Source: Methylosinus sp. C49
Lineage (GTDB): Bacteria; Pseudomonadota; Alphaproteobacteria; Rhizobiales; Beijerinckiaceae
Reading direction: 5' to 3'
DNA length: 64,000 nt
NCBI RefSeq assembly: GCF_009936375.1
Contig: NZ_AP022332.1
Location: forward strand, 2,884,501 to 2,948,500
Each line of letters starts with the position of its first letter. Position 1 is the first letter of the stretch. The notes beneath the pieces are model-generated. The model was not told where the DNA came from. It saw nothing but the letters and a program-made list of their open reading frames with translations, and made no database searches. Shown piece after piece: positions 1-64,000 of this stretch. The position numbers and the translations under genes were made by a program.

Positions 1-2
1 CC

Positions 3-467
3 GCCCAAGCTCAGACGGCCCCTGCTCAGACCGACGCTCCTGCGGCGCCTCCCGCTCCGCCCGTCCCCGCCGCTCCCCTCGCGCCGACGGCTACCTCGGC
101 GCCGCCCGTCCCGCCCAGCACGACAGTGCAGACGGCGCCGGATTCGGGCGCGCCCCCGGCGGCTCCGGCTCCCGACATGATCACGCAGCTCGTGCCGCTG
201 CTGTTCGTCACGCTGATCGTCTATTTCATCGTGCTGCGTCCGCAAGCGCGCCGCACGAAAGAGCAGAAGGACTCGCTCAAGAATGTGCGGCGCGGCGACA
301 CGGTCGTCACCAGCGGCGGGCTGATCGGCAAGGTCACTAAGACCATCGACGACGCCGAGGTCGAGGTCGAGATCGCGCAGAACATCCGCGTGCGCGTGCT
401 GCGCTCCGCCATCGCCGAGGTGCGCGCCAAGGGCGAGCCGGTGAAGGATCAGGCGGCCTCGCGCTAG
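3..467 (+). CDS. yajC: YajC, preprotein translocase accessory subunit (5' end outside window)
   Basis: Inner-membrane subunit that associates with SecD and SecF. The core is plain from about position 180 on: one membrane segment (LVPLLFVTLIVYFIVLRPQ), then the YajC hallmark of a conserved RPQ followed by a basic KEQK stretch and a small beta domain (RGDTVVTSGGLIGKV). The frame stays open to the window edge and encodes a long Ala/Pro/Thr-rich stretch before the membrane segment, so the true start probably lies upstream. A GTG at 126 would give a 113-residue protein of normal YajC size and cannot be excluded. secD follows after 91 bases in the usual yajC-secD-secF order. Confidence 0.9.
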   Translation, partial: AQAQTAPAQTDAPAAPPAPPVPAAPLAPTATSAPPVPPSTTVQTAPDSGAPPAAPAPDMITQLVPLLFVTLIVYFIVLRPQARRTKEQKDSLKNVRRGDTVVTSGGLIGKVTKTIDDAEVEVEIAQNIRVRVLRSAIAEVRAKGEPVKDQAASR

Positions 468-558
468 CCGCTGCTCGGAACGCGACGCCTCGCATCCCGG
501 CCGCCGCGCCCGGCGCCGGGACCTTTCTTTTAGGACCGCCCCACAGGACCGACGATCC

Positions 559-2148
559 ATGCTGCGCTTCGCCACCTGGAAGATCATCGCCATTCTGGCG
601 CTGACGCTCGCCGCCGTTCTCGTCGTCGTCCCCAGCATGCTCGCGCCGGCGAGCGTCAAGGCGCTCGAAAACGCCCTGCCCTCCTGGGCGCAGCCCCGCA
701 CCATCGTGCTCGGCCTCGATCTGCAGGGCGGCTCCTATGTGATGCTCGAGGTGGACAAGGCCTCGGTGCTGCACACGCAGGTGACCAATCTGCGCGACGA
801 TGTGCGCCGCATTCTGCGCGAGGAGAAGGTCGCCATCACCGGCGGCATAGGCGCGCAGGCGCGCGGCGTGCAGCTGCGCATCCCCGACGCCGCCGAGCGC
901 GCCAAGGTGCTGCCGAAGTTCCGCAATCTGGCGCAGGGCTTCGGCGCGAAAATCGGCGGCGCGCCGCCGCTGGAAGTGCGCGATTCGGGCGATGGCCTCG
1001 TGCAGATCGTCGTCACCGACTCCGGCGTGACCGACAAGGTCCGCCACGCCGTCGATCAGTCGATCGAGGTGATCCGCCGCCGCGTCGATGCGCTGGGCAC
1101 GCGCGAGGCCAGCATTCAGCGCGAGGGCGACGATCGCATCATCGTCCAAGTGCCGGGCCTGCAGGACCCGGAGCAGCTCAAGACCATCCTCGGTCAGACC
1201 GCCAAGCTGGAATTCCGCCTCGTCGCCGAGCCGGGCCAGAGCCCTTCGGAGCTGGAGGAGCTCGAGCAGGCCGATCAATCCGGCAAGATCGCCATCGAGA
1301 AGCAGGTCATGGTGCAGGGCGAGGATCTGACCGACGCCCAGCCCGGCTTCGACCAGCAGCGCGGCGGCGAGCCGGTGGTCAATTTCCGCTTCAATATTCG
1401 CGGCGCGCAGAAATTCGGCGAGGTCACATCCAAGAATGTCGGCCGGCTCTTCGCCATCGTGCTCGACAATAAGGTGATTTCGGCGCCGCGCATCCTGCAG
1501 CCGATCACCGGCGGCTCCGGCCAGATATCCGGCCATTTCACCGTCGAGCAGGCCAACAACCTCTCGATCCTGCTGCGCGCCGGCGCCCTGCCCGCCAAGC
1601 TCGACATCATCGAGGAACGCACAGTCGGCCCCGGCCTCGGCCAGGATTCGATCGACGCCGGCAAACGCGCGGCCTATGTCGGCGCCGGCCTCGTCGTCGT
1701 CTATATGCTCATCACCTATGGCGTGTTCGGAATCTTCGCCAATCTGGCGCTCTTCGTCCATATCGCCTTCATCTTCGCCGGCCTCGTGCTGCTCGGCTCG
1801 ACGCTGACATTGCCGGGCATCGCCGGCATTGTGCTGACGATCGGCATGGCGGTCGACTCCAACGTGCTGATCTATGAGCGTATTCGCGAGGAGCAGCATG
1901 GCGGCCGCTCGATCCTCGCCGCGCTGGACGCGGGCTTCAACCGCGCCTTCGCGACCATCGTCGACTCCAATGTCACAATGTTCGTCGCCGCGGCGATCCT
2001 CTATTTCCTCGGCTCCGGCCCCGTACGCGGCTTCGCCGTGTCGCTCGCGCTCGGCATTCTGACGACTATCGTGACCGCCGTCACCATGACGCGGATGATG
2101 ATCGCGATCTGGTATCATTACGCGCGCCCGACGCGCCTGCCGATCTGA
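559..2148 (+). CDS. secD: SecD, protein translocase subunit
   Basis: RND-type membrane subunit that uses the proton gradient to help pull exported proteins out of SecYEG. At 529 residues it has the standard layout: an N-terminal membrane helix, the LGLDLQGGSYVMLEV signature near residue 52, a large periplasmic domain (P1), and five C-terminal helices. The C-terminal part carries GMAVDSNVLIYERIREE, a diagnostic SecD motif with the conserved Asp. The start ATG has a weak upstream purine stretch. secF begins two bases after the stop, so the two are surely co-transcribed and probably translationally coupled. Confidence 0.97.
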   Translation: MLRFATWKIIAILALTLAAVLVVVPSMLAPASVKALENALPSWAQPRTIVLGLDLQGGSYVMLEVDKASVLHTQVTNLRDDVRRILREEKVAITGGIGAQARGVQLRIPDAAERAKVLPKFRNLAQGFGAKIGGAPPLEVRDSGDGLVQIVVTDSGVTDKVRHAVDQSIEVIRRRVDALGTREASIQREGDDRIIVQVPGLQDPEQLKTILGQTAKLEFRLVAEPGQSPSELEELEQADQSGKIAIEKQVMVQGEDLTDAQPGFDQQRGGEPVVNFRFNIRGAQKFGEVTSKNVGRLFAIVLDNKVISAPRILQPITGGSGQISGHFTVEQANNLSILLRAGALPAKLDIIEERTVGPGLGQDSIDAGKRAAYVGAGLVVVYMLITYGVFGIFANLALFVHIAFIFAGLVLLGSTLTLPGIAGIVLTIGMAVDSNVLIYERIREEQHGGRSILAALDAGFNRAFATIVDSNVTMFVAAAILYFLGSGPVRGFAVSLALGILTTIVTAVTMTRMMIAIWYHYARPTRLPI

Positions 2149-2150
2149 GG

Positions 2151-3134
2151 GTGAAACAGATGAAGCTGCTGCGTCTCGCCCCGGAGAACACCAAGTTCCC
2201 CTTCATGCGGTTCCGCCGCGTGAGCTACCCCTTCTCGGCTGTGCTCTCGATCTGCTCAATTCTGCTGTTCATCTTCAGCGGCATGAATTTCGGCATCGAC
2301 TTCGCCGGCGGCACGGTCATCGAATTGCGCGCCAAGGCCGGCCAGGCCGAGATCGCGACGCTGCGCCAGACGATCGAGAAGCTCGAGCTCGGCGACGTCG
2401 AGGTGCAATCCTTCGGCAATCAATCCGATGCGACCGTCCGCTTCGGACCGCAGAAGGGCGGCGATTCCGCCCAGCAGGCGGCGGTCGAAAAGGTTCGCGG
2501 CTCGGTCGGCTCGGACTATGAGCTGCGCCGCGTCGAGGTCGTCGGCCCGCGCGTCTCCGGCGAGCTGGTGCAATCGGGAACGCTCGGCGTCGTGCTGTCG
2601 ATCGTCGCCGTGCTCACCTATTTGTGGTTTCGCTTCGAATGGCAATTCGCCGTCGGCGCGGTGATCGCGACGATGCACGATCTGCTGCTCACGGTCGGCT
2701 TCTTCTCGCTCACCCATCTCGAATTCAACACGACGTCGATCGCGGCGATTCTGACCATCGTCGGCTACTCGCTGAACGAGACCGTCGTCGTGCTCGACCG
2801 AATTCGCGAGATGATGCGCAAATACAAGAAGATGCCGACAGATCAAATGATCGATCTCTCGATCAACGCCGTGCTGCCGCGTACGATCATGACGGCGACG
2901 ACGGTGTTTCTGGCGCTTTTCTCGCTGGCGATCTTCGGCGGCCATGTGATCCGCTCCTTCTCGCTCGCGATGATCTGGGGCATTTTCGTCGCCACTTATT
3001 CCTCGGTCTTCATCTGCTCACCCATGCTGATCTATCTCGGCCTGCGCAATGAGGATGCCGACAAGGCGCCGGAGGCGACGCCGAGCAAAGCCGCCGCCAA
3101 GGCGACGACGCGCGCCAAGCCCAAAGCGGCCTGA
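2151..3134 (+). CDS. secF: SecF, protein translocase subunit
   Basis: Partner of SecD in the SecDF complex. At 327 residues it shows the N-terminal helix, the GIDFAGGTVIELR motif (residues about 44-56), and five C-terminal helices containing GYSLNETVVVLDRIRE, the SecF equivalent of the SecD Asp motif. The C-terminus is a Lys/Ala-rich cytoplasmic tail. The start is either GTG 2151 or ATG 2160; both lie right behind the secD stop. The stop codon overlaps the next start (TGATG), so the downstream gene is in the same operon. Confidence 0.97.
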   Translation: MKQMKLLRLAPENTKFPFMRFRRVSYPFSAVLSICSILLFIFSGMNFGIDFAGGTVIELRAKAGQAEIATLRQTIEKLELGDVEVQSFGNQSDATVRFGPQKGGDSAQQAAVEKVRGSVGSDYELRRVEVVGPRVSGELVQSGTLGVVLSIVAVLTYLWFRFEWQFAVGAVIATMHDLLLTVGFFSLTHLEFNTTSIAAILTIVGYSLNETVVVLDRIREMMRKYKKMPTDQMIDLSINAVLPRTIMTATTVFLALFSLAIFGGHVIRSFSLAMIWGIFVATYSSVFICSPMLIYLGLRNEDADKAPEATPSKAAAKATTRAKPKAA

Positions 3135-3514
3135 TGGCCGAGCAGGGTCGAGGCTTCGTTCCGGGCCGCCACAGGATCGAGACCTATGGCGGCGGCGGCT
3201 TTCGCTTCGCGGAAATGTCGCATCGCGGCTCGCTGCTCGCCCTGCCCTCCGGGATTCACGCCTTGGAGGCCGTCTCCGCGGCGGAGATCGACGAGGCCAC
3301 GCTCGCGCCGCTCTTCGACGAGAGCGCCGGCGCGGTCGAGCTGCTGATCTTCGGCTCGGGCGAGAATTTGCGACCGCCTTCGGCCGCCTTGCGCGCGCGG
3401 CTGAAGCAGGCGGGAATCATGGTCGAGGCCATGGCCACCGGCGCGGCCGTTCGCACCTATAATATGCTGCTCGACGAGGACCGCCGCGTCGCCGCCGTGC
3501 TGATCGTGGTGTGA
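3134..3514 (+). CDS. Mth938-like domain protein (NDUFAF3 family)
   Basis: A 126-residue, single-domain protein of the Mth938/DUF498 fold. Diagnostic features are the IETYGGGGFRF beginning, a central LLIFGSGENLRPP and the later GIMVEAMATGAAVRTYNMLLDEDRRVAA, which is interrupted by the conserved T-Y-N. The human homologue NDUFAF3 is a complex I assembly factor. The bacterial protein has no firmly assigned biochemical role. The gene overlaps the secF stop by one base and its own stop overlaps the start of the following squalene/phytoene synthase-type gene, so all are one transcription unit. Confidence 0.9.
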   Translation: MAEQGRGFVPGRHRIETYGGGGFRFAEMSHRGSLLALPSGIHALEAVSAAEIDEATLAPLFDESAGAVELLIFGSGENLRPPSAALRARLKQAGIMVEAMATGAAVRTYNMLLDEDRRVAAVLIVV

Positions 3515-4410
3515 GCCGAGGTTTTTCGCCCATGGATGAGGCCGCGACGACCGAGCGCGAGACGGAGCTCGCCGACCACTACCGCCATTGCGAGGCGGCG
3601 CTGCGCGAGCAGGATCTCGACCTCTGGCTCGCCTGCCTGTTCGCGCCGGCGCAAGCGCGGCCGCATCTCCATGCGATCGGCGCTTTCTGCGCGGAGATTT
3701 CCAGCGTGCGGGCGCGCGTCTCGCAGCCGATTCTCGGCGAGATGCGGCTGCGCTGGTGGTACGATTCGCTGGAGGCGCCCGCCGATAGCGAGGGCGCCCG
3801 CGCCCATCCGATCGCCGACGCGCTTATCGATACGCTCGACCGCTCCGCCATCCCGCGGGACGAGGTCGTCGAGCTGCTCGAGGCCCATAGCTTCGACCTC
3901 TATGACGAGCAGATGGAGAGTCTCGCGGCGCTGGAGATCTATTGCGACCGCGTTTTCGGCGCGCCTTTGCGCTGGCGCGCGCGCGTCATCGACGCCGAGG
4001 ATGCGGCAAGGCAGGAGGAGGCGCTTCGACTCGCCGGGCGCGCCTATGGCCTCACGGCGATTCTGCGCGCCCTGCCCCGCCATTTGGCGCTAGGACAGCG
4101 ATTTTTGCCTCTCGATCTGCTCGCGCGCCGTCGCGCCGAGAGCGATTTCGTCGAGGCGAAGCTCACGCCCGCGCTCGCCGCAGCTATGGCGGAGCTGCGC
4201 GGCAAGGCGCGCGATTATTTCGAAAAGGCGCGCAAAGCCGTGCGCGGCGAGAGCGCGGCGCGTGCGGCTCTGCTGCCCGCCGCATTGATTCCGCTCTATC
4301 TCAGCGCGATGGAGCGCAAAGGCTTCGATCCGCTGCACATGATCGCCGAGCCGGCGCAATGGCGGCGGCAGTGGCGGCTGTGGCGCGCGGCAAGGGGGCG
4401 CGGCATATAG
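3511..4410 (+). CDS. squalene/phytoene synthase family protein (NDUFAF6-like)
   Basis: A 299-residue all-alpha protein of the trans-isoprenyl diphosphate synthase superfamily. It has the family's N-terminal LWLACLFAP and AIGAFCAEISSV region and MRLRWWYDSLE. The two Asp-rich motifs of true squalene or phytoene synthases (DxxxD) are not obvious: the first region reads FCAEIS and the second does not show a DVEDD-like box. This suggests a non-catalytic member like mitochondrial NDUFAF6. Start is GTG 3511, overlapping the previous gene, or ATG 3532. Location directly after the NDUFAF3-type gene supports a shared role in respiratory complex assembly rather than terpenoid synthesis; this is inference. 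Confidence 0.82.
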   Translation: MSRGFSPMDEAATTERETELADHYRHCEAALREQDLDLWLACLFAPAQARPHLHAIGAFCAEISSVRARVSQPILGEMRLRWWYDSLEAPADSEGARAHPIADALIDTLDRSAIPRDEVVELLEAHSFDLYDEQMESLAALEIYCDRVFGAPLRWRARVIDAEDAARQEEALRLAGRAYGLTAILRALPRHLALGQRFLPLDLLARRRAESDFVEAKLTPALAAAMAELRGKARDYFEKARKAVRGESAARAALLPAALIPLYLSAMERKGFDPLHMIAEPAQWRRQWRLWRAARGRGI

Positions 4411-4507
4411 TCCTGCGGAAAAACGCTGCGGAGCACAGGCGAAACGCGCTACAAATCGCAGAGCCGCGCGTCTCGCGCTGCTGCAATTGTCGAGACAACG
4501 CCGCCTC

Positions 4508-5911
4508 ATGACCAACACCGCGGACGCCGATTTCGGCCATCAGGCCCGCCAGCTTCGCGTCGACACGCTCATCATCCTGCGCTGGCTGGCGATCGCCGGC
4601 CAGACTTTCGCGACGCTCGTCACCTTCTTCTATTTTCAGTTCGATTTTCCGATCGGGCTGAGCTTCATCGCCATCGCGACCTCGGCCTGCCTCAACGCGG
4701 CGTTGCGCCTCGCCACGACGCGCACCTTCCGCCTCGACGACGGCGAGGCCGCGCTGCTCTTGTCCTATGACATATTGCAGCTCTCGGCCCTGCTCTATCT
4801 CACCGGCGGAGTCGCCAATCCTTTCGCCATGCTGTTTCTGGCGCCGGTGATGATCTCGGCCGTGTCTCTGCCGCGCAAGCTGACCATTCTGCTCGGCGTG
4901 CTGATGATCGCCGCGGCGACGATATTGACCGTCGAGTTTCAGCCCTTGCCCTGGTACGAGGGCGTCGAGCTGCATTTCCCGCTGCTCTATCGCACCGGCG
5001 TGTGGACGGCGCTGGTGCTGAGCGCGGCCTTCGTCGGCCTCTATGCGGCGCGCGTCTCCGACGAGGCGCGGCAATTGTCGACGGCCCTGGCGGCGACGGA
5101 GCTGGTGCTCGAGCGCGAGCAGCATCTCTCGCAGCTGGACGGCCTGGCGGCCGCCGCCGCGCATGAGCTCGGCACGCCGCTCGCCACGATCGCGGTCGTC
5201 ACCAAGGAGTTGCAAAACTCGGCGCTGGCCTCGGCCCCGGCGCTCGCCGACGATCTCGCTCTGCTGGCGCAGGAGGCGCGGCGCTGCCGGGACATTCTGC
5301 GCAAGCTCGTCTCGCTCGGCCAGGCGGACACCGGCGGCCTGCTCGACATGCAGACGCTGGAGACCATGCTCGAGGAAGTGGTCGAGCCGCATCGCGCCTT
5401 CGGCGTCGACATAGAGCTGACGCGGCGCGGCCCGCCCCAGGAGCCGAGCTTCTCGCGCAATCCCGGCATCGTCTACGGGCTCGGCAATCTCGTCGAGAAC
5501 GCCGTCGATTTCGCCCGCTCGCGCGTGCGCATAGAGGCCTTATGGTCCAAGGAGCTCGTCGTCATCGTCATAGAGGATGACGGCCCCGGCTTCTCACAGG
5601 CGATTCTCAATCGCCTCGGCGATCCTTATGTCAGCGGACGCCCGACCGATCGGCGCACCAAGAACGAGCCGGGCTCCGGCCTCGGCCTCGGCCTCTTCAT
5701 CGCCAAGACGCTGCTCGAGCGCTCCGGCGCGACCGTGACCACGGCCAATGTGCAGGCCCCGCAGACAGGCGCCAAGGTGACGATCTCCTGGCCGCGCGCG
5801 GCGCTGGAACGCTCTATCGCCAATGGCGAGGGAGGCGGGCACGAGCGCGGCTTCGACCAGGGCCCGGACCGCGGCGGGGACCAACAAACGCCTTCGTCCG
5901 ACGCTGCGTGA
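4508..5911 (+). CDS. regB: ActS/RegB/PrrB-type redox sensor histidine kinase
   Basis: Membrane histidine kinase controlling redox-responsive genes with its partner regulator. About six helices fill residues 20-180. GGVANPF at 100-106 matches the ubiquinone-binding GGxxNPF heptad of RegB. The H-box is AAAHELGTPLATI with phospho-acceptor His219, and Cys260 in EARRCRDIL corresponds to the redox-active cysteine of RegB. N, G1 (IEDDGPGF) and G2 (GSGLGLGLFIAKTL) boxes complete the ATPase domain. The C-terminal 35 residues are a low-complexity Gly/Asp-rich tail. ATG 4508 is preferred over the TTG seven codons upstream. The regulator gene follows on the same strand. Confidence 0.93.
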   Translation: MTNTADADFGHQARQLRVDTLIILRWLAIAGQTFATLVTFFYFQFDFPIGLSFIAIATSACLNAALRLATTRTFRLDDGEAALLLSYDILQLSALLYLTGGVANPFAMLFLAPVMISAVSLPRKLTILLGVLMIAAATILTVEFQPLPWYEGVELHFPLLYRTGVWTALVLSAAFVGLYAARVSDEARQLSTALAATELVLEREQHLSQLDGLAAAAAHELGTPLATIAVVTKELQNSALASAPALADDLALLAQEARRCRDILRKLVSLGQADTGGLLDMQTLETMLEEVVEPHRAFGVDIELTRRGPPQEPSFSRNPGIVYGLGNLVENAVDFARSRVRIEALWSKELVVIVIEDDGPGFSQAILNRLGDPYVSGRPTDRRTKNEPGSGLGLGLFIAKTLLERSGATVTTANVQAPQTGAKVTISWPRAALERSIANGEGGGHERGFDQGPDRGGDQQTPSSDAA

Positions 5912-5948
5912 TGCTATATTGAATAATCCCAAACCAGGACGACGACGC

Positions 5949-6548
5949 ATGATCGACGATGCTGGCGCAGCCGAACATATGGATTTCGACGCGGCCGTGG
6001 AGGCCACGCTCGGGGAGCTCCCGCAGGAGCGCTCGCTGCTGATCGTGGAGGACGACAAGCCCTTCCTCGGCCGGCTCACGCGCGCCATGGAGGCGCGCGG
6101 CTTTCTCGTGACCGCGGTGGAGAGCGTCGCAGACGGCCTCGCCGCCGTCGAGGCGGCGCCGCCCGCCTTCGCCATCATCGACATGCGGCTCGGCGACGGC
6201 AATGGCATAGACGTCATCTCGTCGCTCAAGGAGAAGCGGCCGGACGCTCGCGGCATCATCCTCACCGGCTATGGCAATATCGCCACGGCGGTGACGGCGG
6301 TGAAGCTCGGCGCCTTCGATTATCTGGCCAAGCCCGCCGACGCCGATGAAATCTATCATGCGCTGATGGCGACCAAGATCGACAAGCCCGACGCGGTCGA
6401 CAATCCCATGTCGGCGGATCGCGTGCGCTGGGAGCATATTCAGCGCGTCTATGAGAGCTGCGACCGCAATGTGTCGGAGACGGCGCGTCGGCTCAACATG
6501 CATCGCCGCACGCTGCAGCGCATATTGGCCAAGCGCGCGCCGAGATGA
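5949..6548 (+). CDS. regA: ActR/RegA/PrrA-type response regulator
   Basis: DNA-binding response regulator partnered with the kinase just upstream. Residues 28-140 are a receiver domain with acidic pair ED at 34-35, phospho-acceptor Asp78 (AIIDMRLGDG), the conserved Thr in GIILTGYGNI and Lys in LAKPAD. The C-terminus is the Fis-type helix-turn-helix typical of this family (NVSETARRLNMHRRTLQRIL). ATG 5949 gives 199 residues, close to the usual 180-190. A longer in-frame reading from 5823 would overlap the kinase gene and adds residues that do not belong to the family. Confidence 0.95.
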   Translation: MIDDAGAAEHMDFDAAVEATLGELPQERSLLIVEDDKPFLGRLTRAMEARGFLVTAVESVADGLAAVEAAPPAFAIIDMRLGDGNGIDVISSLKEKRPDARGIILTGYGNIATAVTAVKLGAFDYLAKPADADEIYHALMATKIDKPDAVDNPMSADRVRWEHIQRVYESCDRNVSETARRLNMHRRTLQRILAKRAPR

Positions 6549-6578
6549 GCGCGCCGCGATGAGGCGCCGTGGCGCTGG

Positions 6579-7034
6579 TCAGAATTCGTCGCGATGCAGG
6601 GCGTGATGAAGCCGCTCCGCCGCCGCGCCGGCGAAGCGCAGCAGCATGGCCTTGCGGCTGGCCGGAGCGAGCTTGTGGACCGGCGCCTCGCGCGTCAGCA
6701 TGGCGCCATGCGCGTCGGCGACGATGAGTCCGGCGTCCATGGGAAAAGCCTCCTCCGAGAGATCGCAGGGAATGGCGAAATAGAACCGATCGCAATGGAG
6801 GCGATAGTCCATCCATTTGCGATCGGCGCGGAAATCGGCGAGCGAGCTCTTCACCTCTATAATGCGCAATGCGCCATCCGGCGCGAGAGCGACGAGATCG
6901 GCGCGCCGCCCGCCCGGCAGCGGCAGTTCCGCGAGCACAGAAAACCCGGCCGCGCGCAAATAGCGCCGCGCGCCGCGCGTCACGAGACGAGCGTTTTGCT
7001 CGCGCAAACTTTCGAGCGGAGAGGCGGACTCCAT
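6579..7034 (-). CDS. mmcB: MmcB family DNA repair protein
   Basis: A 151-residue protein of the MmcB family, named for a Caulobacter gene in the DNA damage response. The visible signature is a nuclease-like core: RADLVAL, then IIEVKSSLADFRADRKWMDY, with the D...ExK pattern of the PD-(D/E)xK fold, and later CDRFYFAIP. The biochemical activity is inferred from fold. ATG 7034 fits the family length; the open frame continues far upstream antisense to the next gene and was trimmed. It is divergent from the binding-protein gene at 7146. Confidence 0.85.
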   Translation of the reverse strand: MESASPLESLREQNARLVTRGARRYLRAAGFSVLAELPLPGGRRADLVALAPDGALRIIEVKSSLADFRADRKWMDYRLHCDRFYFAIPCDLSEEAFPMDAGLIVADAHGAMLTREAPVHKLAPASRKAMLLRFAGAAAERLHHALHRDEF

Positions 7035-7145
7035 CGCATAATCTCGGAATGGCGGGAGAGCGAGAGGTCGGCCATTGTGCCCATGAGGCGACGCGCTGCG
7101 CAAGCGGCGCAGCGAGCCGCCGGGCGTTGAGGGAGAGCAGATCGA

Positions 7146-8228
7146 ATGAGAATCCTCGCCGCATGTCTGCTCGCGCTCGGAGGCGCCATGGGCGCACAGG
7201 GCGCCGAGCGGGTCGTCAACATCTTCAATTGGAGCGATTATATCGACCCGCGCGTGCTCGAGGACTTCACCCGCGAGACAGGCGTTAAGGTCATCTACGA
7301 CACCTATGATTCCAACGAGATATTGGAAACGCGCCTGCTCGCCGGCGCCGCCGGTTATGATGTCGTCGTCCCCTCGGCGACCTTTCTGCAAAGGCAGATC
7401 AAGGCCGGCGTCTATCGCCCGCTCGACAAGAGCAAGCTCAAGAATATCGACAATGTCTGGCCGGAGATCGCGCAGCGTCTCTCGCGCTATGATCCAGGCA
7501 ATGCCCATGCTGTAAGCTATATGTGGTTCACCACCGGCGTCGCTTATAATGTCGCCAAGATCAAAGAGCGCATCGGCGATAAGCCGATCGCCTCCTGGGA
7601 CCAGGTGCTGAAGCCGGAAAATCTTCGCAAATTCGCCGATTGCGGCGTCTATGTGCTCGATAGTCCCGAAGATCTCTTCTCGATCACGCTCAATTACCTG
7701 AAGCTCGATCCCAATTCCAAGGAGCCCGGGGACATTCGGCGCGCCGCCGATCTGCTCTCCGGCCTGCGGCGGCACATTAAGAAATTCCACTCCTCAGAAT
7801 ATATCAACGCGCTCGCCAATGGCGACATTTGCCTCGCCATCGGCTGGGCCGGCGATAGCTTCCAGGCGCGCAATCGCGCCCGCGAGGCCGCCAATGGCGT
7901 CGAGATCGCCTATGTCATCCCGCAGGAGGGGACGCTGATGTCGCTCGACAGCCTCGCCATCCCCAAGGACGCGCCGCACCCCGACGAGGCGCATCTCTTC
8001 ATCGATTATCTGCTGCGGCCGGAGGTCGCCGCCCGCAACACCAAGATCACCAATTTCGCCAATGGCGTCGGCGCCTCGCGGCCGCTGGTGGACAAGGAGA
8101 TCGCCGAGAATCCGGCGATCTATCCCGATGCGGCGACGATGAAGCGTCTCTTCACCGTCACGGCGCCGGATCAGCCGATCCAGAAAATCGTCACCCGCGA
8201 ATGGACGCGGGTGAAGACCGGCCGCTGA
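7146..8228 (+). CDS. potF: periplasmic spermidine/putrescine-type substrate-binding protein
   Basis: Extracellular solute-binding protein resembling PotF/PotD. Residues 1-19 form a signal peptide (cleavage after GAQG-A). The mature start VVNIFNWSDYIDPRVLEDF is characteristic of polyamine-binding proteins, as are YDVVVPSATFLQRQI, GVAYNV, and LAIGWAGDSFQA. Length 360 matches the family. A good ribosome-binding site (GGGAG) precedes the ATG. No permease or ATPase of the ABC transporter is adjacent, so either the partner genes are elsewhere or the protein is a sensor-type binding protein. Which polyamine is bound cannot be told from the sequence. Confidence 0.88.
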   Translation: MRILAACLLALGGAMGAQGAERVVNIFNWSDYIDPRVLEDFTRETGVKVIYDTYDSNEILETRLLAGAAGYDVVVPSATFLQRQIKAGVYRPLDKSKLKNIDNVWPEIAQRLSRYDPGNAHAVSYMWFTTGVAYNVAKIKERIGDKPIASWDQVLKPENLRKFADCGVYVLDSPEDLFSITLNYLKLDPNSKEPGDIRRAADLLSGLRRHIKKFHSSEYINALANGDICLAIGWAGDSFQARNRAREAANGVEIAYVIPQEGTLMSLDSLAIPKDAPHPDEAHLFIDYLLRPEVAARNTKITNFANGVGASRPLVDKEIAENPAIYPDAATMKRLFTVTAPDQPIQKIVTREWTRVKTGR

Positions 8229-8303
8229 GAAAAACGGTTCGCCTCTTGCTGCGAGTGGGATGGCGGCGCCGCCGCCGTCTCATTATGAAACAGGACGAAG
8301 CCA

Positions 8304-8747
8304 GTGATGATCCGCGCGACCGAACGCAGGAAGACGCCGTTCCTGGTCTCGACGGCCACGAAGCCTTGCGGCGTCGAATCCTTCGCCCGCCATGTGGCGG
8401 CGCGATGGGGCGAGCTCGGCCTCGAGGCGCAGCGGCTCGCCGTCTCGCGCCGCGGCAGCGTGCTCGCCTGCCTGCAATCCGGCAAAGCCGGTGATCGTCA
8501 ACGCGCCGCGAGAGGCCGGCGAGTTCGATCATCGCTCCTATCGCCGCGCCATCGCCGACGGCTCGCTGATGCTGCTCGCCAATAACGCCGACGCGCGCGC
8601 CTATGCCGACGCCTCGCGCGCGCAGAAAGCCCGCCCTCGCGCACGCTGTCGCCAATCTTTGATCAGTGCTGGCGCGACGCCGCCGCCACTATCGCGGCCG
8701 CGCTCGATACGGAGCCCATGAACGCCGCCCCGCTTGTGGCCGAGTAA
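8304..8747 (+). pseudogene. decayed glycosyltransferase-like gene
   Basis: Three coding-looking segments lie in two alternating frames. From 8304 (GTG, or ATG 8307) the frame encodes a start resembling a GT4 glycosyltransferase (FLVSTATKPCGVESFARH, comparable to the GGVE motif). Near 8475 the sensible reading jumps one frame (VIVNAPREAGEFDHRSYRR, then ADGSLMLLANNADARAY). Near 8635 it returns to the first frame (SPIFDQCWRDAAATIAAAL) and ends at the TAA 8745-8747. The total is far shorter than an intact glycosyltransferase, so an internal deletion plus frameshifts is likely. Two sequencing errors could explain the frame changes but not the missing length. It lies at the 3' end of the exopolysaccharide gene on the other strand. 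Confidence 0.5.
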
Positions 8748-8762
8748 GAAGACGAGACCGCG

Positions 8763-10928
8763 TCAGGCGGTCTTGCGCGTCTCCGCGCGACGGCGCGCAT
8801 CGCGGCGCGGCAGCCAGGGATCGCTATGATCGACTCGCAAAATCACCGCGATCTTCGCGCGCAGCGCCGCCGGAAGCTCGGCGATCGCAGTCTCCTCGTC
8901 CTGATCGCGGCCGAGCACGGGCGCTACAAAGTCGAGCCGCTCGAACATGCTCTCATCCGAGCCGACGCCATCGCAGAGCACGATATCGACCTCGGCCGGA
9001 TTGCCGTCCCGGAAGCCGTCGACGATGCGCTCCACCGCGCCGGCCGCGCGCGAGCGTCGATCGATCGCCGGCAGCGCCAGCAGCACGCTGTCGTCGGTGC
9101 GCACGAAAGGATCGTCGGCGTCGCCGAACGCCTCGAGCCCATCCTCGATGAGAACGGTGAGCGCCGCATGATCGCGGTCCGCATCGACGAGCGCCACCTC
9201 CAGATGCTGCAGCCGCAGCGCCAGAGCGATATTGACGGCCATCACTGTGCGAATGGAGCCGGGCGCATCGCCGACCAGCCCGATGACGAGCGGCCGATGC
9301 GCGCTCTCGGCGACCAGCGCGCCGAAGCGCGACACCACCGCCTCGAGCTCGCGGCGATCGGCGAAAGGCCGCACGAAAGGAATGCCGAGCCGCGTCAGCT
9401 CGAGCCGCTCCGGCCCCGACGTCGGCCCACGCACGGTGAATTTCGTCGCATCGGTCACAGCGACGCGCACAGGCTCGGCCTCGACATCGCGCCGAGGCCC
9501 CGACTCGGGCGCCCCGCTGAAGCCGCCCTCACGCAGAAAAGCCAGGCCGAGGCCCAGAGTGAGGCCCGCGACGAAGCCCGCGCCCGTCATCAGCCCGGCG
9601 CCGGGCGGAAAACTGCGCGCGATCGGCGGCGTCGCCATTGTGATGATATGCGTGCTGGCCGCGTCCAGCTGCCGCGCCTCGCCGGTCTGACGCGAGCGCG
9701 TCAGGAAGGATTCGTAGATCGAGCGGCTGACCTCGACCTCACGCTCGAGATCGCGAAGCTTGACCGAAGCTTGCGCCGAGACGACGGCCTTGCCCTCGAG
9801 CTTCTGCATCTCGCGGTTCAGCGCCTCCTCGGTGCTCCGCGCGCGCTCATAATCCTTGCGCAACGAGACGGCGACGCGCGCCAGCTCGGTACTGACGAGG
9901 CGCTTGGTCTCGGCGAGCCGCGCCGTCGCATTTTTGACGACCGGATGCTGCGGCCCGAGCTCGGCGGAGAGATCGGCCAGCTTTTGCGCCGCCTCCGCCT
10001 GCTGCCCGCGCAGCGCGTTCAAGGTAATCAAATTCATATTGGCGGCGATGGCCGCGAGCTCCGTGTCCGAATGCGCCGCGCGCTGCACCTGCTCGAAGCG
10101 CGAGCGCGTGTCCTCGAGCCGCGTGCGGGCGAAGGTGAGCTGCTGGTTGAGCTCCTTCAGCCGCTGCTCGTCTATATAGGAATCGCGTGTGCCGACGAAG
10201 CCGTTCTCCGCCTTATAGGCCTCGACGGCTTTTTCCGCGGCGAGCAGACGCTCGCGCAGCCCGTCGAGGCGCCCGGTGAAGGAGCTCGCCGCCTGCTGCG
10301 CGGCGTCCTTGTGCATCGTCGAGCGCACATCGATATAGGCCTGCGCCACCGCATTGGCGATGCGCGCCGATTTCTGCGCATTGTCGCTCGAAGCGGCGAT
10401 GTCGATGATGAAAGTGCGCTCGGGACGGCGCACCATGATTTTGGTGCCGAGCGCGCGCACGGCGCCGTCGACGATCTCCTCCTTCGTCGGCGCGCGGCCG
10501 AAGCGGCCGAACAGCTTGCCGAACAAGGACGTCGATGCGCCGAACTCGGGATCCTCGGTGAGCTTCTCCGCCTCCACGACGCGCTCGAGCACGACCTGCG
10601 AGGTCAAGATGCGGGTCTGCGTCTCGACGAAATTGATAAAGCCGGTCGAATCCTGGCCCTGATTGGCGTCGCCCTCGAGACCGGGTAGCCCGCGCGGATC
10701 GAGATAGATCTGGGCGGCCGCGACATAGCGCGGCGTCAGCAGCTTGGTGAGCGCATAGCCGCCGACCGCGCAGGCGAGCGCGACGGACAGGATGAAGAGC
10801 TTGTTGCGAAGAGCGAGCGAAATCAAGCGTCCCGGCGTCAGCGAGGAACGCGCGCGCGGAGGCTCCGCGGCCGCTGGCCGCTGACGTTCTGCGAGACTTT
10901 TCGACCCGGATTCATAATCCAACATCAC
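8763..10928 (-). CDS. Wzz/GumC-type exopolysaccharide co-polymerase with degenerate kinase domain
   Basis: Polysaccharide co-polymerase of the inner membrane that controls chain length and export. Helix 1 is near residues 41-61 (LFILSVALACAVGGYAL). A Wzz domain follows with a long coiled coil (about 195-400) and the GNVR-like region. Helix 2 is near 445-465. The C-terminal part (about 545-721) looks like the bacterial tyrosine kinase domain: Walker A' is kept (VALVDADRD, 578-586), but the Walker A site reads GDAPGSIRT, lacking the invariant Lys, and there is no C-terminal tyrosine cluster. It is therefore probably not an active kinase. No other assembly gene is adjacent apart from the glycosyltransferase remnant. 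Confidence 0.87.
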   Translation of the reverse strand: MMLDYESGSKSLAERQRPAAAEPPRARSSLTPGRLISLALRNKLFILSVALACAVGGYALTKLLTPRYVAAAQIYLDPRGLPGLEGDANQGQDSTGFINFVETQTRILTSQVVLERVVEAEKLTEDPEFGASTSLFGKLFGRFGRAPTKEEIVDGAVRALGTKIMVRRPERTFIIDIAASSDNAQKSARIANAVAQAYIDVRSTMHKDAAQQAASSFTGRLDGLRERLLAAEKAVEAYKAENGFVGTRDSYIDEQRLKELNQQLTFARTRLEDTRSRFEQVQRAAHSDTELAAIAANMNLITLNALRGQQAEAAQKLADLSAELGPQHPVVKNATARLAETKRLVSTELARVAVSLRKDYERARSTEEALNREMQKLEGKAVVSAQASVKLRDLEREVEVSRSIYESFLTRSRQTGEARQLDAASTHIITMATPPIARSFPPGAGLMTGAGFVAGLTLGLGLAFLREGGFSGAPESGPRRDVEAEPVRVAVTDATKFTVRGPTSGPERLELTRLGIPFVRPFADRRELEAVVSRFGALVAESAHRPLVIGLVGDAPGSIRTVMAVNIALALRLQHLEVALVDADRDHAALTVLIEDGLEAFGDADDPFVRTDDSVLLALPAIDRRSRAAGAVERIVDGFRDGNPAEVDIVLCDGVGSDESMFERLDFVAPVLGRDQDEETAIAELPAALRAKIAVILRVDHSDPWLPRRDARRRAETRKTA

Positions 10929-11325
10929 GCGAGTTCCGTTCCGACGTCGAACAAGCGAGCACAGTCCCGCATTCGCGTTGAAGGCGAATGTTCCATTTCA
11001 TGGTTAACGTTTCTTAAACTCCTCTCTCTCATTCATCCTCTTCATGTCGAAAATAGGGTCTGCGGAGACGATTCGCCACGTTTCACGGTCGTGACAGAAT
11101 TCGAGACGCCTCGGGTGTCTCGTCTGTGTCCAGAACATCATAGCCTCGTATCATTTTCACGCAAATGGCCCGGGATTGCTTTCTCGAACGGGTCAAATTT
11201 TATGGAACGAATTTGGCAACGATCAAATCCGCAAACTGTTCACCAACGAACGCCAATTTAGCTGAAAATGCAGCGCGAACGCGTATGGTGACGATGAAAC
11301 TCGAGCTTGGTCGATGGAGATAATG
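10929..11325. other. intergenic region with divergent promoters
   Basis: About 400 bases, visibly AT-richer than the genes, between the minus-strand co-polymerase and the plus-strand carrier-protein cluster. It must hold promoters for both. A 9-bp hairpin with one G-U pair (CGAGACGCC/GGTGTCTCG, 11102-11122) is the only clear secondary structure. I see no convincing small gene. Promoter elements could not be fixed. Confidence 0.6.
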
Positions 11326-11568
11326 ATGCTCGATACGATTAGACGACTCGTCGATGAACAAGGCCGCTTGGCCGTGGCCGCCGAGACGATCGGCGACAAT
11401 GCCGATCTCTACGCCACGGGCCTCACATCCTTCGCCGCGGTCCAGCTGATGCTGGCGCTGGAAGAGACGTTCGACGTCGAATTCCCCGACCGCATGCTCA
11501 ACCGTCGCAGCTTCTCCTCGATCGCCTCGATCGCCGGCTGCCTGCACGAGCTCAAGGAAGCCGCTTGA
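11326..11568 (+). CDS. acyl carrier protein-like carrier protein
   Basis: An 80-residue acidic carrier protein. The phosphopantetheine attachment site is Ser35 in ATGLTSFAAVQLM; the usual D-S-L is T-S-F here, a pattern seen in carriers served by amino acid:[carrier protein] ligases rather than fatty acid synthase. The rest (LALEETFDVEFPDRML) fits helix II-III of ACP. ATG 11326 is chosen because GGAGA sits five bases upstream; in-frame ATGs at 11314 and 11323 are worse placed. Its stop overlaps the next gene (TGATG). It opens the five-gene cluster ending at 17063 and is presumably the covalent tether for the activated amino acid. Confidence 0.87.
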   Translation: MLDTIRRLVDEQGRLAVAAETIGDNADLYATGLTSFAAVQLMLALEETFDVEFPDRMLNRRSFSSIASIAGCLHELKEAA

Positions 11569-12725
11569 TGAACGCGCCACTCGATCGCGGAGCGAATGTC
11601 GTTGCGACGGCCGCCCGCCACGCCGACGATGTCGACCGCAACGGCCGTTTCCCGATCGAGGCGTTTCAGGCCCTCAAGGACGCGCGCCTGCTCTCGCTGC
11701 TGATCCCGATCGAATTCGGCGGCGGCGGAGCCCCGCTCTCGGATGTCGCGGAGATCTGCACCTCGCTGGGCCAGCAATGCGCCTCGACGGCTATGATCTT
11801 CGCCATGCATCAGATCAAAGTGTCTAGCCTCATCGCGCATGGCCGCGGCAGCGCCTGGCACGAGAGCTTCATGCGCCGCGTCGCCGACGAGCAACTGCTG
11901 CTCGGCTCCGCGACGACGGAAGGCGGCGTCGGCGGCAATATGCGCAACAGCATTTGCGCCTTCGAGCGCGACGGCGCGACATTCCGCATCGCCAAGGAAG
12001 GCGCGCTCATTTCCTACGGCGCCTATTCGGACGCGATCCTCATCACCGCGCGCCGCTCGGCCGACGCGCCGCCCTCCGATCAGCTGATGGCAGTGCTCGA
12101 GAAGAGCCAATATCGGCTCGACCGCACCGGCGGCTGGGACGCGCTCGGCATGCGCGGCACCTGCAGCGAAGGCTTCACCTTCAGCGGCGAGGCGCCGATC
12201 GAGCAGATCTTCACCCATGACTTCGCCGAGATCGCCTCCGAGTCCATGCTCGCGACCGCGCATCTTCTGTGGAGCGCGGTGTGGTACGGCGTCGCCTCGG
12301 ACGCTCTGTCGCGCGCGCAATCCTTCGTGCGCAAGGATGCGCGTCGCCATCCCAATGGCCCGGCTCCCGGCGCGCTGCGTCTCGCCGAGGCGACATCAAA
12401 GCTGCAGCTGATGCGCTCCAATATCGTCGAAGGGCTGAAGCGCTTCGCCAAGGCGCAGCAGAACGCGGACGATCTCAATTCGATGAGCTTCGCCGTCGCG
12501 ATGAACAACATCAAGATCGGCTCGTCGCAGCTCTCGATCGAAATTATCAATCATGCGCTGCTGATCGCCGGCATCGCCGGCTACAAGAACGACACGCCCT
12601 TCAGCGTCGGCCGCCATATGCGCGACGCGCTCTCGGCGCAGGTGATGATCTCCAACGACCGCATCTTCACCAATCTGTCCAATCTGCTGCTCGCGCAGCG
12701 CATCGACCAGCGGCTGGGAGACTGA
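11568..12725 (+). CDS. acyl-CoA dehydrogenase-like flavoprotein
   Basis: A 385-residue member of the acyl-CoA dehydrogenase superfamily. It has the N-terminal helical domain (LLIPIEFGGGGAPLSDVAEICTS), the middle beta domain with LGSATTEGGVGGN and the C-terminal helical bundle (GYKNDTPFSVGRHMRDALSAQVMISNDRI). FAD binding is expected from the family. Placement between a carrier protein and an aminoacyl carrier protein ligase suggests that the substrate is a carrier-bound aminoacyl thioester, as for the prolyl-carrier dehydrogenases of pyrrole biosynthesis; this is inference. Start ATG 11568 overlaps the carrier stop; a TTG three bases earlier is also in frame. Confidence 0.87.
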   Translation: MNAPLDRGANVVATAARHADDVDRNGRFPIEAFQALKDARLLSLLIPIEFGGGGAPLSDVAEICTSLGQQCASTAMIFAMHQIKVSSLIAHGRGSAWHESFMRRVADEQLLLGSATTEGGVGGNMRNSICAFERDGATFRIAKEGALISYGAYSDAILITARRSADAPPSDQLMAVLEKSQYRLDRTGGWDALGMRGTCSEGFTFSGEAPIEQIFTHDFAEIASESMLATAHLLWSAVWYGVASDALSRAQSFVRKDARRHPNGPAPGALRLAEATSKLQLMRSNIVEGLKRFAKAQQNADDLNSMSFAVAMNNIKIGSSQLSIEIINHALLIAGIAGYKNDTPFSVGRHMRDALSAQVMISNDRIFTNLSNLLLAQRIDQRLGD

Positions 12726-12728
12726 CCC

Positions 12729-13640
12729 ATGTGCCAGGCCTGCGACAGCTTCCTCGATCGCCTTTTCGCCAAGGGCGTTCTGCATGAAACCGGCGTCGAC
12801 GGACTCTATGGCCGCGGGCAGGCCTTCGAGGCGGTCATAGAGGGAATGGATCGGCTGATCACGCGCCTCGCCGAAGGCGATCACGCCGAGGTCATCCGCT
12901 TTCCGCCCGGCATGAATCGCGCGCTCTTCGAGAAGAGCGGCTATATGAAGAACTTCCCGCAGCTCGCCGGCACGGTGCACAGCTTCGCCGGAAGCGAGAA
13001 GGATCATCTCGCCCTTCTCGACAATATTCACAACGGCGGCGACTGGACCGGCGCGCAAGGCGCGACCGACATCGTGCTGACGCCCGCCGCCTGCTATCCG
13101 CTCTATCCGATCGTCGCGCGCCGCGGCCCGCTCGCGCCGGAGGGCGGCCTCTTCGACATTCAATCCTATTGCTTCCGCCACGAGCCGTCGAAGGATCCGG
13201 CGCGCATGCAAATGTTCCGCATGCGCGAGTTTGTTCGCATCGGCTTGCCGGAGCAAGCCGCGAGCTTCCGCGAATCCTGGCTGGAACGCGCCCGCGGCTT
13301 CGCCGAGACGCTCGAGCTGCCGCATCACATCGATGTGGCCAATGATCCATTCTTCGGCCGCGCCGGACGGATGATGGCCTCGAGCCAACGCGAGCAGGCG
13401 CTGAAATTCGAGTTGCTGGTGCCGATCGAGAGCACGGAAAATCCGACCGCCTGCCAGAGCTTCAACTATCATCAGGATCACTTCGGCGAGCTGTGGGGCA
13501 TCAAGACCGCCGCCGGCGAGACGGCGCACACCGCTTGCGTCGGCTTCGGAATGGAGCGCCTCGCCCTCGCCTTGTTCAAACATCACGGGATCGACACCAA
13601 TGGCTGGCCGACCTCAGTCCGCGCTGCTCTCTCTCTCTGA
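12729..13640 (+). CDS. amino acid:[carrier protein] ligase (SerRS-like, class II synthetase fold)
   Basis: Relative of the Bradyrhizobium and Agrobacterium enzymes that activate a small amino acid with ATP and load it on a carrier protein instead of tRNA. At 303 residues it is the catalytic core only, with no tRNA-binding arm. Class II motif 2 is visible ([25 protein letters not shown]) and motif 3 ends in [12 protein letters not shown]. The active-site zinc ligands of atypical SerRS proteins are present as Cys122 (AACYPLYP), Glu167 (MREF) and Cys270 (HTACVGF), spaced as I remember them from the B. japonicum enzyme. The amino acid (Gly or Ala in characterised enzymes) cannot be read from the sequence. 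Overlaps the next gene by 41 bases. Confidence 0.9.
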
Positions 13641-14607
13641 CGCGGAGCTCTCGCCGCTGAAGCCGGCGAAGCCGCATTTCCGTCACGCTCTGCATCATGC
13701 AGAGCGCGATTGGCCGCAGACCAATTGCTATGTCGATCTCATGATCGAGCTCGTCGCTATGCGTGGATTCGAGCCGGAGGCCATGCTCGGCTTCACGCTG
13801 GCGCAGGATTTCGAAGAAGATCAGCTCACCTTCTTCAAGCCGCGCCTCGCCGATCTCGAGCGTCTCTACGGCCTTCGCGTCGAGGAGCTGGCGCTCTATG
13901 ATCGGCTGGACAATCACATCGCGCGTCAGACCGCGCGCGGCCGCGTGGTGATGGTGGAGGTGGACGGCTATCATCTGCCGGACACGCGCGGCGTCACCTA
14001 TCGCATCGATCACTCCAAGACGACGATCGGCGTCACGGAAATCGATCTTTCAGCGCGGCGGATCGACTATTTCCACAATGACGGCCATTTCGCGCTCGAC
14101 GGCGAGGACTTCGACGCGATCTTCGGCCGCGCCGGCGAAGCGCGCGATCTCGCCGCTCTGTTTCCTTACGCCGAATTCGTGCGCTTCGACCGCGAGCGCA
14201 CGCATGCGGATTTGCGCGGAACGGCGGAAGAACTGGCGCGAGAGCATTTCGCGCGCCGCCCGAGCGACAATCCGATCCACGCCTTCGCCGCGCGCTTCCC
14301 CGCGCTGTGGAATGTGCTGGAAGCGCGCCCGCCATGCTTCTTCCATAGCCTCGCGTTCAACACGTTCCGCCAGCTCGGCGCCAATTTCGAGCTGCTCGGC
14401 AGCCATCTCGATTGGCTGCGGCCGAATGGCGATCTCGCCGTCGAGGCGGACGCCTGCCGACGCATTTCGGCCGGCGCCAAGGCGATGCAGTTCCAGGCGG
14501 CGCGCGCCTCTGCGCGCAAGCGCGTCTATGATCCGCGCGAGACGCTCGACGAACTCGCCGGCGTCTATGACGGCTTGTTCGGAGGTCTCTCGGCGAAGCT
14601 GCGCTGA
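13600..14607 (+). CDS. DUF1839 family protein
   Basis: A 335-residue soluble protein that I recognise as the DUF1839 family, usually found beside amino acid:[carrier protein] ligases. Visible features are a Cys-rich-protease-like start ([19 protein letters not shown]), [17 protein letters not shown], and [22 protein letters not shown] Cys/His/Asp arrangement resembling a papain-like or transferase triad (Cys in TNCYVDL, His in DGYHLPDT) is conceivable but not proved. It may transfer or release the aminoacyl group from the carrier. The 41-base overlap with the ligase gene shows tight co-translation. Confidence 0.8.
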
Positions 14608-14612
14608 AACCG

Positions 14613-17063
14613 ATGATGCGCGCGCGCGTCGAAGGAGAAAAGCGCCAGCGCCTCGACGCCGGCTGGACTTTCGCGATCGACGAGGCCGGCGAATGGACGG
14701 AGCCATCCGCCATTCCCGGCGCCGCCTCCTGGCGCGCGACGCGCGTTCCCGGCACGCTGGCGCAGACGCTGATCGCGGAAGGCGCGCGCTTCGAAGAGCT
14801 GCCGCCGCTCGACGCCATCGACGTCTGGTACAAGACCTCCTTCGTCAATTCTGCGCCGGCGGAGCTGCGCCTGCACGGCCTCGCCACGCTCGCGGACGTT
14901 TATCTCGATGGAAGGCTCGCGCTGCGCTCGGACAATATGTTCCACGCGCACGCAATAGAGGTCGCGACGCAAGGCGCGCATGATCTTCATATTCGCTTTC
15001 GCTCTGTCGAGCGCGAGATCGCCACGAAGAGCGGCCGCGCGCGCTGGCGGCCGCGCATGATAACGCCGGCGGGCCTGCGCCACATACGCACGACGGCGCT
15101 CGGCCGCCTTCCCGGCTTCGCGCCGCCGACGCCGCCGGTCGGTCCCTGGCGCGAGATCGAGCTGATCGAGCATGGCGCGCTGCGTCTGCGCAATGTGGAT
15201 ATGCGCGCCACCGTCCACGATGGTCGCGCCGAGCTGCGCGTCGCGCTCGAAATTTCCGGCCTCACGGATGCTCCTGCGCGGCTCTTTTGCGGCGGAACGG
15301 AAGCGCCCTTCACGCGCGTTGCGGATAATCGCATCATCGCCGAGCTGTCGCCGCCCGACGCGCGGTTGTGGACGCCGCATACGCATGGCGAGCCGCATCT
15401 CTATGATGTCTCGGCCACGATCGGCGCGCATCGCATCGATCTCGGCCGCACCGGCTTTCGCGACATTCGCGTCGATCGCGGCGCGGATGGCGCCGGCTTC
15501 GCGCTACAGGTGAACGATATTCCGCTGTTCTGCCGCGGCGCCTGCTGGACGACGGCCGACGCCGTGTCGCTCGCCGGCGACCGAGAGGATTGCGGGCCGC
15601 TGCTGCGCGCGATGCGCGACGCCGGCATGAATATGGTTCGCGTGCCCGGCGTCACTCTCTATGAGAGCGATGATTTCTACGCGCTCTGCGACGAGCTCGG
15701 CCTCATGGTCTGGCAGGATTTCGCCTTCACCAATTTCGATTATCCGTTTCAGGACGCCGCCTTCCGCGCCAGCGCTGAACGCGAGGCGACGGAGTTTCTG
15801 GCGCGCACGCGATCCTCGCCTTCGCTCGCCGTGCTCTGCGGCGGCAGCGAGGTCTATCAGCAAGCGTCCATGCTCGGCCTCGCCGAGGCCAAATGGCGCA
15901 CGCCCTTCTTCGACGAGACTCTGCCAGAGCTCGTCCGAGAGCAGCGTCCCGACGCCATCTATGTCGAGAACTCGCCCTCCGGCGGTCCCCTGCCCTTCCA
16001 TGCCGATGTCGGCGTCTCGCATTACTATGGCGTCGGCGCCTATCGCCGCGGCCTGGACGACGCCCGCCGGGCCAATGTGCGCTTCGCTTCCGAATGTCTC
16101 GGCTTCGCCAATATCGCGGATGACGCCGCGCTGCGCCGCGACTTCGGCGACGCCCCGCTCGCATCGAAACTCTTCGCCGAACGCATCGCGCGCGACATGG
16201 GCGCGACGCAGACTTTCGGCGACGTCACCGAACATTACATGCGCCTGCTCTATGGCTGCGAACCGACGACGCTGCGCGAGAGCGATCCGCAGCTCTATCT
16301 CGACATAGCGCGCGCCGCAGTGGCCGAGACGATGGAAGCGACGATCGGCGAATGGCGACGCGGCGGCTCCACGACTCATGGCGCCATCGTCTGGTTCCTA
16401 AAGGATCTGTGGCCCGGCGCCGGCTGGGGCGTTCTCGATGCGCATGGCGAGCCGAAATCCGCCTATCATGCTTTGGCGCGCGCCTTTCGTCCACTGTCGC
16501 TCATGCTCACCGACGAAGGCGTCAACGGGCTCTTCGCGCATTTGCGCAATGACGGCCCGCAGCGTATCGAGGGCGAGATTTCGCTGGCCTGCTATCGCAA
16601 CGGCCATGTGCCGGTGATGAGAGCGAGCCGCAGCGTCGCCGTCGAGCCGCATGGCGTCGCGACATTGCGCGACGCGGAATTCTGGGGCGGATTTTTCGAC
16701 ACGGCGCTCGCCTATAATTTCGGGCCGCCGTCGCATGATTTGACCGTCGTGCGCTTCATCGGCGCGAATGGCGTCGAGCGCGAGGCCTTCCATTTTCCGC
16801 TCGGCCGCAGCGCGGCGAAAGCGCAGCTCGGCTTGACCGCGGAGACAGAGGAGGACGACAGCGGATTCGTTCTCGCTCTATCGACGACGATCGCCGCGCA
16901 ATCCGTTTCGATCGAGGATGAGCGCTTTCTTCCTGGCGAAAGCTGGCTGCATCTCGCGCCCGGCGCGACGCGGCGCATTCGCCTCGTTCCGCGATCGGCC
17001 GACGTGGGACGCCCCAAGGGAATCGCGCGAGCGCTGAACGGGGAAACGATCGCCTACGGCTAG
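14613..17063 (+). CDS. glycoside hydrolase family 2 protein (beta-mannosidase-like)
   Basis: An 816-residue cytoplasmic protein with no signal peptide. The order is the GH2 sugar-binding domain (about 10-185, with ATLADVYLDG and VGPWREIELIEH), immunoglobulin-like domain (190-295), TIM barrel (from GACW at 309) and C-terminal beta domains. Barrel landmarks are MVRVPGVTLYESDDFYALCDELGLMVWQDF, the acid/base region CGGSE (Glu413) and a candidate nucleophile Glu494 in RFASECLGF. Beta-mannosidases have CGNNE at the first site; here the Asn is Ser. Starts five bases after the DUF1839 gene, so it belongs to the carrier-protein cluster. Substrate unknown; a cytoplasmic glycosidase here is unexpected. 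Confidence 0.85.
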   Translation: MMRARVEGEKRQRLDAGWTFAIDEAGEWTEPSAIPGAASWRATRVPGTLAQTLIAEGARFEELPPLDAIDVWYKTSFVNSAPAELRLHGLATLADVYLDGRLALRSDNMFHAHAIEVATQGAHDLHIRFRSVEREIATKSGRARWRPRMITPAGLRHIRTTALGRLPGFAPPTPPVGPWREIELIEHGALRLRNVDMRATVHDGRAELRVALEISGLTDAPARLFCGGTEAPFTRVADNRIIAELSPPDARLWTPHTHGEPHLYDVSATIGAHRIDLGRTGFRDIRVDRGADGAGFALQVNDIPLFCRGACWTTADAVSLAGDREDCGPLLRAMRDAGMNMVRVPGVTLYESDDFYALCDELGLMVWQDFAFTNFDYPFQDAAFRASAEREATEFLARTRSSPSLAVLCGGSEVYQQASMLGLAEAKWRTPFFDETLPELVREQRPDAIYVENSPSGGPLPFHADVGVSHYYGVGAYRRGLDDARRANVRFASECLGFANIADDAALRRDFGDAPLASKLFAERIARDMGATQTFGDVTEHYMRLLYGCEPTTLRESDPQLYLDIARAAVAETMEATIGEWRRGGSTTHGAIVWFLKDLWPGAGWGVLDAHGEPKSAYHALARAFRPLSLMLTDEGVNGLFAHLRNDGPQRIEGEISLACYRNGHVPVMRASRSVAVEPHGVATLRDAEFWGGFFDTALAYNFGPPSHDLTVVRFIGANGVEREAFHFPLGRSAAKAQLGLTAETEEDDSGFVLALSTTIAAQSVSIEDERFLPGESWLHLAPGATRRIRLVPRSADVGRPKGIARALNGETIAYG

Positions 17064-17740
17064 CCCACATGCTCGGGGAATTCGAGCCGCACCCGCGTGC
17101 CTTGCGGCAGGCGCTCGAAGAACGCCTCGCCCTTGAGCTGGCGCGCTAGGCCCCGCATCAGCTGCAGCCCGTCGCCACGCACGACATTCGCCGGATCGAA
17201 GCCGCAGCCATTGTCGGAGATGGTCAGCTCGAGCCTGTCGCCTATGCGGCGCAGGCGCCCATGCACTTCGCCATGCGCGCCGCCGGGAAAGGCGTGCTTC
17301 ATCGCATTGGTGACGGCCTCGACATAGACGAGGCCGACGCATTGCGCGCGGCGATAATCGAGAAAAATATCATCGTCTGCGAGCGTCTCTCCGACGATGC
17401 GATCGTCGAAAGCTTTGCGGCGCGCCTCGGAGAGCGCCCAGAGATAGGAGGACATGCAGATCTCGGCGTCATCGTCCTCGTCCAGCGCATTGTGCAGCTC
17501 GACGGCGCTGCGCAAGCGCATGGCGCAATTGCTGCAACCCTCGGACTTCTCGAGCCGCCGCGACTGCGCCGAGATCAACGTCGCCAATGCCTGTAGGTCA
17601 TTGCGGATGCGATGACGCAGCTCGCGATAGCGCTCCTTCTCGGCGCGCAGTTCGGCATGAACGCTCGCGAGCTCGGCCTCGAGCTCGGCGATTTTGTTCT
17701 TGCCCCCGACAACCGAGGATACGCCAGCGACTTCGCTCAT
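17060..17740 (-). CDS. soluble HisKA_2-type histidine kinase
   Basis: A 226-residue kinase without membrane segments or a recognisable sensor domain. Residues 15-40 form a coiled coil. The phospho-acceptor is His43 in ELRHRIRNDLQALATLI, the HisKA_2 pattern common in alphaproteobacterial general stress and light-sensing kinases. An HATPase domain follows with N box EAVTNAMKHAF and G1 box SDNGCGF. No response regulator is adjacent. The 3' end overlaps the convergent GH2 stop by four bases. It could act as an accessory kinase receiving its signal by protein interaction; the signal is unknown. Confidence 0.85.
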   Translation of the reverse strand: MSEVAGVSSVVGGKNKIAELEAELASVHAELRAEKERYRELRHRIRNDLQALATLISAQSRRLEKSEGCSNCAMRLRSAVELHNALDEDDDAEICMSSYLWALSEARRKAFDDRIVGETLADDDIFLDYRRAQCVGLVYVEAVTNAMKHAFPGGAHGEVHGRLRRIGDRLELTISDNGCGFDPANVVRGDGLQLMRGLARQLKGEAFFERLPQGTRVRLEFPEHVG

Positions 17741-17833
17741 TCAGCCCGATCCCTCCGAGCGACGCCGGAGACGACAGCCGGTCGCACGGACCTGTTTTTC
17801 AATTATCTGAAGCGCGCATCCGCAATTTTCAAG

Positions 17834-19294
17834 CTACACTTCGGCCGATCGTGCGCCGGCGGCGCCCGCGCGCGCGAGCTTGCTGCGCTTATGGCCGTAG
17901 GAGAAATAGAAAATCAGCCCCAGAGCCATCCATATGGCGAAGCGCTCCCAGGCCGCGGCGGGCAGCTTGGAGAGCAGCCAGATGGAGAAGCCGACGCCGA
18001 CCAGCGGAACATAAGGCACGAGCGGCGTGCGAAAGCTGCGCGGGGCGTCCGGGCGCGTGCGTCGCATGACGATGATGGAAAGACAGATGACGACGAAGGC
18101 GGACAGGGTTCCGATATTGACGAGCTCGGCGACCTCACGGATCGGATAGAGCCCGGCGACGATCGCCGTCAGCGCGCCGATGACGAGCGTCGGGCGATGC
18201 GGCGTGTGGAAGCGCGGATGCGCGTGCGAGAACCAGGCCGGCAGCAGACCGTCGCGGCTCATGGCGAAGCAGATGCGCGCGCATCCGAGCAGAAACGCCA
18301 GCATGACACTGATAATGCCGGCGACCGCGGCGACCGAGACGACGAAGGTCGCCCACGGCAAGCCGACGGCGGTGAAGGCCGCGGCCACCGGCGCCGGATT
18401 GTTCAACGTGTCGTAGCGCACCATTCCGGTGAGCACGAGCGACACCGCCACATAGAGCGTCAACGCGACGGCCAGCGAAAGCAGAACCGCGCGAGGCAGC
18501 TGGCGTTGCGGATCCTTCGCCTCCTCGGCCGCTGTGGTCAGCGTGTCATAGCCGAAGACAGCGAAGAACACGACCGCCGCGCCCTCGACGACGCCGCCGA
18601 ATCCGTAGGGCATGAAGGGAGTCCAATTCTCGAGGCTCACATAGGGAAGGCCCGCCGCCACCACGAGCAGAACCGCAGCGGTCTTGACCACCACCATGAC
18701 GGCGTTGAAACGTGCGCCCCATTCGATGCGCAGCACCAGCACGCCGGCGACGAACAGCGCGCCCAAAATGGCGGCGAGATCGACGACCTTGCCCTCGCCG
18801 GTTCCGGCCGCGCCCGAGGCCCAGACCGGCAGAGCGAGGCCGAGCTGGCCGAGCAGCGCCTGCAGATAGCCAGACCACCCGATAGAGACGACAGCGACGA
18901 CGAGCGCATATTCGAGCAGCAGGTCCCAGCCGATGATCCAGGCGGCGAGCTCGCCGAGCACGGCATAGGCGTAAGTATAGGCGCTGCCCGCCGCCGGAAT
19001 CATTCCGGCGAATTCGGCGTAGCAGAGCGCCGCCGCCGCGCTGGCGACGCCGGCGATGAGGAAGGAGAGCGAAACCGCAGGGCCGGCCTGCGTCGCCGCC
19101 ACCACGCCGGTCAGCACGAATATGCCGACGCCGATCAGCCCTCCGAGACCGATGCTGGTGAGCTGCCAAAGGCCCAGCACTCGGCGCAGCTCGCTCGGCC
19201 TGCCGGATTCCGCCGCCAGCGTCTCTAGTGGCTTCACGCGCAGGAGATCATGCAGCGATGGAAGATCATGCAGCGAAAAGCGTCGCCCGGTCAT
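17834..19294 (-). CDS. amino acid permease, APC superfamily
   Basis: A 486-residue, about 12-helix transporter of the cationic amino acid/YfnA type. The signature GLGGLIGVGIFVLTG (helix 1, about 50-64), EFAGMIPAAGSAYTYAYAVLGE and the conserved Glu/Lys-rich loop FFAVFGYDTLTTAAEEAKDPQRQLPRA identify it, the last being interrupted only by normal family variation. ATG 19294 has AAGGGA five bases upstream and is preferred to the ATG at 19333. The substrate is probably a basic or neutral amino acid but is not decidable. The gene is transcribed towards the kinase gene and stands apart from the TonB operon behind it. Confidence 0.9.
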   Translation of the reverse strand: MTGRRFSLHDLPSLHDLLRVKPLETLAAESGRPSELRRVLGLWQLTSIGLGGLIGVGIFVLTGVVAATQAGPAVSLSFLIAGVASAAAALCYAEFAGMIPAAGSAYTYAYAVLGELAAWIIGWDLLLEYALVVAVVSIGWSGYLQALLGQLGLALPVWASGAAGTGEGKVVDLAAILGALFVAGVLVLRIEWGARFNAVMVVVKTAAVLLVVAAGLPYVSLENWTPFMPYGFGGVVEGAAVVFFAVFGYDTLTTAAEEAKDPQRQLPRAVLLSLAVALTLYVAVSLVLTGMVRYDTLNNPAPVAAAFTAVGLPWATFVVSVAAVAGIISVMLAFLLGCARICFAMSRDGLLPAWFSHAHPRFHTPHRPTLVIGALTAIVAGLYPIREVAELVNIGTLSAFVVICLSIIVMRRTRPDAPRSFRTPLVPYVPLVGVGFSIWLLSKLPAAAWERFAIWMALGLIFYFSYGHKRSKLARAGAAGARSAEV

Positions 19295-19357
19295 GCCGTC
19301 CCTTCGGTTGGATTCGTCGCCGAAGTGTAGCATGTCCGCCGAAACGACGGATCGTCC

Positions 19358-20149
19358 TCAGTGCTTATCCGCCGCGCGAAACTGAACCGGCACCTCGAAG
19401 GTGAGGCCCTCGTCCGCCACTGCGGGAGGCGGCGGCGGCACGGGATCGGCGCGCTTCATCATGGCGAGAGCGGCGTCGTCGAAAATGCGGTCGCCCGCGG
19501 AGCGCTTGACGCTCGCGCTCACCACATGGCCGAGCCGATCGAGCGTGAAGGCGACGGCGACCTCGCCGGCGCGCCGCCCCGCCCCGCTCGGATAGCGCTT
19601 GGCGCGGTTGATATGCGCCATCAACGCCTTCAGCCAGGTGAGCTTGGCCGCACGCGCGACCTTATCGGCGCCTTGGACGGGTGCGACGGCGCGCGGCGCC
19701 TCGGCGAGCGCATCGGTCTTGGGCGGCGCGGCCGCCTCGGACGCCGCCGACTCCGCGGAGATCACCGGCGTCGCCTGACGCTTGGTCGGATCCTCGACCG
19801 GCTTCTCATGCTTTTCGGCGGTCGTGTATTCGGCATCCTCGGCCTCGACGCGCGAAATCTTGGGATCGTCGCTTTCCTTGGTCTGCGAGGCGGCGACGGC
19901 CGGCGCGGCGGCGGCGGCTTCATCGGCCTGCGGGCCGGGGGGAGCGTCGGGCGAATCCTCGACATGGGGCGCGGCGGGCGCGAGGCCGATCTCGATCGCC
20001 GGGGCGCCGCTGGCGTCGTCGTCGGTCTCGATCTCGAAGACGACGAAAATAGCGGCGAGCGCCAGAAGATGCGCGGCCAGCGCGGCCAGCGCCGCGCCGG
20101 TCCAGATGCGATTGTTTCGGCCCGTGTCGAGATCGGCGGCGATGCTCAT
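19358..20149 (-). CDS. tonB: TonB, energy transducer
   Basis: Links the ExbB-ExbD motor to outer-membrane receptors. At 263 residues it has a cytoplasmic start, a single helix (about 17-38, ALAALAAHLLALAAIFVVF), a long Pro/Ala/Glu-rich periplasmic spacer, and the C-terminal TonB fold from about 170 (INRAKRYPSGAGRRAGEVAVAF, then ASVKRSAGDRIFDDAALAM). The conserved YP is present in KRYPSGA. Start ATG overlaps the exbD stop (ATGA). It is the last gene of the exbB-exbD-tonB unit and serves the TonB-dependent receptor at 22861-25365. Confidence 0.94.
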   Translation of the reverse strand: MSIAADLDTGRNNRIWTGAALAALAAHLLALAAIFVVFEIETDDDASGAPAIEIGLAPAAPHVEDSPDAPPGPQADEAAAAAPAVAASQTKESDDPKISRVEAEDAEYTTAEKHEKPVEDPTKRQATPVISAESAASEAAAPPKTDALAEAPRAVAPVQGADKVARAAKLTWLKALMAHINRAKRYPSGAGRRAGEVAVAFTLDRLGHVVSASVKRSAGDRIFDDAALAMMKRADPVPPPPPAVADEGLTFEVPVQFRAADKH

Positions 20150-20592
20150 TTCGCAGCTCCGCCCGTCGCGGCCCCGCCGGCGTCGAGCGCGACGAGAGAT
20201 ATCTTGGCGTAGCCGCCGGAGCGCAAGCGCTCGAGAATGGCCATCATCTCGCCATAGGGTACGGCGGTGTCGGCGCGCAGGAAGACGCGCTTGTCCTTGT
20301 CGCCGCCGGCGAGCGAATCCAGCGAGGCGATGAGATCATTGCGCTTCACCGGCGTCTCGCCCAGAGCGAGCGCCAGATCGGCCTGAATGGTGAGATAGAT
20401 CGGCTTGTCGGGCTTTGTGTGCGTCGCCGCGCTCGCGGCCGGCAGATCGACGGGAAGATCGACAGTGGCGAGCGGAGCCGCCACCATGAAGATGATCAGC
20501 AGCACGAGCATCACGTCGATGAAGGGCGTGACATTGATCTCGTGAGTCTCTTCGAGCGCGCCGCGCGGCGATCCTCCGATATTGCCGGCCAT
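20146..20592 (-). CDS. exbD: ExbD, TonB-system motor subunit
   Basis: A 148-residue inner-membrane protein with a single helix. The start region HEINVTPFIDVMLVLLIIFMV contains the conserved Asp in NVTPFIDVMLVLL, which carries protons in the ExbB/ExbD channel. The periplasmic domain has KPIYLTIQADLALALGE and FLRADTAVPYGEMMAILERLRSGGY. The gene sits five bases after exbB and overlaps tonB by four. Confidence 0.95.
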   Translation of the reverse strand: MAGNIGGSPRGALEETHEINVTPFIDVMLVLLIIFMVAAPLATVDLPVDLPAASAATHTKPDKPIYLTIQADLALALGETPVKRNDLIASLDSLAGGDKDKRVFLRADTAVPYGEMMAILERLRSGGYAKISLVALDAGGAATGGAAK

Positions 20593-20597
20593 GAGCG

Positions 20598-21392
20598 TTA
20601 CTCCGCGGCGCGCAGGGCGGCAGGCGCCTGCTGGACGCCGCGATCGAGATCGCGCGAGACGATGCGCAGCAGCTCGCCGGAGAGATTGGAGACGAGCTCG
20701 AGATAGGCGCTCGTCTGGCGCGCGAGATGATTATAGATCAGCACGGCGGGAATGGCGGCGATGAGGCCGATGGCGGTGGCGAGCAGCGCCTCGGCGATGC
20801 CGGGCGCGACGACGGCGAGATTGGTCGTCTGCGCTTTCGATATGCCGATGAAGCTGTTCATAATGCCCCACACAGTGCCGAACAGGCCGATGAAGGGACC
20901 GGTAGAGCCGACCGAGGCGAGCAGCCCCGTGCCGCGACGAATGGAGAGGCTCTCGGCGCGCTCGATCTCGGCGAAGCTCGAAGCGACGCGCTCCTTCAAT
21001 CCGCCGGCGGAGGAGAGATCGGAAGAGAGGCGGAACTCGCGCAGCGCCTCGGCGATCAGAGCGCTCGCCAGAGGATCGTCGCCGCCGAGCGCGAGACGCG
21101 CTTCCGCGAGGCCGCGCGCCTCCTGCAGACGCTCGATCGAGCTGCGAATGCGCGCGCGCGCGCGCCGCAATTCGATCGTCTTGGCGATGAGCACCGTCCA
21201 TGTGCCGATGGAGGCGCTGACGAGGCCCAGCATGACGATCTTCACGACGATGTCGGCGTTGAGGAACATGCTCGACACAGAAAGATCATGCGGACGATTG
21301 ATGATGTCCGCGCGCCCTTCGGCCAGACAGAGAGAGGTCGAGAGGAGGAGAGACGAGGCCGCAATCGCTAGCGTCTGATATGACCGTTTCAT
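20598..21392 (-). CDS. exbB: ExbB, TonB-system motor subunit
   Basis: A 264-residue protein with an N-terminal signal-like hydrophobic stretch and three membrane helices. Typical blocks are [23 protein letters not shown] in helix 1, and the long helix 2/3 region [23 protein letters not shown] followed by [24 protein letters not shown]. These match the MotA/TolQ/ExbB proton channel family. Start ATG 21392 overlaps the preceding dioxygenase stop as ATGA, which decides it over the ATG at 21404. Confidence 0.95.
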
Positions 21393-22072
21393 GCTTCCGC
21401 CCATATGCGAATGAGATTGTGATAGACGCCTGTCAGCTTGACGCAGGCCGGATCGCCCGCGCCGAGCCGCTCCGTGAGACCTTGAATCGTCTGGTCCAAA
21501 TCGAAAAGCAACGAACGTACCACGTTGTCGCGAATCATGCTTTGAAGCCAGAAGAAGGATGCGACGCGTTCGCCGCGCGTCACTTCTCGCACGAGATGCA
21601 GGCTGGTCGATGGATAGAGCACCAGATGACCGGCGGGCAGCTTCACTTCCTGCGCGCCGTAATGATCCTCGATGACCAATTCGCCGCCGTCGTATTCATC
21701 GGGATCGGTGAGAAAAAGCGTGACGGAGAGATCGGTGCGAATGCGCACCGAAGTGCGCGGCACGCCGCGAATGGCGTTGTCGACATGCAGCCCGAAATCA
21801 TGCCCCGCGCCATAGCGATTGAACAGCGGCGGGAAAATCCGCAGCGGCAGAGCGGCGGAGACGAAAGTCGGACAGGCTGCGAGCGCATCGAGCACGAGAT
21901 CGCCCAATTCGCGGGCGATGGCGCCGTCTTGCGGCAGCTGCAGATTATTCTTCACCAGGCTCGATTGCGAGCCTGCGGTCGTGCGGCCGTCTTCCCACAC
22001 GGTCTGCGACATCACGTCGCGAAAATAGGCGACCTGCCGCGCATCGAGCACATCGGGTATGCAGATCAGCAT
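21389..22072 (-). CDS. PiuC-type Fe(II)/2-oxoglutarate dioxygenase, copy 1
   Basis: A 227-residue PKHD-type hydroxylase of the PiuC/YbiX family. The iron triad is visible as HVD (in [10 protein letters not shown]) and a later His in [21 protein letters not shown], with the Arg of TRG binding 2-oxoglutarate. The family is typically found beside TonB-dependent siderophore receptors, and the natural substrate is unsettled. This copy lies ten bases downstream of a close paralogue and overlaps exbB. It differs from its neighbour mostly in the C-terminal third. Confidence 0.9.
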
Positions 22073-22082
22073 GACGCGACCC

Positions 22083-22766
22083 TCATACCTCGCTCCAATG
22101 GCGTATGAGATTGTGATAGACGCCGCCGAGCTTCATCACATCCTCGTCGTCTCCGCCGAGGCGTGGCGCGAGCTGCTGGATCGCCGTGTCGAGATCATAG
22201 ATCACGTCACGCACGCTCTCCTGGCGGATCATGCTCTGCGCCCAGAAGAAGGAGGCGACGCGCTCGCCGCGCGTGACTGGCGACACCATATGCAGATCGC
22301 TCGCCGGATAGACAGCGAGCGCGCCGGCCGGAAGCTTGACCTGATGCGAGTCGTATGCGTCGTCGACGACGAGCTCGCCGCCTTCATATTCCTCCGGCTC
22401 GGACAGAAAGACCGTGACCGCGAGATCGGCGCGAATGCGCACGCCAGTCAGCGGATCGCCGCGCACGGCGTTGTCGACATGCACGCCGAAACGATGGCCG
22501 ACGCGATAGCGATTGAACATGGGCGGGTAGATGCGTAGCGGAATCGCCGCGGCGACAAAGCCCGGATGCGAGACGATCGCCTGCAACAGACGCTCGCCGA
22601 GGCGCCGCGACAATTCGCCATTGGGCGGCAGCTGCTCATTGCTCTTCACCGAAGGCGGCTGCGCGCCGGCGGTGGAAGCGCCGTCCTCCCATTCCGCGGC
22701 GTCCATGACGCTGCGGAATTGAGCGACCGTCTCCTTGCTCAGAACGTCCGGCACGCAGATCAGCAT
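22083..22766 (-). CDS. PiuC-type Fe(II)/2-oxoglutarate dioxygenase, copy 2
   Basis: A second 227-residue paralogue, with the same MLIC start, the HVDNAVRG iron site and [25 protein letters not shown]. Length equals the first copy exactly, so the pair arose by tandem duplication. ATG 22766 aligns with the start of copy 1; an in-frame ATG at 22832 would extend through the terminator hairpin and is rejected. It leads the piuC-piuC-exbB-exbD-tonB run, downstream of the receptor and its terminator. Confidence 0.9.
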
Positions 22767-22800
22767 TTCCGCACATTCCATTTTTTGCGGCGCAATGAAA

Positions 22801-22846
22801 AGGCGCCGGCCCCTTGTTTGAAACTTTTCCAAGGGAGCCGGCGCCT
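22801..22846 (-). terminator. hairpin terminator of the TonB-dependent receptor gene
   Basis: Long inverted repeat (AGGCGCCGGC.CCTTG paired with CAAGG.GCCGGCGCCT) directly after the receptor stop. On the minus strand the hairpin is followed by TTTT. It separates the receptor from the dioxygenase-exbBD-tonB genes, so these either depend on read-through or have their own promoter in the short space left. Confidence 0.8.
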
Positions 22847-22860
22847 GCGACGATTTGTCT

Positions 22861-25365
22861 TTAGAATTTGGCGCGCGCCTCGAACAGCACGGTGCGGCCG
22901 GGCGCGACCTGCGTGAAGGGCGTCGCCGTCTGATAGAAGGCGTCGTAATAGGTGCGGTCGAACATATTCATGACCGAGACCTTGAGCGTGATATTTTCGG
23001 TGACCTTGCCTTCCAGGAAGGCGTCGAAGCGCCAATAGGAGGGCAGCACGGTCGGCACATTCACGAAGGGATTGGCCGCCGTCGGCGCGGGCCAACCCGT
23101 CGTGCCGTTCACCGCCGTCGCGCCATTGGCGATGATATTGTTGCCGCCGTAGATTTTCGAGCGATAAACCGCCTGTCCGCCGAATTCGAGTCGATCCGCC
23201 TCGAGGCCGAAGAGATCGCCGAACTTGTATTTGCTCAGCAGGCTGAAGGATTCATGCGCGATATTGGCGAGCGGCAGGCCGACATTGGTGACGATCTGCG
23301 AGTGCTTGACCTTCGACTCCATGATGACGACGCCGCCGGTCACACTCCATTTGTCGGTGATATTGCCGGCGATCTCTATGTCCGCGCCTTGCACATAATA
23401 TTCGGCGTCGCCCGTCGTCACCGAGCCGTTCACCTCACGCGCGCCGGTCACATCGGTGCGGAACAGCGCCGCCGTGGCGAGCAGATGGCGGTCGAAAAGC
23501 TCCCATTTCGCGCCAATTTCCTTGGCGTAATTGCGCTGCGGCGGGAAGATCTGCACGGCGGTGGTGAGACCGCCGTAATTGGCCGCGCCGCCGTCGAGCT
23601 CGGCGCCGACAGGATTGGCCGAGGTCGCATAGGCCGCGTAGAGGCTCACCTCCGGCAGCGGCTTCAGCACGAGGCCGAAATTATAGTTCACCAGCGCCGA
23701 GTGATTGGCCGCGAAGGTCGTATAGGCCTCGTTGCGATTGGTGATGGTATAATCGTCGAAGCGCACGCCGGCGTTGGCGATGACGATGTCTTCGTAGTTG
23801 GCCGTCTCGATGAGATAGCCGGCCTTGGTGTCCACAGCGACGCGCGTCACATTCTGATTGCGCGTCGGCGTGTTGAGAAACGGCAGAGAATTGCAGGGCA
23901 GATAGAGATTGCACACGAGCGCGCCGCCGACGGCGCCTCCGTTCAGCTCCGACGAAAGATTGGTGTAATTGGTTCGCGTCAGCCATTCCCGGCTGTATTC
24001 GGCGCCGAGCACGACTTCATGCTTCACCGGGCCAGTGGCGAATTTGTAATTTATATCGGTCTGGCTCGCGAGCGTGTTGGTCACTTGATAGCGGCTCTGC
24101 GCGCCTATGTTCACCGTGCCCGCAGCCCAGTTCGCGCTCTGCGTCAGCGTGCCGATGTAATCGACCATCGAGCGGCTCTGCCGCAGACGGCTGGTGATCG
24201 TCAGATCGTCGCTGACGCGATATTCGCCGGTGAAGGTGCCGAAGTCCTGGCGGTATTTCTGGAAGTCGCGATTGAGCAGCCCATACCAGGTGTTGCGCGA
24301 GGTGACGCCTTCCGCATAAGGCCGATTGGTCGCGCGGTTATAGGGAATGCCGAAGTCCGGCAGGCCGCTCTGGTAGGAATGCGTGTAATTGGCCGTGAGA
24401 GTGAAATTCTCGATCGGCTTGAAGACGACGGAGCCCGAAACGCCGTCGCGATCATCGACGACATAATTGCGTCCCGCGACATTGGCGTCTTGGAACAGGC
24501 CATTCACGCGCACGGCGAGAATCGGGCTGATCGCCTTGTTGACGTCGATCTGCACGCGCTTGGAGTTGTCCGACGGACCGCCGGTGAACTTCATATCATA
24601 GAAGTCCTGCTCCTTGGCCGTCTTGGTGACGATATTCAACGCGCCTCCGGCGGTGCCCCGGCCGGCGAAGCTGGAGCCGGGACCGCGCAAGATTTCCACC
24701 TGCTCCGTGTAGAAATTCTCGCGCAAGCTGACGCCCGGATCGCGCACGCCGTCGACGAATATGTCGTTGCGGGCGTCGAAGCCGCGGATGAAGAAGCGAT
24801 CGCCGAAGGCGTTGCCGCCCTCGCCCGAGCCGAGCGTGACGCCGGCCGTGCTGCGCGCGATTTCCTTCAGCGTGAAGGCGTTCTTGTCTTCGAGCACTTC
24901 CTTGGTGAGCACGGTCACGGTGCGCGGCGTGTTCAACAGCGGCTGGGTGAATTTGTTGGACGACAGCCGATCGGCCTTATAGGGCGCCTTGGGATCGGCA
25001 TAGGGATTGGCGTCGGCCGGCGCGGAGCCGCCCCCTGCCCCCGCCTGCGCGCTCTGGGCGCCTTGCGCCCCGGCTTGCGGAGCGGCGGGCTGCGTCGAGG
25101 GAGCGCGCGTCGCACGGCGCGGCTTGGCGGCCTGATGGGCGGCGGGCGCCGCATGAACAACCGGCTTGGGCTTCTCCTTCGGAGCGTCGACGCGGACCGC
25201 CGGCAGAGGCTGCGTGGCCTCCTGCGCTGTCGCGACGCCGACGCCCGCAGCCAGCAGAGCCGCGGCTCCCAACAGTTTCGCGGACGGGCCGTCGATGCGC
25301 GAGACCGACGCGGATGACCCGCGCCGCAGGCTGCGCAGAGAAAACGGCGCTTTGATGTTGTTCAT
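22861..25365 (-). CDS. TonB-dependent siderophore receptor (Fiu-like)
   Basis: Outer-membrane receptor of 834 residues resembling catecholate siderophore receptors. It has a long N-terminal signal region, a likely TonB box near LPAVRVDAP, a Pro/Ala-rich linker, then the plug domain ([24 protein letters not shown] is characteristic) with [19 protein letters not shown] and [22 protein letters not shown]. The rest is a 22-strand beta barrel ending in a terminal Phe (EARAKF), as required for barrel assembly. ATG 25365 is used; the ATG at 25398 lacks a ribosome-binding site. Iron repression is expected, and two dyads lie in the upstream region. Ligand not decidable. Confidence 0.93.
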
Positions 25366-25476
25366 TCTGTCCTGCCCCCGTGGAATCAAGTCCGGCAAAG
25401 CCGGTAAGATGATCCACTATGCGTATTTTCCGCAGGAGGCAGGGTCAATCGAAGGATGCGTAGACTGGAAATATTA

Positions 25477-25493
25477 CAAGAACCAAATTCTTG
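25477..25493. promoter_or_regulatory. dyad CAAGAA-N5-TTCTTG upstream of the receptor
   Basis: Perfect 6-bp arms around a 5-base spacer, about 115 bases upstream of the receptor ATG. A possible operator for an iron regulator (Fur, Irr or RirA type). The arms do not match a consensus well enough to name the protein. Confidence 0.35.
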
Positions 25494-25550
25494 AAAGTCT
25501 TGAAATAAAAGCTTCCTGTCACGTTGCTGACATTGTTCGAAAGAGACTTA

Positions 25551-25565
25551 TTGGAAATATTCCAA
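25551..25565. promoter_or_regulatory. dyad TTGGAA-N3-TTCCAA upstream of the receptor
   Basis: Perfect 6-3-6 inverted repeat. Its geometry resembles the Irr iron control element (TTTAGAA-N3-TTCTAAA), with differences at the outer positions. It lies about 190 bases upstream of the receptor start. Confidence 0.4.
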
Positions 25566-25699
25566 GTTAAAGCCGCGCGGATTTAGCAGCTCCGTTCGTC
25601 ATACATCTGATGCGCCTCATCGCCTTTTGCTCGCGGGGCGACCCGCCGAGCCATCGCCCGCGTTTTTCGTCGCCCGCGCTCGGCTCGACATCGAAAAGC

Positions 25700-27199
25700 T
25701 CATTTGCCTTCGATCGTCTTGCGCGCCTCGTCGCGCAGCAGACGGCGAGAATCGTCGCGGATATAGGACATGTGTCCGCCGGGCACGGTCACGAGCCGCA
25801 CGCGAGAGGTCTCGCCGAAGGCGGGCAGCTGATCGATGAGCAGCTTGCTCGCGTAATAGGGCGTCACCAGATCGGCGAGCCCATGGGCGACGAGCACCTT
25901 CAAGCGCGCGTCGAGCGCGAGCTCGTCGCGCAGCGTCGAGACCGACTCCGCATTGGCGCGGCCGCCGCGGCCGAAGTCCCAATCGCGCGCGACCTTGTGA
26001 TTGAGAATCTCATAGCGCGCGTCGCCGATCGGCCATTGCAGCTTCTCGATCGTCACCCGCGTCATGGCGGCGCCGAGCGGCGCGGCGAGCGCGTCGAGCA
26101 CCGGATCGGACCAATCGCTCTCGCGCGAGAAGGGCCGCGGATCGAAGCCCGTCACCGCGCCGTCATAGGCGCTGGAGACGAGATGCGAGGCGCGCAGACG
26201 ATCGCGCAGAAAGGTCTTCAGCGCGACGCGGCCGCCCTCCTCCGTCACGATCCGCGATTCGAGCCCGGTGAAGCGAGCGACATTGGCGTCGAGCCGCTCC
26301 AGCGCCTCCTTGTCGCGCGGACCTTTGAGCAGATCGACGAGAAAATCGCCGGAGGCGTAGGCTTCGACATCGGCGAGCTCGGCGCGCTGCTTGGCGTCGC
26401 GCGCCACCGCCGCATAGGACGGCAGGCGGCCCGCCAACGACAGGAGATTGCGCGGGCTGTTCAGCCAGGCGAAATCCAGCGCCGGCGAGATCAGCACCAG
26501 CCCTTCGACGCCTATGCTCTCGCGCTCACGCAGCGCATGAGCGAGCTCGACAGCGCGAAAGCCGCCATAGCTCTCGCCGACCAGAAACTTCGGCGAGGCG
26601 ATGCGCCGATGCGTCGCCAGCCATTTGCGCACCACGACTGCGAGCGCCTCGGCGTCGCCCTGCGCGGAGAGGAAATGCTTTCGCGTCTCCTCATTGTCGG
26701 TGAGAAATTTGCTGTAGCCCGTGCCCGGCGGATCGATGAAGACGAGATCGACGAAAGGCAGCCAGCTCTCCGCATTGTCCACGACGACGGGCGGCGCAGA
26801 GGGCGACAGCGGCCCCGCGCCCAGCGACAGGCGCCAGGGCGAGATTCCGCCGAGGCCGAGCCAGGCGGAAGCCGCGCCCGGTCCGCCATTGAAGACGAAG
26901 GCGATGGGCCGGGCCGCCGCATCGACGTCGGAGCGCTCATAGGAGACGAAAGCCACATCGACGCGCGGCGCGCCGCTCTGGGCGTCGCGCAGCCGCACTG
27001 CGCCGGCGCGGGAGAGGAAGACCAGCTTCTCGCCGCGAATCGACATGGAATGCGTGGTCGCGACCTCGGTCGGAAGGCCTTGCGATGGGTCAGCCGCCTC
27101 CTCGCTCTCCTTTTTCTGCGCCGCGGGCGGCGCGGCGAGGCTCGAGGAGCCGGCGAGACAAAGAGCCAGCGCGAGCGCAATCCAGGCTTTGGAAATCAT
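25700..27199 (-). CDS. secreted S10-family serine carboxypeptidase-like protein
   Basis: A 499-residue alpha/beta hydrolase with a signal peptide (residues 1-22). Catalytic landmarks are the oxyanion block AFVFNGGPGAASAW, the nucleophile motif FLVGESYGGFRA, an Asp in VAHGLADLVTPY and the His in VPGGHMSYIRD. These match bacterial S10 peptidase homologues, which act in the periplasm; the peptide substrate is unknown. ATG 27199 is chosen because AAAGG lies seven bases upstream; ATG 27214 and earlier starts are less likely. Transcribed alone and divergent from the CsbD gene. Confidence 0.88.
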   Translation of the reverse strand: MISKAWIALALALCLAGSSSLAAPPAAQKKESEEAADPSQGLPTEVATTHSMSIRGEKLVFLSRAGAVRLRDAQSGAPRVDVAFVSYERSDVDAAARPIAFVFNGGPGAASAWLGLGGISPWRLSLGAGPLSPSAPPVVVDNAESWLPFVDLVFIDPPGTGYSKFLTDNEETRKHFLSAQGDAEALAVVVRKWLATHRRIASPKFLVGESYGGFRAVELAHALRERESIGVEGLVLISPALDFAWLNSPRNLLSLAGRLPSYAAVARDAKQRAELADVEAYASGDFLVDLLKGPRDKEALERLDANVARFTGLESRIVTEEGGRVALKTFLRDRLRASHLVSSAYDGAVTGFDPRPFSRESDWSDPVLDALAAPLGAAMTRVTIEKLQWPIGDARYEILNHKVARDWDFGRGGRANAESVSTLRDELALDARLKVLVAHGLADLVTPYYASKLLIDQLPAFGETSRVRLVTVPGGHMSYIRDDSRRLLRDEARKTIEGK

Positions 27200-27265
27200 G
27201 TCACGACCTTTCATTCCACGATGTGAGAACAGATAGCGCCGCGCTCGAGCGCGGCGAAGGGCGAT

Positions 27266-27290
27266 GGAACCATCTCCAGCGGCAAGAATT
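27266..27290 (+). promoter_or_regulatory. possible EcfG-type promoter of csbD
   Basis: GGAAC at 27266 is followed after 16 bases by AATT, against the EcfG (general stress sigma) consensus GGAAC-N16/17-CGTT. The -35 half is perfect and the -10 half keeps only the TT. It sits about 57 bases before the CsbD start, and CsbD genes are commonly general-stress genes. Confidence 0.35.
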
Positions 27291-27346
27291 GTCATCCGAT
27301 CCTGCGGCGTTCGCAAATAGACGCGCCCCAGCAGAGGAGAAGAAAG

Positions 27347-27547
27347 ATGGAATGGAACCAGATCCAAGGCAATTGGAAGCAGGCTACGGGCAAGATCAAA
27401 GAGAAATGGGGCGACTTGACCGATGACGATCTGACCAGGATCCAGGGCAAGCGCGACCAATTCGAAGGCGAATTGCAGAAACGCTACGGGAAAAGCAAGG
27501 AAGCCGTTCAAAAAGACGTGGATGAATGGCTGAAGACGCTCCACTGA
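27347..27547 (+). CDS. CsbD family stress protein
   Basis: A 66-residue hydrophilic protein with the CsbD signature: WNQIQGNWKQATGKIKEKWGDLTDDDL, followed by KRDQFEGELQKRYGKSKEAV. Such proteins are induced by general stress, and their molecular role is unknown. A good ribosome-binding site (AGGAGAAGAAAG) precedes the ATG. Monocistronic. Confidence 0.92.
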   Translation: MEWNQIQGNWKQATGKIKEKWGDLTDDDLTRIQGKRDQFEGELQKRYGKSKEAVQKDVDEWLKTLH

Positions 27548-27582
27548 GCGACGCCTCTCCGCTGCGCTCCCAGGGGAGAGAC

Positions 27583-27612
27583 AAAAGCGGCGGCCGGTTC
27601 TCCGGCCGCCGC
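27583..27612 (-). terminator. hairpin terminator after the mesaconyl-CoA hydratase gene
   Basis: An 11-bp GC stem (GCGGCGGCCGG/CCGGCCGCCGC) with a short loop. On the minus strand it is followed by TTTTG, just downstream of the stop at 27621. It may also stop csbD transcription on the plus strand, but there it lacks a T run. Confidence 0.8.
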
Positions 27613-27620
27613 CGATTGCG

Positions 27621-28673
27621 TCAGCGCGGCAAAACCGCCCAATAGTCGAGATCGAGCAGCACGTCAGGATGCGGCTTGCCTTCGGCCGTCGTCAGCGGGA
27701 AATCCGCCGGCGGGTGGTCCTTGGCGGCGACGAGCCGCAGGCGCAGCGCGCCAATGTCCGAGCGACCGGGAATTTCGGCCTTGTCCAGCACTTCCGACCA
27801 GGCGAAGACGGTGCCGCCGGCGAACAGCGGATTGACATGGCGCCCGCCATTCACCGCGGCGATATGGAAGGCGTTCTCGAGACCGTTGAAAGAGAGCGCG
27901 CGGGCGAGCGAGATCACATGCCCGCCATAGATGATGCGCTTTCCAAAGCGCCCTTGCGCCTCGTAATATTGATTGAAATGGACCTTGGAATTGTTCTGGT
28001 AGAGGCGCGTCGCGATTTGATGCTCGGCCTCCTCCACGGTCATTCCGTCGATATGGTCGATCTTCTCGCCCACTTCGTAATCGCCCCAAAAATAGGGCGA
28101 GCCGGCCAAATCCTTGTCATAGGCGGCGACGTTGATCGCTGGCACGGCCTTGCCGAGATCGGCGGGGGCGACGGATTTCGGCAGCGTCGGCACGACTTCC
28201 GGCCCGACGGGGGCGTCCTTGTCGCGCTTCTTCACCATCACCCAGCGGGCGTAGTCGAGCACCGTCTCGCCGCGCTGATTCTTGCCGGTGGAGCGCACAT
28301 AGACGACGCCGGTCTCCTTATTGGAGTTCTCCTTGAGGCCGATGACCTCGGAGCTCGCCGTCAGCGTGTCGCCCGGATAGACGGGCGCGAGAAATTTGAA
28401 ATCGGCATAGCCGAGATTGGCGATGGCGTTCAGAGAGACATCCGGCACGGTCTTGCCGAGCACGAAATGGAAGACGAGAATATCGTCGATCGGCGCTTCT
28501 CTATAGCCGATCGCCTGGGCGAAGGCCGCCGAGGATTGGACGGCGAAGCGCGGCAGATAGAGCGCCGTGTAGAGCGCGACGTCGCCCGCCGTCACCGTGC
28601 GCGGCGCGGCGTGGCGGATCACCTGACCCAGCGAGAAATCCTCGAAAAAATTTCCGACCTTCGACTTGCTCAT
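27621..28673 (-). CDS. mcd: mesaconyl-CoA hydratase (MaoC family), ethylmalonyl-CoA pathway
   Basis: A 350-residue protein with two MaoC/hot-dog domains. Length and sequence (EDFSLGQVIRHAAPRTVTAGD, VFHFVLGKTVPDVSLNAIANLGYADFKF and, in the second half, FNQYYEAQGRFGKRIIYGGHVISLARAL) match the mesaconyl-CoA hydratase of Rhodobacter and serine-cycle methylotrophs. It hydrates mesaconyl-C1-CoA to beta-methylmalyl-CoA for glyoxylate regeneration. The assignment is by family resemblance; other MaoC dehydratases are possible. It is third in an operon after yggT and yggU with gaps of one to three bases; the other pathway genes are not in the window. Confidence 0.82.
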   Translation of the reverse strand: MSKSKVGNFFEDFSLGQVIRHAAPRTVTAGDVALYTALYLPRFAVQSSAAFAQAIGYREAPIDDILVFHFVLGKTVPDVSLNAIANLGYADFKFLAPVYPGDTLTASSEVIGLKENSNKETGVVYVRSTGKNQRGETVLDYARWVMVKKRDKDAPVGPEVVPTLPKSVAPADLGKAVPAINVAAYDKDLAGSPYFWGDYEVGEKIDHIDGMTVEEAEHQIATRLYQNNSKVHFNQYYEAQGRFGKRIIYGGHVISLARALSFNGLENAFHIAAVNGGRHVNPLFAGGTVFAWSEVLDKAEIPGRSDIGALRLRLVAAKDHPPADFPLTTAEGKPHPDVLLDLDYWAVLPR

Positions 28674-28676
28674 GCC

Positions 28677-29006
28677 TCAACCATTTCTTGTCGCGCCGGT
28701 CTTCTCCAGCGCTGCGAGGAGCCGTGCGGGATCTCCCGCGATGAAGAGCTTTTTCAGCCGCGCCGTGTGACCGGATGCGATCGACACGGATCTGCGCGGC
28801 GCGCCGATCGTCTCGGCGACGAGATCGACCAGCGCGTCATTGGCGCGCCCGTCCTCGGGCGCCGCCCGCACCCTGGCCTTGAGCACCGCCCGGCCGTCGG
28901 CGAGACGCTCGACGCCTTCGACCGCGTCGCGGCCGCCCTTGGGCGTCAGCCGAACCCAGAGGGCGACGCCGTCGCCCTCCGCGCTCCAGGCCGCGGCCTC
29001 CGCCAT
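28677..29006 (-). CDS. DUF167/YggU family protein
   Basis: A 109-residue protein of the YggU (DUF167) family. Signature: WVRLTPKGGRDAVEGVE, LKARVRAAPEDGRANDALVDLVAE and VSIASGHTARLKKLFI. Function unknown in all organisms I know of. It starts one base after the yggT stop and ends three bases before the hydratase start, so it is within one operon; the yggT-yggU pairing is common. Confidence 0.9.
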   Translation of the reverse strand: MAEAAAWSAEGDGVALWVRLTPKGGRDAVEGVERLADGRAVLKARVRAAPEDGRANDALVDLVAETIGAPRRSVSIASGHTARLKKLFIAGDPARLLAALEKTGATRNG

Positions 29007-29007
29007 G

Positions 29008-29298
29008 TCAGCCCATGCCGCCGAGCTGGCCAGCGACGAGATTGCGCAGGAATTGCAGCGCGAGCAGCAGGATGATCGGCGAGATGTCCATTCCGCCGAG
29101 GCTCGGCAGCACGCTGCGAATCGGCCGCAGCACCGGCTCGGTCAGCGCATTCAGCGCGTTCCACAGCGAGTAGACGACGCGCGATCGGGTGTTCACCACA
29201 TCGAAGGCGATGAGCCAGGACATGACCGCCATTGCGATGACGACCCACCAATAGAGATCGATGATCGTGAAGATGAGATTGGCCACGGCATATTGCAT
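29008..29298 (-). CDS. YggT family membrane protein
   Basis: A 96-residue protein with two hydrophobic helices (about 5-30 and 65-90). Family landmarks are VMSWLIAFDVVN, LNALTEPVLRPIRSVLPSLGGMDISPIILLLALQFLRN. Proteins of this family are linked to membrane protein assembly or cell division factors, but the role is unsettled. ATG 29298 gives the normal length. First gene of the yggT-yggU-mcd operon. Confidence 0.9.
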   Translation of the reverse strand: MQYAVANLIFTIIDLYWWVVIAMAVMSWLIAFDVVNTRSRVVYSLWNALNALTEPVLRPIRSVLPSLGGMDISPIILLLALQFLRNLVAGQLGGMG

Positions 29299-29534
29299 CG
29301 TTGCGCTTTCCAACGGTCGAATTCGTGAGAATTCTCTATCCTTCCTGCTCCGCCGCCGCAATCCCCGCGCGCCTCCGGCGCGGCCGTGACTCGCCCGGCC
29401 TCGCGGCCCCGAGCCGGCGCAGCGGGCAAGCTGCTGCTCAGCCGTCGGGAGCAGGCATTTCGGATGGAGGAACGATTTCGACGCGGAGCGGATTGACAGC
29501 CGGATAGGCGCCGAAGTATCCAGCGCCTCGGAGC

Positions 29535-29610
29535 GGGGCTGTAGCTCAGATGGGAGAGCGCTGCAATCGCACTGCAGAGGTCGGGGGTTCGAATCCCCCC
29601 AGCTCCACCA
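29535..29610 (+). tRNA. tRNA-Ala (anticodon CGC)
   Basis: A 76-base cloverleaf with CCA encoded. The acceptor arm GGGGCTG pairs with CAGCTCC (one G-U), the T-loop is GTTCGAATC, and the 7-base anticodon loop ATCGCAC reads CGC, decoding GCG. A perfect 14-base palindrome (GGCCGAATTCGGCC, 29611-29624) follows immediately and may be a terminator or processing site. Confidence 0.95.
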
Positions 29611-29652
29611 GGCCGAATTCGGCCGCCCGCTCGTCTCTTCCCACCTAGACCG

Positions 29653-29892
29653 TCACGCCCGAGAAGTCGGGACGCGCTCGTCGAAGCGGCGACGTGGGAA
29701 AGCCGCTCTGAACAGCATTATGATGAGATTGAGCAGGACGAGCCCGACGAGCAGCGTCAGCGCCCAATCGCCTATGCTCGCTGCGGCGGGCGTCTGCAGC
29801 ACCGAGTTGAGCGCGGTTTCACCCTTCGCCCATACACAGCTCACCGCCTCGCAAAATGTCATCGACGCCAGCGGCTGTTCGCAGGACTCCAT
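29653..29892 (-). CDS. small membrane protein of unknown function
   Basis: A 79-residue protein with a single strong helix (about 43-63, WALTLLVGLVLLNLIIMLF) followed by a basic RRR stretch, so the C-terminus is probably cytoplasmic. Two Cys (MTFCEAVSCVW) precede the helix. A GGGAG ribosome-binding site eight bases before ATG 29892 supports the call; an ATG at 29928 is also in frame. No family recognised. Confidence 0.5.
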   Translation of the reverse strand: MESCEQPLASMTFCEAVSCVWAKGETALNSVLQTPAAASIGDWALTLLVGLVLLNLIIMLFRAAFPRRRFDERVPTSRA

Positions 29893-30240
29893 GATACGGC
29901 TCCCGATTTCGCGTGTATCGCACTGCAATTAGCGGCGCTGCGGACGACTTCAATCCCACATTCGATTGGGCCGCGGCGTGGACGTCTGGACGGCGCCGCG
30001 CCCACCAAGTGATTCGCACGAAAAAGTAGAGATATGTCGCGCCGCTTCTATCGCCGCGTGCGGTAGAGTAACAAATTTGTTACCGCGGCGGCATTTTCGC
30101 TCGACATCGGCTAAGTATTCGCCCACTCTACCCGTGTTCGGAATTTCCGTTCATCCTGGGAAAACTCGGAGCCGGCCGACCGATTCGGACGAACGATCGT
30201 CCGACGGAAGTCGTTTCGCCCCCATCGACGCCGGAGACCC
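29893..30240. other. intergenic region with AT-rich palindrome
   Basis: About 350 bases. The only notable element is the 16-bp palindrome at 30068. The rest probably contains the promoter of the AT-hook gene at 30241; no gene seen. Confidence 0.55.
30068..30083. promoter_or_regulatory. perfect 16-bp palindrome GTAACAAATTTGTTAC
   Basis: A perfect inverted repeat nested in a wider imperfect one (GCGGTA before, TACCGC after). It is operator-like, about 158 bases upstream of the AT-hook gene and 175 upstream of the divergent small membrane protein gene. No known regulator is assigned. Confidence 0.45.
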
Positions 30241-30921
30241 ATGCGCCGCATCGTCCGCCCTTTCGTCAAGGAATTCAAATCTCGCTCCGCCAAGACGGCG
30301 GCGGGTCGCCTCGGCCCGCTCGACGAAGCCGCGCCCGAGCCCAAGCCTGCTTTTCTCGATCTCGCGACCTTCGCGCCGCGCGTCGTCGAGCGCGAGGCGC
30401 AGCATGACGACAGCTATGAAGCCGCGATGAAGGCGGCCGATCTCGTCTTCGGCAAGAAGATCGAGCCCGTGACTGCGGAGGCCGCGCCTGGCCCAACGAC
30501 GACCGGCCGCGTGCTGCCAAGCCTCATAGAAACCGTCGCGCCGCAGCCGGAGCCAGAGGAGCCGGTCCGCCGCGGTCGCGGCCGTCCGCGCGGCGTGAAG
30601 AAAGCCGTCGAGCCGAAGATCGAGGCCGAGATCGCAGCTGCGGCGCCGGCGCGCGCGCGCCCCGGCCGTCCGCGTAAGATCGCTGAAGCGGCTCCGGCGC
30701 CTGCGCCACGCCGCGCGCCCACGGCGGCGGCCATTGTCGCGGCGCCGATCGCCGTGCCCGTCGCTGTGGAGAGGCCGGTCGCCGTCGAGAGGCTCGTCGC
30801 CCTGGACAGCGAGCCAAAAGGCCGCCGCGTCCGCCGCCCCATTCAGCTGCGCTGGGTCCTCGACAAAGAGCTGCGCGCCGGCGAAAGGTGGAAGCGTCGC
30901 CTTCCCGAGGCCGCTCGCTGA
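30241..30921 (+). CDS. hypothetical protein with two AT-hook-like motifs
   Basis: A 226-residue, Pro/Ala/Arg-rich protein of low complexity. RGRGRPRG (111-118) and PGRPRK (141-146) match the AT-hook core GRP. The N-terminus (1-20) is basic, and the C-terminus (about 196-222) is a basic segment ending WKRRLPEAAR. A GGAG site precedes the ATG. The AT-hooks suggest minor-groove DNA binding at AT-rich sites, perhaps a chromatin-type regulator; this is inference. No family recognised. Confidence 0.7.
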   Translation: MRRIVRPFVKEFKSRSAKTAAGRLGPLDEAAPEPKPAFLDLATFAPRVVEREAQHDDSYEAAMKAADLVFGKKIEPVTAEAAPGPTTTGRVLPSLIETVAPQPEPEEPVRRGRGRPRGVKKAVEPKIEAEIAAAAPARARPGRPRKIAEAAPAPAPRRAPTAAAIVAAPIAVPVAVERPVAVERLVALDSEPKGRRVRRPIQLRWVLDKELRAGERWKRRLPEAAR

Positions 30922-31026
30922 CCGGTTCCGAGCGCCGTCTTTCGGCAAGACGGCGCTAACCTTCGCCTGCGCCATTCGCTCAAAATCCTTGCTCCTCGGG
31001 CCGATCGGCGTCATATACGGAGAGCG

Positions 31027-31305
31027 ATGACGGACGCTCAAGAAACCACGCTGATCGAGGCCTTGAAGAAGGTCGATGCGCATGGCGACATCGCGCCGCC
31101 GCATGTGCAGGATCCTATGACCATGGCGCTGCGCCAGCGCGCCATAGCGGCCGATCTCATGCGGTGGGACGATAGTCGCGGCCGCTATGTGCTCACCGGC
31201 ACCGGCCGCAGCCGCATCAGCGCCCGCAATCGCGCCCCCGGCGCGGTGCTGCGCTTCCGCCGCCGCGACGAGAGCGACGGCGCCCCGCAGCGCAAGGCCG
31301 ACTGA
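31027..31305 (+). CDS. hypothetical protein
   Basis: A 92-residue soluble protein not recognised. It begins with a helix-rich acidic stretch (TLIEALKKVDAHGDIAPPHVQD), and the sequence MTMALRQRAIAADLMRWDDSRGRYVLTGTGRSRI ends like a winged-helix repressor fragment. The C-terminus is basic. A clear GGAG site lies six bases before the ATG, so it is very likely expressed. Confidence 0.65.
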   Translation: MTDAQETTLIEALKKVDAHGDIAPPHVQDPMTMALRQRAIAADLMRWDDSRGRYVLTGTGRSRISARNRAPGAVLRFRRRDESDGAPQRKAD

Positions 31306-31322
31306 GGCGCGACCGCCTCCGC

Positions 31323-32186
31323 CTACTTCCCCTTCCCGAAGCTTCCGTTTTTCGCGTCGGCCACGGCCGCGTGATATTTCTTCGTGATCTGCGCCAGATC
31401 GACGCGCGTCGGCGGCAGCTTCAGCCCCATCTCGTCCAGCGTGTCGACGACGATGCGCGAGATGACGAGATCGCGAAACCATTTGTGATTCGACGGAACC
31501 ACGAACCAGGGCGCCTGCTTCGTGCTGGTGCGCGACAGCGCCTCCTCATAGGCCTCCACATATTGCGGCCAATATTCGCGCTCCGTGTAGTCGCTCTCGC
31601 TGATCTTCCAATTGCGCGCCGGATCGTCGAGCCGCTGCTTGAAGCGCGCGAGCTGCTCCTCCGGGCTGATGTGCAGATAGAATTTCAAAATTTTCACATT
31701 GCCGTCGCGCGTCAGCAGATGCTCGAACTCGTTGATCTCGTCATAGCGCTTCGACCAGATGTCCCGCGGAACGAGCTTGTGCACGCGCACGACGAGAACA
31801 TCCTCGTAATGCGAGCGATTGAAGATGACGACGCCGCCCTTGGCCGGCGCATGGGCGTGGATGCGCCAGAGAAAATCATGCTCATGCTCGATCGGCGTCG
31901 GCTGCTTGAAGCAGGCGACGGAGACGCCCTGCGGATTCATGCCGGAGAACAAATGGCGGATGGTGCCGTCCTTGCCGGCGGCGTCGAGCCCCTGCAGCAC
32001 GATGAGCAGCGCCTGCGAGCCGTCGGCGTAGAGCAGATATTGCAGCTTGGCCATGCGCTCGACATGGTCCTTGATCTTGGGCAGCGCCTCCTCATGGGAC
32101 TTGTGCTTGCCCGTGTCCGAGGGGTCGTAATTGGAGAGGCGGAGCTTTCCGCCCGGCTCGACCCCGTATTTCTCGCGCCAATCCAT
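31323..32186 (-). CDS. ppk2: polyphosphate kinase 2 family protein (PPK2)
   Basis: A 287-residue PPK2 kinase using polyphosphate to phosphorylate nucleotides. Walker A is GLDAAGKDG (about 66-74), Walker B region FNRSHYEDVLV, and the lid contains QRLDDPARNWKISESDYTER. The single domain of this length and its residues resemble the class that can make ATP from ADP or AMP. Substrate not certain. It lies 13 bases after the P-type ATPase gene, in the same operon. Confidence 0.92.
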   Translation of the reverse strand: MDWREKYGVEPGGKLRLSNYDPSDTGKHKSHEEALPKIKDHVERMAKLQYLLYADGSQALLIVLQGLDAAGKDGTIRHLFSGMNPQGVSVACFKQPTPIEHEHDFLWRIHAHAPAKGGVVIFNRSHYEDVLVVRVHKLVPRDIWSKRYDEINEFEHLLTRDGNVKILKFYLHISPEEQLARFKQRLDDPARNWKISESDYTEREYWPQYVEAYEEALSRTSTKQAPWFVVPSNHKWFRDLVISRIVVDTLDEMGLKLPPTRVDLAQITKKYHAAVADAKNGSFGKGK

Positions 32187-32199
32187 CGGCTCTTTCCTC

Positions 32200-34815
32200 T
32201 CAATTGGACTTTTGGGCCGCGAGCGCGAGCCCGCCGGCGAGCGGCCGCTCGACGGTGGCGACGCTCTTCTCCTGCCGTTTCATGCGATGGTCCACGACGC
32301 GCGCCACGATCTTGCGCACCAGGCCGAGGACGAACATGAAGGCGATGCAATAGGCCCAGACGATGCCGATGAGCCGCGGCGAGATCGGCGGCACGAGCCA
32401 GCCGAAATAGCACATTGCGGCGGCGAGAATCTGCGTCGCCACGATCGCGAAGAGAAGCTTCCACGCCGGAAAAGGCGGCATGAAGAACCAGCGCCGCGTG
32501 CGCGCGACCAGCAGCAGCAGATGGCCGCCGACGACCAGCTGCAGGAACATCATCGTCTGCAATTGCTGCGGCGTGAACAGCTGCATGGCCTCTTTCAGCG
32601 GCTCATGCGCTAGAGCGCGAACGCCGATGAGCAGCAGCCCGAAGGATTCGATGACGCAGACGAGGCCGAGCATGGTCGCGATCGCCAGCAATCGCGGCAT
32701 GCGCCAGCGTATCGGCCGCGGCTCCACCGGCGTGTTGTCATAGGCGATGGTCATGATCGGCGCATCGTCGAGCAGCGACATGACGACGATCATCGCCGCG
32801 GTGAGCGGCGTGAAGCCGAGGAACACGCTCGACAGCACGACGACGAACATGATGTCGATCGTCAGCGCCACACGATAGGTGGTGTAGCTCTCTATGCGTC
32901 CGAAGATGCGCCGCGCCTCGTCTATGGCGCTGGAGATGACGGACAGGCCCGGCGCGGTGAGAATCAGCGCCGCGGCGCCGCGGGCGGCGTCGGTGGCGCC
33001 GGAGACGGCGATTCCGCAATCGGCCTGCTTCAGCGCCGGCGCGTCATTGACGCCGTCGCCCGTCATCGCGACGAGATGGCCGCGCTGCTGCAAGGCCTTC
33101 ACGATCGCATATTTATGCTCGGGAAACACGCGCGCGAAGCCGTCCGCCCGCTCGATCGCGTCGACGACATCGACGGAAAGATGATTGGGGTCGAGATCTT
33201 TCGGGAAGATATCGGCGGCTGCGACGATGTGATCGCCGAGGCCGAGCTGGCGCGCCGTCTCTATGGCGATCGCCGTGTCGTCGCCCGTCACCATCTTCAC
33301 CACCACGCCCTTGGCGCGCGCGGCGGCGATGGTCGCCTTGGAATCGGCGCGCGGCGGATCGAACATGGGCAGGACGCCGAGCAGCTGGAAGCTGGCGCCA
33401 TCGTCCTCCGATCGCGCCACGGCCAGCGAGCGCGAGCCCTTCTCCGCCAGCTCGGCGACGATGCTCTTCACGCGCTGCGCCACGCTGGCGTCGGGATGGA
33501 CGAGATCGACGATCGCCTGCGGCGCGCCTTTGGAGACGATGATCGATTTACCGCGCGCGTCCGTGACCATCGCCTGCGTGCGCTTGCTCACCGGATCGAA
33601 GGGCGTGAATTTCGTCATCGAATAGGCTTTGAGCGCATCCTTGTCCTTCAGCGCGTCGATGCAGGCGGTGTCTATGGCGTCGCGATCCTCGAGCTTGGAA
33701 GCGAGCGCGGCGGCGAGGATGCAATCCTGCGCATCTTTGGAATCGAAAAGGATCGGCTCGCTCAAGGTCAGCTGATTCTTGGTGAGCGTGCCGGTCTTGT
33801 CGGAGCACAGAATATCGACGCCCGCCATCTCCTCTATCGCCGAGAGCTTGGACACGATCGCCTTTTCCTTGGACAGCGCGAGCGCGCCGAGCGCCATCGT
33901 CACCGAGAACACCGCCGGCATGGCCACTGGAATGGAGGCGACCATCAGCACCAGCACGAATTGCAGAATGGAGAGGGCGTCCGCCATGCTCCAGTCGTCG
34001 GCGACGACGAGATCGCGATAGACCTTCACCGCGACGAGAACCACCGCGAGCGCGACAGCGACGACGATGAGAAAATCGCCGATCTCGAACATGGCCTTTT
34101 GCGCATGGCTCGCGGCGCCCGCGCCGGCGACGAGGCTCGCCGTGCGGCCGAAAAATGTGTTGCCGCCCGTCGCCGTGACGACGCCGATCATCTCGCCCTG
34201 CTTCACTATGCTGCCGGAATAGGCCACATCGCCGACCTTCTTGCCGACCGGCAGAGATTCGCCCGTCAGCGCGGCTTGGTCGATCGAGGCGTAATCGCCG
34301 GCGACGAGCCGCAGATCGGCGGGAACGACCACGCCGAGCCTTATCTTCACAATGTCGCCGGGCGCCAGCTCGGCCGCGGGCTTGGCGCTCCAATCGCCGT
34401 CGCGCAGCACCGTGGCCTCGGGCGCGAGGCCTTTCTTCAACGCCGCCAGCGCGTTGGAGGCCTTGCGATCCTGCCAGAACTCGAGCCCCGCATTGAACAG
34501 CAGCAGAGCGAGAATAATGGCGAAATCATTCCAATGGCCGATCAGCGCGGAGACGATCGCCGCCGCCTCGATCATATAGGCCATGGGTCCGGCGAAATAG
34601 CCGACGACCTTGCGCCACAAGGGAATGCGCTTCTCCGGGAGCGCATTGAGGCCATAGGCTTTCAGCCTTCGGCGCGCCTCCTCCGGCGAAAGCCCGCGCT
34701 TGGGATCGACGCCGAGCCGCGTGAGAACCTCCTCCAGCGGCATCTTGCTGTAGTCGGCCGCCGCCGGAGGAACGTCTGCGGCATGCGTCGGGCGCGTCCT
34801 GGTCGTCAGCGACAT
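32200..34815 (-). CDS. plasma-membrane proton-efflux P-type ATPase (type IIIA)
   Basis: An 871-residue proton pump with the order of P3A ATPases. A cation-transporter N-terminal domain (about 20-90), TGESLPV in the actuator domain, the phosphorylated Asp in CSDKTGTLTKNQ, KGAPQ in the nucleotide domain and MTGDGVNDAPALKQADCG are all visible. It has ten helices, and no extended C-terminal regulatory domain of the plant type. Expected reaction: ATP-driven H+ efflux. The larger open frame to 35412 is trimmed to ATG 34815 because the N-terminal domain starts there. Confidence 0.92.
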   Translation of the reverse strand: MSLTTRTRPTHAADVPPAAADYSKMPLEEVLTRLGVDPKRGLSPEEARRRLKAYGLNALPEKRIPLWRKVVGYFAGPMAYMIEAAAIVSALIGHWNDFAIILALLLFNAGLEFWQDRKASNALAALKKGLAPEATVLRDGDWSAKPAAELAPGDIVKIRLGVVVPADLRLVAGDYASIDQAALTGESLPVGKKVGDVAYSGSIVKQGEMIGVVTATGGNTFFGRTASLVAGAGAASHAQKAMFEIGDFLIVVAVALAVVLVAVKVYRDLVVADDWSMADALSILQFVLVLMVASIPVAMPAVFSVTMALGALALSKEKAIVSKLSAIEEMAGVDILCSDKTGTLTKNQLTLSEPILFDSKDAQDCILAAALASKLEDRDAIDTACIDALKDKDALKAYSMTKFTPFDPVSKRTQAMVTDARGKSIIVSKGAPQAIVDLVHPDASVAQRVKSIVAELAEKGSRSLAVARSEDDGASFQLLGVLPMFDPPRADSKATIAAARAKGVVVKMVTGDDTAIAIETARQLGLGDHIVAAADIFPKDLDPNHLSVDVVDAIERADGFARVFPEHKYAIVKALQQRGHLVAMTGDGVNDAPALKQADCGIAVSGATDAARGAAALILTAPGLSVISSAIDEARRIFGRIESYTTYRVALTIDIMFVVVLSSVFLGFTPLTAAMIVVMSLLDDAPIMTIAYDNTPVEPRPIRWRMPRLLAIATMLGLVCVIESFGLLLIGVRALAHEPLKEAMQLFTPQQLQTMMFLQLVVGGHLLLLVARTRRWFFMPPFPAWKLLFAIVATQILAAAMCYFGWLVPPISPRLIGIVWAYCIAFMFVLGLVRKIVARVVDHRMKRQEKSVATVERPLAGGLALAAQKSN

Positions 34816-35032
34816 GGCTGGTCTCTTGTTGGGATAGCCTCTCGAGGGCGCGCCCGCGACGGCGAGCGCCCTGCTCACATAGAGCCGCACGCGCCCGGAA
34901 ATAGTCTCCCTTTCATGGTGAATCGCGCGAGGCGCGGCGACATTGACAAGCCGGCGCCCCTCGCCCAAGAGGACGTTCGCCCCCAAGAGGACGATCGCCG
35001 GCGGGGGCCGCAGATCGAGAATTGGATCGCAT

Positions 35033-36937
35033 TTGACGAAGCAGGCAATCGCGCTCCTTCCGCAAAAGGACGTCGCCATAGAGAATGGCCGCTTCTTCGC
35101 CCTCTCGAAGGAGCCCTGGCTGCGCGTGGAGGGCGATTTCGGCGCGCGTCGTTTCGTCGAGATCGTCTTTCGGGCGAGCCTGCTGGACGATCCTGTGCGG
35201 CCGGTGCTGCGCTTCGTGACCAAAGATCGCGTCATCGATCGCATTCTTCCCGGCCCCGTGGCCGGCGCCGGCGTCTGGATCGGCGCCCTGCCCCGCGACG
35301 CGCGCGCGATTCTCATCAGTCCCACCAACAGGCCCGGCGCTTTCGGCTTTGCGATCGAGAGCCTGCGGCCTGTCGGCCTCTTCGAGGCGCTCGCCCGGGT
35401 CTGGCGCCGCAAGCCGGCGAAGCTCTGGTCCTATTTCCTGCCCACGCTCTTCGGCTATCGCGCGGAGGCCGAGAATGCGATCGATTGGGCGAGCAATTTC
35501 GAGCCGCTCGACGCATTCGAAAATTGGCGCGCGCGCCGCGCCCGTCCTTTCGAGCCGACGGGCCTCGATGCGCCGCGCGGCGCGCCGGACAGAGCGCCGC
35601 GCTTCGCGATTCTCCTCTCCGGCGCGGAGGCGACGCAAGACCAATGGGCGCGCACGCTCGCCTCGATCGAACGGCAATCCTATCCCTCGCCCGCGCGTCT
35701 CGCGCGCAGCGAGGCCGAGTTCCTTCCTCTGCTCGCGGAGGCGGATTTCGTCGCGCATCTGCGCGCGGGCGATGAATTGGCCGTTCACGCCTTCGCCGCT
35801 CTCGCCGAGCAGATCGCGCGCGCGCCGCAGACGAAGCTGATCTACGCCGACGAGCTGCTGCGCACGGCGCATGGGTTGCAGCCGCGCTTCACGCCGGATT
35901 GGAGCCCGACGCTGGCGGCGGCGCGCCCCTATTTCGGCCGCTGCGCCTTCTATGCAGCCGCGACTCTCGCCGCAGAATCGATCGAAGCCGCGATGCGCGC
36001 CGCGCCTTTCCGCCTCGCTCGTGAGGAGATCGCGCATCTGCGCCGCTGGCTGCTCACACGCGACGAAGACTCAGAGCCGCCGCCGGTCGTCGCGCCGCCG
36101 GCGCCCGCAGAGCCGGCGCGGATCGTCTCCATCATCGTACTGACGCGCGACCGCGCCGATCTGCTCGGTCCCTGCGTCGAGAGCATTTTGCGCCTCTCGA
36201 CGCATCCGTCCTTCGAGCTCGTCATCGTCGACAACGGTAGCCGCGAGGCGAAGACTTTCGCCATTTTCGACAAGGCGAAGAAAGACCCACGCGTGCGCCT
36301 GCTGTCGCGCCCAGAGCCGTTCAATTTCGCGCGCCTCAACAATGACGCCGCTCGCACGGCGCGCGGCGAGGTGATCCTCTTCCTCAACAATGACACGGTG
36401 GTCGTCAGCCCGGACTGGCTGGAGACGCTGGCGCGCAGGGCCATGGCGCCGCAGACGGGCGCCGTCGGCGCGCTGCTGCTCTATCCCGACGGCCGCATCC
36501 AGCATGCCGGCGTCACCATAGGGCTCGGACAGGACGCTGGCCATTTCGGCGCGCTGGTCGCGCCGCAGACGCCATCATGGCTCGGCCGCGCCGCCCTCGC
36601 GCATGAGAGCTCCGCCGTCACCGCCGCCTGCATGGCGGTGGAGCGCCGCAAGTTCGACGCGGTCGGCGGTTTCGACGAGATCAATCTGCCGATCGAGTTC
36701 AACGACACTGATCTCTGCTTGCGCCTCGCCGAACGCGGCTGGACGTCGCTGTACGAGCCGGCCGCGCGGCTGTTGCATTATGAATCGGCGTCACGCGGCT
36801 CGGCCAAGTTTCGCCCGATGAGCGTCTATGCGAAAGAGCGCGACTATTTCCGGGACCGCTGGCGCGACGTCATTCGCGACGATCCCTTTTATCATCCCGC
36901 AATGTCGCTCTACGCGCGCCATCCGGCGCTCTGGTGA
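35033..36937 (+). CDS. family 2 glycosyltransferase with N-terminal extension
   Basis: A 634-residue protein. The C-terminal half (from about 360) is a GT-A glycosyltransferase of the rhamnosyltransferase type: VSIIVLTRDRADLL, the ELVIVDNGS motif, the LFLNNDTVV DxD-like site and a late FDEINLPIEFNDTDLCLRLAERG, which matches the conserved acidic helix. The N-terminal 350 residues contain a beta-rich domain (ENGRFFALSKEPWLRVEG) of unknown role. No membrane segments. The start is unclear: TTG 35033 fits the homologous region, and TTG 34943 is an alternative. Pairs with the next glycosyltransferase. Confidence 0.83.
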   Translation: MTKQAIALLPQKDVAIENGRFFALSKEPWLRVEGDFGARRFVEIVFRASLLDDPVRPVLRFVTKDRVIDRILPGPVAGAGVWIGALPRDARAILISPTNRPGAFGFAIESLRPVGLFEALARVWRRKPAKLWSYFLPTLFGYRAEAENAIDWASNFEPLDAFENWRARRARPFEPTGLDAPRGAPDRAPRFAILLSGAEATQDQWARTLASIERQSYPSPARLARSEAEFLPLLAEADFVAHLRAGDELAVHAFAALAEQIARAPQTKLIYADELLRTAHGLQPRFTPDWSPTLAAARPYFGRCAFYAAATLAAESIEAAMRAAPFRLAREEIAHLRRWLLTRDEDSEPPPVVAPPAPAEPARIVSIIVLTRDRADLLGPCVESILRLSTHPSFELVIVDNGSREAKTFAIFDKAKKDPRVRLLSRPEPFNFARLNNDAARTARGEVILFLNNDTVVVSPDWLETLARRAMAPQTGAVGALLLYPDGRIQHAGVTIGLGQDAGHFGALVAPQTPSWLGRAALAHESSAVTAACMAVERRKFDAVGGFDEINLPIEFNDTDLCLRLAERGWTSLYEPAARLLHYESASRGSAKFRPMSVYAKERDYFRDRWRDVIRDDPFYHPAMSLYARHPALW

Positions 36938-36961
36938 GCGGCGCGCCCTGAAGAAGTGAAG

Positions 36962-38212
36962 ATGACGCGCCCGATCGTCTATGACGCGACACATCTCGTC
37001 TCGCTCGGAACGGCGTCGGGCGCGGCCGGCATCGGGCGCCTCGACCTCGCCTTCGCGCGCCATTTCGCCGCGCATCCACGCCTTGCCTGCGGCGCGCATT
37101 ACGGCGCGCGCGGCCCGCATGCGCTCGCACCCTCTCGCCTCTCTCGAATCGTCGCCGACGTCGGCGCCGCCTTCGCGCCAGACGATTCGACGGAGTGGAC
37201 GCGGCTCCGCGGCTGGCTGCTCGGCGAGGAGCCTGCGCCCATCGCCACCGCCCCGGCGTCGCGCAGCGCCCTCGGCCAATTTCTCTGGCGCGCGCCGCTG
37301 CGTCTCGCCAATGACGGGCCGCGCGCGCTGCCGCCGGATGCGCTCTATTTGAACATTGCGCAGCACGCCTGCGAGTTTCCGCTGCTGTTTCGATGGCTGG
37401 AGCAACGGCCGGACATGCGCGCCGTCTTCTTCCTGCACGATCTTCTGCCGCTCGATCGGCCGGAGCTGTTCCGCCGTGGCTATGAGGCGCTGTTTCGCAG
37501 GCGAGTCGACACCATCCTGCGCCACGCCAATGCGCTGCTGACGACGAGCGAAGCCGTCGCCGAGCGCGTCGAGCGCGAGATCGCGCGCAAAGGCGCGCGC
37601 ATTCCGATTCATGTCGAGCCGCCGCCATCGACGCAGGGCGAGGCCATGGTCGCACGGGACGAAGATCTGGCGCGCTGCGATTATTTCGTGCTCGTCTCGA
37701 CGCTGGAGCCACGCAAGAATCACCTGATGCTGCTCAATCTCTGGCGCGCTCTGGCCGCTGGCCCACGGCCGGCGCCCAAGCTCGTCCTCGTCGGCGGACG
37801 CGGCTGGGAGAATGAGCAGATCGTCGACATGCTGAATCGCTGCGAGGCGCTCCGTCCCCATGTGCGCTGGACCAGCGACCTGCCCACGGCCGCGCTGCGC
37901 CATCTGCTTTCCAACGCCAATGCGCTGCTGATGCCGAGCTTCGCGGAGGGCTATGGCCTGCCGGTGGTCGAGGCGCTCTCGCTCGGAACGCCGGCCATCG
38001 TCTCCGACATTCCCGTGTTTCACGAGATCGCGCAGGAGCGCGCGCTGTTTCTGTCGCCCATAGACGGGCTCGGCTGGAAGCGCGCGATCGAGGATTTCTC
38101 GATGACGGACTCGCCCCGCCGTCTCGCCGCCATCGACGCCGCACGCCGCTTCGAGGCGCCGAATTGGCCCCGCTATTTCGAGCGTGTCGAGAGCTTTCTC
38201 GACAGTCTTTGA
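36962..38212 (+). CDS. family 4 (GT-B) glycosyltransferase
   Basis: A 416-residue GT-B enzyme. The C-terminal domain has the nucleotide-sugar site typical of group 1 transferases: VLVSTLEPRKNHLMLLNLW, KLVLVGGRGWENEQI and the EX7E box PSFAEGYGLPVVEALSLGTP. The N-terminal region (RPIVYDATHLVSLGTASGAAGIGRLDL) fits an acceptor domain. ATG 36962 is chosen; GTG 36956 is in frame two codons upstream. It lies 24 bases behind the GT2 gene, so the pair probably extends one surface polysaccharide, but no polymerase or flippase is nearby. Confidence 0.9.
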   Translation: MTRPIVYDATHLVSLGTASGAAGIGRLDLAFARHFAAHPRLACGAHYGARGPHALAPSRLSRIVADVGAAFAPDDSTEWTRLRGWLLGEEPAPIATAPASRSALGQFLWRAPLRLANDGPRALPPDALYLNIAQHACEFPLLFRWLEQRPDMRAVFFLHDLLPLDRPELFRRGYEALFRRRVDTILRHANALLTTSEAVAERVEREIARKGARIPIHVEPPPSTQGEAMVARDEDLARCDYFVLVSTLEPRKNHLMLLNLWRALAAGPRPAPKLVLVGGRGWENEQIVDMLNRCEALRPHVRWTSDLPTAALRHLLSNANALLMPSFAEGYGLPVVEALSLGTPAIVSDIPVFHEIAQERALFLSPIDGLGWKRAIEDFSMTDSPRRLAAIDAARRFEAPNWPRYFERVESFLDSL

Positions 38213-38294
38213 TCTCAGCGCCAAAGCCGCCACGCCATCGCGCGAGAAATCCGACCGACCCCGCATCGTGACGTCGATAGACGCCGAGAAATGC

Positions 38295-38319
38295 AAAAAG
38301 CCCGGCGCAAGGCCGGGCT
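38295..38319 (-). terminator. hairpin terminator of the outer-membrane protein gene
   Basis: Stem AGCCCGGC/GCCGGGCT with a 5-base loop, followed on the minus strand by TTTTT. It lies just downstream of the barrel gene that ends at 38361 and may also stop the convergent glycosyltransferase transcript. Confidence 0.85.
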
Positions 38320-38360
38320 CCTCGTCTCTATTCGCTCGCCCCTATTGGGCGACCGCCAAA

Positions 38361-39215
38361 TCAGTATTTGGCGACGACCGGAGCGGCGGCCGGGCTGAAC
38401 AGGTTGAAGTGGTAGTTCACGCCGGCGCGAACGACATGGCCGTTGAAGCGAGCCGAGGTGGCGGTGGTGGCGACAGGAGCGGCGATGCCCGTGAAGCCGA
38501 TCACGCCCGAGGTCGAGACAGTGCCGAGATCGTAATAGAGATATTCGACCTTGGCGCTCCACTTCGGCAGGAACAGCCACTCGACGCCGCCGCCGGCCGT
38601 CCAGCCCACGCGGGTGTCGGAGAAGGCGCTCGACGAGGTGCCGACGAGGCCGCCGACCGCCTGGAAGACGCTGCTGCTCAGATTGGCCTGGCCATAGGCG
38701 AGACCGCCCGTGCCGTAGACGAGCAGGGTGGGGGTGACCAGATAGCCGAGGCGGCCGCGGACGGTGCCGAGATAGTCGATCGACTTCGAAGCGCTGATCG
38801 TCGAGGTCAGCGGGCCGAAAGCCGCGACCGAGGAGACGCCGCTGTTGCTGCCGGCGACGCCCTGGATGTCGGCCTCGATGCCGGCGACGAAGACGTTAGA
38901 GAACTGATAGTTGTAGCCGATCTGGCCACCGCCGATGAAGCCGTCGATGCTGGTGCCGAGCACGCCCGAGCCGGCGATGCCGACGATCGGGTTGAAGGGG
39001 GCCAGCGAGCCGGAAGCCACCGTCACAGAGCTGCTCTCGTCCCAGGTGTAGCCCGCGTTCAAGCCGACATAGAAGCCGGTCCACATGGCCGGCGGCGGCG
39101 GCGGGGGCGGCAGCATGGGGGCGGCCTTCTTGGACGGCAGGTCGGCAGCCAACGCCGAGCCCGCGGAGACGGCCAGCGCGAGCGCGGTGGCGGCGAGCAA
39201 AGACTTTTTCATCAT
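38361..39215 (-). CDS. outer-membrane beta-barrel protein
   Basis: A 284-residue, Omp25/OmpA-like porin-type barrel. It has a signal peptide (about 1-23, ending GSALAA), a Pro-rich linker, then WTGFYVGLNAGYTWDES, and repeated glycine/aromatic strands (IGGGQIGYNYQFSNVFVAGIEADIQG, later WTAGGGVEWLFLPKWSAKVEYLYYDLG). The C-terminus AGVNYHFNLFS is a terminal barrel strand, although the last residue is Tyr. Ligands or function unknown. The start ATG (39215) has GAGGG just upstream; a longer frame was trimmed. Monocistronic. Confidence 0.9.
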   Translation of the reverse strand: MMKKSLLAATALALAVSAGSALAADLPSKKAAPMLPPPPPPPAMWTGFYVGLNAGYTWDESSSVTVASGSLAPFNPIVGIAGSGVLGTSIDGFIGGGQIGYNYQFSNVFVAGIEADIQGVAGSNSGVSSVAAFGPLTSTISASKSIDYLGTVRGRLGYLVTPTLLVYGTGGLAYGQANLSSSVFQAVGGLVGTSSSAFSDTRVGWTAGGGVEWLFLPKWSAKVEYLYYDLGTVSTSGVIGFTGIAAPVATTATSARFNGHVVRAGVNYHFNLFSPAAAPVVAKY

Positions 39216-39563
39216 ACGGCCCTCAGTTAGATTTATGGGTCTTCGATCCGCCGCCGCCGGAGCCTCCAGGGCCCCCAACGATCGATCGCCGACCGCGACA
39301 ACCGGCCACCAGAGGTGCGCCGTCTGTGGTGAATAGCTACGGATCATTACGATTGTCGTCAACAAAGGCGGAGCCGTTGGGCGCCAAATCGGCGGATTTT
39401 GTCCAAGCCTGTGTCAATTGCGCAACAGTGCTGGAGCTCTTGCAAAAATAATTCGCGCGCAACACCGCCCTTGCCAATAATTTGCCGCTTTGGCATATCT
39501 CAACTCGCGCTCGCCGGAGCGCCGAGATTCGGATGCTTCGGCGAGCGCGCATCGAGCGCCTGC
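39216..39563. other. intergenic region before tRNA-Ser
   Basis: About 350 bases between the barrel gene and the tRNA. It should contain the barrel promoter and the tRNA promoter. AT-rich patches occur at 39335-39360 and 39440-39485. No gene or clear repeat seen. Confidence 0.55.
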
Positions 39564-39657
39564 GGAGACGTGGCCGAGAGGCTGAAGGCGGCGGTTTGCT
39601 AAACCGTTATAGGGTTGTAAAGCCCTATCGAGGGTTCGAATCCCTCCGTCTCCGCCA
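39564..39657 (+). tRNA. tRNA-Ser (anticodon GCU)
   Basis: A 94-base gene with a long variable arm, as for serine. The acceptor arm GGAGACG pairs with CGTCTCC, the T-loop is GTTCGAATC and CCA is encoded. The anticodon loop TTGCTAA reads GCT, decoding AGC and AGU. It follows an open region without a nearby tRNA cluster. Confidence 0.95.
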
Positions 39658-39789
39658 GCGCCGCGGCGCCCCCTATCCCCACATCCCGATTCCGCCGATG
39701 GTTGCGCTCCGACGCGCGCTGGGGCTAGATGGTGATGATTGCGGCCCATCGGCGCGCCTTTGCTTTTCGTTTCACAGGTCGGATCGCCC

Positions 39790-40497
39790 ATGCGTAGACT
39801 TTCCGCGGCGCTCGCGGTTTCGGCCGCGCTCGCCACGCCCGCTCTGGCGGAGCCGGCGATCGGCTCGGCCGCCACCATCGAGAAGGACGTGCGCGGCGAG
39901 ATTGCCGAGCGCGCCGCCGCCAAGCTCACTGTGGGCGACGAGATTTTTGCGCAGGAGGTCCTGCTGACCGGCGCCGAAAGCCGCGGAAAATTCGTCTTCC
40001 AGGACCGCACCGATCTGCAGATCGGCCCCTCCTCGCGCGTCAAGCTCGATAATTTCGTCTATTCCGGCGAGAATGGCGTGACCTTCAGCGCCGCCAAGGG
40101 CGTGTTCCGCTTCGTCAGCGCGCCGGCCGGCCACAAGGACTATGTCGTGCGTACGCCCAATGCGACGATCGGCGTGCGCGGCACCGCTTTCGGCGTCCGC
40201 GTCGTCTTCGGCCGCACCGATGTGGTTCTCTACGACGGCGCCGTCGAGGTCTGTTCGATTCTCGGCGGCCTGTGCCGAACGCTCGCCTCCGCCTGCACCT
40301 TCGTCACCGTCACCGGCGATTTCGTCACCCAGCCGCAGCCGCTCGGCCGCGAAGATTGGAGCTTCGACGACAGCTGCGGCGGCGCCGGCCAGCGCGCCGC
40401 GCGGACCTATCGAGCCGGGCCGGTGTTCTATCCGGGCGCCGGCGGCCTCGCCTCGGGCGGCGGCGGAGTCGGACACCCGCTCGTCAGTCCGAACTGA
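39790..40497 (+). CDS. FecR-domain periplasmic protein
   Basis: A 235-residue protein. Signal peptide residues 1-20 (ALATPALA), then a FecR-type beta domain: DRTDLQIGPSSRVKLDNFVYSG, and VRTPNATIGVRGTAFGVRV, which is the most conserved segment. No membrane helix follows, so it is not an anti-sigma factor of the classical FecR type; such orphan domains often bind surface partners. The last third contains four Cys and a Gly-rich tail. No sigma factor is adjacent. The ATG 39790 is chosen so that the signal peptide is at the start. Confidence 0.83.
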   Translation: MRRLSAALAVSAALATPALAEPAIGSAATIEKDVRGEIAERAAAKLTVGDEIFAQEVLLTGAESRGKFVFQDRTDLQIGPSSRVKLDNFVYSGENGVTFSAAKGVFRFVSAPAGHKDYVVRTPNATIGVRGTAFGVRVVFGRTDVVLYDGAVEVCSILGGLCRTLASACTFVTVTGDFVTQPQPLGREDWSFDDSCGGAGQRAARTYRAGPVFYPGAGGLASGGGGVGHPLVSPN

Positions 40498-40642
40498 CCA
40501 TTTCCCGTCTGCGCCTTTTTAAAGGATGCGGACTTTTTTCGTGGGGCGGGGGCGGACGGCTCATTGCCGATGCGCCCGGCAACGCCTATAAATCAGCGGC
40601 GTTCCGCCCTCGGGCGCACGACCCTTTTCAAAAAGAGACGAT

Positions 40643-41761
40643 ATGCCCTGGAGCAGTCAAGGCGGCGGCCCTCGCAAGCCGAACGACAATGGCCCTTGGG
40701 GCCAAGGCCCCTGGGGTGGCGGCGGTTCGCCCGGCGGCTCTCCACCCGATCTCGAGGAGCTGCTGCGGCGCGGTCAGGACAGCCTGCGCCAGATGCTGCC
40801 CTCCGGCCTCGGCGGACGCGGAATCGCCATTCTCGCTCTGCTGACGCTGCTCGCATGGCTCGCCAGCGGCTTCTACACGGTGGGGCCGAATGAGGTCGGG
40901 CTCAATCTGATCTTCGGCAAATATCGCGGCAAGACGCAGGCCGGCCTCAACTACAACCTCCCCTCGCCCATCGGGACGGTGATCAAGCTCGCCGTCACCG
41001 ACCGCAACGCCGTGGACATCGGTTTTCGCGAGCAGCCGGCCGCCTCGCGCCGCGGCCCGCTCGCGCCCGAGGCGCCGGAAGAGAGCCTCATGCTCACCGG
41101 CGACGAGAATATCGCCGACGTCAAATTCCGCGTCTTCTGGCAGATCGACCCGGCCCATCCCGAGGATTACGCCTTCAATGTCGCCAATCCGCCGGCGACG
41201 GTGAAGGCGATCGCCGAGAGCGCGATGCGCGAGATCGTCGGCCAGTCGCAGATTCAGAAGATTCTGACCGCCGACCGCAAGCTCATCGAGCCGGCCAGCC
41301 AACAGCTGATGCAGAAGGTGCTGGACGATTATCACAGCGGCGTTCTGGTGCTGCAGGTGCTACTGCTCTCGGTCGATCCGCCCGCCTCGGTCATCGCCGC
41401 CTTCCGCGACGTGACCGCCGCGCAGCAGGATCTGCAGCGGCTCGGCAATGAGGCCGAGGCCTATGCGAATCGCGTCGTGCCCGAGGCGCGCGGCGCCTCC
41501 GCCCGCATCTTGCAGGAGGCCGAGGCCTATCGCGAGCAGGTGGTCGCCGAAGCGCAAGGCCAGGCGGCCCGCTTCGACCAGATCTACGACCAATATAAGA
41601 AAGCGCCCTCGGTGACGCGCCAGCGCCTCTATCTCGAGACGATGGAGCGCGTGCTCGGCGGCGCCGAGAAGGTCATCATCGACGAGGCGCCGGGAGGCGG
41701 CTCGGTCGTTCCCTATCTTCCGCTGCCCGGCTTCTCCTCGGCGCAAGGAGGCCGCAAGTGA
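40643..41761 (+). CDS. hflK: HflK, membrane protease regulator
   Basis: A 372-residue SPFH/prohibitin-family protein that forms the HflK-HflC complex around FtsH. A Gly/Pro-rich start (about 1-40) precedes one helix (IAILALLTLLAWLASGFYTV), then the SPFH domain (GPNEVGLNLIFGKYRGKTQAGLNY, and DENIADVKFRVFWQ) and a coiled coil (QDLQRLGNEAEAYANRVV...). It ends with an overlap of four bases with hflC (GTGA), so the two are coupled. Confidence 0.95.
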   Translation: MPWSSQGGGPRKPNDNGPWGQGPWGGGGSPGGSPPDLEELLRRGQDSLRQMLPSGLGGRGIAILALLTLLAWLASGFYTVGPNEVGLNLIFGKYRGKTQAGLNYNLPSPIGTVIKLAVTDRNAVDIGFREQPAASRRGPLAPEAPEESLMLTGDENIADVKFRVFWQIDPAHPEDYAFNVANPPATVKAIAESAMREIVGQSQIQKILTADRKLIEPASQQLMQKVLDDYHSGVLVLQVLLLSVDPPASVIAAFRDVTAAQQDLQRLGNEAEAYANRVVPEARGASARILQEAEAYREQVVAEAQGQAARFDQIYDQYKKAPSVTRQRLYLETMERVLGGAEKVIIDEAPGGGSVVPYLPLPGFSSAQGGRK

Positions 41762-42678
41762 AGAGTTCTCTGGCTCTCTTCGGCGTTCTCCTCGCCCTCG
41801 TGGGGCTGATCGCGGCAGGCGGCGCGCTGTTCACCGTCACCCAGACGGAGCAGGCGCTGGTGCTGCGATTCGGCGAGCCGGTCGCCGGCCGCGGCCTCAT
41901 CACCGAGCCCGGCCTGCATTTCAAGATTCCCTTCATCGAGAATGTGATCTTCCTCGACAATCGCATTCTCGATGTCGAGAGCCCCAATCTCGAGGTGCTC
42001 GCCTCCGACAATCAGCGGCTCGAGGTCGACAGCTTCATCCGCTACCGAATCGTCGATCCGCTGCGCTTCTACCAATCGGTGGGCGGCATAGCCGGCGCCA
42101 ATAATCAGCTCGCCTCCGTGCTGAACTCGGCCGTCCGGCGCGTGCTGAGCGAGGCCAATCAGCAGCAGATCGTGCGCGACGAGCGCGCAGGGCTGATGGT
42201 GAAGATTCGTCAGCAGGCCAATCTCGAGGCGCGCAAGTTCGGCGTCGACGTGGTCGACGCGCGCATCCGCCGGGTCGATCTCCCGCAGCAGATTTCCGAG
42301 AAAGTCTATGGCCGCATGCAGACCGAGCGCGCCCGCGAGGCGGCGGAATATCGCGCGCAAGGCGCCGAGCAGGCGCAGAAGATCACCGCCAAGGCCGATC
42401 GCGACGTGATCGTGCTGAAGGCGGAAGCGCAGCGACGGGCCGATCAGCTGAAGGGCGAAGGCGACGCCGAGCGCAACCGAATTTTCGCCGAGGCCTTCGG
42501 CAGGGACGCGGATTTCTTCTCCTTCTACCGCTCGATGCAGGCCTATGAGGCCGCCTTCAAAACGGGCGATACGCGCTTCCTGGTCAGCCCGCGCTCTGAT
42601 TTCTTCAAGTTTTTCGGCACGCCCTCGGCCGGCAAGCCCGGCGAGGAGCCGGCGCCGCCGGCGCCGCAAAAGAAATAG
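41758..42678 (+). CDS. hflC: HflC, membrane protease regulator
   Basis: A 306-residue partner of HflK. An N-terminal helix (LALFGVLLALVGLIAAGGALF) precedes the SPFH domain with TVTQTEQALVLRFGEPVAGRGLI, and the conserved DNRILDVESPNLEVLASDNQRLEVDSF region. A coiled coil of Glu/Ala/Arg ends in a Pro-rich tail. GTG start overlapping the hflK stop. Expected to modulate FtsH, encoded at 58026. Confidence 0.95.
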   Translation: MKSSLALFGVLLALVGLIAAGGALFTVTQTEQALVLRFGEPVAGRGLITEPGLHFKIPFIENVIFLDNRILDVESPNLEVLASDNQRLEVDSFIRYRIVDPLRFYQSVGGIAGANNQLASVLNSAVRRVLSEANQQQIVRDERAGLMVKIRQQANLEARKFGVDVVDARIRRVDLPQQISEKVYGRMQTERAREAAEYRAQGAEQAQKITAKADRDVIVLKAEAQRRADQLKGEGDAERNRIFAEAFGRDADFFSFYRSMQAYEAAFKTGDTRFLVSPRSDFFKFFGTPSAGKPGEEPAPPAPQKK

Positions 42679-42865
42679 AGTCGCGAGGGCGATCAAAATA
42701 AGGTACGTAAGGTAGGATTTGAGCGAACGCCCAACTCTCGCCGCTTTGCTGGCAGAGTGCGAGCGCAGTCATCCGACAGTCTATGCAGCCCGTCGAATCG
42801 CGCGAGACGCAAATCGCGCCTTCGCCGCAGCTCGAGGCGCCGCCCGGTCTCAGGAGAGCAATAGT

Positions 42866-44371
42866 ATGACATCTGCCGCGTCCGTTTCGCTTTTCACGGC
42901 GCTGAGGCGCGCCCTCGCCGCGGGGCTCGTCGGCGCGCTCGTCTCCCTCCCGCTGGCGGCGACCCCGGCGCGCGCCAAGGGGCCCGATTCGCTGGCCGAT
43001 CTGGCCGCGTCGGTGCAAGACGCCGTGGTCAACATCTCCGCCACTCAGACCGTCGACCCGAAGCGGCAGTCCAAGGAGGCCGGCCCCGGAGGCCAGCCCT
43101 CCACGCCCTTCGACGAATTGTTCGAGGAATTCCTCAAGCGCCGCCAGCAACAGGGCCAAGGCGGCCCGGAGTTGCCGCGCCAGCGCAAATCCGCCTCGCT
43201 CGGCTCCGGCTTCGTCATCGACGCCTCCGGCATCGTCATCACCAATAATCACGTCATCGCCGACGCCAATGAGGTGACGGTCATCTTCACCGATGGGCAG
43301 AAGCTCAAGGCCGAGGTGATCGGCAAGGACCAGAAGGTCGATGTGGCGGTGCTGAAGGTGAAGCCCGAGAAGCCGCTGAAGGCGGTGAAATTCGCCGACA
43401 GCGACAAGGCCCGCGTCGGCGATTGGGTGCTCGCGGTCGGCAATCCCTTCGGCCTCGGCGGCTCGGTGACGGCGGGCATCGTCTCGGCCCGCAACCGCAA
43501 CATCGACAGCGGTCCCTATGACAATTACATCCAGACCGACGCCTCGATAAACAAAGGCAATTCCGGCGGCCCGCTGTTCAATCTCGACGGCGAGGTGATC
43601 GGCATCAACACCGCGATCCTGTCCCCCTCGGGCGGCTCCGTCGGCATCGGCTTCGCGACCCCGGCCAATACGGTGCAGCCGGTCATCGAGCAGCTGCAGA
43701 AGTTCGGCGAGACCCGGCGCGGCTGGCTCGGCGTGCGGATTCAGAATGTCGACGACACCATCGCCGAAAATCTCGGCCTCGGCGCCACGCGCGGCGCGCT
43801 GGTCGCGGGCGTCGACGACAAAGGACCCTCCAAGACCGCGGGGCTGAAGGCCGGCGACGTGATCGTCAAATTCGACGGCAAGGCCATCAAGGAATCGCGC
43901 GATCTACCCAAGCTCGTGGCCGCGACGCCGGTCGGCAAGGAAGTCGAGGTCCTCATCTTCCGCAACGGCAAGGAGCAGACGAAGTCGATCAAGCTCGGCC
44001 GCCTCGAGGATGGCGAGAAGCTCGCCTCCAATGATTCGCCCAAGAGCGACAATATCGAGAAGACCGCCGCCCAAAAAGCGCTCGGCCTCGAGCTCTCCTC
44101 GCTCTCCGACGAGCTGCGCAACCGCTTCCAGATCAAAGAGAATGTGAAGAACGGCGTCATCATCACCGGCGTCGATCCGCGCTCCGATGCGGCGGAGAAG
44201 CGCCTGCAGGCGGGCGAGATATTGCTCGAGATCAATCAGGAGCCGGTCGCCGATCCCGCCGATGCGGTGAAGAAGGTGAAGGCGCTGAAGGACGGCGGCA
44301 AGAAATCGGCGCTGCTGATCGTCGCCAACGCCCAGGGCGACACGCATTTCGTCGCTCTCACGCTGGACTGA
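42866..44371 (+). CDS. degP: DegP/Do-type periplasmic serine protease
   Basis: A 501-residue HtrA protease. It has a signal peptide (about 1-34), a trypsin-like domain with His in ITNNHVIADANEV, Asp in KVDVAVLKV and Ser in GNSGGPLFN, then two PDZ domains (RGWLGVRIQNVDDTIAENLGL and the C-terminal one). The first PDZ has a typical GLKAGDVIVKFDGK. ATG 42866 is preceded by an excellent AGGAGAG site, which rejects the longer open frame at 42719. It follows hflC by about 190 bases, the usual hflK-hflC-deg gene order. Confidence 0.95.
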   Translation: MTSAASVSLFTALRRALAAGLVGALVSLPLAATPARAKGPDSLADLAASVQDAVVNISATQTVDPKRQSKEAGPGGQPSTPFDELFEEFLKRRQQQGQGGPELPRQRKSASLGSGFVIDASGIVITNNHVIADANEVTVIFTDGQKLKAEVIGKDQKVDVAVLKVKPEKPLKAVKFADSDKARVGDWVLAVGNPFGLGGSVTAGIVSARNRNIDSGPYDNYIQTDASINKGNSGGPLFNLDGEVIGINTAILSPSGGSVGIGFATPANTVQPVIEQLQKFGETRRGWLGVRIQNVDDTIAENLGLGATRGALVAGVDDKGPSKTAGLKAGDVIVKFDGKAIKESRDLPKLVAATPVGKEVEVLIFRNGKEQTKSIKLGRLEDGEKLASNDSPKSDNIEKTAAQKALGLELSSLSDELRNRFQIKENVKNGVIITGVDPRSDAAEKRLQAGEILLEINQEPVADPADAVKKVKALKDGGKKSALLIVANAQGDTHFVALTLD

Positions 44372-44423
44372 CGACAGCCCCAGGCTTTCGCCTTCGCGAG
44401 AGCGCCCTATTTGGCGAAAAGAT

Positions 44424-44459
44424 CGCCCGCGTCGGAGATCGACGCGGGCGTTTTCTTTT
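44424..44459 (+). terminator. strong hairpin terminator of degP
   Basis: An 11-bp stem (CGCCCGCGTCG/CGACGCGGGCG) followed by TTTTCTTTT, downstream of degP and in front of the cytochrome gene. The stem is perfect. Confidence 0.9.
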
Positions 44460-44476
44460 GCTGGACAGTCTTTCCC

Positions 44477-45637
44477 ATGCGCTCGACCATCGCCCGCGCC
44501 AATTTCCTTTCGGTCATCCTTATCGGCGCCCTCGCGCTGGCGCTCGGATGGCTCGCCGCTCAGTCGGATAGGCCGCTGACGAGCCCGCTTTTCGCGCTGC
44601 ATGTCGCGCTCGGCGTCCTCGCCGGCGCCTTGCTGCTCGCGCAGATCGTGCTGCGGCTCGCGGTTCCGCCGCCGGCCCTGCCCGCGCGCTGGTCGAAGGG
44701 GCGCCGCGCGGCGGCCGCCTTTTGCGAATTTCTCGCCTATCTCTCGCTCGCGCTTCTGGTCGCGACCGGCGCGCTCTGGGGCTATTTCGGCGGCGCGCCG
44801 CTGGAGGTCTTCGGCCACCCCCTACCCGTTTCGCCCGCAGCCGACCCCAGGCTCGCCGACATTCTGGGACCGGCCTGGGCGCAGCCGCTCGGCCTCGGCG
44901 GAGCGACCGTCTCGGAAGCGCTGCTGGCGGCGCATCGCCTGCTCGGCTATGCGCTCGCCGGCGCGATCATCCTCTATCTCGCCTTGGGCGGATTCTCACG
45001 ATTCGCCCCACAGACGCCGCCGCCAGAATCAGCAAAGCTCACACCCGTGCTGATCGAGCACTCGCCCACGGCGGGGCTCTCCTCACGTCTGCGCTTGTTC
45101 GGCTGGCTGCAATTCTGGCCGCAGCTCGCCATAGCGCTGGCCAGCGGCGTGCTGTTGCAATTTTCGACCGCTGGACGCGCCTTCAGCCCGAGCCAGTCCG
45201 GCTATGGCGACGCCATCTATTGGAGCCTCTTTGCATTTCTGCTGCTCTGCGCGGCGACGGCGCTCGCCTTTTTCTATACGCGCGCGGCGCCTTCCGTGGC
45301 GCAGGCCGATTATCTCGGCGTCCACAAGCTCACGGCTTTCTGGTTTCTCACGCTCGGCTTGGCGATCGGCCTCATCGGCGTGATCGTCTCCTTCATCGGC
45401 CTGTCGCTCAGCGTCTCGCTGCTGGTGGCCAAGACAGTGTCGCAGCCGCCGGGAATCGCCATCACCGACCCCAACAAGATCATTCGCGCGCTGGACGTCT
45501 TCGTGCTGCTGGTGAATTTCGCGCTGCTGCTGGCGCATTTCATCGGCGTCGGCATCGCCGTCTTTCTCACCTCGGAGGCGACCCGCGCCCGCTATCGCTT
45601 CGCGGTCGCGACCGTTCCGCAGGAAGGCCGCGACTGA
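44477..45637 (+). CDS. cytochrome b561-like plus DUF3611 fusion membrane protein
   Basis: A 386-residue membrane protein of about eight helices. The first half resembles cytochrome b561: LHVALGVLAGALLL (His42) and AHRLLGYALAGAIILYLALGGF (His153). The His expected in the first helix of classical b561 proteins is absent, so heme ligation may be partial. The second half (from about 205) matches DUF3611, known from cyanobacteria and chloroplasts: SLLVAKTVSQPPGIAITDPN, then ALDVFVLLVNFALLLAHFIG. It begins 18 bases after the degP terminator. The partner electron carriers are not in the window. Confidence 0.72.
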   Translation: MRSTIARANFLSVILIGALALALGWLAAQSDRPLTSPLFALHVALGVLAGALLLAQIVLRLAVPPPALPARWSKGRRAAAAFCEFLAYLSLALLVATGALWGYFGGAPLEVFGHPLPVSPAADPRLADILGPAWAQPLGLGGATVSEALLAAHRLLGYALAGAIILYLALGGFSRFAPQTPPPESAKLTPVLIEHSPTAGLSSRLRLFGWLQFWPQLAIALASGVLLQFSTAGRAFSPSQSGYGDAIYWSLFAFLLLCAATALAFFYTRAAPSVAQADYLGVHKLTAFWFLTLGLAIGLIGVIVSFIGLSLSVSLLVAKTVSQPPGIAITDPNKIIRALDVFVLLVNFALLLAHFIGVGIAVFLTSEATRARYRFAVATVPQEGRD

Positions 45638-45640
45638 GGC

Positions 45641-46540
45641 TCAGCCCTCGACGAAATCCTCCCGCCGATAACCCTGAGCGAAGAGCAGCGCCGAGAGATC
45701 GGCGCGATCGACGCGGGCGGCCGCGGCCTCCGCCACTTTCGGCTTGGCGTGATAAGCGACGCCCAGCCCGGCCGCCGCGAGCATGTCGAGATCATTGGCG
45801 CCGTCGCCGACCGCGAGCGTCGCCTCCGTGGGCAGCGCGAGCCGAGCGCGCAATTCCTCGAGCGCCTCGCGCTTGGCGGCGGAGCCCGCGATCGGCGGCA
45901 AGACGACGCCGGTGATCCGCCCCTCGCGCGTCTCCAGCCGATTGGCGCGCGCCTCATTGAAGCCGAGGCCGGCGGCGATGCGCTCGGCGAAAAGGGTGAA
46001 GCCGCCGGAAACGAGCGCCGTATACGCCCCATCGGCGCGCATGGTCGCGATCAGCCGCCGCGCACCGGGCGTGAAGCTGATGCGCTCGGCCAATATGGTC
46101 TCGATAATCGAGACAGGCAGTCCGGCGAGCAGAGCGACGCGCTCGCGCAGCGCCGGCTCGAACTCCAGCTCGCCCCTCATCGCCCGCTCTGTGATCTTCG
46201 CGATGCGCGCGCGAATGCCGGCGAATTCGGCCAGCTCATCGACGCATTCCTGGCCGATCATGGTCGAATCCATATCCGCGACGAGGAGACGCTTGCGCCG
46301 CCCCGCCTTCGGCTGGACGATCACATCGGCGCCGGCTTCGCGCGCAGCCGTCTGAAGCGAAAGACGCCGCTCCGGCAATGCCTCCGGCGCGAGGGGAAAA
46401 AAGACGTCCGCAGCGACGCCCTGCTCCAGCCACTCCACCGCGCCGACGGGCGCAGCAGCGCGCACAGCCTCGACCGTCAGCTTCGGGCCGCCGGCGCCGG
46501 CGATGAAAGTCGCGACATGTTCGACAAGCGCTTTTGACAT
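45641..46540 (-). CDS. serB: SerB, phosphoserine phosphatase
   Basis: A 299-residue HAD-family phosphatase making serine from phosphoserine. Motif I is ADMDSTMIGQECVDELA with the nucleophile Asp and general acid Asp. Motif II is the Ser in TALVSGGFTLFAE and motif III/IV is VGDGANDLDMLAAAGLGVAYHAKP. The N-terminal ~80 residues form the regulatory/lid-like part typical of longer SerB proteins. It is divergent from miaA with only 29 bases between the starts, a common alphaproteobacterial arrangement. Confidence 0.94.
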   Translation of the reverse strand: MSKALVEHVATFIAGAGGPKLTVEAVRAAAPVGAVEWLEQGVAADVFFPLAPEALPERRLSLQTAAREAGADVIVQPKAGRRKRLLVADMDSTMIGQECVDELAEFAGIRARIAKITERAMRGELEFEPALRERVALLAGLPVSIIETILAERISFTPGARRLIATMRADGAYTALVSGGFTLFAERIAAGLGFNEARANRLETREGRITGVVLPPIAGSAAKREALEELRARLALPTEATLAVGDGANDLDMLAAAGLGVAYHAKPKVAEAAAARVDRADLSALLFAQGYRREDFVEG

Positions 46541-46569
46541 TTCGCTCGTTTTGTCGTTGCGAAGGACCG

Positions 46570-47493
46570 ATGACGAGACGCGCTATTCTCATCGCAGGAC
46601 CGACGGCGAGCGGCAAGTCCGCTCTCGCGCTCGCCGTGGCGCGGCGCATCGGCGGCGCCGTGGTCAACGCCGATTCGATGCAGGTCTATCGCGACCTGCG
46701 CATTTTGACCGCCCGCCCGACGTTTGAGGAAGAGCGCAGCATCCGCCACGAGCTGTTCGGCCATGTCGACGCTTCGGTGAATTATTCCGTCGGCCGCTGG
46801 CTCGAGGATTTTCGGCGTCTTCTCGGCGCGCTCGCGCAGGAGGGCGTCACGCCCGTCGTCGCCGGCGGCACGGGCATGTATTACAAGGCCGCGCTCTATG
46901 GGCTTTCGGACATTCCGCAAGTCCCGCCCGAGATTCGCGAAAAAATCCGCGCCGAAGCGGAAGGCCGGACGCCGGAATATCTTCACGCGCGGCTTTCCGA
47001 GCACGACCCCGAGACGGCGGCGAAGCTGAGGCCGTCCGATCCGCAACGCATATTGCGCGCGCTGGAAGTGCTCGAGGCGACGGGCAAGCCGCTCGCCTTT
47101 TTCCAAGGCGCGCGCATGGCCTCGCTGCTGGATCCGTCGCAATGCCTCGCCTTCTTCCTCGCGCCGGAGCGCGAGGAGCTGTATCGGCGCATAGACGCGC
47201 GTTTCGACGAAATGCTCCGCAAAGGAGCGCTCGAGGAGGTGGAAGCGATGGGCGCGCGCAGTCTCGACCCTGCGCTGCCGGCGATGCGCGCGCATGGGGC
47301 TCCGCATCTGCTGCGTTATTTGCGCGGCGAGCTGCCGCTCGAGGAGGCGGCGACGCAGGGCAAGCTCGACACGCGTCATTATTCGAAGCGGCAATTCACC
47401 TTCGCCCGCCATCAGCTGCCGTCGTTCCGCTGGATCGCTCCCGGGGAGACAGACGCGGCCATCGAAGAGGCAGTGGGTTTCATCGGTCGGTGA
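46570..47493 (+). CDS. miaA: MiaA, tRNA dimethylallyltransferase
   Basis: A 307-residue enzyme that adds the dimethylallyl group to A37 of tRNAs reading UNN codons. The P-loop is IAGPTASGKSALA, then NADSMQVYRDLRILTARP and the conserved FVDASVNYSVGRW and GGTGMYYKAALYG. ATG 46570 has a GAAGGA site upstream and is chosen over the in-frame 46534 codon that would overlap serB. The 3' end overlaps the convergent MFS gene by 14 bases. Confidence 0.95.
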   Translation: MTRRAILIAGPTASGKSALALAVARRIGGAVVNADSMQVYRDLRILTARPTFEEERSIRHELFGHVDASVNYSVGRWLEDFRRLLGALAQEGVTPVVAGGTGMYYKAALYGLSDIPQVPPEIREKIRAEAEGRTPEYLHARLSEHDPETAAKLRPSDPQRILRALEVLEATGKPLAFFQGARMASLLDPSQCLAFFLAPEREELYRRIDARFDEMLRKGALEEVEAMGARSLDPALPAMRAHGAPHLLRYLRGELPLEEAATQGKLDTRHYSKRQFTFARHQLPSFRWIAPGETDAAIEEAVGFIGR

Positions 47494-48643
47494 GCGCGCG
47501 CCGCTCGGTGAGATTGGCGACGGCGAGCAGCGACGCGCCGATCAGCGATATTCCGCCGATCAGCGCGAAGAAGAGCGCGAGACTGCTCGGCGCCAGCGCG
47601 CCGAACAGGAAGGACGTCGAGAAAATGCCGAGGTTGAGCAGGCTCGCGTGATAGGAATTGATGGTCCCGCGAAACTGCGCCGACATTCCGCTGAGCCGGG
47701 CGTGATGCAGCGGGCCGCCGCAGCCATAGCCGAAGGCCCAGGGCAGGCCGATGAGCGCGAGCTGCGCGACCGAGCCGGCCGGCAGGGCAAAAGCGAAAAC
47801 GCCGGCCGAGGCCGAAAGGCAGGCGATGGGCAGCGCCCGAAAGGAGAGAAACCGGCGCACGAGGGGCCCGGCGAGATTGCCGGCGATAGTGACGAGGCCG
47901 AAGAAGCCCGCCAATAATCCGGCGTCCGTGGGCGAGAGCGACAGCTTGCGCGCCGCCACATCCGCGACCACCACGCCGAAGCCGGCGACCGAGCCCAGCC
48001 AGAAATAGCTCGCCGCCAGCCGCCGCACGACGCCCGGCGTCGCCAGCGCGCCCTTATGGGTGGCGACGAAGGAGACCACGCCGCCGCCATGCGCGCGGCC
48101 GGGCCGAAACGCCGCCGAGACCGCCACGAAGGCGAGCGCCGCCAGCAACGCCAGAAGATAATAGGCGTAGCGCCAGCCGAAACGATCGGCGATCCATCCG
48201 GCGATGGAGGGCGTGATGACGAAGGCCGACATCAGCCCGACGAAGACGCGCGCCGTGCGAATGTCCACTTCCTCGGGCGACGAGGAATCGGCGACGAAGG
48301 ACAGGGAATTGGGCTGAACGAAAGCCCCGCAGAGGCCGGCGAGGCCGCTGAGCGCTATGGCCACCGAAAGGTTGGAGGAGTTGGCGAGCGCTGCGCTGAG
48401 CAGCGCGAAGCCGAGCAGCCCAGCCTGCAGCGGCCGCTTGCGGCCGAATCGGTCGGACAAAGGCCCGGCGATGATGGCGAAGCCGGCATAGGCGAGGCCA
48501 TAGGCCGCCGGCAGATAGGCGATGGCCGCCGGCGGCACGCCGAAATCCGGGGCCATTGCGGCCATCAGCGGCCCGGCGACCACCTCCGCCGAGCCGACCA
48601 GAAACAGAGCCGCGGCCAGAATGGAGAGCTGGCCGAGGGTCAC
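47480..48643 (-). CDS. MFS transporter
   Basis: A 387-residue, 12-helix major facilitator. The loop 2-3 motif is GPLSDRFGRKRP, and GLCGAFVQPNSLSFVADSSS plus GWIADRFGWRYAYYLLALLAAL mark helices 4-6. It resembles small-solute or drug efflux pumps (the DHA/Bcr type), but the substrate is unknown. It lies 25 bases behind the RMD1 gene, in the same operon. Confidence 0.9.
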   Translation of the reverse strand: MTLGQLSILAAALFLVGSAEVVAGPLMAAMAPDFGVPPAAIAYLPAAYGLAYAGFAIIAGPLSDRFGRKRPLQAGLLGFALLSAALANSSNLSVAIALSGLAGLCGAFVQPNSLSFVADSSSPEEVDIRTARVFVGLMSAFVITPSIAGWIADRFGWRYAYYLLALLAALAFVAVSAAFRPGRAHGGGVVSFVATHKGALATPGVVRRLAASYFWLGSVAGFGVVVADVAARKLSLSPTDAGLLAGFFGLVTIAGNLAGPLVRRFLSFRALPIACLSASAGVFAFALPAGSVAQLALIGLPWAFGYGCGGPLHHARLSGMSAQFRGTINSYHASLLNLGIFSTSFLFGALAPSSLALFFALIGGISLIGASLLAVANLTERRALTDR

Positions 48644-48668
48644 GCGCGCGCGTCCGGCATCAATGCCC

Positions 48669-49502
48669 TCAATGCGCGCGCTGGACGAAGATCTGGAACA
48701 AGGTCAGCAGAATTTCCGCGAGAATCAGCACGACGACGGTCGCCTCCAGCCGCACGGAGCGATCGACGTCGATGATCTCGGTCAGCGCCCGCGCCGTCTC
48801 GCCGATGACGTCGACCTTGGCTTTGAGCGTCTGGCCACGCGCCTCCAGCTCATATTCGTCCTCGAGCCTGGAATAGAGGCGCTCGAGATCGGGCCGGTCC
48901 CAGAGCACGTCCGGCTTGTCCTCCACCGCCACGCGGCCGGAGACGCGATGCTGCACCAGCAGCGTCTGGCCGATCAGCTCCAGCATGGCGCGGCGACGGA
49001 AGGGCGGCCGCCCTTTGCTGGCGAGCTCGGCAGCGAAAGGCTCGATCGTATCGAAGACTGCGTTGACGCGACGCTCGTCGCGGGCGAGCGCCACGCTCTT
49101 GGCCAGAGCGTCGGCGACCACCAGCAGCCGCTCGCCGGAGGCGTCCTTGATCGCCAAGCGCCCATTGGCCAGCGTCTTGTCGTCGCCTTCGGGCGTGATC
49201 TCGAGCACCAGGGTCTCGTCGTCGCGGCGCGCGGCGGCGCCGGCGACGCGGGCGCCGACCTTGGCCAGAATCTCGTCCTCCTCGAGCGGCGACAGGCCGA
49301 ACAGCACGGCGACGCCGAATCGGTAGAGCACGACGAATCCCGCCTGCCCCGCCGGAAAGGCGAGCGGCGATGTGGAGACGAGATCGGCGCGCTCGAGCCC
49401 GCCGGTGTCGATTCGTTCGCCGAGCAGCAAGGCCCGCGCCGTCACGCAACGCGCCGCCGGCAAGGCTGCAACCTCCTGCGAGGCCGATTCGATTTCCGCC
49501 AT
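48669..49502 (-). CDS. RMD1/DUF155 family protein
   Basis: A 277-residue protein of the RMD1 (DUF155) family, related to yeast RMD1/RMD8 and human RMND1, which is needed for mitochondrial translation. Landmarks are the FVVLYRFGVAVLFGLSPLEEDEIL stretch broken by variable residues, ALAKSVALARDERRV, and the C-terminal anchor (RLEATVVVLILAEILLTLFQIFV). ATG 49502 has a GGAAGGGAA site. No bacterial role known to me. Confidence 0.86.
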   Translation of the reverse strand: MAEIESASQEVAALPAARCVTARALLLGERIDTGGLERADLVSTSPLAFPAGQAGFVVLYRFGVAVLFGLSPLEEDEILAKVGARVAGAAARRDDETLVLEITPEGDDKTLANGRLAIKDASGERLLVVADALAKSVALARDERRVNAVFDTIEPFAAELASKGRPPFRRRAMLELIGQTLLVQHRVSGRVAVEDKPDVLWDRPDLERLYSRLEDEYELEARGQTLKAKVDVIGETARALTEIIDVDRSVRLEATVVVLILAEILLTLFQIFVQRAH

Positions 49503-49615
49503 AGACCGATTCCCTTCCAACCCCTCGCAGGATATCATGCGCGCCGCGCGGGCCGGGAGGCCGCTTGCAACCCATTCTCAAAAACGCTAGCAAGCCCGCG
49601 GATCGAGGACGCCCC

Positions 49616-49954
49616 ATGCCTTACGTCGTCACGGAAAATTGTATCAAGTGCAAATATATGGATTGCGTCGAAGTCTGTCCTGTGGACTGCTTCTACGAAG
49701 GCGCCAACATGCTGGTGATCCATCCGGACGAATGTATCGACTGCGGCGTGTGCGAGCCCGAGTGCCCGGCTGAGGCGATCAAGCCCGACACCGAGCCAGA
49801 CCTCGAGAAGTGGATGGCGCTGAACGCCGAATACGCTCAGACTTGGCCGAATGTGACGGTCAAGCGCGACCCGCCCGCCGACGCCAAGGAATGGGACGGC
49901 AAGCCCGGCAAGCTGGAGGCGCATTTCTCGCCCGAGCCCGGCGAAGGCGACTGA
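49616..49954 (+). CDS. fdxA: FdxA, seven-iron ferredoxin
   Basis: A 112-residue ferredoxin binding one [3Fe-4S] and one [4Fe-4S] cluster. The N-terminal cysteines are [17 protein letters not shown], the second set is [16 protein letters not shown]. The pattern and length match alphaproteobacterial FdxA. The C-terminal half is a non-cluster extension ([19 protein letters not shown]). ATG 49616 gives the correct length. Expressed divergently from the RMD1 gene, and followed by carD, as in many relatives. Confidence 0.95.
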
Positions 49955-50353
49955 CGCGCAATCGTCCACAGCGGACGCGCTCGCAAAATCGTTAAGAGAT
50001 TCAACGGCGCCAGCGCGGCCGCTCGTAACCATGCGGAGAGGCGCCGGCGCCTTTCCTTTGATTTTTCCCGTACCACATGATATACGGAACATTAAGAATT
50101 AGCTTTCGGGCGCGAGGGGCGCAAGCGTCGCGATTTCCACAAGGGAAATAGCGGCCGGCCCCGACATCGAGAATGGGCGAAGATGGCGACGCTCGCCGCC
50201 AACGTCGGCTCTATATTGTAGAAGCGTCGGACTTTCGCCAGCCAAAGCATGCGCGGTCATTGGCGCTGTCCTGGCCGGGGCGCGATGAGCCCATTCGGTC
50301 ACGAAGCTTCCCGTCCCGTCTCCACAGCGGGGCAACAGAAGGAGTATCCGCGT
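49955..50353. other. intergenic region before carD
   Basis: About 400 bases between fdxA and carD. A short AT-rich stretch near 50060-50105 is the likeliest carD promoter region. Nothing else was found. Confidence 0.55.
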
Positions 50354-52048
50354 ATGCCCTCTTCCAGCAAGAAGACCGCAAAGAACCGCAAGGCGTCCGT
50401 CGCCGGAGCGCGACGCGGCGCGGGAAGCAGGACGGCGCGGACCGCGGCCGTCGCGGCGGAGGCTTCGACCAAAAAGCCCGCGAGCGCGAGCGCCGCCGGC
50501 AAGACCAGCAAGGCAGCGGCGAGCAAAGCCGGCAAGACCGCGGCTTCCTCTAGAGCCCCCGTTTCCTCCAAAGCGTCTGTTTCCTCGAAGGCCTCCGCGC
50601 CCTCGAAGACTGCTGCCGCCAAGGCCGCCGCTCCGAAAGCCCCCGCCTCCGCCAAGAGCGTCGCCCGGAAGACAGCCGCGAGAACGAGCGCGACCGCCGC
50701 GAGAACGACGGCGAGCAAGGCAGGGACCAAAACAGGCGCCGCCGCCAGAACGCGCGCCGCCGCCAAGACGGCGGCCAAGGCGAGCGCGGCCCGCTCGGGC
50801 GCCTCGCAGTCGGCCGCCTCGCGAAGCGGCAAGGCCGCCGCCGCTGCGCCCAAGGCGGCCGGCAAGGCCAGAGCCCGCGCCAGCGCCGCCCATACGAGCG
50901 ACGCCAAGCGCAGCGCAGCCGAGCGCCGCGTCGAGAGCGCCGCGACCGCGCCCACGAAGAACGCCGAGGCTCCGCCTCACGCGAAAAGCATCGCTGCGCC
51001 GAGCGTAGAGGCGCCGGTCGAGGCCACCCGCCCGCAGGCCTCGAAAGCGGCTCCGCAGGGAACTTCACATGAGACTTCAACCGCCGTTGCGGCCGGCGTA
51101 ACCGGGGAGACGAGAATTACAACGTCCTTGCGCCAGAGCGCGATCAAAACCGATATCGAGCACTCCGACGTCGCCGCCTCCGCGCACGTCCCCGATGCGG
51201 GGGCGAGCGAGCCGAATGCGACGGCGCCCGTTTCAACTCCAGCTTCGAGCGAAACCATTCCAGTGCCAAAATCGACACAAGGAAAGGCGATCACCGCCAA
51301 ATCTTCGCCGGCGCCCAGAGCCCCCGCCCCCGCCGCTCCCACGAGCGCCGCGACGGGCTCGGCCCTTTCGCCCAAGGCCATTGTCGCCGCGCGCGCCGCG
51401 GCTGCGGCCCCCATCAAGCCGAGCCCCGCCGTCGCCGTGAAGGCGAAGACATCGGCGCAGAAGCTCGGGTTCAAGACGAACGAGTTCATCGTCTATCCGG
51501 CGCATGGCGTCGGACAGATCATCGCGATCGAGACTCAGGAAGTGGCCGGCTTCAGCCTCGAGCTGTTCGTCGTCAGCTTCATCAAGGACAAGATGACGCT
51601 GAAGGTGCCGACCAGCAAGGTCGCCGCCGTCGGCATGCGCAAGCTGGCCGAGACCGAGGTCGTCGACAAGGCGCTCTCCACGCTGAGCGGCCGCGCGCGC
51701 GTCAAGCGCACCATGTGGTCGCGCCGCGCGCAGGAATATGAGGCCAAGATCAATTCGGGCGATCTCGTCACCATCGCCGAGGTGGTGCGCGATCTCTATC
51801 GGTCCGATACGCAGCCGGAGCAGTCCTATTCGGAGCGCCAGCTCTATGAGGCGGCGCTCGATCGCATGGCGCGCGAGGTCGCGGCCGTGCGCAAGCTGCT
51901 CGATTCGGAATCGCTCAAGCTGATCGAGTCCTTCCTGCAGAAGGGCCCGCGCCGTGGCGGTCCGAAGGGCGACTCCGATGCGGACGCCGGCGACGATGCG
52001 AGCGACGACGAGGGCGAAGAGGACGACGTCGAAGAGCGCGCCGCCTGA
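50354..52048 (+). CDS. carD: CarD-family transcription regulator with a long basic N-terminal tail
   Basis: A 564-residue protein. The CarD domain, which binds RNA polymerase beta subunit and stabilises open promoters, starts only at about residue 370: FKTNEFIVYPAHGVGQIIAIETQEVAG, then LYRSDTQPEQSYSERQLYEAALDR broken into the usual blocks. The first ~369 residues are Ala/Lys/Thr/Ser repeats (KKTAAKASKAGK-like), resembling histone H1 tails. The C-terminus is acidic. AGAAGGAG precedes ATG 50354. Usual alphaproteobacterial CarD proteins are about 170-200 residues, so the tail is unusual. Confidence 0.88.
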   Translation: MPSSSKKTAKNRKASVAGARRGAGSRTARTAAVAAEASTKKPASASAAGKTSKAAASKAGKTAASSRAPVSSKASVSSKASAPSKTAAAKAAAPKAPASAKSVARKTAARTSATAARTTASKAGTKTGAAARTRAAAKTAAKASAARSGASQSAASRSGKAAAAAPKAAGKARARASAAHTSDAKRSAAERRVESAATAPTKNAEAPPHAKSIAAPSVEAPVEATRPQASKAAPQGTSHETSTAVAAGVTGETRITTSLRQSAIKTDIEHSDVAASAHVPDAGASEPNATAPVSTPASSETIPVPKSTQGKAITAKSSPAPRAPAPAAPTSAATGSALSPKAIVAARAAAAAPIKPSPAVAVKAKTSAQKLGFKTNEFIVYPAHGVGQIIAIETQEVAGFSLELFVVSFIKDKMTLKVPTSKVAAVGMRKLAETEVVDKALSTLSGRARVKRTMWSRRAQEYEAKINSGDLVTIAEVVRDLYRSDTQPEQSYSERQLYEAALDRMAREVAAVRKLLDSESLKLIESFLQKGPRRGGPKGDSDADAGDDASDDEGEEDDVEERAA

Positions 52049-52073
52049 CATCGCGCTCCTCTTTCGATCGACG

Positions 52074-52108
52074 AAAAAACGCGGCCCCTCGGGGCCGCGT
52101 TTTTTTTC
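52074..52108. terminator. bidirectional terminator between carD and rpoH
   Basis: Stem ACGCGGCCCC/GGGGCCGCGT with a 2-base gap at the tip, AAAAAA before it and TTTTTTTT after it, so it works on both strands for the convergent genes. Confidence 0.93.
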
Positions 52109-52129
52109 GGCGCGGAGAGCCGCCTCGCC

Positions 52130-53002
52130 CTACTCGGCGGCGGTGGCCTCCGGCGTCTCCTGTGCTTTGGTCAGCGCCTTGCGCAGCTTGCACAGCGCGC
52201 GATTCTCGATCTGACGCACGCGCTCTTTCGAAATGCCGAGACGATCGCCGAGCGATTCCAGCGTCACCAGGCTCTCGCTGAGCCGCCGCTCCTGCACGAT
52301 GCGCAGCTCGCGCTCGGACAAGAGCTTCAGCGCATCGGCGAGCCAGCGCGCGCGACGATCGGAATCGACGCGATCCTCGACCACCTCGTCCGGCAGCGGC
52401 CGATCATCGACGAGGAAATCCATGCGCTCCGCGGAAGTGGAGGAATCGTCCTCCACCAATTGGCTGTTGAGCGAGACGTCGGAGCCCGCGAGACGCGAGT
52501 TCATCAGCTCGACATCGGCGCGCGAGACCCCGATGGCGCCGGCGATGGCCTGGAAAGCGTCGCCCGCCTCCGACTGCGGCGCATGCGCGAGCTTGGCGCG
52601 AAGCCGGCGAAGATTGAAGAACAGCGCCTTTTGCGAGGAGCTGGTGCCGCCGCGGACGATCGACCAATTGCGCAGCACATAGTCCTGTATGGAGGCGCGA
52701 ATCCACCATGTCGCATAGGTGGAGAAGCGCACGTCGCGCTCCGGCGCGAAACGCGCGGCCGCCTCCAGCAAGCCGACGTGGCCTTCCTGCACCAGATCGG
52801 CGACGGGCAGGCCGTAATGGCGAAAGCGCACGGCGAGCGCGATCACCAGCCGCATATGCGCGGAGGCGAGCTTGTCCAACGCATCCGTGTCCTTATTGTC
52901 TTTCCAGGCGACCGCCAGACGCTTCTCTTCCTCGCGTTCGAGAAAGGGCGCATCCATCGCCGCCTTTACGAGCTCGCGTCCAACTCCGGGCAAATAAGCC
53001 AT
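52130..53002 (-). CDS. rpoH: RpoH, heat-shock sigma factor (sigma-32)
   Basis: A 290-residue sigma-70 family factor. Region 2 is GHVGLLEAAARFAPERDVRFSTYATWWIRASIQDYVLRNWSIVR, broken only at expected variable sites. The RpoH box at 124-132 reads QKALFFNLR instead of the canonical Q(R/K)KLFFNLR, and region 4 is ESLGDRLGISKERVRQIENRAL. The near-canonical box and the promoter type suggest the RpoH2 subgroup. ATG 53002 has GGAGAGCGAGA directly upstream. An EcfG-like promoter lies 156 bases upstream. Confidence 0.92.
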   Translation of the reverse strand: MAYLPGVGRELVKAAMDAPFLEREEEKRLAVAWKDNKDTDALDKLASAHMRLVIALAVRFRHYGLPVADLVQEGHVGLLEAAARFAPERDVRFSTYATWWIRASIQDYVLRNWSIVRGGTSSSQKALFFNLRRLRAKLAHAPQSEAGDAFQAIAGAIGVSRADVELMNSRLAGSDVSLNSQLVEDDSSTSAERMDFLVDDRPLPDEVVEDRVDSDRRARWLADALKLLSERELRIVQERRLSESLVTLESLGDRLGISKERVRQIENRALCKLRKALTKAQETPEATAAE

Positions 53003-53157
53003 TCTCGCTCTCCGGGGTGGCAGTCGCGCGCGAAAGGGTTTCGACCGAAGGGATCGATCGAGTAAAAGCGCTGCGACAATGCCTCGATTGAGGAGAATCC
53101 CCGAGCGGTCACGCAACCGGCGCCGCCGTCCGCCCCCCCGGGAATTCTAAGGCTTAC

Positions 53158-53182
53158 AACATTCTCAGAGCGCGACGGTTCC
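53158..53182 (-). promoter_or_regulatory. EcfG-type promoter of rpoH
   Basis: On the minus strand GGAAC (53182-53178) is followed after 16 bases by TGTT (53161-53158), one mismatch from the general-stress consensus GGAAC-N16/17-CGTT. It would place rpoH under EcfG control, as known for rpoH2 of rhizobia. Confidence 0.55.
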
Positions 53183-53200
53183 ATCCGCGGTGAGCGTTTC

Positions 53201-54709
53201 TCACTCGACGACGAGCTTGTATTTCTCGCCCGGCGTGAGGCGGCCTCCATGCTCGAGGCCGTTCAGCAATTGGAAATATTCGAGCGGACGATTGGGAACG
53301 ACCATGCGCTGCGCCATGGATTCCGCGGTGTCGTCCGCGCCTGCGCTGACAATGGAGAGACGCAGCGGACGCGCGTCCAACGATTCTTCCCAGCTCGAGC
53401 GTCGGAATGTGGCGACCGAGGCGGCAAAACGTCGCTCCGCCGCTTCATCGAGCGCGCGCACGGCGAAAATCAGCCGATAGAGCTCGTCGTCGATCTGTAT
53501 GACGGCGAGCTTGAAATTCCATTCGCCGGCGCGCGCGCTGGCGACCACCGCCGGCAAGCCGTTGACGTCGATGCGCTTCATCGACGAGCGCAGGAGCCCA
53601 TCGACCCAGCCCGATTCGACATAGGCCTCGAGCGTCTTGCCGACCGGCGCGCGAACGCGATCGAGCCGCAGCGCCTCGTCGTCGCCCTCCTTCACGCCGA
53701 AGACGGCCTCGCTCGAATTCTCGAGCAGAAAGCCCTCCGGCGCAACGAAGGAGAAGCGCAGTCGCGGATGCGCGAATTTACGGCCGCGCACGAAGCCGTC
53801 ATTGGGATCGTCGCCGTAAGCGAGGCCGTTGATCGCGGCGAGATAGCCCTCGCGATCACGCGAGCCGACGCCGGGCGCGCTGATCTGGCGCGCCGCCGCG
53901 ACCGCCTTGGCGATGCGATCGGGCGTCGAGGGATGGGTCGCCAATATGTCGAGGTCGGGCGTTTTCTTCTTGCCGTAGAGAACGGCGCGCAGCTCCGCCG
54001 ATTTGCCGAGCGCGGCGAGGAAGCGCGAGGCGCCGTACGGATCGAATCCCGCGCGCGCCACCACGCGCACCCCTATGGCGTCGGCCTCCAGCTCCTGCAG
54101 CCGCGAGAAGCTCGCGAAGGAGAGCCGCTGCGAGGCGCGCACGTCATCGCCCTTCTGCTTGCTCTGAATAACGGCGGCGGCCTGGCTGATGACCTCCGCC
54201 TCACGCTCGCGCTCGGCGCGCAGCGCGCTGTGGCGCGCGCTCACATGGGCGATCTCATGCGCCATCACCGCCGCCGCCTCGGAGGCGTCGCCGGCGAGCG
54301 CGAGCAGGCCGCGCGTGACATAGAGATTGCCGCTCGGCAGAGCGAAAGCGTTGACCACCGGCGTGTTGAGGATCGTCACACGATAGGCGGCTTGGCCGGG
54401 CGTGTCGCTCGCCTGCGCGAGCTTGACCAATATGTCGTCGAGATAGCGCTCCGCCACAGGGAAGCGATATTCGCCGCCGAATTGCGCGACCAGCTCCTTG
54501 TGCTCCGCGGTGGAGGGCTGCTCGCCGCCCACCGTGCGCGGCACGGCGGGGGGCAGCCGCGCATGTTGCGCGCCGCCGCCATTGAGCAGCTCGCCCTGCC
54601 GCTCGAGCTGGGCGCAGCCGGACAGACCGAGAAGAACGCAGACCGCGAGCGCGGAGAGACGCGCGCCGGCCGCCGGCCGCGCGTCAATGCCGGCCGGACG
54701 ACCCGACAC
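53201..54709 (-). CDS. M48-family metallopeptidase lipoprotein
   Basis: A 502-residue predicted lipoprotein (lipobox LSGC near residue 32). Zinc site AAAVMAHEIAHVSARH and third ligand ELEADAIG mark an M48 protease of the BepA/YfgC-like type acting in the periplasm. A long C-terminal region ends with a LysM-like segment (MVVPNRPLEYFQLLNGLEHGGRLTPGEKYKLV). The start is unclear: GTG 54709 overlaps the preceding gene by 26 bases, and TTG 54778 would overlap it by 95. It probably checks outer-membrane assembly. Confidence 0.85.
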   Translation of the reverse strand: MSGRPAGIDARPAAGARLSALAVCVLLGLSGCAQLERQGELLNGGGAQHARLPPAVPRTVGGEQPSTAEHKELVAQFGGEYRFPVAERYLDDILVKLAQASDTPGQAAYRVTILNTPVVNAFALPSGNLYVTRGLLALAGDASEAAAVMAHEIAHVSARHSALRAEREREAEVISQAAAVIQSKQKGDDVRASQRLSFASFSRLQELEADAIGVRVVARAGFDPYGASRFLAALGKSAELRAVLYGKKKTPDLDILATHPSTPDRIAKAVAAARQISAPGVGSRDREGYLAAINGLAYGDDPNDGFVRGRKFAHPRLRFSFVAPEGFLLENSSEAVFGVKEGDDEALRLDRVRAPVGKTLEAYVESGWVDGLLRSSMKRIDVNGLPAVVASARAGEWNFKLAVIQIDDELYRLIFAVRALDEAAERRFAASVATFRRSSWEESLDARPLRLSIVSAGADDTAESMAQRMVVPNRPLEYFQLLNGLEHGGRLTPGEKYKLVVE

Positions 54710-55526
54710 GCTCGTCGCCGAGGAGCTCGATCTGCGCCGGAGAGAGGATCTCCATGCGCGGTCCAAAAGCTGTGTCAATCAATCCTCGCACGCGCACTCG
54801 CCGTCCCGTGAGCATTCTGGGCGACGTTCCGGCCCGCGCGAATGTCTCGAGATTGCGTTTCCAGATCACGACAGCGAAATCTCCGCGGCGCGGCCCGAAA
54901 TTCAGATAGAGTGAGCCGCCCGCCTCGCCGATCGCGCCGACGACGCCCTCCACCAGAACCATGCCCTTCTTCCCGAAGAGCGTTTCGGGCCGGCCGGCGT
55001 CGAGGATGTGATACTCGCCCGAGGTCCAAAGTCCAAGCTTTCGTCTGCGCGCCTGCTCCTCCGCGGCGAGCATCCCATTGCGGCAGGCGAATGCGGCCGG
55101 ATCGGGGCGGAAGCGCGCGAGCCCGGCGCCGATCGCCGCTTCCGCCAGCGAGACGAGCGGCGCGTCGCTCCCCTCCCCTTCGACGAAGAGTCCCGCCGCG
55201 GCCGCTCCCCAGCGGCCCGGCGTCGCTGTCGGCGCGGCGAGGAAAACGAGCCTGCCGGCGCGCAGACGCTCGGCGAAGAAGCGCTGCAAGCTCTCGCGCG
55301 CGGCCGCGCCCGATGGCGGCTCGAGCCCCGAAAGGGTCAAGCGGCGTCCGTCCATCGTCCACAGCTCGAGATCGGCGCCCGGCGTCGCGATCTCGACCGG
55401 AACAGCGGATTCGAGCGCGCAGACGCCCGCCGCCTCCTGCGCCGAGACGGCGCCAGGCGCATGAAAGGCGCCCGCGCAGACGAAGAAGCGGGCGGCGTGG
55501 CGGAGCTTCGTCATTCCAGCGGACAT
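54684..55526 (-). CDS. secreted thermonuclease-like (SNase-fold) protein
   Basis: A 280-residue protein with a signal peptide (about 1-30). A staphylococcal nuclease-like core is suggested by GRRLTLSGLEPPSG and by the late helix EEQARRRKLGLWTSGEYHI, which is typical of the family. Where active nucleases have GIDxPE, this one has GLEPPS, so the catalytic Glu seems to be lost. An OB-like C-terminal part follows (RRVRVRGLIDTAFGPRMEI). It is followed, with an overlap, by the M48 lipoprotein gene. Confidence 0.7.
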   Translation of the reverse strand: MSAGMTKLRHAARFFVCAGAFHAPGAVSAQEAAGVCALESAVPVEIATPGADLELWTMDGRRLTLSGLEPPSGAAARESLQRFFAERLRAGRLVFLAAPTATPGRWGAAAAGLFVEGEGSDAPLVSLAEAAIGAGLARFRPDPAAFACRNGMLAAEEQARRRKLGLWTSGEYHILDAGRPETLFGKKGMVLVEGVVGAIGEAGGSLYLNFGPRRGDFAVVIWKRNLETFARAGTSPRMLTGRRVRVRGLIDTAFGPRMEILSPAQIELLGDERVGSSGRH

Positions 55527-55692
55527 TGCGAGCGAACATTGGAAGCAGACGGCGAAACAGTCGCGAGACTAGCGAGCATGACCGCACTTCGCCACATCTC
55601 GCGCGACGCTCGCCGCGGCTTCGTCAAATTTTGGTCGAAAGCCGGCTTATGCTACGCCTCGTCCCGCTCCGCTCTCGCGATCGATTCCTCCC

Positions 55693-56805
55693 ATGACCCT
55701 TTCGTCACGCTCCATTTTCGCCGGCGCCGCCCTCGGCGCCATGATGGCCGCAGGCGCGGCGCTCGCCGCCGATTCCGATAATGGCTCTCGCCTCGACAAG
55801 CTCGGCCAGGGCATACAGAATATCGGCCAGAATATCGGCCGCCGTCTCGATGTGACGCAGCTATTCGGCCATCGCGATCCCGAGGAGGACGCCGCCGGCC
55901 GCGAGGCGAGCGCCTCGAGCGTGCGTATCGATCGGCTCGAGAACCAGATTCGCGCCCTCAACGGCCAGGTCGAGGAGCTGCAGCATAATGTGCGGCGGCT
56001 CGAGGAGCAGCTGCGGCGCGCTCAGGAGGGCGCGGCCTCCGCCCCTCCGCCGCAAGCGCCGCGCCTGGCGGCGACGCCGGAGACGTCCCTCCCCGGCCCG
56101 AGCTCTATCTCCCCCGTCGGACCGCGGCGCAACGACGCTCTCGACCCCGGCTCAGCGCCGGGCGCGTCGGGCGGAACGCGCCATAATGACGCTTTCGACG
56201 CCGGGTCCAACCCCAATGCGCCGGGCGCGCCGCGTCCTCTCGGCTCGACGCCCCCGAGCGCGCCGCTGCCGGCGTCCGCCTCTGCAAGCGGCCCCGATCT
56301 GCGCTCGCCGGGCGCTCCCCTCGATCTCGTCCATGGGCGGCTCGACGCGCCGGCGCTCCCGCCGGCCGTTCCGCCGACGCCCGGCCCTTCCGCCGCGCTC
56401 TCGCCGACGCCCACCGCGCCGCAGACGCCGAGGGACGAGTTCGACCTCGCCGTCGCCAAATTGCGTCAAGGCGAATATGAAGCCGCTGAAGTGGGTTTCG
56501 CCGGCTTTCTCACCCGAAACCCGAAGAGCCGGCTGGCGCCGCAGGCGATCTTCAACTTGGGAGAGAGCTACTTCTTGCGGAAGCGCTATCGCGAGGCGGC
56601 GGAGAAATATCTCGAGATCACCGCCAAGCATTCGGCGTCGCCGCAGGGGCCGGAGGCCATGCTGCGTCTCGGCCAATCGCTGCATGAGATCGGCGCGAAC
56701 GAGCAGGCCTGCGCCTCCTTCGGCGAGATCGCGGTGAAATATCCGGGCGCGCCGGCGCGGGTGAAAGAAATCGCTCAGCAAGAAAGCAAGAAGGTGCGAT
56801 GCTGA
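55693..56805 (+). CDS. cpoB: CpoB/YbgF, Tol-Pal-associated cell division coordinator
   Basis: A 370-residue periplasmic protein. Signal peptide (1-25), coiled coil (about 75-112, RIDRLENQIRALNGQVEELQHNV), a low-complexity Pro/Ala/Gly linker (about 115-250) with a short repeat (RRNDALDPGSAPGA, RHNDAFDAGSNPNA), and C-terminal TPR repeats (FDLAVAKLRQGEYEAAEVGFAGFL, then AIFNLGESYFLRKRYREAAEKYLE). The TPRs bind TolA. Tol-Pal genes normally precede it but are absent here. tilS follows after nine bases. Confidence 0.92.
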   Translation: MTLSSRSIFAGAALGAMMAAGAALAADSDNGSRLDKLGQGIQNIGQNIGRRLDVTQLFGHRDPEEDAAGREASASSVRIDRLENQIRALNGQVEELQHNVRRLEEQLRRAQEGAASAPPPQAPRLAATPETSLPGPSSISPVGPRRNDALDPGSAPGASGGTRHNDAFDAGSNPNAPGAPRPLGSTPPSAPLPASASASGPDLRSPGAPLDLVHGRLDAPALPPAVPPTPGPSAALSPTPTAPQTPRDEFDLAVAKLRQGEYEAAEVGFAGFLTRNPKSRLAPQAIFNLGESYFLRKRYREAAEKYLEITAKHSASPQGPEAMLRLGQSLHEIGANEQACASFGEIAVKYPGAPARVKEIAQQESKKVRC

Positions 56806-56814
56806 CGGGCGCAA

Positions 56815-57822
56815 ATGCCCGCTGAGCCGCCGCTTCCCGATCCAGACCATGCGCTGGCGCCGCTCGCCGGCCATGACGCGCTGCTGCTCGCCGTCTCCGG
56901 CGGGCCGGACTCCATCGCGCTCGCCCTGCTCGCAGTGCGGTGGAAATTGCGCGCGCAAAAGCGCATCGAGATCGCCACTGTCGACCATGGGTTGCGCGCC
57001 GAAGCGGCGCAGGAGGCGGCGCAGGTCGGCGAATGGGCGCGGGCTTTGGGATTTGTTCATCATATTTTGCGGTGGGAGGGCGAAAAGCCCGCCACCCGCA
57101 TTCAGGAGCGCGCGCGAGCGGCGCGTTATCGCCTGCTCTGCGAGCGGGCGCGGGAGATCGGCGCGAGCGCCATCGTCACCGCCCATCACGCCGACGATCA
57201 GGCCGAGACGGCGCTGTTTCGGCTGACGCGCGGCAGCGGCGTCGCGGGACTCGCGGCCATGGCCATGGAGTCGCGCGTGGACGGGCTGACGCTGCTGCGG
57301 CCCCTGCTCGGTTTTCGCAAGAGCGAGCTGGAGCGCCTCTGCGCGGCGGCGGAGCATGCTTTCATCCGCGATCCCTCCAATGAGAATCCCGCCTATGCGC
57401 GCGTGCGGCTGCGCCGTCTGGCCGCCACGCTGGCGGCGGAGGGGCTCGACGCCGAGGCGCTGCTGCGCCTTTCCGCCCGCGCCGCCCGCGCCGAGGAGGC
57501 GCTCGCCTGGTCCGCCGCGCGCGCTGCGCGGGAGCTCGAGGCCGAGCGCGGTCCCGGGCTGTTTCGCGCCGAGGCCGCGGCTCTGCGCAAGCTGCCGCGC
57601 GAGCTGCTGCTGCGCCTGCTGGCGGCCGAGATCGCCCGTATCGGCGGCGGCGAGCCACGTCTCGAGCGTCTCGAGCGCGCCGGCGAAAGGCTGGCGGCGG
57701 CGCTGGCCGCCGACGAGCGCTTCAAGGTCACATTGGGCGGGGCGTGCCTGACATTGGCCGGCGGCGCTCTCGCCATCACGCGCGAGCCGCCGCGGCGCGC
57801 CGAAATCACGCCACGGCCGTAA
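56815..57822 (+). CDS. tilS: TilS, tRNA(Ile)-lysidine synthase
   Basis: A 335-residue essential enzyme modifying C34 of tRNA-Ile(CAU) to lysidine. PP-loop ATPase motif [17 protein letters not shown], then [32 protein letters not shown] and [14 protein letters not shown]. The C-terminal domain is Ala/Arg-rich and shorter than in E. coli, as in many alphaproteobacteria. ATG 56815 with no strong ribosome-binding site; translation probably follows from cpoB. Confidence 0.93.
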
Positions 57823-57933
57823 AAAAGCCACTGCGCTTCGATCGTATGATCTTCGGCGAGACGCCTCTTCGCGCTGCGAAACGCAGGCGACCGCGCATCG
57901 CGAGACGGCGAGAACGTTGCGGCGAGGCAATCT

Positions 57934-57962
57934 CTTGGCAATCGCTCCCGACGCGCCTAGAT
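57934..57962 (+). promoter_or_regulatory. candidate RpoH-type promoter of ftsH
   Basis: CTTGGC, 16 bases, CCTAGAT. This resembles alphaproteobacterial sigma-32 promoters (CTTG.. and CYTATVT), with one mismatch in the -10 box. It lies about 64 bases before the ftsH ATG. Confidence 0.4.
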
Positions 57963-58025
57963 TACGAGAAACGACTTCTGTTTTCCGGGATGGCCCCGGC
58001 GGAATCGTCATTCGCAAGGTTCGAC

Positions 58026-59951
<1,926 letters not shown>

Positions 59952-59971
59952 TCGAAGCGAGCTCGAATTGG

Positions 59972-60005
59972 AAAAGCCCGGCCCCAAAAGGGCCGGGCTT
60001 TTTTA
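59972..60005 (+). terminator. strong hairpin terminator of ftsH
   Basis: Stem AGCCCGGCCC/GGGCCGGGCT with a 5-base loop, flanked by AAAA and followed by TTTTTT. It isolates the ftsH transcript from the downstream block. Confidence 0.93.
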
Positions 60006-60022
60006 GTCGACGGCCGTGTTTC

Positions 60023-60169
60023 TCAGAACACGGCGTGATAGAAAACCCTCGTCCCCAGACGCTGGCCGCCCTGCCGACGCATTCTGCGCCGTCTCGAAAT
60101 ATGCTCCCGGAAGGCGTAGCCCGCCCCGAAGCCGCAGCCGATCGAAACAAGTACCACGAACAAATCCAT
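60023..60169 (-). CDS. small membrane protein (48 residues)
   Basis: A 48-residue protein of one helix (MDLFVVLVSIGCGFGAGYAF) followed by a highly basic tail (HISRRRRMRRQGGQRLG). GGAGAC lies upstream of ATG 60169 at a suitable distance, and codons fit the host. No family recognised. The layout is like bacterial small membrane regulators. It lies between ftsH and the YnfA-ArsC pair, and is on the same strand as the latter. Confidence 0.5.
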   Translation of the reverse strand: MDLFVVLVSIGCGFGAGYAFREHISRRRRMRRQGGQRLGTRVFYHAVF

Positions 60170-60278
60170 GATGGCGTCTCCGCTACGCACGCGAACGAAT
60201 CACGAGGCGGACTTTAACTGCCGGCAACCAGAAGTTCATCATAGTGATTCTGCGCAATCAATGAGATAGTGTCTCATA

Positions 60279-60623
60279 CTATCCAGCACGCGGGCCGAGG
60301 AGGATCAACGCCGCGCCCACGAGACAGATCGCCGCGCCGGCGGCGTCCCAGCGATCCGGCCAGACGCCTTCCACGGTCCACAGCCACAGCAGCGAGGCGG
60401 CGATATAGACGCCGCCATAGGCCGCATAGGCGCGGCCGGCGGCGTCTGTCTCGACGCGCGTGAGCAAAAACGCGAAGGCAAAGAGCGAGAGCGCGCCCGG
60501 CGCGAGCCAGAGCGGCGATCGGCCGAGACGCGCCCAGGCCCAAAAGGCGAAGCAACCGCCGATCTCGGCGAAGGCGGCGCCGATATAGACGAGGAACGTC
60601 GCCGCGCCGGTCGGACCGCTCAC
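60279..60623 (-). CDS. YnfA family membrane protein
   Basis: A 114-residue, four-helix protein of the YnfA/UPF0060 family, distantly like SMR transporters. Landmarks are [47 protein letters not shown] and [24 protein letters not shown] 60623 overlaps the arsC stop as GTGA and gives the normal length; the ATG at 60659 would be too long. Substrate unknown. Confidence 0.88.
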
Positions 60624-60970
60624 GCGAGCAGCGCTTCGACCGCCTCCGGCGGGCGGCACAGCACAGCCTTGTCGCCGATGACGACGATCGGCCGCTCGAT
60701 CAAAATCGGGTTCTTCTCGATCGCGTCGAAAATCGCCTCGTCCTTCACGGAAAGATCGCCGAGGCCGAGCTCCTCATAGGGCGTGCCGCGCTTGCGCAGA
60801 ATGTCCCTCACGCCCTTGCCCATCTGCTTCAGCACCGCTTTCAGCGTCTTTCGGTCCGGCGGCGTTTTCAGATATTGCACGATCTCGGGCTCGAGCCCGG
60901 CCTCCTTCAGCCGCGCCAGCACCTTGCGAGACGTGCCGCAGGCTGGATTATGATAGATGACGACCTTCAT
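60620..60970 (-). CDS. arsC: ArsC, glutaredoxin-dependent arsenate reductase family
   Basis: A 116-residue thioredoxin-fold protein. Catalytic Cys11 in [12 protein letters not shown], then [21 protein letters not shown] and the [19 protein letters not shown] region with the conserved Arg residues. Reduces arsenate or, in related YffB/Spx-like proteins, does something else; the Cys-X-X-X-Arg loop and the later Arg residues favour ArsC. No arsR or arsenite pump is adjacent. Overlaps ynfA. Confidence 0.85.
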
Positions 60971-61095
60971 CGAGCCCCCCGGATCATGTTAGCTTGCGCG
61001 AGCATAGCCCCGTCCACGCGCAGAGCGAAGCGGCGGCGCGGCGCGTTCCGGGCCGCGTTCCGGGAATACGCATTAACCACAGGACGCGAAAGGCG

Positions 61096-61275
61096 ATGGA
61101 AGCGGCCAGTATGGATGACGATATTTATTCATATCCTTTTCCGATCATGCCCACAGGGTCGGCGTTTGGACCGAAAACGCCCATAATCTCGAGTTCGACT
61201 GGCGCCGCAGCGGCGGCTCTTTCGCCCTTCCGGCGCCGCCGCCCGCGCCGTTTCCCGGAGAACGACAAGCAATGA
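61096..61275 (+). CDS. candidate 59-residue leader-type protein upstream of glmM
   Basis: A 59-codon frame with an AAAGG-like site before ATG 61096, and a stop overlapping the glmM start as ATGA. It encodes an acidic start ([16 protein letters not shown]), a Pro/Gly/Ser-rich middle and an Arg-rich end. The overlap suggests translational coupling to glmM, but the frame might be chance in this GC-rich DNA. No family recognised. Confidence 0.35.
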
Positions 61276-62621
61276 CGCGCAGCTATTTCGGCACCGACGG
61301 CATTCGCGGACGCGCCAATCAGAAGATCACCCCCGAGCTCGCCCTCAAGGTCGGCCAGGCCGCCGGCCTCGTGTTCAATCGCGACAGCGAGAGGCGCCAC
61401 CGCGTCGTCATCGGCAAGGACACACGGCTCTCCGGCTATATGATCGAATATGCGCTGGTCGCCGGCTTCACCTCCGTCGGCATGGAGGTGCTGCTGCTCG
61501 GCCCCATGCCGACGCCGGCCGTCGCCATGCTCACGCGCTCCATGCGCGCCGATCTCGGCGTGATGATCTCGGCCTCGCACAATCTCTACGAGGACAATGG
61601 CATCAAGCTGTTCGGACCGGACGCCTATAAGCTCTCCGACGAGACCGAGGCGGCGATCGAGAAGCTGCTCGACCGCGACCTGACCAGCCGGCTCGCCGGG
61701 CCGCATGAGCTCGGCCGCGCCAAGCGCGTCGAGGACGTGCGCGCCCGCTATATCGAATACGCCAAGCGCACGCTGCCGCGGAACATGAGCTTCGAGGGGC
61801 TGCGCGTCGTGCTCGATTGCGCCAATGGCGCCGCCTATAAGGTGGCGCCGGAAGCGCTATGGGAACTCGGCGCCGAGGTCATCACCATCGGCGACCAGCC
61901 GGACGGCTTCAACATCAATCGCGACGTCGGCTCGACGGCCCCGCAGGCGCTGCGCGACAAGGTGCGCGAGATGCGCGCCGATGTCGGCATAGCGCTCGAC
62001 GGCGACGCCGACCGCGTCATCATGGTCGATGAGCTCGGCCATGTGATCGATGGCGATCAGCTGATGGCGGTAGTCGCGCGCAGCTGGCGCGACGAGGGAC
62101 TGCTCGCCAAGCCCGGCGTCGTCGCCACCATCATGTCCAATCTCGGCTTCGAGCGCCATTTGCAGGGGCTCGGCCTCAATCTCGAGCGCACTGCGGTGGG
62201 CGACCGCTATGTCATCGAGCGCATGCGCGAGCTCGGTTACAATCTCGGCGGCGAGCAATCGGGCCATGTGATCCTCTCCGATTACGGCACCACCGGCGAC
62301 GGACTCGTCACCGCCATGCAGGCGCTCGCCGCGGTCAAGAAGCTGAATCGCAATGTGAGCGAGGTGTGCCGCTGCTTCGAGCCGCTGCCGCAAGTGCTCA
62401 AAAATGTGCGGGCGCGCGGCGCGCGTTCGTTGGAGCAGGCGCCCGTGGTCGCGGCGATCGAGGCGGGCCGCCGCCGTCTCGAGGGCTCGGGCCGTCTCGT
62501 CATCCGCCCCTCGGGCACGGAGCCGGTCATTCGCGTGATGGGCGAAGGCGACGATCTGGAGATCGTCGGCAGCGTCGTGGACGAAATTTGCGACGCCCTC
62601 ACACGGGCGGAAGCGGCGTGA
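61272..62621 (+). CDS. glmM: GlmM, phosphoglucosamine mutase
   Basis: A 449-residue enzyme converting glucosamine-6-phosphate to glucosamine-1-phosphate for cell-wall and lipopolysaccharide precursors. The active Ser102 is in [14 protein letters not shown], the metal site is LDGDADRV, the sugar-binding loop is GGEQSGHVI and the phosphate site [15 protein letters not shown]. All four domains are visible and the length is normal. GGAGAA lies before ATG 61272. Confidence 0.97.
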
Positions 62622-62642
62622 CGTTTCGAGCGAGCAGCGAAT

Positions 62643-62690
62643 AGAGAACAGCGAGTAGCCGATTTGCTACTCGCTGTTCTCTTCTTGCTC
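62643..62690 (+). terminator. long hairpin after glmM
   Basis: A 17-bp perfect stem (AGAGAACAGCGAGTAGC/GCTACTCGCTGTTCTCT), 6-base loop, then TCTTGCTCTC, a weak T-rich tail. It lies 20 bases after the glmM stop and likely acts as a terminator or 3' RNA stabiliser. Confidence 0.75.
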
Positions 62691-62811
62691 TCATATAGGT
62701 ACATCGCCGGTAAGGTTAACTCCACTTTAAGCGTTCTCGCTCAATCTTCCTTCACATTGGCGACAGCCAAGGGTCCGCGCCGCGGTCCTCTATCGTGAAG
62801 GGAAGATATTT

Positions 62812-63678
62812 ATGGGCAAGACCAGAGCCCTCCTCATAGCGGCCGCGATCGCTTCCGCCATGAGCGCAGGCCCCATGAGCACTGGCGCATTCGCCGCCGA
62901 TCTGCTGCTGCCGCCGCCTCCGCCGATCGTGGAGCCGCCGCCGCCCGCCGATTTCGGCGGCTGGTATCTGCGCGGCGACATCGGCGTCGGCATCAATCAG
63001 ATTTCCGATTTGCGCTCGACCTTCAGTCCGACCGTGACGGTGATCGCCCCGCAATTCGAGCAGCGTTCGATCGGCGACAGCGCCTTCATCGGCGCCGGCG
63101 TCGGCTATCAGTTCAACAGCTGGTTTCGCGCCGATGTGACCGGTGAATATCGCACCGCCTCCAATTATCGCTCGACGCAGAGCTACACCGACATCTGGAC
63201 CGCCAATTGCGGATTTGTCGGCGCGCGCTGCCAGGATATCTACAATGCGCAGCATCGCGCGGCCGTCTTTCTCGCCAATGGCTATGTCGATCTCGGAACC
63301 TGGTGGGGCATAACGCCCTATGTCGGCGGCGGCGTCGGCGTCGCCGTGAACTGGCTCGACAATCTCACCGATTACGGCCCCCAGACCGGCGGCTATGGCG
63401 CCGCCCGGGATTCGAGCCGCGCCAATTTCGCCTGGGCCGTCGGCGCGGGCCTCGCCTACAATGTCACGCCCAATTTCAAGGTCGAGCTCGGCTATCGCTA
63501 TCTCGACATGGGCAAGTTCCAGACCAATGTGATCGGCTGCGCAGCCGCCGGCTGCGCGGGCGAGCGCCAGTATTTCGACGTCTCCTCGCACGACATTCGT
63601 CTCGGCTTCCGCTACGCGTTGATGGCGCCGCCGCCGACGCTGATGGCGCCTCCCGGCCCGCTGGTCCGCAAATACTGA
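62812..63678 (+). CDS. outer-membrane beta-barrel protein
   Basis: A 288-residue Omp25-like barrel with a signal peptide (about 1-28, ending GAFAA) and a Pro-rich hinge (PPPPPIVEPPPP). Strand-like repeats include FGGWYLRGDIGVGINQ, AFIGAGVGYQFNSWFRADVTGEYR and, near the end, VELGYRYLDMGKFQTNVI, DIRLGFRYALM. Two Cys pairs occur in the extracellular loops (NCGFVGARCQD, GCAAAGCAG). It differs from the barrel at 38361 but belongs to the same broad group. Function unknown. Confidence 0.88.
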   Translation: MGKTRALLIAAAIASAMSAGPMSTGAFAADLLLPPPPPIVEPPPPADFGGWYLRGDIGVGINQISDLRSTFSPTVTVIAPQFEQRSIGDSAFIGAGVGYQFNSWFRADVTGEYRTASNYRSTQSYTDIWTANCGFVGARCQDIYNAQHRAAVFLANGYVDLGTWWGITPYVGGGVGVAVNWLDNLTDYGPQTGGYGAARDSSRANFAWAVGAGLAYNVTPNFKVELGYRYLDMGKFQTNVIGCAAAGCAGERQYFDVSSHDIRLGFRYALMAPPPTLMAPPGPLVRKY

Positions 63679-63822
63679 CTTTCGGCCTCTTCTTCCGAAA
63701 CCTCGGGGCGCGCGGCTCGCGAGAGCCTCGCGCCTTTTCTTTGCGCATGCGCCGCCGCAATCTTCTGGACGAGCAGCCCCGCCCCTCTCGCGGGACGGCG
63801 CAAAATCGGCCATATCTCGTCC

Positions 63823-64000
63823 ATGGCCAAGCGTCCCGCCAAATCCCCCGCCCCCGAGGGCGACGATCCCGCCCCGCCGATCGCCGCCGGGCCGAATGTG
63901 CCGGAGCTGTCCGTCTCCGAACTCGCCAATGCGCTCAAGCGCACGGTGGAGGATCGCTTCGGCCATGTGCGCGTGCGCGGCGAGATCACCAATTATCGGG
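63823..64000 (+). CDS. xseA: XseA, exodeoxyribonuclease VII large subunit (3' end outside window)
   Basis: Only the first 59 residues are in the window: a short Pro/Ala-rich start, then [34 protein letters not shown], broken only by the window end. This is the N-terminal OB-fold domain of XseA, which binds single-stranded DNA. ATG 63823 gives the usual start. Identification is confident, but activity cannot be judged from the fragment. Confidence 0.85.

Follow-up and report, generated by a model that had tools for sequence, protein, structure and literature searches.

What could a bacterium build with an amino acid that is loaded onto a small carrier protein by an enzyme resembling seryl-tRNA synthetase (SerRS)? 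In a review of 2022, the role of these SerRS-like amino acid:[carrier protein] ligases was called unknown (PMC9437257). The stretch of DNA analyzed here (the window; 64,000 nucleotides from Methylosinus sp. C49) carries on its plus strand five consecutive open reading frames for a carrier protein (CP), a flavoprotein of acyl-CoA dehydrogenase (ACAD) fold, a SerRS-like ligase, a DUF1839 protein and a GH2 protein (Table 1), all of which had been described, on one strand, in an initial annotation made from the sequence alone. Compared with relatives from loci L067 and L069 and from the same-genus locus L106, differences are concentrated at third codon positions in all five genes. A chance cluster of reading frames was rejected on the basis of this pattern, the family matches and the conserved gene order; an antisense family (c6) was also set aside, as shadows of ligase genes. 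Overlaps or gaps of at most five bases had been reported for the cluster, which does not hold between ligase and DUF1839: no ATG, GTG or TTG lies after 13600 ahead of the conserved part of DUF1839, and therefore the two genes overlap by 41 bases. The carrier gene, previously started at 11326, has an earlier possible start at 11314. Promoter and terminator scans gave numbers near chance level (1 vs 1.0 and 6 vs 4.4 expected).

Table 1. Genes of the cassette and its divergent neighbor, in window coordinates.
Feature	Position	Strand	Remarks
Carrier protein (CP)	11314..11568	+	84 aa; phosphopantetheine site Ser39
ACAD-fold flavoprotein	11565..12725	+	386 aa; without acyl-CoA dehydrogenase catalytic Glu
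SerRS-like amino acid:[carrier protein] ligase	12729..13640	+	303 aa
DUF1839 papain-fold protein, predicted aminoacyl transferase	13600..14607	+	Cys43, Thr141/Thr142, His159
GH2 protein, beta-mannosidase-like	14613..17063	+	catalytic E413 and E494 both present
Wzz/GNVR chain-length protein, divergent neighbor	8763..10928	-	PF02706 39.4 bits, cut-off 25.5

The conservation of this arrangement has been examined in 121 loci, fetched by matches to DUF1839 or to the ligase (co-occurrence counts are thus conditional on these two families) and counted after removal, as duplicates, of eight loci sharing an identical piece of 200 bases. DUF1839 is present in 105 of them, including L143 (match in two frames, scored as present), and absent from 16. 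To the question of whether GH2 always accompanies the four core genes, the answer is that 96 of the 105 loci with DUF1839 carry the complete set of five, with the order conserved and all genes on a single strand; the nine exceptions are contig ends, additional copies or sets that are split. The distance between DUF1839 and GH2 exceeds 150 bases in 13 of the 96 complete loci, and in L138 other reading frames lie between them (2.6 kb). The cassette occurs in many soil and water bacteria, with methanotrophs, Azospirillum, other Alphaproteobacteria and a Burkholderiaceae-like family (a label of likeness that has gene order among its grounds) among its hosts.

The loading step is suggested by the first and third genes. 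In family profile searches the carrier matches PF00550 (40.4 bits) and NF005480 (107.8 bits, cut-off 72), and its Ser39 is found in 108 of 108 aligned carriers. The ligase scores 495.6 bits against NF005479, 'amino acid--[acyl-carrier-protein] ligase' (curated cut-off 357), and its match to PF00587 falls below the cut-off of that family. It aligns with the solved Bradyrhizobium enzyme Bll0957 (4h2w, 3mey; E about 1e-100) over residues 9–302 of 303, which leaves no room for a tRNA-binding arm. Its Cys-Glu-Cys residues, which we take to bind zinc, are conserved among 117 aligned ligases (C122 and E152 in 116, C242 in 117; both non-matches are gaps). The previous description of a SerRS-like ligase that retains this triad and lacks the arm is thus upheld, and from homology the enzyme probably loads an amino acid, probably glycine, onto the carrier. 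A dependence of the ligase on the remaining cassette genes was not borne out: DUF1839 and GH2 are both absent in 16 of 38 hand-picked loci fetched by the ligase, so the loaded carrier has other uses.

The flavoprotein scores over the cut-offs of both PF02771 and PF00441. The structure models drew on 38 of 108 length-filtered ACAD and 49 of 105 length-filtered DUF1839 sequences; that of the flavoprotein (pLDDT 91.4) has TdsC/DszC, ACADs, KijD3 and DnmZ as nearest folds in Foldseek, with a TM of about 0.8 to many ACADs, in agreement with an ACAD fold. The catalytic Glu of acyl-CoA dehydrogenases is found at neither of its two known positions in 112 aligned flavoproteins. At the MCAD-type site (362, placed by alignment to 8i4p) 108 sequences have Ile and four have Val, and at the presumed IVD-type site, placed through the IVD motif, the residue is Ser, Ala, Thr or Cys in 111, with one gap. 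Because of this lack, classical alpha,beta-desaturation has been rejected as the default reaction. The proposal that the flavoprotein oxidizes the carrier-bound aminoacyl group needs to be amended accordingly: it may do so, but without the acyl-CoA dehydrogenase base. One tentative possibility is that it is an N-oxygenase of the KijD3/DnmZ kind (class D) whose product is an aminoacyl group in N-hydroxy or oxime form, with the other genes decorating an exopolysaccharide (EPS) as proposed below; its probability overlaps that of EPS decoration, since N-oxygenation is one branch of the second step. In its favor, KijD3, DnmZ, a nitrososynthase and DszC/TdsC are among the nearest sequences and folds and both Glu sites are missing, although true ACADs rank equally well and no flavin reductase was recognized among the inspected neighbors, which are a part of all neighbors.

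The fourth protein matches PF08893 (371 bits). In the open-licence literature searched, one paper names DUF1839; it has already assigned a papain fold to the family, together with a guess at glycan processing. When the predicted model (pLDDT 90.7) was compared with the PDB by Foldseek, 19 of the 19 matches with E up to 0.001 were AziU2/U3, CtaG or CcbD, which predicts for DUF1839 the same fold as these carrier-dependent acyltransferases. Among 108 non-gap rows (of 109), Cys43 is present in 104 and His159 in 108, and the four genomes whose row lacks Cys43 all carry a second, Cys-bearing copy. The two-part fold with a catalytic Cys typical of CcbD and CtaG is seen in the predicted model; their Cys-His-Glu/Asp order is not found in DUF1839, in which Thr/Ser precedes His159. 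His and Thr/Ser have thus exchanged places in DUF1839 (PMC10318531). With regard to the earlier alternative of transfer or release of the aminoacyl group, the predicted fold argues for transfer.

The GH2 protein matches PF22666 (48 bits) and has beta-mannosidases as nearest solved relatives (5n6u, E 6e-49; 2je8, E 2.7e-45). Residues E413 and E494, which we assume to be catalytic from the alignment to 2je8, are present in all 99 non-gap rows (of 103), and the window protein is thus probably beta-mannosidase-like. Among the genomes searched for it, GH2 was found in 4/4 with DUF1839 (by a distant match only in G1525) vs 0/7 without DUF1839; with the conserved order, this led to the rejection of GH2 as an accidental neighbor. 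In G186, GH2 is missing beside the cassette and is found on a different contig. Papain folds can hydrolyze thioesters, and DUF1839 might therefore be a thioesterase in a catabolic or redox route from glycine to glyoxylate on the carrier, with GH2 in sugar salvage. This route would fit the 12 of the 38 ligase loci that contain ACAD and ligase alone (in 10 cases along with a divergent carrier gene), as well as the listing of bll0957 and bll0958 in a table of genes altered in a phaR mutant (PMC10888616). The distribution of GH2 speaks against it and the EPS setting would be left unexplained, which makes it quite improbable.

The cassette often sits in EPS loci, some of them ordered like the bec cluster of Burkholderia. 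At least one EPS family is present in the fetched stretch of 77/105 loci with DUF1839 vs 3/16 without it, for a set of families that was chosen after viewing the loci and includes a double alpha/beta hydrolase; without this hydrolase the former count is 53/105, and 28 of the 105 have no chosen EPS family in reach. The Wzz/GNVR family recurs near the cassette in other loci; in the window the Wzz-type gene is its sole EPS-type neighbor, the cassette lying apart from a full EPS cluster. In L217 the order is Crp-like regulator, CP–ACAD–ligase–DUF1839–GH2, sigma-54/VpsR regulator, glycosyltransferase and ManC, which agrees with the order given for the named bec genes in PMC5507470, the places of CP, ligase, DUF1839 and GH2 in bec being assigned by position. 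In the same study, a transposon mutant in becG (acyl-CoA dehydrogenase) formed smooth colonies and less biofilm (OD600 0.84 vs 1.25 in the wild type; PMC5507470). The sigma-54/VpsR regulator and ManC are both beside the cassette in 5/25 loci of the Burkholderiaceae-like family. The open-licence literature searched does not name BCAM1343 to BCAM1348, and among its listed titles and abstract openings none describes the module. The EPS setting supports the sugar partner that had been proposed for the amino acid.

The double alpha/beta hydrolase is a sixth partner of the cassette. It is encoded in 48/48 genomes with DUF1839 vs 3/43 without it, both sets being hand-picked, the 48 largely without many-contig drafts and the 43 not matched to them by phylogeny. 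In 37 of the 48 its gene is no more than 25 kb away from DUF1839 (six DUF1839 positions were taken from rounded cassette coordinates), and in G186 it adjoins the displaced GH2 gene; in the genome of the window it is 1.5 Mb away from the cassette, beside Wzy_C and GT2 genes. The second nucleophile elbow has Cys in 46/46 rows (45 distinct, one duplicate), and the first domain has Arg or Gly at the nucleophile place. Both this gene and the EPS link had been missed in the initial annotation, whose reading is otherwise supported in part: of the amino-acid-modified glycan or glycoside that it suggested, EPS decoration has become the likelier form and a free glycoside the less likely one. An unlikely product is a diffusible small molecule, an aminoacyl glycoside or amide that serves as a signal or secondary metabolite. 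In that case DUF1839 would act in the manner of CcbD and couple the oxidized amino acid with a small amino sugar, GH2 would unmask the product, and the EPS neighborhood would reflect co-regulation in biofilms. The nearest folds of DUF1839 come indeed from small-molecule pathways, the window GH2 and DUF1839 show no export signal by eye, and a Crp-like regulator gene is within the stretch in 18/25 loci of the Burkholderiaceae-like family. On the other side, no inspected neighbor cluster is an exporter or tailoring enzyme that recurs over a range as wide as that of the double hydrolase of EPS type; the L162 version of this hydrolase carries a fused flippase-like part (a weak flippase match).

The reading preferred here, to which we give a slightly better than even chance, is that the cassette is a cytoplasmic module for the aminoacyl decoration of EPS. 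In a first step, by homology, the ligase and ATP would activate an amino acid, most likely glycine, and load it onto the phosphopantetheine arm of the carrier. With glycine lacking a beta-carbon and the enzyme lacking the acyl-CoA dehydrogenase base, the flavoprotein would then oxidize either C-alpha or N of the carrier-bound aminoacyl group, yielding an imine/glyoxylyl or an N-hydroxy group. Given its predicted fold and conserved Cys and His, DUF1839 might take the group on its cysteine and hand it to an acceptor that is probably a sugar, either in the lipid-linked EPS repeat unit or in its precursor, much as CcbD moves a prolyl group from carrier to amino sugar. Finally, and this is the weakest step, GH2 and the distal double hydrolase may process the acylated glycan by trimming, editing or completing it, either ahead of export or in its course. 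Several observations weigh against this reading: DUF1839 resembles the acyltransferases in predicted fold but not in sequence, with His and Thr/Ser exchanged; the window cassette has a single EPS-type neighbor and its sixth partner is distant; 28 of the 105 loci show no chosen EPS family; and ligase loci exist without DUF1839 and GH2.

A more speculative proposal is that the lipid-linked EPS unit receives a new kind of polysaccharide modification, an oxidized glycyl group in iminoacetyl, glyoxylyl or N-hydroxyglycyl form. The tRNA-synthetase-like ligase and the base-less ACAD would build the group on the carrier, the papain-fold enzyme would place it, and the Cys alpha/beta hydrolase and GH2 would act in editing or in a second transfer. 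Such a group would be alkali-labile and would therefore escape notice when an EPS structure is determined on material extracted with alkali. For example, the structure of Bep shows no amino-acid substituent, after extraction in 0.3 M NaOH and analysis in NaOD (PMC7084887); it decides nothing, because these conditions would have lost esters. Alkaline extraction may thus hide amino-acid substituents on biofilm polysaccharides. The conserved six-gene set in EPS loci would offer a concrete, testable role for this ligase family and would connect the chemistry of biofilm polysaccharides with a pseudo-synthetase and with the papain-fold family DUF1839.

Several known systems resemble parts of the cassette. 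Bradyrhizobium Bll0957 (PDB 4h2w, 3mey, 3mf1, 3mf2) is similar to the window ligase over its full length, with the same Cys-Glu-Cys residues, and the locus number that follows, bll0958, denotes an acyl-CoA dehydrogenase, just as the cassette ligase has an ACAD partner. The Bll0957 locus is presumably of the ACAD and ligase kind seen in those 12 ligase loci, which, unlike the full cassette, lack DUF1839 and GH2. In CcbD, a catalytic Cys mediates the coupling of an amino acid, delivered on a carrier, with an amino sugar (PMC12945683). CcbD/LmbD, CtaG and AziU2/U3 are like DUF1839 in predicted whole-length fold and catalytic Cys; on the other hand, a profile search of PDB sequences (E ≤ 10) detected no kinship between DUF1839 and AziU2/U3, CtaG or CcbD, Thr/Ser and His are exchanged in DUF1839, and these enzymes belong to antibiotic clusters whereas DUF1839 sits in EPS loci. 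The double hydrolase matches both exosortase-A-associated hydrolases 1 and 2 (TIGR03100, TIGR03101), fused in one chain, but scores below both cut-offs and differs in the nucleophile places described above. Compared with the bec/bep clusters, the cassette has a wider range, being found together with different EPS genes in methanotrophs, Azospirillum and other Alphaproteobacteria. A Dlt-like system was also considered: the family profile search found no MBOAT transferase in the cassette of the window, yet a DltB-like MBOAT gene adjoins a distant ligase clade in L156–L158 and L167 (with a carrier-like gene in L156 and L167), which is again a surface-polymer setting. In Dlt D-alanylation, too, a dedicated carrier receives an amino acid that is passed on to a glycan of the cell surface, as would be the case here; Dlt uses the ligase DltA, whereas the cassette has a SerRS-like ligase and adds flavoprotein, papain-fold and GH2 enzymes.

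The order carrier protein (CP), acyl-CoA-dehydrogenase-fold flavoprotein (ACAD), ligase, DUF1839 protein and GH2 (beta-mannosidase-like) protein, which the initial annotation had proposed to look for in other genomes, does recur there. Among 121 loci, fetched as stretches around DUF1839 hits and ligase hits and remaining after 8 duplicates were dropped, 105 contain DUF1839, and all five genes stand in this same order on one strand in 96 of these 105. Intergenic gaps are mostly short (between matched regions, the medians across the 96 loci run from 34 to 66 bases); the one between DUF1839 and GH2 exceeds 150 bases in 13 of the 96 and reaches 2.6 kb in one. Four of the nine exceptions run out at a contig end (L078, L094, L101, L107), and two (L127, L182) are additional DUF1839 copies in genomes where another copy is present. 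In L119 the carrier and the ligase lie about 31 kb away; in L230 CP, ACAD and ligase are found elsewhere and a divergent GH2 is matched in two stretches; and in L128 GH2 sits on a separate contig, with some 30 bases between it and the double alpha/beta hydrolase discussed below. DUF1839 is rare overall (5/385 genomes of the window's class, 16/398 of the phylum) and common in two families, the window's own (40/199) and a Burkholderiaceae-like one (141/299); within the order, 95 of 397 genomes carry the ligase, 88 of them above cut-off.

In the window, the family assignment of all five ORFs is backed by Pfam and NCBIfam, third codon positions hold most of the differences from three relatives in every one of the genes, and Bll0957, an amino acid:[carrier protein] ligase of solved structure, is a full-length relative of the ligase. 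The 4.7-Mb, Methylosinus-like genome has a single DUF1839 copy and a single such ligase, and the closest named locus is that of M. sporium DSM 17706 (92% identity in DUF1839). The glycosyltransferase remnant in the window is matched at its two ends only, in differing frames, with the middle gone.

Features of the window and of loci fetched from relatives
Stretch	Coordinates	Strand	Feature
Window	11314-17063	+	Five ORFs: carrier protein, ACAD-like flavoprotein, SerRS-like ligase, DUF1839, GH2
Window	8307-8735		GT4-type glycosyltransferase remnant; intact counterpart in other Methylosinus-like loci
L068	1773-2903		Intact GT4-type counterpart
L243	8100-12271		Carrier, ACAD, ligase and double hydrolase, without DUF1839 and GH2
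L248	9217-11236		Carrier adjoining double hydrolase
L162	13873-17196		One protein, flippase-like part fused to double alpha/beta hydrolase; cluster's second member in L131

Ligases have also been found outside the cassette. DUF1839 and GH2 are both missing from 16 of the 38 ligase-fetched loci (L131-L168), so the ligase family extends beyond the cassette. Twelve of the 16 hold ACAD and ligase, with a divergent carrier gene in 10; in the remaining four (L156, L157, L158, L167) a distant ligase adjoins a membrane O-acyltransferase, accompanied in two by a carrier-like gene of 85-87 aa. The O-acyltransferase of L156, the only one tested of the four, resembles DltB over its length, at 196 bits against a cut-off of 375. 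One distant clade of ligases has the look of a system for aminoacylating a surface polymer, and the four loci possibly encode a Dlt-like system with a synthetase-like ligase and a DltB-like MBOAT.

Of the further neighbours of the cassette, the commonest is some 590 residues long and carries two alpha/beta hydrolase domains; its matches are to exosortase-A-associated hydrolases 2 and 1, both below cut-off. This double hydrolase (E up to 1e-20) was found in all 48 of the DUF1839 genomes chosen, against 3 of 43 chosen without DUF1839. Nine of the 43 are ligase carriers by the order-wide search, none of them with the double hydrolase; two of the three genomes that have it without DUF1839 (G395, G1284) also carry the ligase, and therefore it occurs in 2 of 11 known ligase genomes without DUF1839. 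In G1284 CP, ACAD, ligase and hydrolase are adjacent; in G1212, where the ligase is not matched, a carrier gene adjoins the double hydrolase. From its position in L243 and L248, this protein may be an independent partner of the carrier. It lies no more than 25 kb from DUF1839 in 37 of the 48 genomes, is included in the fetched stretch in 41/105 DUF1839 loci, and in the window genome is found 1.5 Mb away, where its neighbours are DUF6492, a Wzy_C protein and a GT2 glycosyltransferase. In the second domain, all 46 rows (45 distinct) carry an Asp-His pair and a Cys at the nucleophile elbow (G-x-C-x-G); in the first, Arg (33 rows) or Gly (13) takes that place, which leaves this domain without a nucleophile.

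The ACAD model (pLDDT 91.4) is nearest to TdsC/DszC, ACADs, KijD3 and DnmZ. The MCAD-type catalytic Glu position is occupied by Ile in 108 and Val in 4 of 112 ACAD proteins, and Glu was seen in 0 of 111 at what we take to be the IVD-type position of the alignment. The solved proteins nearest GH2 are beta-mannosidases, and both catalytic Glu are retained in 99 of 99 non-gap rows. As for DUF1839, the 19 PDB hits that a model of pLDDT 90.7 gives at E of 0.001 or lower are every one AziU2/U3, CtaG or CcbD, over 321-366 alignment columns and with query TM of 0.44-0.59; sequence kinship to CcbD or CtaG was looked for and none was found. CcbD is described as taking carrier-bound proline onto its own Cys and then acylating a thiooctose at its amino group (PMC12945683), and an earlier study already counts DUF1839 among papain-superfamily proteins and gives it a Cys-Thr/Ser-His triad (PMC10318531). 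Among 108 non-gap rows His159 (window numbering) is present in 108 and Cys43 in 104. The four Cys-less proteins are cassette copies from a single genus, g571, in the Burkholderiaceae-like family (L183, L185, L227, L228), and the same genomes have a second, separate copy that retains Cys, a sequence pattern that suggests an active/inactive pair. DUF1839 is probably a carrier-dependent acyltransferase.

At least one chosen exopolysaccharide (EPS) family is present in the fetched stretch in 77/105 DUF1839 loci against 3/16 loci without DUF1839 (53/105 DUF1839 loci when the double hydrolase is not counted), the families (glycosyltransferases, flippase, Wzy-like, Wzz/Wzc, sugar transferase, ManC, beta-helix) having been picked after the loci were inspected. 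A functional tie between cassette and EPS is very likely. On the observed gene content, order, co-occurrence, family membership, conserved residues and predicted folds, a scheme can be drawn in which an amino acid, with glycine as a reasonable favourite, would by homology be loaded on the carrier and would be oxidised at C-alpha or N; DUF1839 would perform the transfer, EPS would be the acceptor, and GH2 and the double hydrolase would do the editing. Towards this decoration of an EPS precursor, taken whole and in general terms, we lean only slightly; all such gradings are judgements, none of them computed.

In locus L217 the order is glycosyltransferase, sugar transferase, Crp-like regulator, cassette, sigma-54 regulator with VpsR domain, glycosyltransferase, ManC and beta-helix protein. 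Among 25 fetched stretches of the Burkholderiaceae-like family, the sigma-54/VpsR regulator is present in 7, ManC in 7, both in 5 and a Crp-like gene in 18. The L217 order is matched by the named genes of the Burkholderia biofilm EPS cluster becA-R, which include becE (cyclic-nucleotide-binding), becG (acyl-CoA dehydrogenase), becL (sigma-54 regulator) and becP (ManC) (PMC5507470). The same study states that only becF, becM and becO of the 18 bec genes were not recovered in a transposon screen, becM and becO being missing from the library and becF present in it, and that a becG mutant formed biofilm of OD600 0.84 against 1.25 for the wild type, the mildest loss in its Table 1, with smooth colonies (PMC5507470). 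CP, ligase, DUF1839 and GH2 could be placed in bec by position, and becF would then be the carrier gene; since it was in the library yet not recovered, this counts against EPS decoration, unless another carrier substitutes. Conditions of NaOH or NaOD would strip ester-linked groups. The Bep polysaccharide of B. cenocepacia is reported to have been extracted with 0.3 M NaOH and its structure solved in NaOD (PMC7084887). No description of the module, the double hydrolase as its sixth partner or the EPS link was found in the titles and abstract openings of the open-licence papers searched; the component families are already known. Among known systems, we group the cassette with those that aminoacylate surface polymers by way of a carrier; its set of enzymes is a distinct one.
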